The translations under genes and the position numbers were made by a program. From positions 1 through 42,753 of the forward strand of contig VHCW01000035.1 in the NCBI GenBank assembly GCA_016871575.1: a stretch of 42,753 nucleotides of DNA, given 5' to 3'. Below are positions 1-42,753 of this stretch, piece after piece (positions within the stretch are counted from its first letter, which is position 1; the number at the start of each line of letters is the position of its first letter). The stretch comes from Verrucomicrobiota bacterium. Its GTDB lineage: Bacteria > Verrucomicrobiota > Verrucomicrobiia > Palsa-1439. The notes under the pieces were generated by a model. That model did not search any database and was not told the origin of the DNA. It saw nothing but the letters and a program-made list of their open reading frames with translations.

Positions 1-1
1 G

Positions 2-166
2 TGGTTGTTGCGTTTCCAAGAACCCGGCGCGCACACGACGCGTTCGGCGTTGCGGTACATGGGCACGAGCCTGTATTCGAACCTGCAACAGGCGATGTTC
101 GTTCCCGGACGCCTGTTGTGGCAGTTCGGACGCTGGACGTACCGGATACGCCCGCGGCGCCGTTAG
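2..166 (+). CDS. C-terminal end of an unidentified protein (partial)
   Basis: An open frame enters from the left edge and gives 54 residues before a TAG at 164-166. It is rich in Arg and aromatics and ends in a basic tail (RIRPRRR). No family is recognised. The case for a real gene is positional: its stop overlaps by 3 nt the stop of the convergent symporter gene, a tight convergent end common in compact genomes. Another open frame also crosses this stretch, but it runs on antisense through the whole symporter and is its shadow. The 5' part lies outside the window, so length and function cannot be judged. Confidence 0.4.
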   Translation, partial: WLLRFQEPGAHTTRSALRYMGTSLYSNLQQAMFVPGRLLWQFGRWTYRIRPRRR

Positions 167-1569
167 TGCACCACCGAATGGTGGAACCGGTAGCTGCGAT
201 AGCCGTAGAGCGCGATAATCAGAAAACAAATCAGCGGCAACACAAACGATGCGCTCACCGCCGGAAAACCGAGCAGCATTCCGCTTTCGCCGCCCCAGTC
301 GATGATCCGCCCCTGCAACGGCGGCATCAGCGCGCCGCCGACAATCGCGAAGATCAACCCGGCAGAACCAAGCTTGGCATCCTGACCGAGACCGTCAAGC
401 GCAATCCCATAGATCGTCGGGAACATCAGCGACATGCAGGCCGAGATGGCGATCAACGAATACAGCCCGACAATTCCTTGAACGAAAATCGCGCCCAAGG
501 TTGTCACGATTCCCCCAATCGCCAGCGACATCAGCAGCCGTCCCGGGCTGAAGAACTTCAGCAGGTAGGTGCAAATGAACCGGCTCGAACAGAAGATGAT
601 CATCGCGATGATGTTGTAGCGTTGCGCCTTCGATGCCTCCCAGCCGAGGTTGAACTTGGCGTAATGGATGATGAAGGTCCAACACATGATCTGCGCGCCA
701 ACGTAGAAGGCTTGCGCCACGACTCCCTCAATGTATCGTTTGTTCCTGAAGAGGCGTTTGGCCGTTTGCCACACGTGAACTTCCAAGTCGTGAGGAGCGG
801 ACTTTGGCATCTTGCTGACGGCAAAAATCAAAATCATGACCAGCAACACCAACCCAATGACAAGGTAAGGAAGACGAACGATGTTCAATTCCTGTCCCTG
901 CACCCTGGCCAGCGCCTCCGCCACCGGCAACCCCTGCAACGCGCCCGTCGCCTGACCGGCGACTTCCGACGGAATGGTGCTCACAGCGGCCGGCAGTTCT
1001 TTGATTCCTTTTTTCAGGGTGCCGACCTGTTCGAGATTGGTGAGAATGAACTGGCTGGCCACGACCATGCCGACCAGCGAGCCGATCGGGTTGAACGCCT
1101 GCGCCAGATTCAAACGACGGGTGGCGGTCTTCTCCGCGCCCATCGAGAGGATGTACGGATTCGCCGTCGTTTCCAGAAACGCGAGGCCGAATGTCAACAC
1201 GTACAATGCCAGCAGGAACAACCAGAAACTCATCGTCACGCTGGCCGGCAGAAACAAGAATGCCCCCAGCGCATACAATCCCAAGCCGACGAGGATGCCG
1301 GCCTTGTACGAGAACCGGCGGATAAACAGCGCCGCCGGCAACGCCATCGTGGCGTAGCCGCCGTAGAAGGCCGTCTGCACGTAACTGCTTTGGACGTTGC
1401 TGATCTGGAAGATGTCCTTGAACGCCGCCACCAATGGATTCGTCACGTCGTTGGCAAATCCCCACAACGCAAACAGCGTTGTCACCAACATGAACGGGAA
1501 CACAACTTCCGGTGTCAGCAAAGGGGCTTCTTGTTTCGGGCCGGTTTCGACAGCAATTGGGTTGCTCAT
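163..1569 (-). CDS. MFS sugar:H+ symporter, FucP-like
   Basis: 468-residue hydrophobic protein with about 12 predicted membrane segments, the usual size for the L-fucose:H+ symporter branch of the major facilitator superfamily. The segment GFANDVTNPLVAAF near residues 37-50 carries Asp41, and FLETTANPYI at 131-140 carries Glu133. These match the two acidic residues of E. coli FucP (Asp46, Glu135) used for proton coupling and sugar binding. The central loop is longer than usual and follows a hydrophilic stretch near residues 180-220. It lies 70 nt downstream of the aminotransferase, and a promoter-like sequence in that gap suggests it can be transcribed separately. Substrate (fucose, glucose, galactose or another sugar) cannot be read from sequence. 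No fucose catabolic genes are nearby. Confidence 0.85.
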   Translation of the reverse strand: MSNPIAVETGPKQEAPLLTPEVVFPFMLVTTLFALWGFANDVTNPLVAAFKDIFQISNVQSSYVQTAFYGGYATMALPAALFIRRFSYKAGILVGLGLYALGAFLFLPASVTMSFWLFLLALYVLTFGLAFLETTANPYILSMGAEKTATRRLNLAQAFNPIGSLVGMVVASQFILTNLEQVGTLKKGIKELPAAVSTIPSEVAGQATGALQGLPVAEALARVQGQELNIVRLPYLVIGLVLLVMILIFAVSKMPKSAPHDLEVHVWQTAKRLFRNKRYIEGVVAQAFYVGAQIMCWTFIIHYAKFNLGWEASKAQRYNIIAMIIFCSSRFICTYLLKFFSPGRLLMSLAIGGIVTTLGAIFVQGIVGLYSLIAISACMSLMFPTIYGIALDGLGQDAKLGSAGLIFAIVGGALMPPLQGRIIDWGGESGMLLGFPAVSASFVLPLICFLIIALYGYRSYRFHHSVVH

Positions 1570-1584
1570 GGTCTTTGCTGCTCG

Positions 1585-1613
1585 TTCCTATGCGATTGCA
1601 TTGCGCCCGTCAA
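1585..1613 (-). promoter_or_regulatory. possible promoter of the FucP-like gene
   Basis: Minus strand: TTGACG at 1613-1608, a 17-nt spacer, TAGGAA at 1590-1585. The start codon follows 15 nt later. The -35 is close to consensus and the -10 is weaker. It would allow the transporter to be expressed apart from the polyamine genes. Confidence 0.35.
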
Positions 1614-1639
1614 GAACCGACTTGAGCCCATGCAAGCGC

Positions 1640-3085
1640 CTATTTTCCCTTCGCTTCCTGTTCGATCTGTTTGTCGAGTTCCTGGAGCGTGTCAGCAAGG
1701 CGCTCCAGTGTTTTGTCGAGCAGATCGCAACTGATGTTCAACGCCGGTTCGATGCGGATCGTGCGGGCGCTGAGCAAGGTGCCGGCCACCAGCACGCCGC
1801 GCTTGAACAACCCGGCGGCCACGCGGTAGCCGATGAAGCGGTCGGCAAACTCCAACCCGATCAGCAGTCCTTTGCCGCGAACGTTCTTGAGAATCTCCGG
1901 GTAAAGCGCCTGCAACGACCGCAGGCGTTTCATCAGGTAACGCCCCTTCTCCTCGGCCTGGCGCGCGAGGTTCTCCTCGAGCATGACGTTGATGGCGGCG
2001 ATGCCGGCAGCGCAGGCCAGCGGGTTGCCGCCGAACGTCGAACTGTGCAGGAACGGATTGTCCTCCAGAACCCGCCAGATGGGCGGAGTGCTCATGAAAC
2101 AACTCAACGGCATCACACCGCCGCCGAGCGCCTTGCCGAGACAAAGGATGTCCGGGCAAACATTCCAGTGTTCACAGGCGAAATTCCGGCCCGTGCGCCC
2201 CATGCCCGTCTGCACCTCGTCGAGAATCAGCAACACCTCATACTCGTCGCACAACTGCCGGGCGCGCGGCAGATAATCATCCGGCGGAACGACCGCGCCG
2301 GCCTCGCCTTGGACGGGTTCGAGAATCACCCCGGCAATGTCCTCGCCAAGGTCGTGGAGTTTTTTCAGTTCGCGTTCGAGGTCCTTGGCGTCGCCGAAAT
2401 CCACGAAATGCATGTTGGGCAGGAGCGGATGAAAGGGTTTTCGATACACGGCCCGGCCCATCACGGACAGCGATCCCATGCTCTTGCCGTGAAAACCGCC
2501 GGTGGTCGAAATGAACCCGGTCTTCTTCGTGTAGAGCCGCGCCAGTTTGAGCGCGCCTTCCACGGCGTCCGTGCCGTTGTTGATGAAGAAACATTCCTGC
2601 AGGTCGCCGGGGGTGAGTTCGCCAAGCAACTCGGCAAGGAAACCGCGCAACGGATCGAGCAATTCCTGCGAGGACAGCGGCATCCGTTTCAGTTGGCTCT
2701 CGACGGCGGCAATGATGCGCGGATGGCGGATGCCCATGTTATAAACGCCAAACCCGCCCAGGCAGTCAATGAACTTGCGGCCCATGATGTCCTCGATGAT
2801 CGAACCCTGCCCCGTCCACTCAATGGCGGCGAAATCCTCGGCTTCCGCCACTGACTTGCGATAATGCAAGAACCCGCGGTTGAAATAATCGTCGAAGTTC
2901 TCCAGCGTGTGCTTGATGATGCGCGTCCGGTCATCGGCATCGAGTTTGTTTCCGCCGGTGACCACGGCGAGATACTCGGCCGATTTTGCGGCCAGCGATT
3001 TCAACTTGGCGCGAGAATCCACCTCGGATGCCGGTGCGGCAGAATGCTTGGGCGGCAGTGCGGTGGCTGGCTGTTGTTGTTCCAT
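1640..3085 (-). CDS. class III aminotransferase, putrescine/ornithine aminotransferase-like
   Basis: 481-residue PLP enzyme of aminotransferase class III, closest by eye to the putrescine aminotransferase (PatA/YgjG) group, which moves the amino group of putrescine to 2-oxoglutarate. Seen: NGTDAVEGALK (170-180), the cofactor-contacting LDEVQTGMGRTG with Asp289, and PDILCLGKALGGG with Lys318 as the Schiff-base lysine. The open frame extends about 100 codons further upstream, but that part is low-quality sequence antisense to the neighbouring gene end. I chose the ATG at 3085 because GGAAGGA lies about 8 nt before it and the N-terminus fits the family. Context (ODC-like decarboxylase and homospermidine synthase upstream) favours putrescine. 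Ornithine or another diamine remains possible. Confidence 0.8.
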   Translation of the reverse strand: MEQQQPATALPPKHSAAPASEVDSRAKLKSLAAKSAEYLAVVTGGNKLDADDRTRIIKHTLENFDDYFNRGFLHYRKSVAEAEDFAAIEWTGQGSIIEDIMGRKFIDCLGGFGVYNMGIRHPRIIAAVESQLKRMPLSSQELLDPLRGFLAELLGELTPGDLQECFFINNGTDAVEGALKLARLYTKKTGFISTTGGFHGKSMGSLSVMGRAVYRKPFHPLLPNMHFVDFGDAKDLERELKKLHDLGEDIAGVILEPVQGEAGAVVPPDDYLPRARQLCDEYEVLLILDEVQTGMGRTGRNFACEHWNVCPDILCLGKALGGGVMPLSCFMSTPPIWRVLEDNPFLHSSTFGGNPLACAAGIAAINVMLEENLARQAEEKGRYLMKRLRSLQALYPEILKNVRGKGLLIGLEFADRFIGYRVAAGLFKRGVLVAGTLLSARTIRIEPALNISCDLLDKTLERLADTLQELDKQIEQEAKGK

Positions 3086-3119
3086 GTCAGTGTTCCTTCC
3101 GTCGCAATTGATCATACCA
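3086..3119 (-). promoter_or_regulatory. ribosome binding site and possible extended -10 of the aminotransferase gene
   Basis: On the minus strand an extended -10 (TGgTATGAT, 3119-3111) lies 25 nt before the ATG, and GGAAGGA sits about 8 nt before the start. No good -35 is seen. The Shine-Dalgarno sequence decides the start at 3085. Confidence 0.4.
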
Positions 3120-3159
3120 CAGGCGAATCGGGAAACCCAGCCCTGTCCGCGACGGGGAG

Positions 3160-4302
3160 TTACAGATTGATGTGGACGACCTTGGCGGGCGGAAAACCGT
3201 TGAACCACGTCGAGCTGGCGTGGCTGTAGGCGCCGATGTTCTCGCTGTAGAGGAAGTCGCCAAGCTTGAGGTCGGGCGGGAGTTGTTCGACAAGGGAAAC
3301 AACATCGAGGGCGTCGCAGGTTGGGCCGAACACGGAGCAGACTTGGGTGGGGCCGCGCTTGAACGATTTCAGGTGATACTGGCAATGATCAAAGATGACG
3401 CCGCTAAACGTGTGATACACGCCGTCATTGATGTAGTAGCAGAGCTTGCCGTCGCGCACGGCCTTGCCAATGATTTTCGACACCGCCGTTGCCGCCGTGG
3501 CAACAAGAAACCGCCCCGGCTCGGCAAGGATCTGGATTTTCTTGGGGAACAGCCGGTCCAATTCGCGGTTGATGACCTTGGCGAGTTCGCGGAACGGACG
3601 GACACTGTCATCGTAGGGCGCGGGAAATCCGCCGCCGATGTCGAGGAGGAACATCTTGGTGTAGCCGCGGTCCTGCGCTTCCTTGAAAACGTTGGCGGCC
3701 AGGTTGATGGCGGCCGCGTAGTTGCCGAAGTTGGTCGTCTGGCTGCCGACGTGGAAGCTGAGTCCCTCGACGGTCAGTCCCGCCTTGTCCGCAGCGAAAA
3801 TCAAATCAACAGCTTCACCCGGCGCCGCGCCGAATTTCGAGGACAACTCGACCATCGCGCCGGTGTTTGGAACCTTCAGGCGCAACGCCAACCCGGCTTG
3901 CGGCGCGTGCTTCTTGATCTTGCGGATCTCCTCGTAATTGTCGTAGGTGACGAGCGGCTTGTACTGGTTGAGCTGTTGAAGCGCTTCATTGGCTTTGATC
4001 GGGTTGGCGTAGATGATCTTGTCCCAAATCCAGTCCTGGCGTTCCTTGTCCGGCATGTCCTTGATGTATCGGTGCACGATCTCGAACTCCGGCATCGAAG
4101 CGACATCGAAACTGCACCCCGCCTCGTACAGCGTTTTGACGATCGCGGGGTCGGAGTTGGCCTTCACGGCGTAGTACGCCTGGACGCGCGGCAGGTATTT
4201 CTTGAACGTGGCGTAGTTCTTCCGCAATTGGTCGTGATCCACGACAAACAACGGCGTGCCGTGTTCCTTGGCGAGCTTCTTCAATTCGCGAGGTGTAACC
4301 AT
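3160..4302 (-). CDS. ornithine/lysine decarboxylase-like enzyme (fold type III)
   Basis: 380 residues, the alanine-racemase-fold group of PLP basic amino-acid decarboxylases (Orn/DAP/Arg decarboxylase 2). Seen: YAVKAN with the PLP lysine Lys47, HVGSQ (184-188), GGG (223-225), phosphate-binding EPGR (261-264), active-site CDALD (Cys329, Asp330) and a C-terminal Tyr359. The CD pair contributed across the dimer is typical of ornithine decarboxylases. Ornithine to putrescine is the likely reaction. Lysine to cadaverine, or carboxynorspermidine decarboxylation, are alternatives that motifs alone do not exclude. The start lies 1 nt after the stop of the homospermidine synthase gene (TAAaATG), so translation is probably coupled and the product probably feeds the same pathway. 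Confidence 0.85.
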   Translation of the reverse strand: MVTPRELKKLAKEHGTPLFVVDHDQLRKNYATFKKYLPRVQAYYAVKANSDPAIVKTLYEAGCSFDVASMPEFEIVHRYIKDMPDKERQDWIWDKIIYANPIKANEALQQLNQYKPLVTYDNYEEIRKIKKHAPQAGLALRLKVPNTGAMVELSSKFGAAPGEAVDLIFAADKAGLTVEGLSFHVGSQTTNFGNYAAAINLAANVFKEAQDRGYTKMFLLDIGGGFPAPYDDSVRPFRELAKVINRELDRLFPKKIQILAEPGRFLVATAATAVSKIIGKAVRDGKLCYYINDGVYHTFSGVIFDHCQYHLKSFKRGPTQVCSVFGPTCDALDVVSLVEQLPPDLKLGDFLYSENIGAYSHASSTWFNGFPPAKVVHINL

Positions 4303-4303
4303 T

Positions 4304-5761
4304 TTATTTGTCGTCCGTGAGCAGGAAGTTTTTGAACTGCCACGGGTCGGACGCGTCTATGCGTGGGTTGTTGTAGCCGTGGAATGCGTTCCTGTACTGC
4401 TTCAGCGGCGTCCAGTCTGATTTCTTGGAAATGAATTTGCCAAGGTAGGGTTTCGAGATTTTCAGGATATACCCGTGCGGCAGATCCTCCGGCGCGCAAA
4501 CGCCCCGCGCGGGATTCTCAATCATCCACATCGCCGCCGCCACAACCGAAATGGCCACCTGCATCGTCGTCGCGTTCTGATGCGGCACGAGCCGGCGGGA
4601 TTCCTCGATGCTGAGGTCGCTGCCGGTCCACCACGAGTTGTAGGCGTGCCCCATCAACAACGCGCCGAGGATGTCGGAGCCGCTGGTGATGTCGTCGTTG
4701 AGGATTCGCTGGTTCTCCACGAGACGATAGTCATAGCCGCGCAGTTCGTTGAGCGATGCGATGGCCACGTCCGACGGGCAGTAGGCGTAGTGAACGGTCG
4801 GGCGATAGACCGCCTTGCCGTTTTCCCAGACGGTAAGATGATCGGAGATCGTGAAGGCTTCGCCGTGGCGGACCACCATGCCGTGGATGCAGTAGTCCGG
4901 CACCCATGAACGCACCCACGTGTTCATGCCCATCCGGGCCAGGCAAATCTGGTTGCGGGGACCATCCGTATGCTCGTAAGCCAGCGCGGGCAGTTCTTTC
5001 TCGTGCGTTCCCCACCCCATTTCGGCAGTCGTGGTTCCTTCCTCGCGGAAACCCTCGACGCTCCACGTGTTGACGAACTCGTCCACCTGTTTCGGTTTCT
5101 TGGTAATCTGCGTGTCGCGCTCGCTGCAGTGAATGACTTTCACGCCGAGTTTCATCGCGAGACGGTTGAATTGCTGTTCCTTCATCAACTGCTGGAGTTC
5201 CTCGGCATTCTGGCCGGAAAACTTCTTGTCGGCCAGCGCGCGCTTGCCGATGTCGAGCAATCCCTGCTTCGTGAAGTGCGAGATCAGACCGGGGTTTGCG
5301 CCGTGCTCCAACACCGCAGTCGGCCCCGGCTCGCTCCACTGCGCCGTCATCTTGCGAATGTTCATGTGCCGCCAGTAGAGCGTCATCTTCTGCGGAGGCG
5401 CGCCCTTGGAGTTCTCATACGGGTCCCAAAGCTCCACCGACGTATTGACGTAGAGAATACCCTTGTCGTGGCACCACTGGAGCATTTCACAACAATCAAT
5501 GTTCCAGGCCAAGTCAATCAGCAAATCGCCGGCGCTGAGATATTGTCCGAGCAACGCGCCCATGTTCTCTCGCGTCACGCGTTTCTGGACGAACTTCACT
5601 CCGCGCGCGATCCACGGGCGCAGGATGTCCCGGTGATTCTCAAAGTCCATCACCGTGATGTTTTTCATCGGCACCTTCAGGTGCTTCGCCAAGATGGGCA
5701 GCGCGCACTGCGCAACGCCGCCGTAACCGACAAATAGAATCCTTCTGCTGAAGTCAATCAT
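4304..5761 (-). CDS. hss: homospermidine synthase
   Basis: 485 residues, near the roughly 475-residue length of bacterial NAD-dependent homospermidine synthases, which condense two putrescines (or spermidine and putrescine) to sym-homospermidine. Seen: an N-terminal Rossmann motif (GYGGVAQCALP, about residues 12-22), DFENHRD, DLAWNIDCCEMLQWC, NTSVELWDPY and EHGANPGLISHF, all familiar from the family, which shares the saccharopine dehydrogenase fold. A clear Shine-Dalgarno (GAGGAG) precedes the ATG. It sits 56 nt after agmatinase and 1 nt before the decarboxylase, so two putrescine-producing enzymes flank it. Related carboxyspermidine dehydrogenases are the main alternative, but I think these motifs fit homospermidine synthase better. 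Confidence 0.85.
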   Translation of the reverse strand: MIDFSRRILFVGYGGVAQCALPILAKHLKVPMKNITVMDFENHRDILRPWIARGVKFVQKRVTRENMGALLGQYLSAGDLLIDLAWNIDCCEMLQWCHDKGILYVNTSVELWDPYENSKGAPPQKMTLYWRHMNIRKMTAQWSEPGPTAVLEHGANPGLISHFTKQGLLDIGKRALADKKFSGQNAEELQQLMKEQQFNRLAMKLGVKVIHCSERDTQITKKPKQVDEFVNTWSVEGFREEGTTTAEMGWGTHEKELPALAYEHTDGPRNQICLARMGMNTWVRSWVPDYCIHGMVVRHGEAFTISDHLTVWENGKAVYRPTVHYAYCPSDVAIASLNELRGYDYRLVENQRILNDDITSGSDILGALLMGHAYNSWWTGSDLSIEESRRLVPHQNATTMQVAISVVAAAMWMIENPARGVCAPEDLPHGYILKISKPYLGKFISKKSDWTPLKQYRNAFHGYNNPRIDASDPWQFKNFLLTDDK

Positions 5762-5817
5762 GATAACTCGTCTCCTCTGTTCCTGTTATTTGTATGAAAT
5801 CGCCGCCGGTGACAAGA

Positions 5818-6702
5818 TTATTTCAACAATTCCAGCGACATAATTTTGTAGGCGAGCCTTGCGGCAAGAAAATCGGGGCCGTTCATTCCGGGAATGGGAG
5901 AAAGTTCCACCACGTCGAAGACCGGCATCCGTTTCGCCTCGCGGCAAATGGCGCGGACAACGCTCAACACCTGCTGCCACGTCAAGCCGCCGGGTTCGGG
6001 CGTTCCCACCGCCGGCATGATCGAGGGGTCAAGCCCGTCAAGGTCCACCGTGAGGAACACCGTTTTCCCCCGAACGAATTGGGCCAACTTCGGCAACCAA
6101 TCTGTCTCCTCCGCAAACGCAATCGTCACCCGGTCCGAGGAACGCCGAAACTGATCTTCCGCCGCCGCGAGGTTGCGAATGCCAATCTGGAAAACCGGGC
6201 AAATCTCTACAATCCGTCGCGCCGCGCAGGCGTGACTGTACTTCGACCCCTCGTAGTTGTCCCACAAGTCCGCGTGCGCATCAATCTGCACGCACACGAG
6301 GTCTTTGTCGCCCCGCGCACGCGCCACGCCGCGCGCCACTCCGGCGGAGATGGTGTGTTCGCCGCCAAACACCGCGAGCAGCTCGCAACGCGACAATGCG
6401 TCAGCGACTGCCTCCTCGACGGCGGCCACCATCGCCTCCGGCGACTGTCGCTGCGGCGCCAACGGCGGCAAGGTGTGCACGCCAAACGTCGCGCCGGGTT
6501 CGCAGCCGAATTCGTAGTCGTACAATTCGATGGCGCGCGACGCCGTCAGGATGGCGGCGGGACCGTACCGCGACCCCGATCCATAGCAGACAGTCGCATC
6601 GTAAGGAACCGGCAGCACCCACGCCCGCGCGACATCGGGCGCAGTGCGCGCCTTCGGGAGGCTCAAAAACCCCCACGGCGGTTGAAAAAGTGACTCTTTC
6701 AT
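5818..6702 (-). CDS. speB: agmatinase-type ureohydrolase
   Basis: 294 residues, the standard length of the arginase/agmatinase superfamily with a two-manganese site. Metal ligands are complete: His116 in GGEHT, Asp141/His143/Asp145 in DAHADL, and Asp220/Asp222 in VDLDGLDP. Agmatinase converts agmatine to putrescine and urea. Arginase and guanidinobutyrase share these ligands, so the substrate is inferred from the polyamine neighbours. No arginine decarboxylase is in the window, so agmatine would have to come from a distant gene or from uptake. It is the first gene of the minus-strand polyamine cluster. There is no Shine-Dalgarno sequence, but a promoter-like sequence ends 7 nt before the ATG. 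Confidence 0.85.
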   Translation of the reverse strand: MKESLFQPPWGFLSLPKARTAPDVARAWVLPVPYDATVCYGSGSRYGPAAILTASRAIELYDYEFGCEPGATFGVHTLPPLAPQRQSPEAMVAAVEEAVADALSRCELLAVFGGEHTISAGVARGVARARGDKDLVCVQIDAHADLWDNYEGSKYSHACAARRIVEICPVFQIGIRNLAAAEDQFRRSSDRVTIAFAEETDWLPKLAQFVRGKTVFLTVDLDGLDPSIMPAVGTPEPGGLTWQQVLSVVRAICREAKRMPVFDVVELSPIPGMNGPDFLAARLAYKIMSLELLK

Positions 6703-6709
6703 GGCTGTT

Positions 6710-6738
6710 AGTTTCGCCGTCTATCGCCAGACGGTCAA
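6710..6738 (-). promoter_or_regulatory. putative promoter of the polyamine cluster, leaderless geometry
   Basis: Minus strand: TTGACC (6738-6733), 17-nt spacer, GAAACT (6715-6710), then 7 nt to the agmatinase ATG. The -35 is strong and the -10 weak. The expected transcription start falls on or beside the start codon, which would explain the missing ribosome binding site. Confidence 0.45.
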
Positions 6739-6756
6739 CCGAAAACGGCTGTTTCG

Positions 6757-6786
6757 CAAGATGAGTTTTCACAAGATGAGTTTTCA
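6757..6786. repeat. 15-bp perfect tandem duplication
   Basis: The unit CAAGATGAGTTTTCA occurs twice back to back (6757-6771 and 6772-6786) in the gap between agmatinase and the divergent lipoprotein gene. It could be an operator pair or simply a slippage duplication. Confidence 0.6.
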
Positions 6787-6868
6787 CTTCACAAATCAGG
6801 GGGGCTATGCTAAAAACGCGCCGCAAACGGTGAGCGGAATTGAGATGCAGCGAAAGAGGAATACCAAT

Positions 6869-7543
6869 ATGAAACAGATTCTCCTTGCTTCAACGCTGGC
6901 CCTGACAGTGGGATGCGCCACAGCCATCATGCGCCCGTACGTTGGCGAACAACAAGCATGGCCGACCGTGGAGGGCAGCATCGTCAACACCAAGTACGAG
7001 ATTCCCATCTTCAACTCGCTGCCGCCGGTCCCCTACGATGTCGTCGGCGAACTGCGCGTCGAAAGTCCTTTATATGCGCAGCCGGAAGAACATCACATGA
7101 GCACTCTCATCGCGAAAGCCAGGCAATTCAAAGCTCACGCGCTGGTGTTGGTTGATGGCCAGCTCTTTTTCGGCCCCAATTACGGCCCTCGCAGCAGCGT
7201 GCTTGATGCCTCGCCGACGATGTCCCGCGGCCTGACACAGGTCAACCGGTTTCTGCCGGAATCGTTCCGCCCCGGCGTCAGCGTGATCGCTGTCCGCTGG
7301 TTGGAAGGCGCGCCACAGGGACTTCCCGCCAAGTACGACAAGCTGGCTCCTCCGTACCAACCCAGCGCCAAGCCGCTTCCGTCGAAACCCATCGTCGAAA
7401 CCAAGCCCGTCAAACCGGTTTCGCCCAAACCGGCGGTGCCGGCAGTCGCGCCCAAGTCCAACATCAGCCCTGCGACACCTGCTGCGTCGTCCGAGGCTCC
7501 TGCTCCGCGCAAGAAAACCGCCAAGCCCGACGAAGCCCGGTGA
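6869..7543 (+). CDS. putative lipoprotein with Pro/Lys-rich tail, function unknown
   Basis: 224 residues from the ATG at 6869, chosen because AGAGGA lies 8 nt upstream and the protein then begins with a typical signal sequence (MKQILLASTLALTVGC). Cys16 is a plausible lipidation site, although Thr at -3 is unusual for a lipobox. The middle (about 30-150) looks globular, with two VV/VLVDG-type strands. The last 70 residues are low-complexity Pro, Lys, Ala and Val, as in periplasm-spanning linkers. No family is recognised. It is divergent from the polyamine cluster and convergent with aspS, so the neighbours give no functional clue. Confidence 0.7.
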   Translation: MKQILLASTLALTVGCATAIMRPYVGEQQAWPTVEGSIVNTKYEIPIFNSLPPVPYDVVGELRVESPLYAQPEEHHMSTLIAKARQFKAHALVLVDGQLFFGPNYGPRSSVLDASPTMSRGLTQVNRFLPESFRPGVSVIAVRWLEGAPQGLPAKYDKLAPPYQPSAKPLPSKPIVETKPVKPVSPKPAVPAVAPKSNISPATPAASSEAPAPRKKTAKPDEAR

Positions 7544-7567
7544 CGACCAACCAACGCGTGGTTGTCG
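7544..7567. terminator. weak hairpin between convergent genes
   Basis: CGACCAACC (7544-7552) pairs with GGTTGTCG (7560-7567) with one bulge around a 7-nt loop. No T-tract follows on either strand. It may serve both the lipoprotein gene and aspS. Confidence 0.3.
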
Positions 7568-7570
7568 GTG

Positions 7571-9340
7571 TCAGGTTTCAACGTCCAGCTTGATATGCAG
7601 GTCGCGGAGTTGTTTTGGCTCCACTTCCGCCGGGGAACTGGTCATCAGGTCCATTGCCTTGGCCGTCTTCGGGAACGCGATGACGTCGCGAATGTTGCTT
7701 GAGCCGCACAAGATGGCGCAGAGCCGGTCGAATCCCAGCGCAATGCCGCCGTGCGGCGGGGCGCCATAGCGGAACGCCGTGAGCATGTAGCCAAAGCGCG
7801 TCTGCGCAATCTCCTTCGGAATCTGGAGAACATCCTCAAAGACTTTTTTCTGCACGTCAGGCTGGTGAATGCGGATCGAGCCGCCGCCCAGTTCGACGCC
7901 GTTCAAGACGATATCATAATGCTGGCCGCGAACCTTGTGCGGATCGGTGTCGAGCAACGGGATGTCCTCCGCCACCGCCGCCGTGAACGGGTGGTGCGTG
8001 GAAAGATAACGGTTGGTTTCGTGGTCGAACGTCATCAACGGGAAATCCACAACCCATAAGAAGCGCCAGCCGTCGCGCGGGACGTTCAACAGGTCGGCCA
8101 CGATGAGGCGGATCCGCCCAAGGACTTCCCAAACAACCTCGCGCTTGTCCGCGCCAAACAGAATCAGGTCGCCTTCCTCGATCTTCAATTTCTCCGTCAA
8201 CGCGGCCTTTTCGGCTTCGCTGAAGAACTTCACGATGGGCGATTTCCACTGGCCGCCCTCGACCTTGATGAAGGCGAGGCCTTTCGCGCCGAAGCTCTTG
8301 GCCGTCTCGGTCAGATTGTCTATCTGGCCTTGTGTGGCGCAGGCGAGTCCCTTGGCGTTGATCGCCTTCACGACGCCGCCGGACTCGATGGCGCCGCGGA
8401 AGACCTTGAACTGGCTCGATGCAAAGTCCTTGCTCATGTCCACCAGTTCCATCCCGAACCGGGTGTCGGGCTTGTCGCTGCCAAAGCGTTCCATCGCCTC
8501 GCCGTAGGACATCCGCGGAAACGGGGTTGGAATCTTTTCACCGCGCGCGACCTGCCAGATGTGCGCCAGCAATCCCTCGATGAGCGCATACATGTCCTCG
8601 CGCGTGATGAAACTCATCTCCACGTCAATCTGCGTGAACTCCGGCTGGCGGTCGGCGCGCAGGTCTTCGTCACGGAAACATTTCGCCAGTTGAAAGTAAC
8701 GCTCAACGCCGGCGACCATGAGCATTTGTTTGAACTGCTGGGGCGATTGCGGCAGCGCGAAGAACTTGCCGGGATTCACTCGTGAGGGGACAAGGTATTC
8801 GCGCGCGCCTTCGGGCGTGCTTTTGAAAAGGATCGGCGTCTCGACTTCGAGGAAGCCGTGCTGGTCGAAGTAATCGCGCGTGGCCTTGGCGACCTTGTGG
8901 CGGAGGATCAGGTTTCGCGCCATGCTGGGGCGTCGCAGGTCAAGATAACGGTACTGCAACCGCAGGTCTTCTCCAGCCACGGCGCCTCCGCTCTCTTCGA
9001 TCTGGAAGGGCGGCGTCTCGGCGGGATTGAGCACTTCGAGTTTGTGCGCGAGCGCCTCGACGGCGCCCGTCGGCAGCTTCGCGTTCTCGGTGCCGGCGGG
9101 ACGGGCGCGGACAACGCCCTCGACGGCGATGACGTACTCGCTCCGCAATGACTGCGCGAGTTCCCAGGACTGCTTGTTGTGTTCCGGGTCGAACACGATC
9201 TGCGTCAGGCCTTCCCGGTCGCGGAGATCAACAAAGATGATGCCGCCATGGTCGCGGCGCACGTGCACCCAGCCGGCGAGGGACACTTTTTGGCCGATGT
9301 GCGGGGCGCGGAGTTCGTTGCAATGATGTGTGCGTTTCAT
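7571..9340 (-). CDS. aspS: aspartyl-tRNA synthetase, bacterial type
   Basis: 589 residues, the length of bacterial AspRS with the inserted GAD domain. It charges tRNA-Asp in the cytoplasm. Seen: N-terminal OB-fold anticodon-binding domain (GWVHVRRDHGGIIFVDLRDREG, about 23-44 including the strand motif), class II motif 2 FRDEDLRADRQPEFTQ (222-237), an insertion domain in the middle (about 280-420) and motif 3 GIALGFDRL near the C-terminus. The start ATG overlaps the hisS stop by 4 nt (ATGA), so the two synthetases are translated in coupled fashion. Whether it also charges tRNA-Asn depends on gatCAB and asnS, which are not in this window. Confidence 0.97.
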   Translation of the reverse strand: MKRTHHCNELRAPHIGQKVSLAGWVHVRRDHGGIIFVDLRDREGLTQIVFDPEHNKQSWELAQSLRSEYVIAVEGVVRARPAGTENAKLPTGAVEALAHKLEVLNPAETPPFQIEESGGAVAGEDLRLQYRYLDLRRPSMARNLILRHKVAKATRDYFDQHGFLEVETPILFKSTPEGAREYLVPSRVNPGKFFALPQSPQQFKQMLMVAGVERYFQLAKCFRDEDLRADRQPEFTQIDVEMSFITREDMYALIEGLLAHIWQVARGEKIPTPFPRMSYGEAMERFGSDKPDTRFGMELVDMSKDFASSQFKVFRGAIESGGVVKAINAKGLACATQGQIDNLTETAKSFGAKGLAFIKVEGGQWKSPIVKFFSEAEKAALTEKLKIEEGDLILFGADKREVVWEVLGRIRLIVADLLNVPRDGWRFLWVVDFPLMTFDHETNRYLSTHHPFTAAVAEDIPLLDTDPHKVRGQHYDIVLNGVELGGGSIRIHQPDVQKKVFEDVLQIPKEIAQTRFGYMLTAFRYGAPPHGGIALGFDRLCAILCGSSNIRDVIAFPKTAKAMDLMTSSPAEVEPKQLRDLHIKLDVET

Positions 9341-10536
9341 GAAATCCTCTTCCTAAGTTCGTCCCGCTTGACGCGCGTCTGTTCGCCGGTGGCGAGGTTC
9401 TTGAGCGTGGCTTCGCCGGCGGCCCATTCCTCGGGGCCGACAACGACGGCAAAACGCGCGCCGAGGGCGGCGGCGTTCTGGAATTGTTTGCCGACTTTCG
9501 CCGGTGTCAGCGAGTAGTCCACCGACACGCCGGCGTCGCGGAGATCGTGAACCAGCTTGAGCGCGTCGGGGCGAAGCGATTCGTCGGCGATGACGACGCA
9601 GGCGTCGAGGCCCCAATCCAGTTTCGGCAACAGGCCGCGCTCCTTGAGCAGTTCGCCGAGCACGACGTCGCCCATGCCAAAACCAAGCGCCGGCAGGTCA
9701 ACACCACCGACCAGTTTCAGTAGATTATCGTAACGTCCCCCGCCGGCGATGGCGCGCAGTTCGCCTTTGCGGTCGTGGATTTCCCAGACAATACCGGTGT
9801 AGTAAGCGAGGCCGCGGACGATTTTGAAGTCCACTTGGCAGAACGCGGCCAGATCGCCGAGCTTGTCCAAAAGCTCACGAAGATCTTCCTTGGGAAAGGC
9901 CAGCACGTCGTCCACCTTCGAGGTTACGGCTGCGATCTTCTCGCGCGTCTTCTCCGCCGGTTCGCGCTCCATCTTGTCAATCGCCTGGAACACGGCGCTC
10001 TGTTTCTCCCCGGGGATGCCCAGCGATTCCATGTGTCGCTGCCAGGCGCGACGGTCGGAGACGCGGACAACAAAATCATCCTTTGTCAGGCCGAAGCTGC
10101 GCAAGGCGTCAATCGCCAGCGCGATCAACTCGGCATCGGCAGCGATATCGGATTCGCCGATGATATCGGCATTGAACTGGAAATGCTCGCGGAGCCGGCC
10201 GCGTTGTTGTTTCTCGTAGCGAAACAGTTGCGGGATGGCGAACCATTTGAGCGGCTTCTTGTAGTCACGGTGCCGCGCGCCGGCCATGCGGGCGAGCGTG
10301 GGCGTCATTTCCGGGCGGAGCGCGACGGCGCGGTCGCCCTTGTCCACGAAGTTGAAAAGCTGGTGGACAATCTCGTCGCCGGACTTGAGTGTGAACAGTT
10401 CGAGCGGCTCCAGCGGCGGGCCGTCGTACTCGCGGAAGCCGTAGCGACGCGCGGTCTCGCGCCACCGCGCGAAGATGTGGCGGCGGAGCGCAAGCGTTTC
10501 GGGGTAGAAATCGCGAAAGCCGGGGAGCGGGTTCAT
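9337..10536 (-). CDS. hisS: histidyl-tRNA synthetase
   Basis: 399 residues from the ATG at 10536; a GTG seven codons upstream is possible but less likely, because MNPLPGFRDFYPE is the usual beginning. Class II motifs are present: the motif 2 strand LRPEMTPTLARM with the loop FRYEKQQRGRLREHFQFN, and the HisA motif as RGLAYYTG. A C-terminal anticodon-binding domain covers roughly the last 95 residues. The sequence REHFQFN differs from the more common REFHQ, as in some divergent HisRS branches. It lies 45 nt downstream of the HU-like gene and overlaps aspS by 4 nt. It could in principle be HisZ, but the intact HisA motif and the synthetase context favour HisRS. Confidence 0.93.
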   Translation of the reverse strand: MNPLPGFRDFYPETLALRRHIFARWRETARRYGFREYDGPPLEPLELFTLKSGDEIVHQLFNFVDKGDRAVALRPEMTPTLARMAGARHRDYKKPLKWFAIPQLFRYEKQQRGRLREHFQFNADIIGESDIAADAELIALAIDALRSFGLTKDDFVVRVSDRRAWQRHMESLGIPGEKQSAVFQAIDKMEREPAEKTREKIAAVTSKVDDVLAFPKEDLRELLDKLGDLAAFCQVDFKIVRGLAYYTGIVWEIHDRKGELRAIAGGGRYDNLLKLVGGVDLPALGFGMGDVVLGELLKERGLLPKLDWGLDACVVIADESLRPDALKLVHDLRDAGVSVDYSLTPAKVGKQFQNAAALGARFAVVVGPEEWAAGEATLKNLATGEQTRVKRDELRKRIS

Positions 10537-10581
10537 GGCGGCCCTGTGATGCGGCACGGACAGACAGCGAGTTGTCCGCGG

Positions 10582-10887
10582 TTAGGGGTTGATGGACTCC
10601 GTGAGCTTGATGACTTGGTCGCGCATTTCCTTGCCGGGCTTGAACTTCACAACGGCGCGGGCGGGGATGGCGATGTCGGTGGCGGGCGCATTCGGGTTGC
10701 GTCCGACCCGCGGCCGGCGGAGTTTGACCTCGAAGACGCCGAAGTTGCGCAACTCGACGTTTTCTCCCTTGACGAGGGCCTCGGTGATGTAGTCGAGGGT
10801 TTTCTGGACAACGGCCATGACGTCCTGTTGAATCAGGCCGGTGTCGTTGCTGATACGGATGACCAAGTCACGTTTTGTTACATTCAT
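10582..10887 (-). CDS. HU/IHF-family DNA-binding protein
   Basis: 101 residues from the ATG at 10887, the normal size of the family. Seen: N-terminal helical dimerisation part (MNVTKRDLVIRISNDTGL), VELRNFGVFEV, and the DNA-intercalating arm LRRPRVGRNPNAP followed by PARAVVKFKPGKEM. The arm keeps the RxGRNP signature with the proline used for kinking DNA. The ATG overlaps the stop of the upstream gene by 1 nt (TAATG), and hisS follows 45 nt later. The level would therefore be tied to that of the membrane protein and the synthetases. HU or IHF subunit cannot be settled from sequence. Confidence 0.93.
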   Translation of the reverse strand: MNVTKRDLVIRISNDTGLIQQDVMAVVQKTLDYITEALVKGENVELRNFGVFEVKLRRPRVGRNPNAPATDIAIPARAVVKFKPGKEMRDQVIKLTESINP

Positions 10888-11402
10888 TATTTGTTTTGCT
10901 CCAGGAAGTATTGCAGTTTCGGCGCCCACTCGTCCACAAACCGATAGATTCCATAACCGGCAGCTATCACAAATGCCAGCAGAATCAACGGGTTGCCAAA
11001 CACCCGTATCAGTCCCATGCGAAACGAACTGACTCCCGCCAGCGTCGCCTGCCGTCCCCGCAACCGCCCCAGCAACGCCTGCATGGCGATGAAGGCGCTG
11101 TGCCAGTCGCCCACGACCTTCTTATCCATCCCCTCCTCCATTTCCCGCAGCGATTGCAGACTCGGCGCGACGTTGAGCAGCCGCAACACCTTCTCGTCGC
11201 GCTCCGAGATTGTTCCCAAGGTCGTCATCAACAGTTCATATTCCCGCGCGATGCCGCTTTTCAAGTCCAGAAAAGACGATTCTTCGCGCGCTTCAATGTC
11301 ATGCGGTTGAAAACCCCGGTCGAGATACTGGCTCAATTGTTTCCACCGTTCAATGAGCAATTCCAACCGCCGAATGTTCTGCTCCAGCTTGCGATCTCGC
11401 AT
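10887..11402 (-). CDS. small coiled-coil protein with C-terminal membrane anchor, unknown function
   Basis: 171 residues. The first 120 are charged and helical with coiled-coil character (KLEQNIRRLELLIERWKQL and later MEEGMDKKVV). A single hydrophobic segment near residues 137-156 (NPLILLAFVIAAGYGIYRFV) is followed by about 15 charged residues. It would sit in the inner membrane with a cytoplasmic helical domain. No family is recognised. It leads the group HU, hisS, aspS with tight overlaps (TAATG with HU), so it belongs to that transcription unit. Confidence 0.7.
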   Translation of the reverse strand: MRDRKLEQNIRRLELLIERWKQLSQYLDRGFQPHDIEAREESSFLDLKSGIAREYELLMTTLGTISERDEKVLRLLNVAPSLQSLREMEEGMDKKVVGDWHSAFIAMQALLGRLRGRQATLAGVSSFRMGLIRVFGNPLILLAFVIAAGYGIYRFVDEWAPKLQYFLEQNK

Positions 11403-11509
11403 GGTTTCTTTCGCCTAGTCGCCCGACAATCTAGTGTCCTCCCCCGGAAGCGTCAAGCGAAATGCCATTGCGAGCCAACGACTTCTCGCTGTTGAGCGCA
11501 CAAAACAAA

Positions 11510-11540
11510 CAGGGCCGGCGCTTCAAGAGCGCCGGCCCTG
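11510..11540 (-). terminator. rho-independent terminator of hppA
   Basis: A perfect 13-bp GC-rich stem (11510-11522 with 11528-11540) and 5-nt loop, followed on the minus strand by TTTGTTTTG. It begins 22 nt after the hppA stop. It is the clearest intrinsic terminator in the window. Confidence 0.9.
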
Positions 11541-11562
11541 CAGATGGATCTTCCCTGAGGGT

Positions 11563-13869
11563 TTACTTCGTGACCAAGCCGAGCCACGACTGCACGGTTG
11601 GCGAGAACTTGATGACCACCGGCGTGAAAACGATGCTGACCATCGTCATCAGCTTGATCAGGATGTTCAAGGACGGCCCGCTGGTGTCTTTGCACGGGTC
11701 GCCAACGGTGTCGCCAATGACAGCTGCGCCGTGAACGGGATTCTTCGTGCCGTCAGGGAGACGTTTGCCGCCGTAGTTGCCTTTTTCGATGAACTTCTTG
11801 GCATTGTCCCACGCGCCGCCGGCGTTATTGAGCATGGTGGCAAGCACGAAACCCGTGGCCAAACCACCGGCCAGCAGGCCGACAACACCGGGCACGCCGA
11901 GGATGAGTCCGGCAATGACAGGCACGATGATGGCCATCAATGACGGCACGAGCATTTCCCTTTGGGCGCCTGCCGTGGAAATCGCCACGCACTTGGCGTA
12001 GTCGGGCAAATCCTTGCCTTCCATGATACCGGGCTTCTCCTTGAATTGGCGGCGCACTTCGTTGACCATCGCGCCCGCAGCGCGGCCCACGGCCTTCATG
12101 GTCATCGCGCAGAACACAAACGCCATCATGCCGCCGAGGAACAACCCGCATAGCAGCAGCGGATTCATGATGTGCATCTCGTACTTGTTCACGAAATCCA
12201 TGATACCGGCCTTGGCGGCTGTTTCCTTGGTGAATCCCATGAACTGCCCTTCGCCGGCCATCTTGCCGATCCAGATTTTAATTTCCTCAATGTAGGCAGC
12301 CAGCAACGCCATGGCGGTCAACGCCGCCGAACCAATGGCGAAACCTTTACCAGTCGCGGCAGTCGTGTTGCCGAGCGCATCGAGCGCATCGGTCCGCTGG
12401 CGAACCTCCGGCGGCAGGTGAGACATCTCAGCGTTACCGCCGGCGTTGTCTGCGATCGGGCCATAGGCGTCCGTCGCCAGTGTAATGCCAAGCGTCGCCA
12501 ACATGCCGACGGCGGCAAAGCCGATGCCGTAGAGTCCCATGATCATGTTGCTGAAGCCACCGGCAAAACCGAAGGCGCACAGGATGCCGATGATAATTGT
12601 CACCACCGGCACGCCGGTGGAATACATGCCGGTCGCCAAGCCATCAATGATGGTCGTGGCCGGCCCCATTTGCGCCTGCGTCGCGATGCCCTTGGTCGGC
12701 GCGTACTCGTCCGACGTGTAATACTCGGTTGCCTGACCAATGATCACACCGGCGGAGAGACCCGCAATGACCGAGAACACAATGCCCCAGGGAACCATTC
12801 CCAACCCGGCCATGCCGAGCAACGCCAGCACGATCAACACCGAACTGCCCAGCGTGCCCGTCAACAGCGCGCGCAGCAGATTGCGCTGGGTTGCGCCCTC
12901 CTTGCAACGCACCATGAAAATGCCAATGATCGAAAGCAGCGTGCCGACGCCGGCCACCACCATCGGGGCGGTCACCAATCCGACGATCTCCTTCACCGAC
13001 CCGCCGGCATCCATCTTGTGCATGCCCACGGCAGCGCCAAGCGCTGCGGTGGCGAGAATTGAACCGCAATAGGACTCGTACAAGTCCGCGCCCATGCCGG
13101 CCACGTCGCCGACGTTGTCGCCGACGTTGTCCGCGATGGTCGCGGGATTGCGGGGATCATCTTCCGGGATGCCCGCTTCCACTTTGCCTACGAGGTCAGC
13201 GCCCACGTCAGCCGCCTTCGTGTAAATGCCGCCGCCGACACGCGCAAACAACGCCTGCGTCGAAGCGCCCATGCCGAACGTGATCATCGTGGTCGTGATG
13301 TGCACCAGCTTCTCCATCGTCGTGCAACCCGCCGGCACCATGGTCATCCCGAAAAGCGTCCAACCATTCTTCATATTGTCAGCGGTATAGACGAACTTAT
13401 CGAGGATCAGGTACCACGCGCAAATGTCGAGCAATCCGAACCCGACCACGACCAATCCCATGACAGCGCCCGAACGGAACGCCACTTGGAGGCCGCGATT
13501 GAGGCTTTCGCTCGCGCCCTGCGCCGTGCGCGAAGACGCGGCCGTGGCCGTGCGCATCCCGATGAAACCGCACAAGCCGGAGAAGAACCCGCCCGTCAAG
13601 AACGCGACCGGCACGAACGGGTTTTGAATATCGAAGTACGCCAGCAAACTAAGCAACACCACGAGGACGAGGAACACGATCCCGACCACCTTATATTGCC
13701 GCCCCAGATAAGCCATCGCTCCCTCGCGGACGTGGCCGGCGATTTCCACCATCCGCGCATTACCGGGACTGGCGCCCATCATGAGCTTGTAGAAGTACCA
13801 CGCAAACCCGAGCGCCAACAACGACGCGATCGGCGCCACCCACCAACTGGCAGGAATAATATTATCCAT
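11563..13869 (-). CDS. hppA: membrane-bound ion-translocating pyrophosphatase, K+-dependent type
   Basis: 768 residues with about 16 membrane segments, a full-length member. It hydrolyses cytoplasmic pyrophosphate and pumps H+ and/or Na+ outward. Seen: the substrate/metal motif [22 protein letters not shown] split around GGGIYTKAA, then [19 protein letters not shown], and a second acidic set near [16 protein letters not shown]. The stretch [18 protein letters not shown] has Ala and Gly where K+-independent enzymes carry Lys and Thr, so this one should need K+. Ion specificity (Na+, H+ or both) depends on a membrane Glu position I cannot assign without an alignment. AAAGGA precedes the start and a strong terminator follows. 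Confidence 0.96.
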
Positions 13870-14067
13870 TGTCGAACTATCCTTTCTTTCTATTGTGTGT
13901 TGCAGTGCTGCCCCGCGTGGCTGTGCATCTACTGTCAGCCATGAAGGGATTACAAAAGTGCGCGGAGACTACACAGACGGGCGCGTTTTGCAAAGTGAAA
14001 TCTGCAAGTGAATCCGCAAGGCAGTAGTACCGTGCGTTACTACCAACGCACCCATCTTTTGCGTAGG

Positions 14068-14134
14068 AATGTGGGGCAGGTTTGCAACCTGCCTGCTTGT
14101 CATGGAAAAGCAGGTTGCAAACCTGCTCCACATT
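14068..14134. repeat. 67-bp inverted repeat (IR67), copy A
   Basis: Arms of about 24 bp running AATGTGGGGCAGGTTTGCAA inward to a 15-19 nt centre. Each arm holds a smaller palindrome, GCAGGTT-tgc-AACCTGC. The right flank, read in reverse, matches about 30 bp left of copy B, so the mobile or conserved unit is longer than the hairpin. Confidence 0.85.
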
Positions 14135-14180
14135 GAGCGACCTCCAGACACGATGTTTTCACCGCAGAGACGCAACAAAA

Positions 14181-14253
14181 TGGAGGGACGCGCTCCGTCG
14201 CGTCCGTTTGCAGGAGTTACCGGAAGGCGGCCACGACAGAGCGTGCCCCTCCA
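14181..14253. repeat. 73-bp MITE-like element, copy 1
   Basis: Ends TGGAGGGACGCGCT and AGCGTGCCCCTCCA are near-perfect terminal inverted repeats of 14 bp. Inside is a second palindrome GACGCG-ctccgt-CGCGTC. Copy 2 at 14475-14547 has the same length. There is no coding capacity. Confidence 0.75.
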
Positions 14254-14274
14254 AATCAAGGTTGACGCGCCGCC

Positions 14275-14442
14275 AGCCTGTCTTTTAGCCGCTCCAGCCT
14301 ATCTTTTCGTGGCTCCAGCCCATACCTGAGCGGCTCCAGCCTATACTTGAACCGTTCCAACCCATCTTCTTACGGCTCCAGCCTATACTTCAGCGCCTCC
14401 AGCCCATCTTCCTACGGATCCAGTCTGTACTTCTTCGCGTCC
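14275..14442. repeat. 21-bp-period tandem array, 8 units
   Basis: Eight units of exactly 21 bp, approximate consensus AGCCYATMTTNNNRCGGCTCC; the first 6-7 and last 3-4 bases are well kept and the centre varies. Read on the minus strand, units translate to a degenerate heptad of the form [I/M]GW[S/N]xxx, but stop codons interrupt it. The 21 nt following the 73-bp element are in the same register. Confidence 0.85.
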
Positions 14443-14474
14443 AATACTGTGTCAGAGCGCATTTCAATGGTCGT

Positions 14475-14547
14475 TGGAAGGACGCGCTCAGTCACGTCCG
14501 TTTGCAGGAATTACCAGAAGGCGGCCACGACAGAGCATGTCCCTCCA
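14475..14547. repeat. 73-bp MITE-like element, copy 2
   Basis: Same length and layout as copy 1, with scattered substitutions: left end TGGAAGGACGCGCT, right end AGCATGTCCCTCCA. It also precedes a 21-bp array, so the pair element plus array has been duplicated or spread as a unit. Confidence 0.75.
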
Positions 14548-14568
14548 AATCAGGGTTGATGCCATTCC

Positions 14569-14694
14569 AGCACATCTTTTCCTGTCTCCAACCTATGCCT
14601 CCACGATTCTGGCCTATCTTTTACACCTCACACTATGGGCTAAAATCATTCCAACCCATATTTTCGCACCTCCAACCTGTAGTTTCGGGAGGAA
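14569..14694. repeat. 21-bp-period tandem array, 6 degenerate units
   Basis: Six 21-bp units following copy 2 of the 73-bp element, more diverged than the first array. Units such as AACCCATATTTTCGCACCTCC still match the first array's frame of conserved ends. On the minus strand the heptad GW[N/R] pattern persists but is broken by stops. Confidence 0.7.
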
Positions 14695-14980
14695 ATGTTT
14701 TCAAAAATCTACCGCCCCAGACACTGGAGAGAAACAGCGAAGGCGCGAAGGAGCAAAGGCAAAGAACTGCAAAATCGCTGTTGGCCGTAAGAAAGCGCAA
14801 AGAAAAATCAGATTGCCGAAGTCCCCTTCCCCTGCGGTATAAATGCAGCCACACAACGGGAAAGACGACACAGAGATGAACAACATCTATCGTAGTAAGG
14901 TCGAGGATGGCGTCCGACAAGCCCTCAGGATAGCATCAGTGAGACGACATGCCGTAGGTTTGCCCACAGGATAACTGATT

Positions 14981-15271
14981 ATGAAATTAACCTACGATCC
15001 TCGTTACAATATCGCCTACTTGCGATTTCATAAGAAAACCGGCACTGTGGATACCATCCACGTCAGCGATGAATTGAATGTTGACCTCGCGCCGGATGGC
15101 ACGATTTACGGAATTGAATTGCTTAACGCAAACAAACAACTTCGCGGTGAGGATCGCGGCAAGCTGGTTGTCGTCAACGAAGCAAGTGACAAACATGCCG
15201 AGTTACCCCTCGACGTTGCCGCCCCGGTGGGTATCGTGCGCGAAAAGCCCACAAAGAAATATCGCGCATAA
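14981..15271 (+). CDS. DUF2283-like small protein
   Basis: 96 residues beginning MKLTYDPRYNIAYLRF, with LNVDLAPDGTIYGIELLNA in the middle. The pattern of a beta-rich protein with Y-D-P/A-YLR-F at the start and D-x-DG-x-I-x-GIE is that of the DUF2283 family, whose role is unknown; members often lie in accessory regions beside toxin-like DUF4258 genes. No partner is seen here. The C-terminal 25 residues are basic. Repeat-rich DNA surrounds it on both sides, in keeping with an accessory gene. Confidence 0.7.
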   Translation: MKLTYDPRYNIAYLRFHKKTGTVDTIHVSDELNVDLAPDGTIYGIELLNANKQLRGEDRGKLVVVNEASDKHAELPLDVAAPVGIVREKPTKKYRA

Positions 15272-15705
15272 TCTTGCCTGCTCTCAAAGCTGCAACGACT
15301 CCCCCTTCCCTCTTCTCTTTGCGCGGTTGCCGCCCAAAGGGAGTCCTGTGTCGTCGCTGTTCATCCTTCCGTGGTTCCGCCTTCGCTACAGCTACGGCGG
15401 ACAAGTCCGTCTCTGCGATGAAAACATCGCGTCTGGAGGTCGCTCAATGTGGAGCAGGTTTACAACCTGCTCTTCAATTGTAACCAGGCAGGTTGCAAAC
15501 CTGCCCCACATTTCCATCCAAAAGATCGAACCTCATCGTGAGGCGTCATTTGACAAGGGCTTGCTGCGTCAGTACTCTCATGCCGTCGGCGGTTTATAAC
15601 CATTATTTATTGGAAGTCCACGCTGTTGCGGGTCGCCATCGCCGCCGACACCGGCACTCACCGGTCGGTTGATCCGTCGCTGCGCGACTTCGGAGACAAT
15701 TGAAT
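15272..15705. other. 434-bp gap before glmS
   Basis: No gene is seen. It contains IR67 copy B and, left of it, sequence (about 15398-15445) shared with the flank of copy A. GGAGA lies 8 nt before the glmS ATG. I see no glmS-ribozyme core, and no convincing promoter. Confidence 0.5.
15446..15512. repeat. IR67, copy B
   Basis: 67 bp, same arms as copy A (AATGTGGAGCAGGTTTACAA at left, CCACATT at right). It lies in the opposite orientation to copy A as judged by the shared flank GTCTGGAGGTCGCTC. It is about 190 bp upstream of glmS. Confidence 0.85.
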
Positions 15706-17541
15706 ATGTGCGGCATTATCGGCTACATCGGCGGCAAGCCCGCCCAAGGCATCCTTCTCGAAGGATTGCGTCGCCTCGAATATCGCGGTTACGATTCCGC
15801 TGGCCTTTGTATTCTCGACAAGGGTCGTTTTCAGCTTCGCAAGAAAAAGGGACGCATTGAGGAGCTTGCCGCCGCCCTGCGCAAGGAACCGGCAGGCGGC
15901 CTGTGCGGCATCGGTCATACCCGTTGGGCCACGCACGGCGCGCCGACTGACGCCAACGCGCACCCCCACACCGACCAGTCCGGCAAACTCTCGCTCGTCC
16001 ACAACGGTGTCATTGAGAACTACACCCAACTCAAGGAACGCCTCGCCGCTGCCGGGCACACGTTCACGTCGCAGACCGACACGGAAGTCCTCGCCCATCT
16101 TGTCGGCGCGCATTACGAACAGGCTGGCAACGACCTTGTCGAGGCGGTACGGCGGGCGCTCAAGGAAGTGATCGGCACGTACGGCATCGCCGTGATGCAC
16201 ACGGATCATCCCGGTCTTATCATTGGAGCGCGGCGCGGCAGTCCCCTGCTCGTCGGTCTTGGACGAGATGAGAATTTTCTCGCCAGCGACGTCAGCGCCA
16301 TTGTCGCGCACACGCGGCGGGTCGTTTATCTCAACGACTTCGAGATCGTGACGCTGACCCGCGACGATTTCCAAGTTACTACGCTCGAAGCTGCCGCGGT
16401 CAGCCCGCAGATCAAGGAGGTCGAGTTCAAGGCCGAAGACGTCGAGCGCGGCGCATTTCCGCATTTCATGCTCAAGGAGATTTTCGAGCAGCCGCGCACG
16501 GTCGAGAACGCCTTGCGCGGCCGCATCAACCACGACGAAGCGACTGCCCGGCTCGGCGGACTCAATCTCAACGCCGGCGAGTTGCGCGCGGTGGATCGCA
16601 TCATTTTCGTTGCCTGTGGGAGCGCCCTCCACGCGGGGATGGTCGGCGAGTATCTCATGGAAGACCTCGGTCGTGTCCCGACGGAATGGGAATACGCGAG
16701 CGAATTCCGTTACCGCAACGCGCCGGTCGAGAAACACACGCTGGTGTTCGCCGTCAGCCAGAGCGGCGAGACGATTGACACGCTGGCCGCCATCCGCGAA
16801 TCGAAACGGCGCGGACACCGCACGCTCGGCATCGTCAACGTCGTTGGCTCGACCATCGCCCGCGAAGTGGACGGCGGCATCTACATGCACGCCGGCCCCG
16901 AGATCGGCGTCGCGGCCTCCAAGACGTTCGTCTCGCAATTGACCATCATGAGCTTGCTCGCGGTGCTCATGGGCCGGATGCGTCATTTGGCTGCAACACG
17001 CGGCGCTGAAATCCTCCGCGAACTCGAAGCCATGCCCTCGAAACTGGAACGCGTCCTCGCCGAGAACGATAACATCCTCGCGATTGCGAAGAAGTATTGT
17101 GACGCCCGCAGCGCGCTCTTTCTCGGACGCCAATACAATTATCCCATCGCTCTGGAAGGCGCGCTGAAGCTCAAGGAGATTTCCTACGTCCACGCCGAGG
17201 GTTATCCCGCTGCCGAAATGAAACACGGCCCCATCGCCCTTGTTGATCCGAAGACGCCATCGGTGTTCATCTGTCCGAAGGACGGCGTCTATGACAAAGT
17301 GATGGCCAACATCGAGGAAGTCAAAGCCCGCAAAGGTCCCGTGATTGCGATTGCCACTGAAGGCGACGCCGAGATCGCCCGAAAAGCCGACGACGTGATT
17401 TATGTGCCCGACACGGTGGACTGCCTGACGCCATTGTTGACCGTGGTGCCGGTCCAACTACTCGCCTATCACATCGCCGTCCTGCGCGGCTGCGACGTGG
17501 ATAAACCGCGCAACCTCGCCAAATCAGTGACGGTGGAATAA
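15706..17541 (+). CDS. glmS: glutamine-fructose-6-phosphate aminotransferase (isomerising)
   Basis: 611 residues, the usual length. It makes glucosamine-6-phosphate from fructose-6-phosphate and glutamine, the first step to UDP-GlcNAc for peptidoglycan and lipid A. The start at 15706 is fixed because Cys must follow Met as the glutaminase nucleophile (MCGIIGYIGG). Seen: GHTRWATHG, HNGVIENY, GLGRDENFLASD in the glutaminase half; two SIS domains with CGSALHAG, SQSGETIDT, and LKEISYVHAEGYPAAEMKHGP split over about 490-510; and the canonical end KSVTVE. Its last 66 coding bases are repeated at 18560-18625 with only synonymous changes. Confidence 0.98.
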   Translation: MCGIIGYIGGKPAQGILLEGLRRLEYRGYDSAGLCILDKGRFQLRKKKGRIEELAAALRKEPAGGLCGIGHTRWATHGAPTDANAHPHTDQSGKLSLVHNGVIENYTQLKERLAAAGHTFTSQTDTEVLAHLVGAHYEQAGNDLVEAVRRALKEVIGTYGIAVMHTDHPGLIIGARRGSPLLVGLGRDENFLASDVSAIVAHTRRVVYLNDFEIVTLTRDDFQVTTLEAAAVSPQIKEVEFKAEDVERGAFPHFMLKEIFEQPRTVENALRGRINHDEATARLGGLNLNAGELRAVDRIIFVACGSALHAGMVGEYLMEDLGRVPTEWEYASEFRYRNAPVEKHTLVFAVSQSGETIDTLAAIRESKRRGHRTLGIVNVVGSTIAREVDGGIYMHAGPEIGVAASKTFVSQLTIMSLLAVLMGRMRHLAATRGAEILRELEAMPSKLERVLAENDNILAIAKKYCDARSALFLGRQYNYPIALEGALKLKEISYVHAEGYPAAEMKHGPIALVDPKTPSVFICPKDGVYDKVMANIEEVKARKGPVIAIATEGDAEIARKADDVIYVPDTVDCLTPLLTVVPVQLLAYHIAVLRGCDVDKPRNLAKSVTVE

Positions 17542-17557
17542 GGATGGCGGACAAGCC
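17476..17557 (+). repeat. direct repeat X, left copy: glmS 3' end
   Basis: 82 bp covering the last 66 bases of glmS (including the stop) and 16 bp beyond it. The partner is at 18560-18641, same orientation, 5 differences. Four fall in the coding part, all at third positions (GCC/GCT, CGC/CGT, AAA/AAG, AAC/AAT) and all silent. The layout resembles attL/attR of an element integrated at a gene's 3' end. Confidence 0.85.
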
Positions 17558-17584
17558 GTCGGATCGCCCTCGCCAACAGACTGC

Positions 17585-17713
17585 CCAATGTGGAGCAGGT
17601 TTGCAACCTGCTATCGCATGATGGATTGGCAGGTTACAAACCTGCCCCACACTGGCTCAGTTCGGCTTCGGAATGTCACCGGCGGCCAGCCGCTGCCAGA
17701 ATTCCTTTGCCGG
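17585..17713. repeat. direct repeat Y, left copy, containing IR67 copy C
   Basis: 129 bp, almost identical to 18386-18514 in the same orientation. It contains IR67 copy C (17587-17653), whose centre TATCGCATGATGGAT is shared only with copy D, so C and D arose by local duplication. The IR67 hairpin also lies where a glmS terminator would be, but has no T-tract. Confidence 0.85.
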
Positions 17714-17730
17714 CCGGAGCGAAAAAACGG

Positions 17731-18111
17731 TCAGCGCAGCTTGGCGCTGACTCGCTGGATGGCCGAGAAGTGCTCGTCGCTATGCTCGACTTCCAAGCCG
17801 TGCCGCACCGCGCACGCCGCCACCACGATGTCTACCGTCGGCGCTGTCACCCCGGCCTGACGGCAGGCTTGGGCCAACGCTCGTGCCTGCTGCCACGCCG
17901 CAGCATCCAACGGGAACAGCGTCACGACCTCCTCCAAGGTTTGCAGTGCTTTGTGTTCCTTCGGGCCGCGCGCGCCGTTCCACAGTTCCGTGGCAATCAA
18001 ATCACACCAACCGGCTTCACCGGTCCGCAGCAACGCTTCCACGCGGTTGGCCACCGCACTGTTGCGCTCGCGCAGAAACTCGATCCAAGCCGACGTGTCC
18101 ACCAACGTCAT
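17731..18111 (-). CDS. vapC: VapC-like PIN-domain ribonuclease toxin
   Basis: 126 residues from the ATG at 18111, which overlaps the vapB stop by 4 nt (ATGA). PIN-domain acidic residues are all in place: LVDTSAW near the N-terminus, ATELW, TVDIVVAACA and HSDEHF. VapC toxins cleave tRNA or rRNA and are held inactive by VapB. It lies inside a segment bounded by the duplicated glmS 3' end and by repeats Y/Y'. An upstream in-frame ATG would add five residues but has no merit over the coupled start. Confidence 0.92.
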   Translation of the reverse strand: MTLVDTSAWIEFLRERNSAVANRVEALLRTGEAGWCDLIATELWNGARGPKEHKALQTLEEVVTLFPLDAAAWQQARALAQACRQAGVTAPTVDIVVAACAVRHGLEVEHSDEHFSAIQRVSAKLR

Positions 18112-18332
18112 CGGGCGGACTCCCACTTCACGTCCTCGCGCAACACCTTCAAGTCCGCCTGCGACATGAAGCCCGGCAACGCCCCTTTCAACCGCGCCGC
18201 CACATCGGCCAGTCGCCGCCGCTGGTTCAACTCGCGCAACGCCACCCGCACCGCCTCGGCTTTGCTCTTGGCATGCGTGTTCTTGACAGCCTCCGCGAGT
18301 TCTCTTTCTGGAATGTCCAACGTCGTCTTCAT
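18108..18332 (-). CDS. vapB: VapB-like antitoxin
   Basis: 74 residues. The N-terminus MKTTLDIPERELAEAV with AKSKAEAVRVALRELNQRRR is the ribbon-helix-helix pattern of type II antitoxins. The C-terminal half (about 45-74) would wrap the toxin. It is first in the pair and overlaps vapC by 4 nt. No Shine-Dalgarno is present; a strong promoter-like sequence ends 6 nt before its ATG. RHH antitoxins usually repress their own promoter. Confidence 0.88.
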   Translation of the reverse strand: MKTTLDIPERELAEAVKNTHAKSKAEAVRVALRELNQRRRLADVAARLKGALPGFMSQADLKVLREDVKWESAR

Positions 18333-18338
18333 GCCCCT

Positions 18339-18366
18339 AGACTAGCCGCCGCCCCTTGCTTGTCAA
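18339..18366 (-). promoter_or_regulatory. putative vapBC promoter, leaderless geometry
   Basis: Minus strand: TTGACA (18366-18361), 16-nt spacer, TAGTCT (18344-18339), then 6 nt to the vapB ATG. The -35 is a perfect consensus. Transcription would be expected to begin at the start codon itself. Confidence 0.55.
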
Positions 18367-18385
18367 CTTCAACCATTTGCCTCCA

Positions 18386-18514
18386 CCAATGTGGAGCAGG
18401 TTTGCAACCTGCTATCGCATGATGGATTGGCAGGTTACAAACCTGCCCCACATTGGCTCACTTCGGCTTCGGAATGTCACCGTCAGCCACCCGCTCCTAG
18501 AATTCCTATGGCGG
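18386..18514. repeat. direct repeat Y', right copy, containing IR67 copy D
   Basis: 129 bp matching 17585-17713. IR67 copy D is 18388-18454. The two Y copies are alike through the shared GGCTTCGGAATGTCACCG and on to an EcoRI-like AGAATTCCT, then diverge. Confidence 0.85.
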
Positions 18515-18559
18515 GACACTGTTGATTCTCTCCAGCGGATGGAAAACTGCTATGTCGAA

Positions 18560-18625
18560 GCTGTCCTGCGTGGCTGCGACGTGGATAAGCCGCGCAATCT
18601 CGCCAAATCAGTGACGGTGGAATAA
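18560..18625 (+). pseudogene. displaced 3' end of a glmS gene
   Basis: Encodes the final 21 residues and stop of GlmS (AVLRGCDVDKPRNLAKS...), with all four base differences from the intact gene silent. An open frame runs through it from 18356, but the part upstream of 18560 is repeat Y' and unrelated sequence, so no functional enzyme is made. The repeat continues 16 bp past the stop to 18641. Silent-only change implies that each copy spent time as the working end of a glmS gene. Confidence 0.8.
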
Positions 18626-18700
18626 GGATCGCGGACAAGCCTCGCCAAAAGCGCCGTGCTTCGCGCGGCTGAGGTAAAAATCCAAATCGTAATTCAGCCC

Positions 18701-20548
<1,848 letters not shown>

Positions 20549-20557
20549 GCTGCGCGC

Positions 20558-20586
20558 AGTGTAGCGAGCGATGTGCGCAAAAACAA
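20558..20586 (-). promoter_or_regulatory. putative promoter of the kinase gene
   Basis: Minus strand: TTGTTT (20586-20581), 17-nt spacer, TACACT (20563-20558), then 9 nt to the ATG. A transcript would have 0-3 nt of leader. Confidence 0.45.
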
Positions 20587-20592
20587 GCACCT

Positions 20593-20621
20593 TTGCTTTC
20601 CGGCTCGTAACCTGCTACAAA
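20593..20621 (+). promoter_or_regulatory. putative promoter of the 70-residue secreted protein
   Basis: TTGCTT (20593-20598), 17-nt spacer, TACAAA (20616-20621), 9 nt to the ATG at 20631. It lies back to back with the kinase promoter. Confidence 0.4.
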
Positions 20622-20630
20622 TAAGACGCC

Positions 20631-20843
20631 ATGAAAACCAAGCTGCTAGTTTCCCTCTGCGTTGCCACGGCGTTTGCGGTGGCCATCGCGCTGGCCCAGG
20701 ACAAGGAATCCACCAAGCCCGACCCGCGCATTGACAAGTTGCTCGAACAACACCAGCAGATTCTCAAGAATCAAACTCAGATTCTGGAGAGGCTGGACAA
20801 GATTGAACAAGGGCTTCTACAGGTCCGCCGCCGGACAAGCTGA
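20631..20843 (+). CDS. small secreted coiled-coil protein, unknown
   Basis: 70 residues. The first 22 are a signal peptide (MKTKLLVSLCVATAFAVAIALAQ, cleavage likely after ALA). The mature part (about 47 residues) is a charged amphipathic helix, DPRIDKLLEQHQQILKNQTQILERLDKIEQ, with heptad spacing of Leu and Ile, suggesting an oligomeric coiled coil in the periplasm. The end overlaps the convergent pyrF end by 27 nt. It diverges from the kinase gene. No family is assigned. Confidence 0.6.
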   Translation: MKTKLLVSLCVATAFAVAIALAQDKESTKPDPRIDKLLEQHQQILKNQTQILERLDKIEQGLLQVRRRTS

Positions 20844-21488
20844 CGCCATTTCCGCTGCCACACGCTCCGCCGCCGCCACCGGGTCGGGAGCGGCCAGAAT
20901 GGGACGCCCGACGACGATGAAGCTGGCGCCCGCGGCAATGGCCTCGGACGGCGTCATCATCCGTTTCTGGTCACCGGCTTCAGCCCACGCGGGGCGGATG
21001 CCGGGAGTGACTATCAACATCGTGTCCCCTACTGCATTGCGAATCAGCTTGATCTCATGCGGCGACGCCACGACGCCTTCCAATCCGCATTCCGCAGCGA
21101 GCTTCGCGCGGCGAACCACTTCGTCAGCGACATTTCCCCCAACGCTCGTCAGCACCGTGACACCGAGCAGCGACGGATGTTTCGGCACGTTGGCAGCGGC
21201 GCGCAACATGTCGGCGCCGCCGATGGTATGCACGGTCAGCATTGCCACGCCTAATGATGTCGCGCTCTCCACGGCCTTGGCAACGGTGTTCGGAATGTCG
21301 TGAAACTTGAGATCAAGGAAACATCGCCGGCCGCGCGCATGAAGGAACTCGACCATTCTCGGTCCTGTTCGCGTGAAAAGCTGGCTGCCGACTTTGTAGG
21401 TCTCCACGGAATCGCCCAGCCGTTCGACCAGACCGGCAGCGCGCTCAAAGCCGTCCACATCCAGAGCCACAATAAGTTTTGATTTCAT
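20817..21488 (-). CDS. pyrF: orotidine 5'-phosphate decarboxylase
   Basis: 223 residues, the compact bacterial (group I) form. It converts OMP to UMP, the last step of pyrimidine synthesis. The catalytic set is visible: Asp10 (VALDV), Lys32 (YKVGS), and Asp59/Lys61/Asp64 in the signature DLKFHDIPNT (59-68). The C-terminal phosphate-binding VVGRPI follows. The ATG lacks a Shine-Dalgarno and has a promoter-like sequence 9 nt upstream. The -10 boxes of pyrF and the divergent ispE overlap. The 3' end overlaps the small secreted gene by 27 nt. Confidence 0.96.
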   Translation of the reverse strand: MKSKLIVALDVDGFERAAGLVERLGDSVETYKVGSQLFTRTGPRMVEFLHARGRRCFLDLKFHDIPNTVAKAVESATSLGVAMLTVHTIGGADMLRAAANVPKHPSLLGVTVLTSVGGNVADEVVRRAKLAAECGLEGVVASPHEIKLIRNAVGDTMLIVTPGIRPAWAEAGDQKRMMTPSEAIAAGASFIVVGRPILAAPDPVAAAERVAAEMASACPAADL

Positions 21489-21507
21489 GGAAAGCAGATG
21501 CTAGTGA
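21479..21507 (+). promoter_or_regulatory. putative ispE promoter, overlapping the pyrF promoter
   Basis: TTGATT (21479-21484), 17-nt spacer, TAGTGA (21502-21507), 7 nt to the GTG at 21515. The -35 lies inside the pyrF start region, so the two divergent promoters share DNA and are likely to compete. Confidence 0.4.
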
Positions 21508-21526
21508 AAAGCGCGTGTCCACACAA
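21498..21526 (-). promoter_or_regulatory. putative pyrF promoter
   Basis: Minus strand: TTGTGT (21526-21521), 17-nt spacer, TAGCAT (21503-21498), 9 nt to the ATG. The -35 falls inside the first codons of ispE. Confidence 0.45.
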
Positions 21527-22405
21527 GCACAACTGTCATTGTTTTCGCCGATCAAGGTGAACCTCTACCTACGGATCGTGCGCAAGCGTCCCGACGGCTA
21601 TCACGACTTGGAGACGGTGATGGCGCCGCTGGATTTCGGCGACACGCTCACATTCGCGACGGCGGAACGCGGCATCACGATGAGTTGCGACAACCCGGCG
21701 TTGCCGACTGACGACACCAACCTCGTCGTCCGCGCCGCAAAACGACTGGCCGAACGTTTTGCCGTGAAGCGCGGCGCGCACATCGCGCTGACGAAGCGCG
21801 CGCCGCTGGCCGCCGGCGTGGGCGGCGGCAGCAGCAACGCGGCATTCACGTTGCTCGGACTGAACGAACTCTGGCAACTGGGCGCGACGGCGACGCAACT
21901 CGGCGAGATCGCGGCATCGCTCGGTTCCGACATCAATTTCTTCATGGCAGGCGGCGCGGCGCTGTGTCACGGACGGGGCGAGCAAGTGAAGAAGATCCTA
22001 TTCCGCCTGAAAGCGTTTGTGCTGCTGGTCAACCCCGGTTTTGGCATCTCGACAAAGTGGGCGTATGAAAGCTGGGCCAAGACAGCGAGCCGGTTGACAG
22101 CGCCGGCTCCTGACGTTACTCTCCTGCTCCGCGCATTGGAAACAAACGACCTCGCGGGCGTGTGTGCGGCGCTGTACAACTCGCTGGAAGCGCCGTCGGC
22201 CGGAAAGTTTCTCGTGTTGGAGTTGTTGAAGCGCGCGATGCGCGACGCCGGCGCGGCGGGCGCGTTGATGAGTGGCAGTGGCGCTTCGGTGTTTGGTTTG
22301 TTCGCGAATGCAGCGGACGCGGAGCGCGCAGCGGCGCGGGTGCGCGCGGAGTTTGGACCGAGCCTGTGGACGCGGGTCTGCGGATTTGGTTGCCCGGTAG
22401 TGTAA
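21515..22405 (+). CDS. ispE: 4-diphosphocytidyl-2-C-methyl-D-erythritol kinase
   Basis: 296 residues from GTG 21515; a TTG at 21479 would add twelve residues and run into the pyrF start. GHMP kinase that phosphorylates CDP-methylerythritol in the MEP isoprenoid pathway. Seen: SPIKVNLYLRI with Lys14, RPDGYHDLETVM, the ATP loop PLAAGVGGGSSNAA (97-110), the base Asp139 in SLGSDINFF, and the C-terminal GALMSGSGASVFGLF. Its stop codon lies inside the tRNA-Gln gene: the last 15 nt of the CDS are the first 15 of the tRNA, so tRNA processing would cut the mRNA within its end. Confidence 0.95.
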   Translation: MSTQAQLSLFSPIKVNLYLRIVRKRPDGYHDLETVMAPLDFGDTLTFATAERGITMSCDNPALPTDDTNLVVRAAKRLAERFAVKRGAHIALTKRAPLAAGVGGGSSNAAFTLLGLNELWQLGATATQLGEIAASLGSDINFFMAGGAALCHGRGEQVKKILFRLKAFVLLVNPGFGISTKWAYESWAKTASRLTAPAPDVTLLLRALETNDLAGVCAALYNSLEAPSAGKFLVLELLKRAMRDAGAAGALMSGSGASVFGLFANAADAERAAARVRAEFGPSLWTRVCGFGCPVV

Positions 22406-22465
22406 TTGGTAACACAGCGGCCTTTGGAGCCGTATTTCCTGGTTCGAGTCCAGGCCGGGCAGCCA
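22391..22465 (+). tRNA. tRNA-Gln (anticodon TTG)
   Basis: Full cloverleaf: acceptor stem TGCCCGG/CCGGGCA, D arm GTG..CAC with TGGT in the loop, anticodon stem GCGGC/GCCGT with 7-nt loop CTTTGGA (anticodon TTG), T arm CCTGG-TTCGAGT-CCAGG, discriminator G, and an encoded CCA at 22463-22465. The U1-A72 pair is typical of tRNA-Gln. The 5' end overlaps the ispE stop by 15 nt. Confidence 0.97.
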
Positions 22466-22505
22466 GTTCTTTGGGCTTGAAGAGTGCGAAATCAGGCAAA
22501 CCAGC

Positions 22506-22534
22506 TTGCGATAAGAAAGGCCATTGTGTACCGT
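22506..22534 (+). promoter_or_regulatory. putative promoter of the second toxin-antitoxin pair
   Basis: TTGCGA (22506-22511), 17-nt spacer, TACCGT (22529-22534), 8 nt to the ATG at 22543. Confidence 0.4.
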
Positions 22535-22542
22535 AAACCACT

Positions 22543-22746
22543 ATGAGCACCGTACAGGAAATCGAATCCGCCATCCAAGCGCTGCCCCGTGAAGAGTTTT
22601 CCAAGCTCTGGCAGTGGTGGGATGAGTACCGCGAGGCCGCGTGGGATCGCCAGATCGAAGCGGATCTGGCCGCCGGTAAGCTCGACAAGCTGTTGGCGGA
22701 AGCTGACTGCGATTTTGAGGCTGGCCGCTGCAAGCCGCTACCGTGA
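22543..22746 (+). CDS. antitoxin-like protein of a RelE/ParE-type pair
   Basis: 67 residues, MSTVQEIESAIQALPREEF, then AAWDRQIEADLAAGKLDKLLAEA, DFEAGRCKPLP. This layout (helical start, WDRQIExDxxAGKLD, acidic end GRC) is that of a common putative antitoxin found directly before small RelE/ParE-fold toxins. It overlaps the toxin gene by 4 nt (GTGA), supporting co-translation. It lies 77 nt after tRNA-Gln, a common site for such cassettes. The identification rests on pattern and neighbourhood. Confidence 0.75.
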   Translation: MSTVQEIESAIQALPREEFSKLWQWWDEYREAAWDRQIEADLAAGKLDKLLAEADCDFEAGRCKPLP

Positions 22747-23003
22747 AGAACTTCACCACGCCAAGGTTCTGGCAGCACTACCGTTGTCTGTCGCCAGAAA
22801 TCCGCAAACACGCCGACCGCTGCTTTGCCTTGTTCCAACGGGACCCGCAGCATCCGTCGCTGCAATTCCAGAAGAAAGGCCGGGCGTGGGTGGCGCGAGT
22901 CGGCACCGGCCATCGTGCGTTGGCGAAGGAACGACCGGAAGGCCTGGTCTGGTTCTGGATTGGACCACATGATGAATACGAACGTCTCCTGCGTTCACCG
23001 TGA
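22743..23003 (+). CDS. RelE/ParE-like toxin
   Basis: 86 residues from a GTG overlapping the antitoxin stop. The sequence RFWQHYRCLSPEIRKHADRCFALFQRDPQHPSLQFQK, then WVARVGTGHRALAKE and GLVWFWIGPHDEYERLL, follows the RelE/ParE fold: two helices, a beta hairpin with basic residues (RVGTGHRAL) and a C-terminal strand-helix with H-x-E-Y. Members inhibit translation (mRNA cleavage) or gyrase; which one applies is not readable here. Confidence 0.78.
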   Translation: MKNFTTPRFWQHYRCLSPEIRKHADRCFALFQRDPQHPSLQFQKKGRAWVARVGTGHRALAKERPEGLVWFWIGPHDEYERLLRSP

Positions 23004-23019
23004 TGGCACACCGCAAAGA

Positions 23020-23106
23020 GGCACAGCGCGACAGGTCGAGTATGAACGGCACGACGCCCGGTGTCTGCCCTTGATAGACGCTCAGAATTCGTTCGCGCCA
23101 TGTCAT
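23020..23106 (-). pseudogene. truncated N-terminus of a URO-D-like protein
   Basis: The ATG at 23106 overlaps the stop of the upstream hydrolase gene by 4 nt (ATGA), the usual sign of a real coupled gene. The first 29 codons read MTWRERILSVYQGQTPGVVP-FILDLSRCA, much like the start of uroporphyrinogen-decarboxylase/MtaA-family proteins (MTxRERVLxxLxGExPDRVPF). After about 23020 the frame stays open but becomes unrelated and runs antisense through the toxin-antitoxin genes. Repeat-like DNA lies at the junction. The gene appears cut by insertion of the cassette next to tRNA-Gln. Confidence 0.5.
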
Positions 23107-24617
23107 GGCTTGGAAGATGCGCGATTGTGGAACTGTAACGAATAAAGATCAGCTTCTTTCATGACGAACCGCAAGCGCACCGGTTTGCCGTCCAATGCGC
23201 CGAGGTTTGGGGCGTCTTTCCATTGCACGGCTTGTTCGATCTTGTCGCCGACACTTTCAAGACTCTCATCCAGGCGGAAACCCGCATGCGGTTTTCCGCC
23301 GGCGTCCTGGATTTCAACTCGCACGCTGCCGCCGGCCGACGTGCTGTAGTTCAAAACCAACTCGTTGCCGCGAAAGACCAGCGGACGTGTCAGCAACTCA
23401 CCTTCACGGGCACCCGCGCGGACGGAGACGAACCCGTCGGTGCGCAGCACGTAACGATGGCCGCTCTTGCTGTGATAGACGGACATTTCCGTCGGGCTGG
23501 TCGGCACGACGTTCAGGCCGACGTAGTTCGCCCGGCTTTCCCAGCGTTCGGACTCGAGTCCCGGCCGGATAAACGCCTCGGTGAAAAGACGGTCAAACGT
23601 CGTTGTGCCCGCCCGCGAGGTCATGAACAAGATGTCGGTCGCGCCGAGCATGGAATGAGTTTTCCCCGCGCCGACTCGCCCGGCGGTGTACCGGGTCGGC
23701 AGAGCAACGTAGATGTGCGTCGCGCGAAAGTAAGGATGCGTCTGGCTGGTGTACAAATGCTCGGCGGGAAGATTCGGGTTCATCGCGACCGGTGCGCTCC
23801 AACGACGGAAATCGGGCGAGGTCATTCGGCTGATACTGCGCAATTCGCTGGCGCGTCCCGCCTCCCGATTCTGTTGGTCGTCCTTCGTTGAAGCGGGGCG
23901 ACGGTCGCCACGGTACGGCGCCCAACTGCGAAAGTAACAGACGTATTGCCCCTCGGCTTCCGACCAGAACGACACGTTTTGCGAATCAAACGCGTGTGAC
24001 CAGGACTTGTCATAGGGAATCACGTCGCCGTCGTCACGTTTCTTCCAGTGGATGCCGTCGGCAGAGACAAACGCGTGGAGTCCGCCGGCTTTGACCCGGC
24101 GTTCATAGCCCGGATGACCGGCCAGCGCCTTGAACCGTTCGTTCTTGTCCACACCGGGGCGAGTATCGAGAAAAGGAGAAAAATTGTGACTGAACGGCGG
24201 CTGGCCGGCGAGAATGACATTGTTCTCCCGTGTTCCGTTGACCTCAAAGAGCCGCAAGCGCGGGAACGTCCATTCATGGCCGTCGCGGCTCTCCGCGTAG
24301 CAGGTGATTTCGCCGGGATGCCCGCTGTAAGTGCGCCCCTGATAACTGGCGTCAGTTCCTCTGTAATAAGCGCGGTAGAGGTTCCCGTCCTTGATGACGG
24401 TGAGGTAACTGCCGGTGAGCGGCGATTTTGGCAACGGCTGTTGCTGCGGTGCGTGCAACCGCAGTTCCAGTCCATCCAAACGGTCAATCAGGTGACGGTC
24501 CCCAAACAACTCAAGACGCGAACCGATGTCCACTGGTTTCGACTCGGCACCGTCCACGGTCGTCGCACAGAAACAACATCCTGCGAACAGTATGAGGCAA
24601 TGAAAGGATTTGATCAT
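23103..24617 (-). CDS. secreted beta-propeller glycoside hydrolase-like protein (GH32/43-like)
   Basis: 504 residues from the ATG at 24617, which gives a signal peptide (MIKSFHCLILFAGCCFCATTVDG). Repeated blade-like stretches, such as GNLYRAYYRG, ITCYAESRDGHEWTFPRL, HAFVSADGIHWKKRDDG and YVCYFRSWAPY, are typical of five-bladed propellers that act on fructans or arabinans, with a C-terminal beta domain from about 400. I could not assign the three catalytic acids with certainty. It starts 11 nt after the GHL10-like gene and is coupled to the truncated URO-D-like gene, so the three formed one sugar-use operon. Confidence 0.6.
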   Translation of the reverse strand: MIKSFHCLILFAGCCFCATTVDGAESKPVDIGSRLELFGDRHLIDRLDGLELRLHAPQQQPLPKSPLTGSYLTVIKDGNLYRAYYRGTDASYQGRTYSGHPGEITCYAESRDGHEWTFPRLRLFEVNGTRENNVILAGQPPFSHNFSPFLDTRPGVDKNERFKALAGHPGYERRVKAGGLHAFVSADGIHWKKRDDGDVIPYDKSWSHAFDSQNVSFWSEAEGQYVCYFRSWAPYRGDRRPASTKDDQQNREAGRASELRSISRMTSPDFRRWSAPVAMNPNLPAEHLYTSQTHPYFRATHIYVALPTRYTAGRVGAGKTHSMLGATDILFMTSRAGTTTFDRLFTEAFIRPGLESERWESRANYVGLNVVPTSPTEMSVYHSKSGHRYVLRTDGFVSVRAGAREGELLTRPLVFRGNELVLNYSTSAGGSVRVEIQDAGGKPHAGFRLDESLESVGDKIEQAVQWKDAPNLGALDGKPVRLRFVMKEADLYSLQFHNRASSKP

Positions 24618-24628
24618 AGTTTTCAGGC

Positions 24629-26755
24629 TCAGCGGTATTGGACGGACACGATGAGGTCGTACAGCAGACGACTGCCGGTGCGGAGGCGCACGTTTTTCCA
24701 AGCGGCTGCGCCGGTCTCCGTACTGTTGGCGGCGCCGAACAATACGACGTTGCGCTTCGATGCGGCGGCTCGCGTGAACTTGCCTGTGCCGTCAAGCTGC
24801 AACACACCGTCCACGAACACCCGTATATCTTTCCCCTGAATCTCGACACGATACGTGTGGAACGCGTCCGTGGTATTCATTCGATGAGCGAGGCCGGCGT
24901 GACGCAGCTTGATCCGGTCGCCAAGAAGATGGACTTCCTCCTCAGCGGCGCCGTTCGCGACGATGATGCTGCTTCGACCTGACAGAACTTTTGCCTCAGC
25001 CTCAACCACGGCAGGACGGGCAATGTCAGCGTTCCACGGATATGTATAATAAAGGTATGACCCGGTGTCCTTGCCAGTGTCGGCGATGACAAGCGCCTTG
25101 TCGCGCATGACTGCGGAGGTGTTGTTGTGGGCGCGGCTGCGAGACCACGGCGCAGGCATCTTTTCAGCACAGGCATAAACCGCATCCCAAAGTTGCTTCG
25201 CGTCAGCAGCCTCGTTGAGTGACACTGCAACTTGATTGGCGCCTTGTCGGACCAAAGAGACCGGCAGCGGCAAGTCCACCCATCCATTTTGCGCCGTGCC
25301 ACCGCGCAATGCGTGATTGTTGAACTTGACTGCGACTTGTTCGGGAGCAGTCACACCGGGAATCTGAAGATGACAACTCAGGGTTGGTTTCACACTCGCC
25401 TGTTGAGCAACACGCCAATCATCGCCGACAACAATGGACACGCGATACGGCTGTCCAACTGAGAGGCGCGCCGGTTGCGACGGCGCGAGGACGGGCACCG
25501 TCCGGTGACGGCTGCCATTCGCGAGGAAACGGTTGGGATCGCCATCGCGCACTGTGACAAAATAAAGTTTATCCAGCGTTCGCAACTTCACCAAGTCGCC
25601 CAACTCCCACCAGATCGGATGGCGGGGATTAAAGTTATTGAAAATGTGGATGCCGTCGGCACCCGCCGCCCAAGCGTTCATGGCGCGTCCGCGATATGCC
25701 TCAATCGAGTTGCGTTTGAATCTCGTCTCACCCCGCACACGCGGGTCGCTCAAGCACGGATATACAGGGACGTTGTATTTGTGTCCCAACTTGACGCTGT
25801 ACTCCCATGGATTCAGCCGGTGATAGTCGGTGGTCACCAAAAGATCAATCAATCGCTCTTTCAGCCAGACTTCGATGTCCAACCCCATGTCCCGGCAGTA
25901 CCCCACCGAATCCAGCACGCGCACCGCAACGAGAATGGGCCGGCCACGGCGCAGTCCTTCCGTTTCGGTCATGACGCGCAACCGTCGCAGCAAGTCGGTC
26001 ATCATGCTCACTTCTGCTGACGTGGCAAGCCCGCCATTGGCGACGGTCTTGAAGAATGGTTCATGCCGCAAGAAGTCGAGTTCTATTCCGTCCACATCGT
26101 AGTTCCGGCAGACCTCCTCCACGAACCGGAAAAGGAAATCGCGCACCACCGGCTCAGCATAATCAACACCCGACCAACGTCCGTAGGGAGGGCGTTTTGC
26201 GCGGGAACCAAACAGCCAGTCTTGATGCTGTTCCTTGAACGCGGACCAATACCGCTGTGGTTTATCGGGCGGATGCGCCGCATCGTGCGTGTCGTTCATG
26301 CGCATGGACCAGAACACTTCCTTGCCGTGCTTGTGACCGCACTCAATCATAATCCGCAGCGTATCGGTGCCCTGCGCAATGAAGTCGCCGGTGATGTTGT
26401 TGCGAGGAGGCGTGTACCCCGCTTTCGTCGTGAGCGCATCGCCAACTTTGGTATTGTGGGTAAAGACGCCGAACGGACGCGACGTGCAATAGACAATCGT
26501 ATCCACGTGCGAGTCCAACAGCGGCGTGGTGCGCTTCGCAAGAAACGCTTCCACCGATGCCGGCACATCGAGGATATGGTCATCCCCATCGTTGTTGTAG
26601 AGAATCCGCCGCGCGCGATGGGCAGCTTCGGTTCGCTGCTGGCGTAGTTTTGTCAGGGTGTCAGCAGCAGTGAGTTCCGTACCAATGACAATGACGAGAA
26701 TTGCAGCCAGCATTCTGATCCTACGGAATATCCAACATGAGATAGGTGACATCAT
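24629..26755 (-). CDS. secreted glycosyl hydrolase-like protein (GHL10/DUF187-type TIM barrel) with LamG-like C-terminus
   Basis: 708 residues from the ATG at 26755, supported by a promoter 9 nt upstream. A membrane/signal segment lies near residues 14-32 (RMLAAILVIVIGTELTAAD). The main domain (about 70-390) has TIM-barrel glycosidase features: CGHKHGKEVFWSMRMND, NYDVDGIELDFLRHEPFF with an Asp/Glu pair, and AWAAGADGIHIFNNFN. A middle beta domain follows, then a C-terminal laminin-G/3-keto-disaccharide-hydrolase-like part (FHTYRVEIQGKDIRVFVDGVL within about 640-690). It probably degrades or binds polysaccharide outside the cytoplasm. Substrate is unknown. Confidence 0.72.
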   Translation of the reverse strand: MMSPISCWIFRRIRMLAAILVIVIGTELTAADTLTKLRQQRTEAAHRARRILYNNDGDDHILDVPASVEAFLAKRTTPLLDSHVDTIVYCTSRPFGVFTHNTKVGDALTTKAGYTPPRNNITGDFIAQGTDTLRIMIECGHKHGKEVFWSMRMNDTHDAAHPPDKPQRYWSAFKEQHQDWLFGSRAKRPPYGRWSGVDYAEPVVRDFLFRFVEEVCRNYDVDGIELDFLRHEPFFKTVANGGLATSAEVSMMTDLLRRLRVMTETEGLRRGRPILVAVRVLDSVGYCRDMGLDIEVWLKERLIDLLVTTDYHRLNPWEYSVKLGHKYNVPVYPCLSDPRVRGETRFKRNSIEAYRGRAMNAWAAGADGIHIFNNFNPRHPIWWELGDLVKLRTLDKLYFVTVRDGDPNRFLANGSRHRTVPVLAPSQPARLSVGQPYRVSIVVGDDWRVAQQASVKPTLSCHLQIPGVTAPEQVAVKFNNHALRGGTAQNGWVDLPLPVSLVRQGANQVAVSLNEAADAKQLWDAVYACAEKMPAPWSRSRAHNNTSAVMRDKALVIADTGKDTGSYLYYTYPWNADIARPAVVEAEAKVLSGRSSIIVANGAAEEEVHLLGDRIKLRHAGLAHRMNTTDAFHTYRVEIQGKDIRVFVDGVLQLDGTGKFTRAAASKRNVVLFGAANSTETGAAAWKNVRLRTGSRLLYDLIVSVQYR

Positions 26756-26764
26756 GGTATGCGC

Positions 26765-26792
26765 ATCATAGCGAGCCGTTGTTTCCGCGCAA
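26765..26792 (-). promoter_or_regulatory. putative promoter of the glycoside hydrolase operon
   Basis: Minus strand: TTGCGC (26792-26787), 16-nt spacer, TATGAT (26770-26765), 9 nt to the ATG at 26755. Confidence 0.5.
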
Positions 26793-26856
26793 TCAGAATA
26801 CGCGACACACAATCGCGCGCGCACGGGAGATTGTCGTCATCAGGTTGCGGTCGTGG

Positions 26857-26885
26857 TTGATTTCCGAGGGTGGTTGCGGCATTCT
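26857..26885 (+). promoter_or_regulatory. putative promoter of the heptose operon
   Basis: TTGATT (26857-26862), 17-nt spacer, CATTCT (26880-26885), 9 nt to the GTG at 26895. This geometry supports the GTG start over the one at 26853. Confidence 0.4.
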
Positions 26886-26894
26886 GCGGGCACG

Positions 26895-27611
26895 GTGAAA
26901 GCATTTATATTATCGGCAGGACTCGGCACGCGGTTGCGGGCGCTCGGCCTCGATGCGCCGAAGGTCATGGCGCCGATTGGCGGGAAACCGCTCCTGCAAC
27001 ATCATTTCGAGTTGCTCCGACGACAGGGCATCCGTGAGTTCATCGTCAACCTGCACCATTTGCCGGAGAAGATCACCGGCTACTTCGGCGATGGAACCGC
27101 GTTCGGCGTGAAGATTACTTATTCGCTCGAACCGGAGCTGCTCGGCACGGCGGGCGCGGTCAAGAAGATGGAGGCCGCGGTGCGCGACGAGACGCTGCTG
27201 GTGTTGTACGGCGACAACTTGTTTCACTTCGAGGTGGCGCCACTGCTGGAGTTTCACCGCGCGCGTCAGGCGCTGGCGACGATTGCGCTGTGGGAATCGC
27301 CGGAGCCGTGGACGGGCGGAGTGGTCGAGACGGATGCGAATGGCCGGGTTCGAAGATTTCTGGAGAAGCCGGACCGGAAAGAGGTTTCGACAAACCTGAT
27401 CAACGCTGGTATTTATCTGTTGGAGCCAGCGGTGCTGGACGCGATCCCGGCCGGGCAGTTCTGTGATTTTGGCAAGGACGTGTTTCCGAAATTGCTGGCG
27501 CAAGGAAACGATTTGTACGCGATGAAACCAAACGCCTACGTCCAAGACATCGGCACACCCGAGCGGCTGGCCAAGGCGCAGCGTGATTACGAGAAAGGAG
27601 TGTTGGAATGA
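26895..27611 (+). CDS. hddC: nucleotidyltransferase, D-glycero-D-manno-heptose-1-phosphate guanylyltransferase-like
   Basis: 238 residues from GTG 26895, so that the protein starts directly at the nucleotide-binding strand (KAFILSAGLGTRLR, the GxGTRxR signature). Further motifs: APKVMAPIGGKPLL, VLYGDN with the metal-binding Asp, NAGIYLLEP and FCDFGKDVFPKL. This is the sugar-nucleotidyltransferase fold. The neighbouring heptose kinase and gmhA suggest it activates heptose-1-phosphate to a GDP sugar; mannose-1-phosphate and N-acetylmuramate-phosphate transferases look similar. It is the first gene of the plus-strand envelope operon. Confidence 0.8.
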   Translation: MKAFILSAGLGTRLRALGLDAPKVMAPIGGKPLLQHHFELLRRQGIREFIVNLHHLPEKITGYFGDGTAFGVKITYSLEPELLGTAGAVKKMEAAVRDETLLVLYGDNLFHFEVAPLLEFHRARQALATIALWESPEPWTGGVVETDANGRVRRFLEKPDRKEVSTNLINAGIYLLEPAVLDAIPAGQFCDFGKDVFPKLLAQGNDLYAMKPNAYVQDIGTPERLAKAQRDYEKGVLE

Positions 27612-27679
27612 TGGAGCGATGGAGCAATGAGACGGCCTGCCATCGGAGAGGATTGTCGTCCAACACTCCATCGCTCCAT
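27611..27679. repeat. inverted repeat between hddC and hddA
   Basis: A 14-bp perfect arm ATGGAGCGATGGAG (27611-27624) pairs with its complement at 27666-27679 around 41 nt. Smaller GATGGAG/CTCCATC repeats extend both arms. It lies fully in the 91-nt gap, so the RNA would fold between the two coding regions. No T-tract follows. It may stabilise or separate the two messages. Confidence 0.6.
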
Positions 27680-27702
27680 TACTCCATCAGCCCAATTTGC
27701 CC

Positions 27703-28683
27703 ATGATCATCACCCAGACACCCTTGCGGATTTCGTTTGCGGGCGGCGGGACGGATTTCCCGGACTTTTTCGTCGAGCACGGCGGCGCGGTCGTCAACTC
27801 GGCGATTGACAAGTTCGTCTATTGCATCGTCAAGGAACGGTTCGACGACAGGATTTACGTCAACTGGACGAGGAAAGAGATCGTGGACAGCGTGGAGCAG
27901 ATCGAACACGAACTGGTCCGCGAAGCGATGCGCAAGGTCGGCGTCACGAAAGCCGTCGAGATCTCGTTTTTGTCGGACATCCCCGCCGAAGGTTCCGGGC
28001 TGGGATCGTCCAGCAGCGTGTTGGTCGGCGTGCTCAATGCGCTCTACCATTACGTTGGTGAAACGCCGACGGCGGAGAGGCTCGCGCGTGAGGCGTGCGA
28101 GATCGAAATCGAGACGTTGAAGAAACCCATCGGCGTGCAGGACCAGTACATCGCGGCCTATGGGGGCCTGCGCTGTTTCGAGTTCGGCCCCGGCATCGAG
28201 GTCAGGGCCAAGGCGGTTCGCGCCTCGCGCTCCTCGCTGGAGGATCTCGACAACATGTTGATGTTGTTCTTCACCGGACGGACGCGCGCATCCTCGACGA
28301 TTCTTTCCGCGCAAAAAGCGGGCATCGCCGTCAAAGCGCCGGTGTTGCGCGAAATGACACAACAGGCGCAGGAAGTCCGCCGTCTCTTGGAGAGCGGCGC
28401 GGTGGACCAGCTTGGCGCGCTGCTGCATCGGGCATGGGAGTCCAAGCGCAAGCTGGCACAGGGCATCAGCAGCAGTGAAATGGATGAGATTTACGCGCGC
28501 GCCGTCGAGGCCGGGGCGCTGGGCGGCAAAATCGCAGGCGCGGGCGGCGGCGGATTTTTCCTGTTGTGCGTGCCGAGCGAGAAACGGCAGGCTGTCCGCC
28601 ACGCGCTGGCCAACCTGCGCGAGATGCCGTTCCGCCTCGAACGCGGCGGCACCCGCGTCGTCCTCAACATGCAAAGGTATTGA
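27703..28683 (+). CDS. hddA: GHMP kinase, D-glycero-D-manno-heptose-7-phosphate kinase-like
   Basis: 326 residues from the ATG at 27703. GHMP motifs: TPLRISFAGGGTDFPDFF at the N-terminus (the sugar-binding start typical of HddA and related fucokinases), the ATP loop EGSGLGSSSSVLVG, PIGVQDQYIAAYGG and the C-terminal GKIAGAGGGGFFLL. It would phosphorylate C1 of heptose-7-phosphate, between GmhA (supplied downstream) and HddC (upstream); the GmhB phosphatase that completes the pathway is not in the window. Galactokinase-like alternatives fit less well because of GGGTDFP. Confidence 0.87.
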   Translation: MIITQTPLRISFAGGGTDFPDFFVEHGGAVVNSAIDKFVYCIVKERFDDRIYVNWTRKEIVDSVEQIEHELVREAMRKVGVTKAVEISFLSDIPAEGSGLGSSSSVLVGVLNALYHYVGETPTAERLAREACEIEIETLKKPIGVQDQYIAAYGGLRCFEFGPGIEVRAKAVRASRSSLEDLDNMLMLFFTGRTRASSTILSAQKAGIAVKAPVLREMTQQAQEVRRLLESGAVDQLGALLHRAWESKRKLAQGISSSEMDEIYARAVEAGALGGKIAGAGGGGFFLLCVPSEKRQAVRHALANLREMPFRLERGGTRVVLNMQRY

Positions 28684-28742
28684 CGTGAAAACGATTTCAG
28701 TAACACCCTGCTTTAGCAGGGTGTTGACAATGCCACCGAGAA

Positions 28743-28766
28743 GGGAAACCGTTTCAACGGTTTCCC
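28743..28766. repeat. REP-like palindrome at the transposase 5' side
   Basis: Perfect 11-bp stem with a 2-nt centre, ending 13 nt before the transposase ATG at 28780. A second perfect 11-bp palindrome is at 28702-28725. On the far side, 29222-29239 repeats this sequence inverted, and lies inside the last codons of the transposase. Confidence 0.85.
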
Positions 28767-28779
28767 GGTGGGGGTGACG

Positions 28780-29274
28780 ATGTCAGTCCACTCCTACTCG
28801 CGTTGTTGGATTCATTTGGTTTGGGGAACGTTACACCGGGAGCGGGTGTTGGGGCGGGATGCCCGCAGGAAGTTGGCGGCCTATCTGCAACAGTATGCAG
28901 AGGGGAAACAAATTTATCTGAAGTCCGTTTACGGAAACGCCGATCATGTGCATGCGCTGTTTGACTTGCCAACAGGTACGACAATCGAACAGGTTACACA
29001 GTTGTTCAAAGGCAGTTCTTCACATTGGATCAACGAGCAGCGTCTTGTGCACGGAAAGTTTGCGTGGGGGCGTGGATACGGCGCATTTTCAGTGTCGCAG
29101 TCGGCGGTGGACACCGTGGCAAAGTATATCGCGGGGCAGGAGGAGCATCATCGGACAAAGACGTTTGAAGATGAGTATAAGAAGTTTGTCAAAGCATATG
29201 GATTGAAGTGGGAGCAAGAGAAAACCGTTGAAACGGTTTCCTTGGGCGCGGAAGGAGGAACTTCACCTCACTAA
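28780..29274 (+). CDS. REP-associated/IS200-like tyrosine transposase (Y1, HUH)
   Basis: 164 residues from the ATG at 28780. Y1-transposase features: RCWIHLVWGTLHRERVL at the N-terminus, the metal-binding His-Val-His (56-58) in NADHVHALFDLP, and the catalytic Tyr116 in VAKYIAGQEEHH. These single-strand nucleases cut and rejoin DNA at hairpins, here likely the flanking palindromes. The last 15 or so codons run through the right-hand palindrome, so the C-terminus (KTVETVSLG...) is encoded by repeat DNA. All catalytic residues are present, so it may be active. Confidence 0.9.
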   Translation: MSVHSYSRCWIHLVWGTLHRERVLGRDARRKLAAYLQQYAEGKQIYLKSVYGNADHVHALFDLPTGTTIEQVTQLFKGSSSHWINEQRLVHGKFAWGRGYGAFSVSQSAVDTVAKYIAGQEEHHRTKTFEDEYKKFVKAYGLKWEQEKTVETVSLGAEGGTSPH

Positions 29275-29298
29275 AGTGAGGTGTGAATGAGAGAGTGC

Positions 29299-29886
29299 AT
29301 GAAAACCAGTAGCCAGTTTGCAAACGATTATCTCAACGGACTGAAACAACTTCTCGACCGGTTGCCGCTGGACGACTTCGAGCGCGTGACACAAGCCGTC
29401 GAGGTTGCGCACGCGGCGGGAAAACAGATCTTCATCATCGGCAACGGCGGCAGCGCGGCCACGGCGTCGCACATGATGAACGACCTCAGCAAAGGCACGC
29501 TCGGCCACAAGGGCGACGCGCCGTGGAAACGGTTCCGCGTCATCGCGTTGACCGACAACGTCTCGCTGATGACCGCGTGGGCGAACGACACGGACTACAA
29601 CCACATCTTCAGCGAGCCGCTCAAGAACCTCGCGCAGCCCGGCGATTTGCTCATCGCCATCTCGGCCTCCGGCAATTCGCCGAACATCATCGTTGCGGTG
29701 GAAGCCGCGAAGCAACTCGGCGTCAACGTGGTTGGCATCGCCGGGTTCAGCGGCGGCAAGCTGGCGAAACTGTCGGACGTGGCGTTTGTCGTGCCGTCGG
29801 ACGACTATGGATCGGTCGAGGACGTCCACATGATTTTGGACCACATGTTGACGGCGTATTTGTACGAGAAACTGAAAGGCACATGA
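29299..29886 (+). CDS. gmhA: phosphoheptose isomerase
   Basis: 195 residues from the ATG at 29299 (GAGAG just upstream); an ATG at 29287 would add four residues. It turns sedoheptulose-7-phosphate into D-glycero-D-manno-heptose-7-phosphate. SIS-domain motifs: FIIGNGGSAATASHMMNDL near residues 45-62, ISASGNSPNI and a C-terminal VEDVHMILDHML with the metal-binding Glu and His. The start lies 16 nt after the right end of the RAYT unit, so its ribosome binding site may be supplied by or next to the insertion. The end overlaps the epimerase start by 4 nt. Confidence 0.93.
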   Translation: MKTSSQFANDYLNGLKQLLDRLPLDDFERVTQAVEVAHAAGKQIFIIGNGGSAATASHMMNDLSKGTLGHKGDAPWKRFRVIALTDNVSLMTAWANDTDYNHIFSEPLKNLAQPGDLLIAISASGNSPNIIVAVEAAKQLGVNVVGIAGFSGGKLAKLSDVAFVVPSDDYGSVEDVHMILDHMLTAYLYEKLKGT

Positions 29887-31007
29887 GCAAAGGACGAGTT
29901 CTCATCACCGGCGGCGCAGGGTTCATCGGCTCGCACACGGCCGATGAACTGCTTGCCGCCGGGTATGAGGTGCGGCTGCTCGACAACCTGACGCCGCCGG
30001 TGCACGACGGCAGCGGGACATGGCCGGCGTGGCTGCCGAAGGAGGCGGAGCGCATCCTCGGCGACGTGCGCAACGCGGACGACTGGCGCAAGGCGCTGCG
30101 CGGCGTGGACGCGGTGGTTCATCTGGCAGCCTATCAGGATTTGCTGCCGAACTTCTCGCAGTTCTTCCATGTGAACTCGGTTGGCACGTCGTTGTTGTAC
30201 GAGATCATCGTGGCGGACAAACTGCCGATCCGCAAAGTCGTTGTCGCCAGCAGCCAGTTTGTGTATGGCGAAGGCCGGTATCAGTGCGAGAAGGATGGCG
30301 AGGTGTTTCCGGACGGGCGCGACCCGCAACGGCTGGCCAAGGGTTTCTGGGAGCCGGTTTGCCCGGTGTGCGGCGGCGCGATCAAGCCGCTCCCGTTGCT
30401 GGAGACGCACGCCAACCCGAAAAACCAATACTCGATTGCGAAGTACTCGCAGGAATTGATGGCGGTGGCGTTGGGGCGGAACTACGGCATTCCCAGCGTG
30501 GCGTTGCGCTACTCGATCGTGCAGGGGCCGCGCCAGTCCTACCGCAACGCGTACTCCGGCGTGCTCCGCGTGTTCACGCTGTCGAATCTCGCGGGACGCG
30601 CCGCGCCGGTGTTCGAGGACGGCGGGCAGTTGCGCGATTACGTGAACGTCGGCGACGTGGCGCGCGCAAATCGCCTGGCGCTGGAAAACGACGCGGCAAA
30701 CTACCAAGTGTTCAACGCCGGCGGCGGGCGCGGTTACACCGTCATTGAGTTTGCCGGGATCGTTGCGGAAACGGCCATCGCGACGCTGCCGCCGGGCGTC
30801 ACCGGCGAGTATCGCGTGGGCGACACCCGTCACAGCGTGTCGGACATCGCAAAGCTGCAGCGGCTCGGCTGGCAGCCGACGAAATCGCCGCGCGACAGCG
30901 TGCGGGAATACATCGAGTGGATTCGCGGCGAGAACGTTGATCGTGATTACGCGGCCGAGGCGCTGGCGGCATTGCGCCAGTCGGGCGCGTTGAGAAAGGC
31001 GAGATGA
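29883..31007 (+). CDS. NAD-dependent epimerase/dehydratase with a Cys-rich insertion
   Basis: 374 residues. Extended-SDR motifs: GGAGFIGS (10-17), HLAAYQD, and catalytic Ser123/124, Tyr183 and Lys187 (YSIAK). An insertion at about 130-175 carries Cys135 and the pair CPVCGG (Cys160, Cys163), likely a metal-binding knuckle. I recall a similar insert in dTDP-L-rhamnose 4-epimerases, so 4-epimerisation of an NDP-deoxysugar is a candidate; the operon instead suggests an NDP-heptose substrate. The ATG overlaps the gmhA stop (ATGA). The open frame continues far upstream inside gmhA, but the coupled ATG starts precisely at the Rossmann strand. Confidence 0.85.
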   Translation: MSKGRVLITGGAGFIGSHTADELLAAGYEVRLLDNLTPPVHDGSGTWPAWLPKEAERILGDVRNADDWRKALRGVDAVVHLAAYQDLLPNFSQFFHVNSVGTSLLYEIIVADKLPIRKVVVASSQFVYGEGRYQCEKDGEVFPDGRDPQRLAKGFWEPVCPVCGGAIKPLPLLETHANPKNQYSIAKYSQELMAVALGRNYGIPSVALRYSIVQGPRQSYRNAYSGVLRVFTLSNLAGRAAPVFEDGGQLRDYVNVGDVARANRLALENDAANYQVFNAGGGRGYTVIEFAGIVAETAIATLPPGVTGEYRVGDTRHSVSDIAKLQRLGWQPTKSPRDSVREYIEWIRGENVDRDYAAEALAALRQSGALRKAR

Positions 31008-31744
31008 GTTTGTATTTGTCCATTGTCATCCCCTGCTACAAAGAGGAAGCCCGGTTGGTAAGAGCGATTCCGGAGATTGCGGCATTCGTCACGCCGAAAG
31101 GCACGTTTGAGATCATTGTGGTGGATGACGGGAGTCCCGACGGCACGGCGCGCGTGACGGAGGAGTTGGCGAAAACACACCCGCAAGTCCGGTTGATTTC
31201 CTACAAGCCGAACAAGGGCAAGGGCAACGCGGTGCGCACCGGCATGCTGGCCGCTGAGGGGCGGTATGTGATGTTTGCGGACGCCGACCAGAGCACGCCA
31301 ATCAGCGAACTGGACAAGCTGTTGCCCAAACTGGAGCGCGACGGCTACGACATTGTCATCGCCTCGCGTTGGTTGCCGGAGTCGGATGTGATTATCGCGC
31401 AAAGCCGCGTGCGGCGGCTGGCGAGCCGGTTGTTCTGGTTCACGGTGCGGATGCTGGCGTTGCGCGGCGTGGCCGACACCCAATGCGGCTTCAAGTGCAT
31501 GACGCGCGCGGCCGCGCAGAAAATATTCCCGCAGGTCCTGACCAACACGCCGGTCTTTGACGTGGAGATGTTGATCGTGGCGACACGCGAGGGCTATCGC
31601 GTCGCCGAGGTGCCGGTGCGGTGGGTTCATGATCATGATACCCGGATTCCGTACAACTTTCGTCGGGCGTGGCAGACGCTGCTGGAAATCTTCCGGATCA
31701 TGCGCCGGCACGGCGTCTGGCGGCCCGTCAAGGTCAACAAGTGA
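31004..31744 (+). CDS. GT2 glycosyltransferase, dolichyl-phosphate-sugar synthase-like
   Basis: 246 residues. GT2 features: LSIVIPCYKEEARL at the N-terminus, IIVVDDGSPDGT, KGKGNAVRTGM, and FADADQSTPISEL carrying the DxD-like acidic motif, then the conserved DTQCGFKCMTR. This is the ALG5/DPM1-like group that transfers a sugar from its nucleotide to a polyprenyl phosphate on the inner membrane face. No membrane segment is evident. It overlaps both neighbours by 4 nt. The next gene is a GT39-like polyprenyl-phosphate-sugar-dependent transferase, so the two probably act in sequence. Confidence 0.88.
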   Translation: MSLYLSIVIPCYKEEARLVRAIPEIAAFVTPKGTFEIIVVDDGSPDGTARVTEELAKTHPQVRLISYKPNKGKGNAVRTGMLAAEGRYVMFADADQSTPISELDKLLPKLERDGYDIVIASRWLPESDVIIAQSRVRRLASRLFWFTVRMLALRGVADTQCGFKCMTRAAAQKIFPQVLTNTPVFDVEMLIVATREGYRVAEVPVRWVHDHDTRIPYNFRRAWQTLLEIFRIMRRHGVWRPVKVNK

Positions 31745-33303
31745 AGTTTCTTGCCGGGAAGCTCGGATGGGTGGCGCTGGCGGCGGTGCTGGCGCTCGGC
31801 GCGTGGCTGCGCTTCCAACGGCTTGACCTGCTGGAATTCAAGGGCGACGAAGCCTACGCCACCCACATCGTCCAGCGCGTCCTGCACGGCGGCGGCTGGC
31901 CGGAAGTCGGGCTGCTTTCCTCAGTGAAGGTGATGAACCCGCCGCTGTTCCTCTACCTGCTCGTGCCGCTGTTTATGATTCACTCCAGCCCGGTGTTCGT
32001 CTGCTGCGCCATCGCGTTGCTCAATCTCGTCGCTGTCGCCATCGCATGGCATGTCGGGCGCAAATACTATGGCACCATCGCGGGCCTCGTGGCCGCGCTG
32101 TTGTTTGCCGTCTCGCCGTGGGCCGTGCTCTACTCGCGCAAGATCTGGGCGCAGGATTTCGTGCCGTTGCTGGTGGCCGGCACACTCTGGGCGTTGCACG
32201 CGCTGGCGTTCGGCAAGAAACCGCGCGCGGTGTTCTGGGTCGTGTTGTTGCCGTTGCTGGTGATCGAGGTGCATTTTGCCGGGCTGGCATTGACGGCGGC
32301 GGTGATCGGTTTGCTGGCCTGGCTGCGCCCGAAGATGGACTGGCGATGGGCGGCGGCCGGCGCGCTCATCGCCGGCGCGCTGTTGATCCCGTACCTGCGT
32401 TACCAGACGGCGCATGACTGGGCCGATTTCCGCAAGGCGGCCAAGACAGTCGGCGGCCAAACATACAAGATTCCGAAGGACATGATCGTCCATCCGCAAC
32501 TCGGTTACGCGATGCCCCGACGCGACCCGTGGTGGCAGGCGCTCTGGATCCTCAACAGCGGCGGCATCGAGGACATTCTCGGCTTGAGCACGCGCCCGCA
32601 ACTCGACGTGAACCGCGTCTGGCCGCCGCGCGATTATTTTCGCGATGGGTGGCGATGGGGCGATGCGATTCTCGCGGCACAACGCGTCGCGCTCGTGGCG
32701 GCGCTGGCCTGGCTGGCGATCCGGGGTGGCCCACAAGGACGGCTGTTGCTGATCATGGTTCTCGGCCCGCTGGCCGTGTTTGTGGCAACGCGCCTTTATA
32801 CGGTGCAATCCTATTTCGTGGTGCTCTACCCGGCAATGTTCCTTGCGCTCGGTGTGGCGGCGCAAACGATCCGGTGGCGGGCGGTGGTCGGGGTGATTGT
32901 CACAATAGTGGCAGCGGCCAACGTCTGGTTCATGCTGGATTTGTATGGATACCTCTCGCGCCACGGCGGCGCACACGGCGGGTACGGGACGGTCATCGGC
33001 CACAAACTGGCAGCGGCACAGTTCTTACGTGAGCGGGTGGACTTGGAAGGTTTGATGTCGAAGAAGCAACTCATGCAGATGGATCAATGGGGCAAGGTGG
33101 AACGTGCGCGATTGGAGTTGCCGGTATTGGCGTCGCGAATGGAAGGACAAGGAAAACCGGATATCGAGGGTGTCTTGATTGTGGACATGAACCGAACAGA
33201 CTTTCCCCAACCGACGCCAAAACAAGTATCGGAGTTGCTCGGCGGTCGAAGCGTGACGGCAACCAACTTCGGGCCGATGTTGTTGTTCCTTGCGGGACGG
33301 TGA
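31741..33303 (+). CDS. membrane glycosyltransferase, GT39/ArnT-like
   Basis: 520 residues from a GTG overlapping the GT2 stop (GTGA). N-terminal membrane helix, then LEFKGDEAYATH with Asp36-Glu37 in the first external loop, the catalytic acidic pair of the PMT/ArnT (GT-C) fold. About ten further membrane segments reach residue 400, followed by a soluble C-terminal domain. It would move a sugar from the lipid phosphate made by the preceding GT2 onto an envelope acceptor. It is the last gene of the operon. Confidence 0.85.
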   Translation: MKFLAGKLGWVALAAVLALGAWLRFQRLDLLEFKGDEAYATHIVQRVLHGGGWPEVGLLSSVKVMNPPLFLYLLVPLFMIHSSPVFVCCAIALLNLVAVAIAWHVGRKYYGTIAGLVAALLFAVSPWAVLYSRKIWAQDFVPLLVAGTLWALHALAFGKKPRAVFWVVLLPLLVIEVHFAGLALTAAVIGLLAWLRPKMDWRWAAAGALIAGALLIPYLRYQTAHDWADFRKAAKTVGGQTYKIPKDMIVHPQLGYAMPRRDPWWQALWILNSGGIEDILGLSTRPQLDVNRVWPPRDYFRDGWRWGDAILAAQRVALVAALAWLAIRGGPQGRLLLIMVLGPLAVFVATRLYTVQSYFVVLYPAMFLALGVAAQTIRWRAVVGVIVTIVAAANVWFMLDLYGYLSRHGGAHGGYGTVIGHKLAAAQFLRERVDLEGLMSKKQLMQMDQWGKVERARLELPVLASRMEGQGKPDIEGVLIVDMNRTDFPQPTPKQVSELLGGRSVTATNFGPMLLFLAGR

Positions 33304-33513
33304 GACAGGGCGAATGCGAGATGCGAGCCAGTCCTACGGGCATCACAGTAAACGAATCCGTGATGCGGCTGCACCGTGCGGTGACTTACCCGATGTCAGA
33401 CTTACCCGATGTCACAGTTGACACGCTGCCTGTCGTTGGGCATCTGCGGACAGGGTTTGTTGTTCATTTGTTGGTTTTCAGCGATCAGCCCCCAGCAACT
33501 GTTCACTGATGAC
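33304..33513. other. 210-bp gap with a 16-bp tandem duplication
   Basis: GACTTACCCGATGTCA occurs twice in tandem, perfectly (33383-33398 and 33399-33414). There is no gene and no clear terminator. It lies between convergent genes. Confidence 0.6.
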
Positions 33514-34254
33514 TCAATACGGCACGAGCATGGCTTTGACCTGCTTGGTGCCCCAGAGGTTCACTTCTTCGATCACCGTGCTGTCGGGCACGTCAATGCA
33601 GTGGACCAACGTCCGCGCGTAGTCTTCCGCGCTCGGATAACCTTCGAGCCAGCCATCGTCAATGCCGACCGCCTTGCAGAAATTTGTGCGTGCCGCGCCG
33701 GGGATGAACGACGTGGCCTTACCGCCCCACTCGGCCATCTCCAAGTGCAGACAGCGCGTGAACACGACCATGCCGGCTTTCGCTGCGGTGTAGGCCCCCC
33801 ATTTCGGCCAGCCGTGATAGGCGCAACCACTGGAGACGTTCACAATATGTCCCCTGCCCCGCTTCTTCATCGCGGGAATCACTTCGCGGCAACCTTTGAT
33901 GACGGAGGTGATGTTGATCGCCATCGCTTCCTCAATGGCTGCGTCGTCCATCTCCTCGACGTTGGCGATTTTCACGCCGGCGCCGTGGTTGTTGACGAGC
34001 ACGTCAATCCGGCCGAACCGCTTCAACGTCACCCGCACCAGTTTCTTCCAGTCCGCCGTCTTCACCGCATCGGCTTGCACGGCGAGCAGGTTCTTGTTCG
34101 CCAACTGTTTCGCCGCAGATTTCAAGCGAGCGGTGTTGCGGCCGGTGATGACGACCTTCGCGCCCATCTTCAGCAAGATTTCCGCTGCGGAGAATCCGAA
34201 CCCCGACGATCCGCCGGTGATGATAACGACTTTGTTCTTCACATAGTTCTTCAT
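33514..34254 (-). CDS. short-chain dehydrogenase/reductase (classical SDR)
   Basis: 246 residues. Seen: TGGSSGFG (13-20) for NAD(P) binding, NNHGAG (88-93, the NNAG position), Ser141/142, Tyr155 and Lys159 (YTAAK). The basic residue Arg39 after the second strand suggests NADPH preference. The substrate is unknown; classical SDRs of this length act on sugars, fatty acyl chains or alcohols. It begins 2 nt after the rhomboid stop, so the pair is co-transcribed. Confidence 0.9.
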   Translation of the reverse strand: MKNYVKNKVVIITGGSSGFGFSAAEILLKMGAKVVITGRNTARLKSAAKQLANKNLLAVQADAVKTADWKKLVRVTLKRFGRIDVLVNNHGAGVKIANVEEMDDAAIEEAMAINITSVIKGCREVIPAMKKRGRGHIVNVSSGCAYHGWPKWGAYTAAKAGMVVFTRCLHLEMAEWGGKATSFIPGAARTNFCKAVGIDDGWLEGYPSAEDYARTLVHCIDVPDSTVIEEVNLWGTKQVKAMLVPY

Positions 34255-34256
34255 GT

Positions 34257-35789
34257 CTATTCATCCTTCCATGTCAGTAACAGCGCCACCACGCTGCCGG
34301 CGACGACGCCGGAGGTGTGCGCGGCCATGCTGACCTGCGGCGTGACAAGGTCAAACACAATCTGCAATCCAATGGCCAGCGCCACGCGTTGCAGGCGTTG
34401 CAGCGCGACGCGCGACCGTGCTGTGCGCCAGTTCCGCAGCAACACGATGGCCGTTGCCCCAATCAGTCCCATGATGCTGCCCGACGCGCCGACGAGCAGG
34501 TCGTCTTCTATCACTCCAAGGTGAGCCAACACAACCACAAACAACATCGAAGCCAGCCCGGAAAACAAATAGGTTGCCGCAAACCTCAATCGTCCAATGT
34601 TCGTCTCCACGAACGGCCCCAACAACAACAATCCGAGCATGTTCATCGCAAGGTGCAGCCAGCCGGCGTGCAGGAACATCGCCCCCAACAACCGCCACCA
34701 GTCACCCTCAGCCACTGCCGATGCCGACAGCGCGCCGAGATGAAACAGCACCGTTTCGTTCTCGCTGCCGCCCGCCAGCACTTCCAGCAGGAACATCGCG
34801 ACGTTGATCCCCGCGAAAGCCTGCGTCATCCGCGCCGTTCGCCAGCCAAAACGAAGCCGCGCCGGCTCCGTCTCCTCGACGATGAAATCCAACGGCATCT
34901 CCAATCCGACAGCGAGCGGAACGCGCAAGCGCCTTTCAATCGCCGCGCGCGCCACGGCATCAGTTTCCCATTCGAGCAGGCGTGTCAGGCGCTGCTGCGC
35001 CTTCCCGGTCTCACCGGCTGCGGCTTCCGCTGTCGCCCGCCAAAACTCCTGCGTTGGCACCGGCAACCAGTCCAACGACTCGGACAACAACCGTTCAACC
35101 GCCTCGACACGTCCAGCAAACGCCAGCATCATCACACGGCAAAACTCACGGCCGGGGCGGTGCTCGGCGTGCTCCAACGCGCCAGCGTATTGCGCGTACA
35201 CCCATTGCATCCGCTCCAAATCACCCACTTCGCCGAGCGCGCGCAGGTAGGAAAGCAACAGGCCCGGGTCACGCAACAGGACCGACGGCCCCAAGGAGCC
35301 GTTGACCCACTCCATCAACTCCTCCCACCGACCCGTGATTCGGAACGTCAGCGCCGCAGCCGCCCGGCCCACCGTGCCGCCACACGCCACCACACGCCGC
35401 AACGCTTCCAACGCGGCCTCCGTTTCCCCTCGTTGCGCCAACCACATCGCCTGCAACAATCCGGGACGATGCCGTCCCTCATGGAACGGATGCAGACAGC
35501 GCAACGCCACCGCCAAACGCCATGCCGCCGCGTAACGTTGTTGCATCGCCCAACGCCACGCCAGGCGCGCTCCCAACATCGGCGTCAGGACAAACAGCAA
35601 CCATGCCGCGCCCGCCACATACCCGGCCGATTCAGCGAACCAGAGCAGTCCCGCGCCGAGCAACGCGAGCAACACGCCGTTCACCACAATCCACCCGCGA
35701 TGTTGGCGCGCTGACATCCGCGCCACGCGCACAAGCACGAGCACGGCTGAGACGCCGACCATCCAGATCAATATGTAATTCAGGCTCAT
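34257..35789 (-). CDS. rhomboid-family intramembrane serine protease with long N-terminal extension
   Basis: 510 residues. The C-terminal 190 form the rhomboid core: HLAMN (His379, Asn383) in a helix, GASG with nucleophile Ser436, and His491 in AAHTSGVVAG. The N-terminus has two membrane helices (about 5-20 and 35-70) followed by about 220 residues of helical, TPR-like sequence rich in Ala, Leu and Arg (85-300). The extension probably binds partners or substrates. Catalytic residues are intact. The gene starts 40 nt from the divergent GT4 gene and is followed 2 nt later by the SDR. Confidence 0.88.
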   Translation of the reverse strand: MSLNYILIWMVGVSAVLVLVRVARMSARQHRGWIVVNGVLLALLGAGLLWFAESAGYVAGAAWLLFVLTPMLGARLAWRWAMQQRYAAAWRLAVALRCLHPFHEGRHRPGLLQAMWLAQRGETEAALEALRRVVACGGTVGRAAAALTFRITGRWEELMEWVNGSLGPSVLLRDPGLLLSYLRALGEVGDLERMQWVYAQYAGALEHAEHRPGREFCRVMMLAFAGRVEAVERLLSESLDWLPVPTQEFWRATAEAAAGETGKAQQRLTRLLEWETDAVARAAIERRLRVPLAVGLEMPLDFIVEETEPARLRFGWRTARMTQAFAGINVAMFLLEVLAGGSENETVLFHLGALSASAVAEGDWWRLLGAMFLHAGWLHLAMNMLGLLLLGPFVETNIGRLRFAATYLFSGLASMLFVVVLAHLGVIEDDLLVGASGSIMGLIGATAIVLLRNWRTARSRVALQRLQRVALAIGLQIVFDLVTPQVSMAAHTSGVVAGSVVALLLTWKDE

Positions 35790-35795
35790 CGGTTA

Positions 35796-35823
35796 TTGAC
35801 TTGCCGGTCTCAGTCATTACCCT
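35796..35823 (+). promoter_or_regulatory. putative promoter of the GT4 gene
   Basis: TTGACT (35796-35801), 16-nt spacer, TACCCT (35818-35823), 6 nt to the GTG at 35830. There is no Shine-Dalgarno. The 40-bp divergent gap leaves no room for a longer leader. Confidence 0.5.
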
Positions 35824-35829
35824 CCCGTC

Positions 35830-36951
35830 GTGCCGAACGTCAATCCAGTTGAAGTTCTGTATGCCGCCGCCCATGCGCAGTTCCCTGACTCTGAACCGCT
35901 CGGCGGCGGCAAGGCTGTCGCCGATTACCTCACACGCGAACACCCCGACTGGATCGTGCTCAGCCCTCGCGCGCTGAATCTGCCCCTCTCGAAATCGCTC
36001 GCTGAGATGACCGAACTGCAATACGCGCGCTTCTGCCGGCAGTTCGAGCGCGCCACCACTGAGGCAATCTTCGAACATGATCCCAAACGATGCGTCGTGC
36101 TCGCCAACGACATCAGCGAAGGCCCTGACTTTCGCCGTCTTGGCGAAGCCGGCTACCGCATCGCCACGATCTTTCACGTGGACGTTGTCGAGTACTTCAC
36201 GAAATTCTACCTGCGCAATCTTCTCCGTCCCGAATGGCTGACCCGTATTCGCTGGCATTGGGCGCCAGACGTCTTACGGCTCGTTTTTGAAAAGCAACAC
36301 GACTGCGTCCGACACAGTCGCCGGTTGATTGTGCCGTCGGCGCCAATGCGCGAGGTGATCCTGCGATGTTATCCGTGGTGTCCGACGGAAAGGATCACGG
36401 TGGTGCCCTGGGGCAATATCGCGCCACCGGTCGCCGCGGAACCGCTGGACGTGGCCAAGGACGACTTGGTGATTGTGACGTTGAGCCGGCTCTCGCCGGA
36501 GAAGGGCATCGAACGATTGCTGCGCGCGTTGCGACACGTCCGCCTGCCGCGCGTGCGCGTGTTCATTTGCGGCGCGCCGGCGTACATGAAAGGGCGCGCG
36601 TACGAACGCAAACTGCGACGGCTGGCGCTGGGGTTGCCGGTGACGTTTGCGGGTCACGTCAGCGGCGCGCGGAAAAGCGCGCTGTTGCAACGGGCGGATT
36701 TGTTTGTGTCAACGTCCCGCCACGAGAGTTACGGATTGACGATCGCGGAAGCAGAGGCGCACGGTTGCCGTGTGATTTCGCACGGTCACTACGGGGCGCG
36801 CGGCGTGGTGGTGGATTGTGCCAACACAAGGGCATTCGCAAATGAGATCGAAATGGCAGCGCGCGAAAACCCACCACGGCGCATGGGGTTGCCGGTTTCC
36901 ACCGCAGCAACGCAAGTCGCGACAGTGTTGGAGGGGATGCTGAAAAGTTGA
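35830..36951 (+). CDS. GT4-family glycosyltransferase
   Basis: 373 residues, GT-B fold. The C-terminal half carries the family marks: VTLSRLSPEKGIERLLRAL, FAGHVSG, and HESYGLTIAEAEAHGC with the E-x7-E pair binding the donor nucleotide sugar. The N-terminal half lacks the usual GG-loop and has FHVDVVEYF instead. The acceptor is unknown. A single gene between the rhomboid unit and a terminator, likely another envelope glycan enzyme. The GTG start is set by the promoter spacing and the divergent neighbour. Confidence 0.85.
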   Translation: MPNVNPVEVLYAAAHAQFPDSEPLGGGKAVADYLTREHPDWIVLSPRALNLPLSKSLAEMTELQYARFCRQFERATTEAIFEHDPKRCVVLANDISEGPDFRRLGEAGYRIATIFHVDVVEYFTKFYLRNLLRPEWLTRIRWHWAPDVLRLVFEKQHDCVRHSRRLIVPSAPMREVILRCYPWCPTERITVVPWGNIAPPVAAEPLDVAKDDLVIVTLSRLSPEKGIERLLRALRHVRLPRVRVFICGAPAYMKGRAYERKLRRLALGLPVTFAGHVSGARKSALLQRADLFVSTSRHESYGLTIAEAEAHGCRVISHGHYGARGVVVDCANTRAFANEIEMAARENPPRRMGLPVSTAATQVATVLEGMLKS

Positions 36952-36952
36952 A

Positions 36953-36981
36953 GCGGGAGGCGACTTGAATTCGCCTCCCGC
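36953..36981. terminator. hairpin terminator between convergent genes
   Basis: GCGGGAGGCGA (36953-36963) pairs perfectly with 36971-36981 around a 7-nt loop. T-runs are weak: on the minus strand CTTCAACTTTT follows. It lies directly after the GT4 stop and can serve both strands. Confidence 0.65.
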
Positions 36982-37013
36982 CTCAGAAAGGTCAGTGACA
37001 ACCTGTGTCGGTG

Positions 37014-37577
37014 CTATTTGCAGGGACCAGCTTCTGCGCCCTGATTCTTGTATTTGTCAACTGCCTTGACATCCACAACGACGACCCGGTTTTTGAAACA
37101 CATGACAACGCCTTCCGTCCAACCTTCTTTTGGCCCCGGTTGATAACCCTTGGCCTTATACTCGTCCACCTGTGATTTTCTCACGGCGACCTGTTCGTCA
37201 CCCTTGTGCATGATCACCAAATCATCAGCCACCTGTCCGCCCTTCCGCAGCAGACTTTCCACCTGCCAAATCCGCGCGGCCACGGGTTGGCCGTCCACAA
37301 TCATCGGGACAATGACTTCCGGCCAGCCAGTCCGGCCCCCCCTCTGCAAATAACCGGCAATTTCGGTGGGCGGCACGAGCAAAATCTCGCCTTGAAACTG
37401 CACCGGAACAAGGCTCGGATCGGTCGGCGACCCAATAAGTCCCTTGCCCATCCACGTATTAGGCCCCGGCAACAGCCACATGTCCTGAGCTTGAACGGCT
37501 GTCGCTGCAGCAACCTGAAGCACAACCGCGACCACACACAACCGAAAAGCCGAAGAAAACTTGTTGGTTTGTTTCAT
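37014..37577 (-). CDS. secreted protein with three short internal repeats, unknown
   Basis: 187 residues with a signal peptide (residues 1-30, ending VQAQ). Three stretches of about 22 residues share a strand, then V/I-x-x-Y-x-x-x-G: ILLVPPTEIAGYLQRGG, VAVRKSQVDEYKAKGYQPG and VVVVDVKAVDKYKNQGAEAG. It would be periplasmic and beta-rich. AAAGGA lies before the ATG and a good promoter lies further upstream. No family is recognised. Confidence 0.65.
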   Translation of the reverse strand: MKQTNKFSSAFRLCVVAVVLQVAAATAVQAQDMWLLPGPNTWMGKGLIGSPTDPSLVPVQFQGEILLVPPTEIAGYLQRGGRTGWPEVIVPMIVDGQPVAARIWQVESLLRKGGQVADDLVIMHKGDEQVAVRKSQVDEYKAKGYQPGPKEGWTEGVVMCFKNRVVVVDVKAVDKYKNQGAEAGPCK

Positions 37578-37602
37578 AAAAGTCTATTCCTTTGTGATTT
37601 GC

Positions 37603-37630
37603 ATTTTACCCCCGGTTATTCACAAGTCAA
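37603..37630 (-). promoter_or_regulatory. putative promoter of the secreted repeat protein
   Basis: Minus strand: TTGACT (37630-37625), 16-nt spacer, TAAAAT (37608-37603), 25 nt to the ATG with AAAGGA in between. It is a conventional leadered promoter, unlike most others in the window. Confidence 0.5.
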
Positions 37631-37702
37631 CCTCAAAGCTGGGGGACAGGCAAAGCATGTGTTTCTCATGACGGAAAAGAAATGGTGATTGGGTGCGAAA
37701 TT

Positions 37703-37711
37703 TGCTATGAT
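37703..37711 (+). promoter_or_regulatory. extended -10 of the cvpA-dnaG-rpoD unit
   Basis: TGCTATGAT (TG-n extended -10 with TATGAT at 37706-37711), 9 nt before the ATG at 37721. The -35 is poor, as expected for an extended -10 promoter. Confidence 0.45.
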
Positions 37712-37720
37712 GTGAATGTC

Positions 37721-38314
37721 ATGAACTGGATTGCAGCTGCCTTTGCGTTGCCGGACTCGATGAACTGGTGCGATTTCGTCGTGGCCGGCGCGGTGCTGGC
37801 CGGGTTGTACGTCGGCCTGCGGATGGGACTGCTCCGTTCGGGGCTGCAAACGGCAACATGGCTGTTGATGATCGTGCTGGCGCTGTTGTTGTACCCGACG
37901 CTGGGAATGTGGATGCATGAATTGCTGGACTTGGAGGCTGACTCGGCGAACTTGCAGGCGTTCCTCGGTGTCGGGCTGGTGGTGTATCTGGCCTGTCATT
38001 TTGCCGGCCGGGAAATCTTGTATCGCGCGTCCCAACGCGTCCTGCCGGCGGCGGCGGACAATTTTCTGGGGCCGGTGGTGGGCGCGGTGTTGATGGTGGT
38101 GGTGATGGCGTGGGCGTGTTTCGCGCTGGCCTTGACGCGCAGCCAATTCTGGCATGAAGAGGTGACGCGCCATTCGTATTTCGGCGCGCGCGTGGTGCAG
38201 CCGTTCCCGTCGGTCGCCGCGATGTCCAAGAAGAAACAATCGGACAACCTTTGGTTCATGGACCCCATCAAGCGGCGGGCCGAGCCGACGCCGGACAGCA
38301 AAGGCTCGCGCTAG
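37721..38314 (+). CDS. CvpA-like membrane protein
   Basis: 197 residues with four hydrophobic segments (about 17-35, 45-65, 85-103 and 125-148), the layout of CvpA/colicin-V-production-like proteins: a membrane body starting DFVVAGAVLAGLYVGLRMGLL, followed by a charged tail. The C-terminal 45 residues are hydrophilic and basic (MSKKKQSDN...). ATG 37721 is preferred to one 13 codons earlier because of the promoter. It is 11 nt from dnaG, so it is probably in the same unit. CvpA relatives have been linked to envelope stress and secretion. The family call is by topology and opening motif only. Confidence 0.6.
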   Translation: MNWIAAAFALPDSMNWCDFVVAGAVLAGLYVGLRMGLLRSGLQTATWLLMIVLALLLYPTLGMWMHELLDLEADSANLQAFLGVGLVVYLACHFAGREILYRASQRVLPAAADNFLGPVVGAVLMVVVMAWACFALALTRSQFWHEEVTRHSYFGARVVQPFPSVAAMSKKKQSDNLWFMDPIKRRAEPTPDSKGSR

Positions 38315-38325
38315 AGGTCAACACC

Positions 38326-40122
38326 GTGCCCGGCTTCATCTCCGACCATATCCTCGAACAGGTCCGCTCGGCCAACGACATCGTCGAGGTCATCAGCGGC
38401 TATTTCCCATTGAAACGGCGCGGCGCGAACTTCATCGCGCTCTGCCCGTTCCACAAGGAGAAGACGCCCAGTTTCAACGTCCATCCCGTCAAACAAATCT
38501 GGCACTGCTTCGGCTGCGGCGCGGGCGGGGACGTGTTCAAGTTCGTCATGCAATACGAGAACCTCCCGTTCACCGACGCGGTGCGCCGGCTCGCGGAGCG
38601 GGCGGGTGTCGCGCTGGAGTTCGAGGCGGGCGGGAGCGGGCCGAGCCGCGATGAGAAGGATGCGTTGTTCAAGCTGCACGAACTGGCGGCGTCGTTTTTC
38701 CACCAGCACCTGCTGAAACAACCCGCCGACAGCCCGGTGCAGGCGTACTTGAAGAAGCGCCGCATCAGCGCGGAGACCGCGAAACGCTGGCAACTCGGTT
38801 TTTCGCCGGACGCCTGGGATGATCTGTTGCAGTGGGCGGCCTCGAAGAAGTACGCCGCCACGGTGCTGGAGTCGGCGGGGCTGGCGTTGAAACGCGACAA
38901 CGGCGGACACTACGACCGGTTTCGCGGACGGTTGATGTTCCCGATCTGTGACGAGCAGGGGCGCGTCGTCGCGTTCAGCGGACGCATCCTGACGGAGGCG
39001 AAAGACCAGCCGAAATACGTGAACTCCCCGGAGACGGCGATTTTCATGAAGGGCAAGATTTTGTTCGCGCTGGACCGGGCCAAGCGCGCCATCCTCGACC
39101 AGAAACTCGCCATCGTCTGCGAAGGACAACTGGACACCATCACCTGCCACGAAAACGGGTTCGCGAATGTCGTCGCGCCCCAAGGCACGGCGTTCACCGA
39201 ACAACACGCCCGCATCCTGAAACGCCACACCGACGAGGTGATCCTGATGTTCGACGGCGACGACGCCGGCCAGAACGCCGCGGTGCGCAACGCCGAGCCG
39301 CTCTGGGAACTCGGCGTCAGCATCCGCGTCGCGTTGCTGCCCGAAGGCGATGACCCGGACAGTTTCCTCAAGCGCGACGGCCCGGAGCAATTGCGCGCGC
39401 TGCTCGACGCCGCGCCGGGCTTTTTCGATTTCCTGTTGCAGCGGCTCTCCCGTCAACACGACGCGCGCACGGAACGCGGCAAGGTCCAGATCGCCGACCA
39501 GATGACGCCGTGGCTGTGCCGGATCCGCGACCCGATTTTGCAGGCGGCGTTCACCCAGCGGACCGCCGCGCGGCTGGAGGTGCGCGAGGAGGTGTTGCGG
39601 CGCAAGATGAAGGACGTCGCCCGACACGGCCCGTCGCCGGCGCCGGGAGAACCGCCGCCACCGGAAGAGGAACCGTCGCGTCCCGACGGTTTACCGGCGG
39701 AGCTTGCACTGTTGCAGTTGGTGTTGGGCGATGAACAATTGTTGGAGATGGCGACGGAACGGCTCGACCACGCCTGGTTGACGGACAGCGTGGCCGCCGG
39801 TTTGCTGGCGCGCGTGGTCAACCTGTACATGCGCGGCCAATGGACGGGGCCGAACTCGTTGCTTCATGGAGCGGACGAGGTGGAATCCCGTTTGTTGTCG
39901 GGACTCTTGCTGCAAGCGCACTCCACGAATGAGCCGATGGCGGTCGCGGCTGGGTGTTTGACGACCCTGGAGCGGCGTCATCTGGAGCGCCAATGGCAGG
40001 AACTTCGCCGCCAACTGGCGCGGCCCGGACTGCCTCCCGCCGAGTTGTTGCGCTTGCAGAAAGACGCCCTTGACTTGCGTCGGAAGTTGGACAATATTCC
40101 GCCACTTTTTAAGAACACATAA
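38326..40122 (+). CDS. dnaG: DNA primase
   Basis: 598 residues from GTG 38326, with AGAGGT 7 nt upstream. It makes RNA primers for replication. Zinc-binding domain: Cys40, His43, Cys61, Cys64 (CPFH..WHCFGCGAGGD). The catalytic TOPRIM part has the family motifs FSGRILTEAKDQPKYVNSPET within about 220-245, VCEGQLDTI with its Glu, and MFDGDDAGQNAA. The C-terminal 150 residues form the helicase-binding region, with a Pro/Glu-rich break (GEPPPPEEEPS) near 440. The gene order dnaG-rpoD is as in the E. coli macromolecular-synthesis operon, but with cvpA instead of rpsU upstream. Confidence 0.97.
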   Translation: MPGFISDHILEQVRSANDIVEVISGYFPLKRRGANFIALCPFHKEKTPSFNVHPVKQIWHCFGCGAGGDVFKFVMQYENLPFTDAVRRLAERAGVALEFEAGGSGPSRDEKDALFKLHELAASFFHQHLLKQPADSPVQAYLKKRRISAETAKRWQLGFSPDAWDDLLQWAASKKYAATVLESAGLALKRDNGGHYDRFRGRLMFPICDEQGRVVAFSGRILTEAKDQPKYVNSPETAIFMKGKILFALDRAKRAILDQKLAIVCEGQLDTITCHENGFANVVAPQGTAFTEQHARILKRHTDEVILMFDGDDAGQNAAVRNAEPLWELGVSIRVALLPEGDDPDSFLKRDGPEQLRALLDAAPGFFDFLLQRLSRQHDARTERGKVQIADQMTPWLCRIRDPILQAAFTQRTAARLEVREEVLRRKMKDVARHGPSPAPGEPPPPEEEPSRPDGLPAELALLQLVLGDEQLLEMATERLDHAWLTDSVAAGLLARVVNLYMRGQWTGPNSLLHGADEVESRLLSGLLLQAHSTNEPMAVAAGCLTTLERRHLERQWQELRRQLARPGLPPAELLRLQKDALDLRRKLDNIPPLFKNT

Positions 40123-40149
40123 TCGCGCCGGGATAAATTGCCTCCACGT

Positions 40150-41832
40150 ATGGCCAAGAAAACACTCCAGAAGAAACCTGCTCGCAAACCAGCACCGGGA
40201 CTCGATCAAGAGGAGAAAAACCTCAAGATCAAGGAACTGATCAAGCTCGCCAAGGAACAGGGCTACCTGACCTATGGCGACATCAGTGATGTCTTGCCCA
40301 ACAAGATGATTTCGCCGGACGAACTGGATTCGATCATCATCACCCTGCGGGGGATGGACATCGAAATCATTGACGCCTCGGAGGTGGACCGTTTCAAGCG
40401 CGAGAGCGAGGAGGACAAGGAGCCGCCCTCCAAGACCGATTCACGCCTCGACATCCTCGACGACCCCGTCCGCATGTACCTCAAGCAGATGGGACAGGTG
40501 CCGTTGCTCACCCGCGAACAGGAAGTGGAAATCTCCAAGCGCATCGAGACCGCCGAACTGAAAGTCAAATCCACCATCAACGACTTCGGGTTCACCGCCA
40601 AGGAGCACCTCTCCCTTGCCCGTCGCCTCCTGAACGGGCGCGAACGCTTCGACCGCGTCATCATTGACAAGAAAATTGACAGCCGCGACCAGTACATGCG
40701 CGCCCTGCCCAAGCTGTGCAAGACAGTGGCCCATGCAGACGAACTCGCCGATGCCCGTTACGTCAAGTCCACGAAGGCGACGCTCACCCAGAAGGAACGC
40801 GCCAAGATGCTGCGCGACTTCAAGAAGGCCGACAACGCCCTGCAGAAGCTTTTTGACAAATTCTATTTCAAACAGAAAGTCCTGGAAGAGTTCGTCGAGA
40901 AGGCCAACGAAGTCTGTGAACATTTCGATGGCTGCCTGCGCGAAATCGAAGACCTCCAGCAACAACGCAAGACGCCCGCCACGACCAAACAGTTGCACAA
41001 CGCCCAACGCCGGCTCAAGCACCTCGAACTGCTCAGCCGCATGTCCACCGACGAGTTTCTCAAGACGCACAACGAACTCAAAGTCTGGATGCGCAAGGCC
41101 GTTGCCGCCAAGGCCGAAATGGTCGAGGCCAACCTGCGGCTGGTCATCTCCATCGCCAAGAAATACACCAACCGCGGCCTGAGCTTCCTCGACCTCATCC
41201 AGGAAGGCAACATGGGGTTGATGAAGGCCGTCGAAAAATTCGAGTATCGCCGGGGCTACAAGTTTTCCACCTACGCCACGTGGTGGATCCGCCAAGCCAT
41301 CACCCGCTCCATCGCCGACCAGGCGCGCACCATCCGCATCCCGGTCCACATGATCGAGACCATCAACAAATTGATGCGCATCCAAAAAACCCTCGTTCAG
41401 GAATTCGGACGCGAACCCGTTCCCGAAGAAGTCGCCGAGGAAATGCAGATGCCCGTGGACCGCGTCCGCGCCGTCCTCAAAATGGCGCAACAACCGATCT
41501 CACTCCAGTCGCCCATTGGCGACAGCGAAGACACCAACTTCGGCGACCTCATCGAAGACAAGACCGCCGACAATCCTTCCGACATGGCGTCCTACTCGCT
41601 CTTGAAAGAGAAACTCGGCGAAGTCCTCGACACCCTGACCGACCGCGAACGCAAAGTGCTCCAGCTTCGTTTCGGTCTTGGCGACGGCTATTGCCGCACG
41701 CTGGAAGAAGTGGGCCGGCAATTCCGCGTCACCCGCGAGCGCATCCGCCAGATCGAAGCCAAGGCGCTCCGCAAGATGCGTCACCCCACGCGCCAGCGCC
41801 AGATCGAAGGCTTCCTCCAAGTCCAATTGTAA
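40150..41832 (+). CDS. rpoD: RNA polymerase primary sigma factor (sigma70/RpoD)
   Basis: 560 residues from the ATG at 40150. Region 1.1 at about 20-85, region 1.2 [21 protein letters not shown], a long non-conserved segment (about 150-300), then regions 2.1-2.4: [27 protein letters not shown] and [22 protein letters not shown] (promoter melting and -10 binding), region 3, and region 4.2 [30 protein letters not shown] (-35 helix-turn-helix; listed in parts). It is the housekeeping factor, consistent with the TTGnnn/TAnnnT promoters seen across the window. It lies 27 nt after dnaG. Confidence 0.97.
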
Positions 41833-41838
41833 CGTTAA

Positions 41839-41889
41839 GGGCAAGAACATTCGCGGATTTCGAGTCCTGGTTCGTTAATCTTCTTGCCC
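41839..41889. terminator. long-loop inverted repeat after rpoD
   Basis: GGGCAAGAA (41839-41847) pairs with TTCTTGCCC (41881-41889) across 33 nt. No T-tract. The phrase GGGCAAGAACAT recurs at about 42478-42489. It may be a weak terminator or a repeat remnant. Confidence 0.35.
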
Positions 41890-41926
41890 CTCCTCCGACA
41901 GCCCTACACCCGCTCGCACGCGGTTC

Positions 41927-41955
41927 TTGTGTTTGAATCGCTCCCTTGATACGCT
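41927..41955 (+). promoter_or_regulatory. putative promoter of the 33-residue peptide gene
   Basis: TTGTGT (41927-41932), 17-nt spacer, TACGCT (41950-41955), 6 nt to the ATG at 41962. No Shine-Dalgarno is present; the predicted transcript starts at the ATG. Confidence 0.45.
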
Positions 41956-41961
41956 GCGCGC

Positions 41962-42063
41962 ATGGATACCAAGAAACCATACGCCGAGCCGACACTGGAA
42001 AAGCGCGACGATCTCGTGGAAGTGACGGAAATGGCTAAGCCGATTTCCGCCGACCCGTTCTAA
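41962..42063 (+). CDS. 33-residue peptide with YxxPxL leader-like motif
   Basis: Encodes MDTKKPYAEPTLEKRDDLVE and a 13-residue end, VTEMAKPISADPF. The pattern KKPYxxPxLxxxxxLxxxT is that of lasso-peptide leader sequences recognised by PqqD-like (RRE) proteins, and of small stand-alone proteins of unknown role. The segment after the Thr is only 11 residues long and lacks a clear ring-forming core, so a processed lasso peptide is not certain. No cyclase, protease or RRE gene is within the window; the right edge is 690 bp away. The gene is preceded by a promoter with leaderless geometry. It is short, so chance cannot be excluded. Confidence 0.5.
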   Translation: MDTKKPYAEPTLEKRDDLVEVTEMAKPISADPF

Positions 42064-42130
42064 CGGCTCGCCTGCCCGAGTTGTGCGAGGGTCTCCCGAC
42101 CCCGCACGGGATTGGCGCCGAACCAAGTGA

Positions 42131-42196
42131 AAGTATTCATCACGCTCCGCGTGATGTTGGCGGGTATGAACCTCATGCGGAGCGTGAGGAGCACTT
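42131..42196. repeat. 66-bp palindromic element
   Basis: Imperfect 20-bp terminal inverted repeats: AAGTATTCATCACGCTCCGC at left, and the complement AAGTGCTCCTCACGCTCCGC at right (17 of 20 alike). The left arm also holds the smaller palindrome ATCACGCTCCGCGTGAT. It is MITE- or REP-like and non-coding. Confidence 0.75.
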
Positions 42197-42205
42197 TGCC
42201 GACGA

Positions 42206-42433
42206 CTACCGCTGCAACGCGTTGATCAGTTCATTGAGCTTGTTCAGGATGTCTTGCACTTCTGATTGCGTAGGCGGATCGCTCACGCTGATGTTCAGCG
42301 TATCAACAGCGCCGGGATTGTTCGCCGTGCCGGCGATGGCGTCGTTGAGTTGTTGCTCGGACACCTCGCCGGTATCGCCTTTGTCACCGGTATCCCCCTT
42401 CCCGCCCCCGGAATTCAAGCATGAACTGAGCAA
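42206..42433 (-). pseudogene. collagen-like lipoprotein remnant or misstarted small CDS
   Basis: 75 codons from a TTG: LLSSCLNSGGGKGDTGDKGDTG, then an acidic helical tail VSEQQLNDAIAG and VQDILNKLNELINALQR. Gly-x-y repeats next to LSSC (a good lipobox) match small collagen-like lipoproteins, but no signal peptide precedes the Cys in any frame: the upstream bases are the GGCAAGAA repeat. Either the N-terminus was lost when repeat DNA was inserted, or a sequencing frameshift hides it. The stop and helical end look genuine. Confidence 0.45.
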
Positions 42434-42753
42434 CTGCTTGGCCTTAACGACGGAGGCATGACGGCAAGAAGATTTCAGGGCAAGAACATGTCCGGATGCG
42501 CAAAGGAGCGAACCACGGAAGACACAGAAGACACGGAAGAAAAAGATTCACCACGAAGACACGAAGGAGACAGATGGGATGAACAGCGAAAACGCGAAGA
42601 CGCAAAGAGCACAAAAAAAAGATTACCCACGGTGATTGCATTTGCGGGAGAGTGGGAAAAGCTTTGTAAGTAGGCCGGGCGCAAGCACTTATTTTGCTTC
42701 CGGTTTGGCGGCCGTTATGGTTCAACATAGGGATGCAAAACAAATCATCCTCA
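42434..42753. repeat. low-complexity dispersed repeat at the right edge
   Basis: From about 42500 to 42640 the plus strand consists of short variants of ACCACGAAGACACGAAGG and GCGAAGACGCAAAGAG. Open frames on both strands are translations of the repeat (TEDTEDTEE, SSVSSVSSV). Similar sequence occurs at about 14735-14790 and 23008-23030. From 42641 to the edge I see no gene. Confidence 0.65.

Follow-up and report, generated by a model that had tools for sequence, protein, structure and literature searches.

What a 33-codon gene with a lasso-type leader motif does beside the housekeeping gene rpoD, and which enzymes could act on its product, is the question raised by the window, by which we mean the whole 42,753-nucleotide stretch of verrucomicrobial DNA analysed here. 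The frame opens with an ATG at 41962, 129 nt past the stop codon of rpoD (identified via RpoD_Cterm, TIGR02393, with a score above the cut-off), and closes with a TAA at 42061-42063; its product is MDTKKPYAEPTLEKRDDLVEVTEMAKPISADPF. This peptide contains KKPYxxPxLxxxxxLxxxT, and 11 residues follow on the C-terminal side of the Thr. The short YxxPxL gene that the sequence-only reading had placed right after rpoD is there, with an intact frame; the range given in that reading, 41927-42063, covers the gene plus a proposed promoter. The host contig (G000:C35, hereafter C35) belongs to a 5.19 Mb draft of 257 contigs that is 95.4% complete, and contigs named below without a genome prefix are from the same draft.

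Other short YxxPxL frames, which it had been suggested to look for, do occur in this genome. The search found nine family members on six contigs, namely the window copy, two tandem copies on C44, two copies each on C55 and C93, and one each on C75 and C17, with E-values from 2.9e-17 to 4.6e-4. A profile search recovered the identical nine, and a broader profile gave no credible tenth member in the own genome, its single extra match having an E-value of 0.36. K, K, Y, P, T, L, K, R, V, E and S are invariant in the alignment of the nine. Numbered back from the residue that follows T-E, Tyr lies at -17, Leu at -12 and Thr at -2 (8/9 own members, with Ala in the remaining one), which equals the register Y(-17), L(-12), T(-2) reported for lasso precursors (PMC10368454). 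Over 20 leader codons of ten sequences, the nine own members and one planctomycete, the pooled pS was 0.602 and the pooled pN 0.162, a ratio of 0.27 from 45 non-independent pairs; in one pair the synonymous sites were saturated, with a pN of 0.08. This ratio indicates that the family leaders evolve under purifying selection. As the genome holds nine members and synonymous changes are in excess, the 33-codon frame stands above chance and is real.

The sequence-only reading had been ready to give up the gene if the frame was not conserved in related genomes, with synonymous and non-synonymous changes equal. The pooled leader ratio of 0.27 instead of 1, obtained from the paralogues and the planctomycete sequence, therefore does not fit equal change, but the family is absent from the near relatives sampled. 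Among 57 relatives its profile matched the own genome only, apart from one chance-like match (E 0.065, with an internal stop), and among 387 genomes of the phylum it again matched the own genome only. The conservation that we see is that of paralogues and of planctomycete relatives. As for known families, NCBIfam gave no matches for the five members scanned and PHROGs none for the window peptide; the latter was also without a Pfam match, and among 18 members Pfam gave one weak match (E 0.095) and none above gathering. A viral origin was considered and dropped, as none of 10 pattern matches in viral contigs was confirmed. The features of the window and of the C55 locus described below are collected in Table 1.

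Table 1. Location of the precursor gene, its parts and surroundings in the window, and of the genes of the C55 locus.
Feature	Location	Strand	Basis
Possible weak promoter TTGTGT-17-TACGCT, 6 nt ahead of ATG	41927..41955	+	Sequence reading
Precursor peptide gene, 33 codons	41962..42063	+	Intact frame, nine-member family, leader under purifying selection
Predicted leader MDTKKPYAEPTLEKRDDLVEVTE, 23 codons	41962..42030	+	Alignment; lasso-leader register
YxxPxL, Y(-17) to L(-12), putative RRE recognition motif	41980..41997	+	Precedent; Y and P invariant in 18/18 members
T(-2) E(-1), predicted B2 cleavage after Glu23	42025..42030	+	Register by precedent; E invariant in 18/18
Predicted core MAKPISADPF	42031..42060	+	Diverged island between conserved leader and 3' flank relative to C44 copy b
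Ser29, hydroxyl residue conserved in the core (G564 members have Thr), proposed site of modification	42046..42048	+	[ILV][ST] pattern in 18/18 cores
3' flank common with C44, including collagen-protein tail fragment	42064..42630		About 93% identity over the first 400 nt compared
PqqD-like RRE	C55 4594-4878
B2 leader peptidase	C55 4871-5272		NF033537, 50.9 bits (cut-off 33)
Precursor	C55 5288-5389
Radical SAM gene, antisense between two precursors	C55 5406-6926	-	Best NCBIfam matches far under cut-off
Second precursor	C55, ends at 7060
Putative HprK-fold kinase	C55 7057-8049		Fold and residues; Pfam matches under gathering score
NTP_transf_5 nucleotidyltransferase	C55 8053-9201		E 1.1e-34
B12-binding radical SAM gene	C55 8910-10485		Two overlapping frames

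The proposal of a promoter with leaderless geometry ahead of the window gene held only in part. A sigma-70 scan gave no promoter upstream of the gene at the scan threshold, and the candidate hexamer pair is a poor match to the consensus; a leaderless start is possible, both for the window copy and for its near-duplicates on C44 (C44a and C44b). All three lack a Shine-Dalgarno match; at exactly 6 nt ahead of the ATG each has TACGCT or TATTCT, both AT-rich hexamers. Members C55a, C75, C93b and C17 have an anti-SD match of 5-6 bases.

Downstream of the leader, the nine predicted own cores are MAKPISADPF (window), MGAPISGLKPK, VTILSGSST, QAPTISQVPGPV, GAPLPISLVEV, SGPPISGPPVPS, GDMVIISGVDR, QKPPLSAAD and GLVPVSVLP. 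They are 9-12 residues long and differ from one another, each retaining a Ser preceded by Ile, Leu or Val, and none contains Cys. An [ILV][ST] pair occurs at core position 4-8 in all 18 cores tested (nine own, one from the planctomycete locus L031 and eight from the intact members of the G564 array, both described below), compared with a mean of 3.47 in shuffled cores; none of 20,000 shuffles reached 18, the motif having been picked after inspection of the alignment. Outside this test were the core from C200 of G564 and both decayed copies, which fit by eye, as well as the cores of G667 and G525, which contain S or T but do not fit.

Comparison of the window copy with C44 copy b located the change within the core, as 64/69 leader positions and 376/404 columns of the 3' flank were identical, against 18/34 columns of the core (Fisher p of 7e-6 for leader versus core and 4e-9 for core versus flank). 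C44 copies a and b likewise have common upstream DNA and leaders identical at 68/69 positions, and their cores diverge. Core replacement or rapid change, rather than general decay, would be the best account of this island. On C44 (L012, about 8914-9300, minus strand) a unit of about 243 bp consisting of upstream DNA plus leader is duplicated in tandem, and the copies differ in their cores. Six scattered loci carry the C-terminal domain (SVSDPPTQSEVQ) of a collagen-repeat protein, one in the window (42206-42433, minus strand, where it looks truncated) and the others on C44, C55, C117, C18 and C20. We considered this tail as a partner of the peptides and rejected it: it adjoins peptides only on C35, C44 and C55, and is therefore read as part of a shared duplication.

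Candidate enzymes lie beyond the window. PqqD, B2 and two sister precursors stand together on C55, in agreement with the idea that the peptide belongs to a modification system encoded elsewhere in the genome. A lack of RRE genes was to have counted against that idea; the search for PqqD/RRE and transglutaminase-like protease genes detected two PqqD genes, on C55 (E 7.5e-12) and C59, and a single genome-wide match to PF13471 (Transglut_core3/B2), on C55. The nearest solved RRE is TfuB1 (6jx3). The B2 profile had no match among PDB sequences, B2 had none in the plasmid search, and within the phylum the C55 B2 matched 1/387 genomes, the own genome only.

The C55 kinase is predicted to carry the HPr kinase/PEPCK fold with His-Lys-Asp-Asp residues, and kinase activity is predicted with it: its model matches HPr kinase 1ko7 (Z 11.7, 128 aligned, 2.4 A), and the sequence retains the H, GK[ST] and DD residues to which catalysis by lasso kinases is ascribed (PMC9266682). 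The NTP_transf_5 model matches nucleotidyltransferases, namely 8an5 (Z 10.6, 173 aligned, 3.5 A) and ANT(2'') 4wqk (Z 9.1, 150 aligned, 3.5 A); the two AlphaFold models have mean pLDDT values of 61.5 and 67.3 and were built on four-row alignments. On C55 one protein is split over two overlapping frames, one for its B12-binding half and one for its radical SAM half; the G564 homologue is a single frame. The split is apparently a real frameshift or an assembly error.

A similar arrangement was found in planctomycetes. A scan of genome_contigs gave 42 pattern matches and one confirmed locus, L031, a Planctomycetota MAG in which PqqD and B2 are followed by MEKKEYVAPTLEKQDKLVEITEGEPVVIS, a peptide with the Ser as its last core residue. 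The peptide profile matched 2 and the B2 profile 3 of the 392 genomes of the planctomycete phylum, at most ten B2 candidates per genome being scored. In G564, contig C585 carries PqqD and B2 and then ten tandem precursors, two of them decayed. These two (L037, 1286-1375 and 2236-2328) have lost the recognition Tyr codon, one to a TAG stop and the other to Cys. Contig C200 of G564 carries a partial kinase, NTP_transf_5, one further precursor and the one-frame B12-binding radical SAM gene; the kinase, nucleotidyltransferase and B12-binding radical SAM protein are 39, 45 and 51-53% identical to those of C55. G564 cores keep Thr at the position where own-genome cores keep Ser. G667 and G525, with a more distant B2, have sets of precursor, kinase, radical SAM, PqqD, B2 and NTP_transf_5, and their precursors end in FIEPKLTKHGDATKITG plus 10 or 6 residues; a lasso cyclase was not recognised within the 15 kb read. 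L031 and G564 represent independent recurrence of the RRE-B2-precursor arrangement.

Our preferred reading, to which we give a probability of roughly 0.7, is that the window gene encodes an orphan RiPP-type precursor, which would be bound in trans by the C55 RRE, modified on Ser and cut after T-E to a short linear peptide. A precursor role in an RRE-B2 system is very probable, and the assignment of the kinase to the core Ser is an even call. With a predicted ribosomal precursor, a conserved leader and a separate core, the family has the precursor layout of RiPPs, and genes for candidate core-modifying enzymes are present. In BsfA, paeninodin and pseudomycoidin, the RRE is reported to bind the leader, to aid the kinase acting on the core Ser and to pass the peptide to B2 (PMC10368454, PMC8498205, PMC9266682). 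By this precedent, the C55 PqqD-like RRE would bind the leader through Y(-17)xxPxL(-12), and the HprK-fold kinase would phosphorylate Ser29, at core position 6, on the RRE-bound peptide, much as the kinase BsfK is reported to phosphorylate the core Ser together with B1 (PMC10368454). NTP_transf_5 would perhaps then nucleotidylate or glycosylate Ser29, as in the case of PsmK/PsmN in pseudomycoidin. If the B12-binding radical SAM gene is intact, its product may contribute a methyl group or a comparable addition. Finally, the C55 B2 would cut after T(-2)E(-1), freeing a linear peptide of about 10 residues. One enzyme set would serve nine precursors on six contigs, with leaders held constant while cores diversify, and the product would most likely have a role as a signalling or interaction peptide. 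The weaker step is the kinase assignment, because the Ser of known kinase substrates is C-terminal or at position 3 (PMC10368454, PMC8498205, PMC9266682), HprK-like kinases of known systems being described as often requiring a C-terminal Ser (PMC8498205), and that of the own family is mostly internal.

One alternative is a true lasso precursor, with an AsnB-like cyclase elsewhere, on C17 or C1, closing Met1 to Asp8. The YxxPxL leader with T(-2) and the RRE (B1) and B2 are indeed of the lasso type, a precursor and an AsnB gene are arranged tail to tail on C17, and the window core has D8. However, in the search for asparagine-synthase-like cyclases the two full AsnB proteins of C17 and C1 came out as asparagine synthases, scoring 333.9 and 436.9 bits with TIGR01536 (cut-off 267.1) and, far below the cut-off of 525, only 186.5 and 220.9 with the lasso cyclase NF033535. 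PF00733 had no match on C55, and an AsnB-like lasso cyclase was found neither with the precursor nor with B1/B2. Moreover, D/E occurs at core position 7-9 in only 2/9 own cores, with tails of 2 and 0 residues left for threading. The sequence-only description of a lasso-like peptide thus held for the leader, and the core is too short. Filing as a lasso peptide was dropped on the cyclase and core tests, and we regard this alternative as very unlikely for the window gene. In G564, where 4/8 intact array cores have G1 and D/E8, a lasso outcome is therefore possible.

The second RRE system of the genome could also be the partner. C59 encodes ScmD, ScmE and ScmF of a SynChlorMet cassette, all above cut-off (110.7, 591.3 and 579.0 bits), at 10284-12738 (L038), downstream of a gene that by eye resembles a polysaccharide phosphotransferase. 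Against the dispersed peptides serving this cassette instead of the C55 enzymes, two family members lie inside C55 beside PqqD and B2, those of L031 and G564 directly follow PqqD and B2, and T(-2) suits a B2 site; the own-genome family searches found no member on C59. A C59 partnership is thus quite unlikely. Somewhat less so, though still unlikely, is that segmental duplication produced the window copy incidentally, as a leader copy that is silent or decaying and yields no product. It shares leader and 3' flank, with the truncated collagen-protein tail, with C44; lacking a Shine-Dalgarno match and having a weak promoter, it could be silent, and decayed copies do exist in G564, one with a stop replacing Tyr. 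Nevertheless, its frame and stop codon are intact, its leader differs from the C44 copies by 2-3 synonymous changes and 1 non-synonymous change, and P-I-S was retained while the remainder of the core changed.

Compared with systems already described, phosphorylated or phosphoglycosylated lasso systems (paeninodin, pseudomycoidin, BsfA) have, in the accounts available, a YxxPxL leader of the same kind, with T(-2) (BsfA has Ile instead), as well as a stand-alone RRE (B1), B2 and an HprK-type kinase, and pseudomycoidin has, like C55, a nucleotidyltransferase. In contrast to them, the C55 surroundings contain no recognised lasso cyclase or transporter and add a B12-binding radical SAM gene, the own cores mostly lack a ring acceptor and keep a mostly internal hydroxyl, and there are several precursors per genome, most of them distant from the enzymes. 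One enzyme set with many dispersed precursors, a conserved leader and a variable core is reported for the prochlorosins of picocyanobacteria (PMC10783134), and nine precursors on six contigs with one PF13471 match follow that pattern; unlike in prochlorosins, however, the leader and enzymes are unrelated to theirs, with no Pfam match to the Nif11 leader among 18 members, and the cores are shorter and Cys-free. The SynChlorMet cassette (TIGR04248, TIGR04250, TIGR04251) also combines a PqqD-like protein with radical SAM enzymes, but C55 includes a B2 peptidase, and its PqqD had no SCM_PqqD_rel match among the matches listed, up to an E-value of 10. Lasso clusters thus already provide examples of each single component, the leader, the RRE, the peptidase, the kinase and the nucleotidyltransferase, and prochlorosins provide examples of dispersed variable-core precursors. 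In full-text searches of open-licence papers, the entries listed did not describe the cyclase-less combination in which very short cores surround a single fixed hydroxyl. We tentatively suggest, at a little short of even odds, a RiPP class that adopted the lasso leader, RRE and B2 and lost the cyclase, and whose products would be short and linear (7 to 12 residues in the own genome and L031), peptides in which a kinase and nucleotidyltransferase, perhaps with a cobalamin radical SAM enzyme, would mark one fixed Ser/Thr, the rest of the core being diversified through scattered or tandem copies acted on in trans.

RRE-Finder reported about 8,000 discrete lasso-type RREs, of which only about 4,000 adjoin a peptidase and cyclase, and its authors propose uncharacterised RiPP classes for those without a cyclase (PMC7470986). 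About half of these RREs thus lack an adjoining peptidase and cyclase, and in that account their substrates are open; here, by comparison, precursors, peptidase and tailoring genes are identified. As this genome supplies one lasso-type RRE with peptidase, tailoring genes and a natural substrate set, the substrate question can be tested with small proteins and synthetic 33-mers. If our reading is true, the organism would possess a system that diversifies peptides whose cores are very short and are modified at a fixed site.
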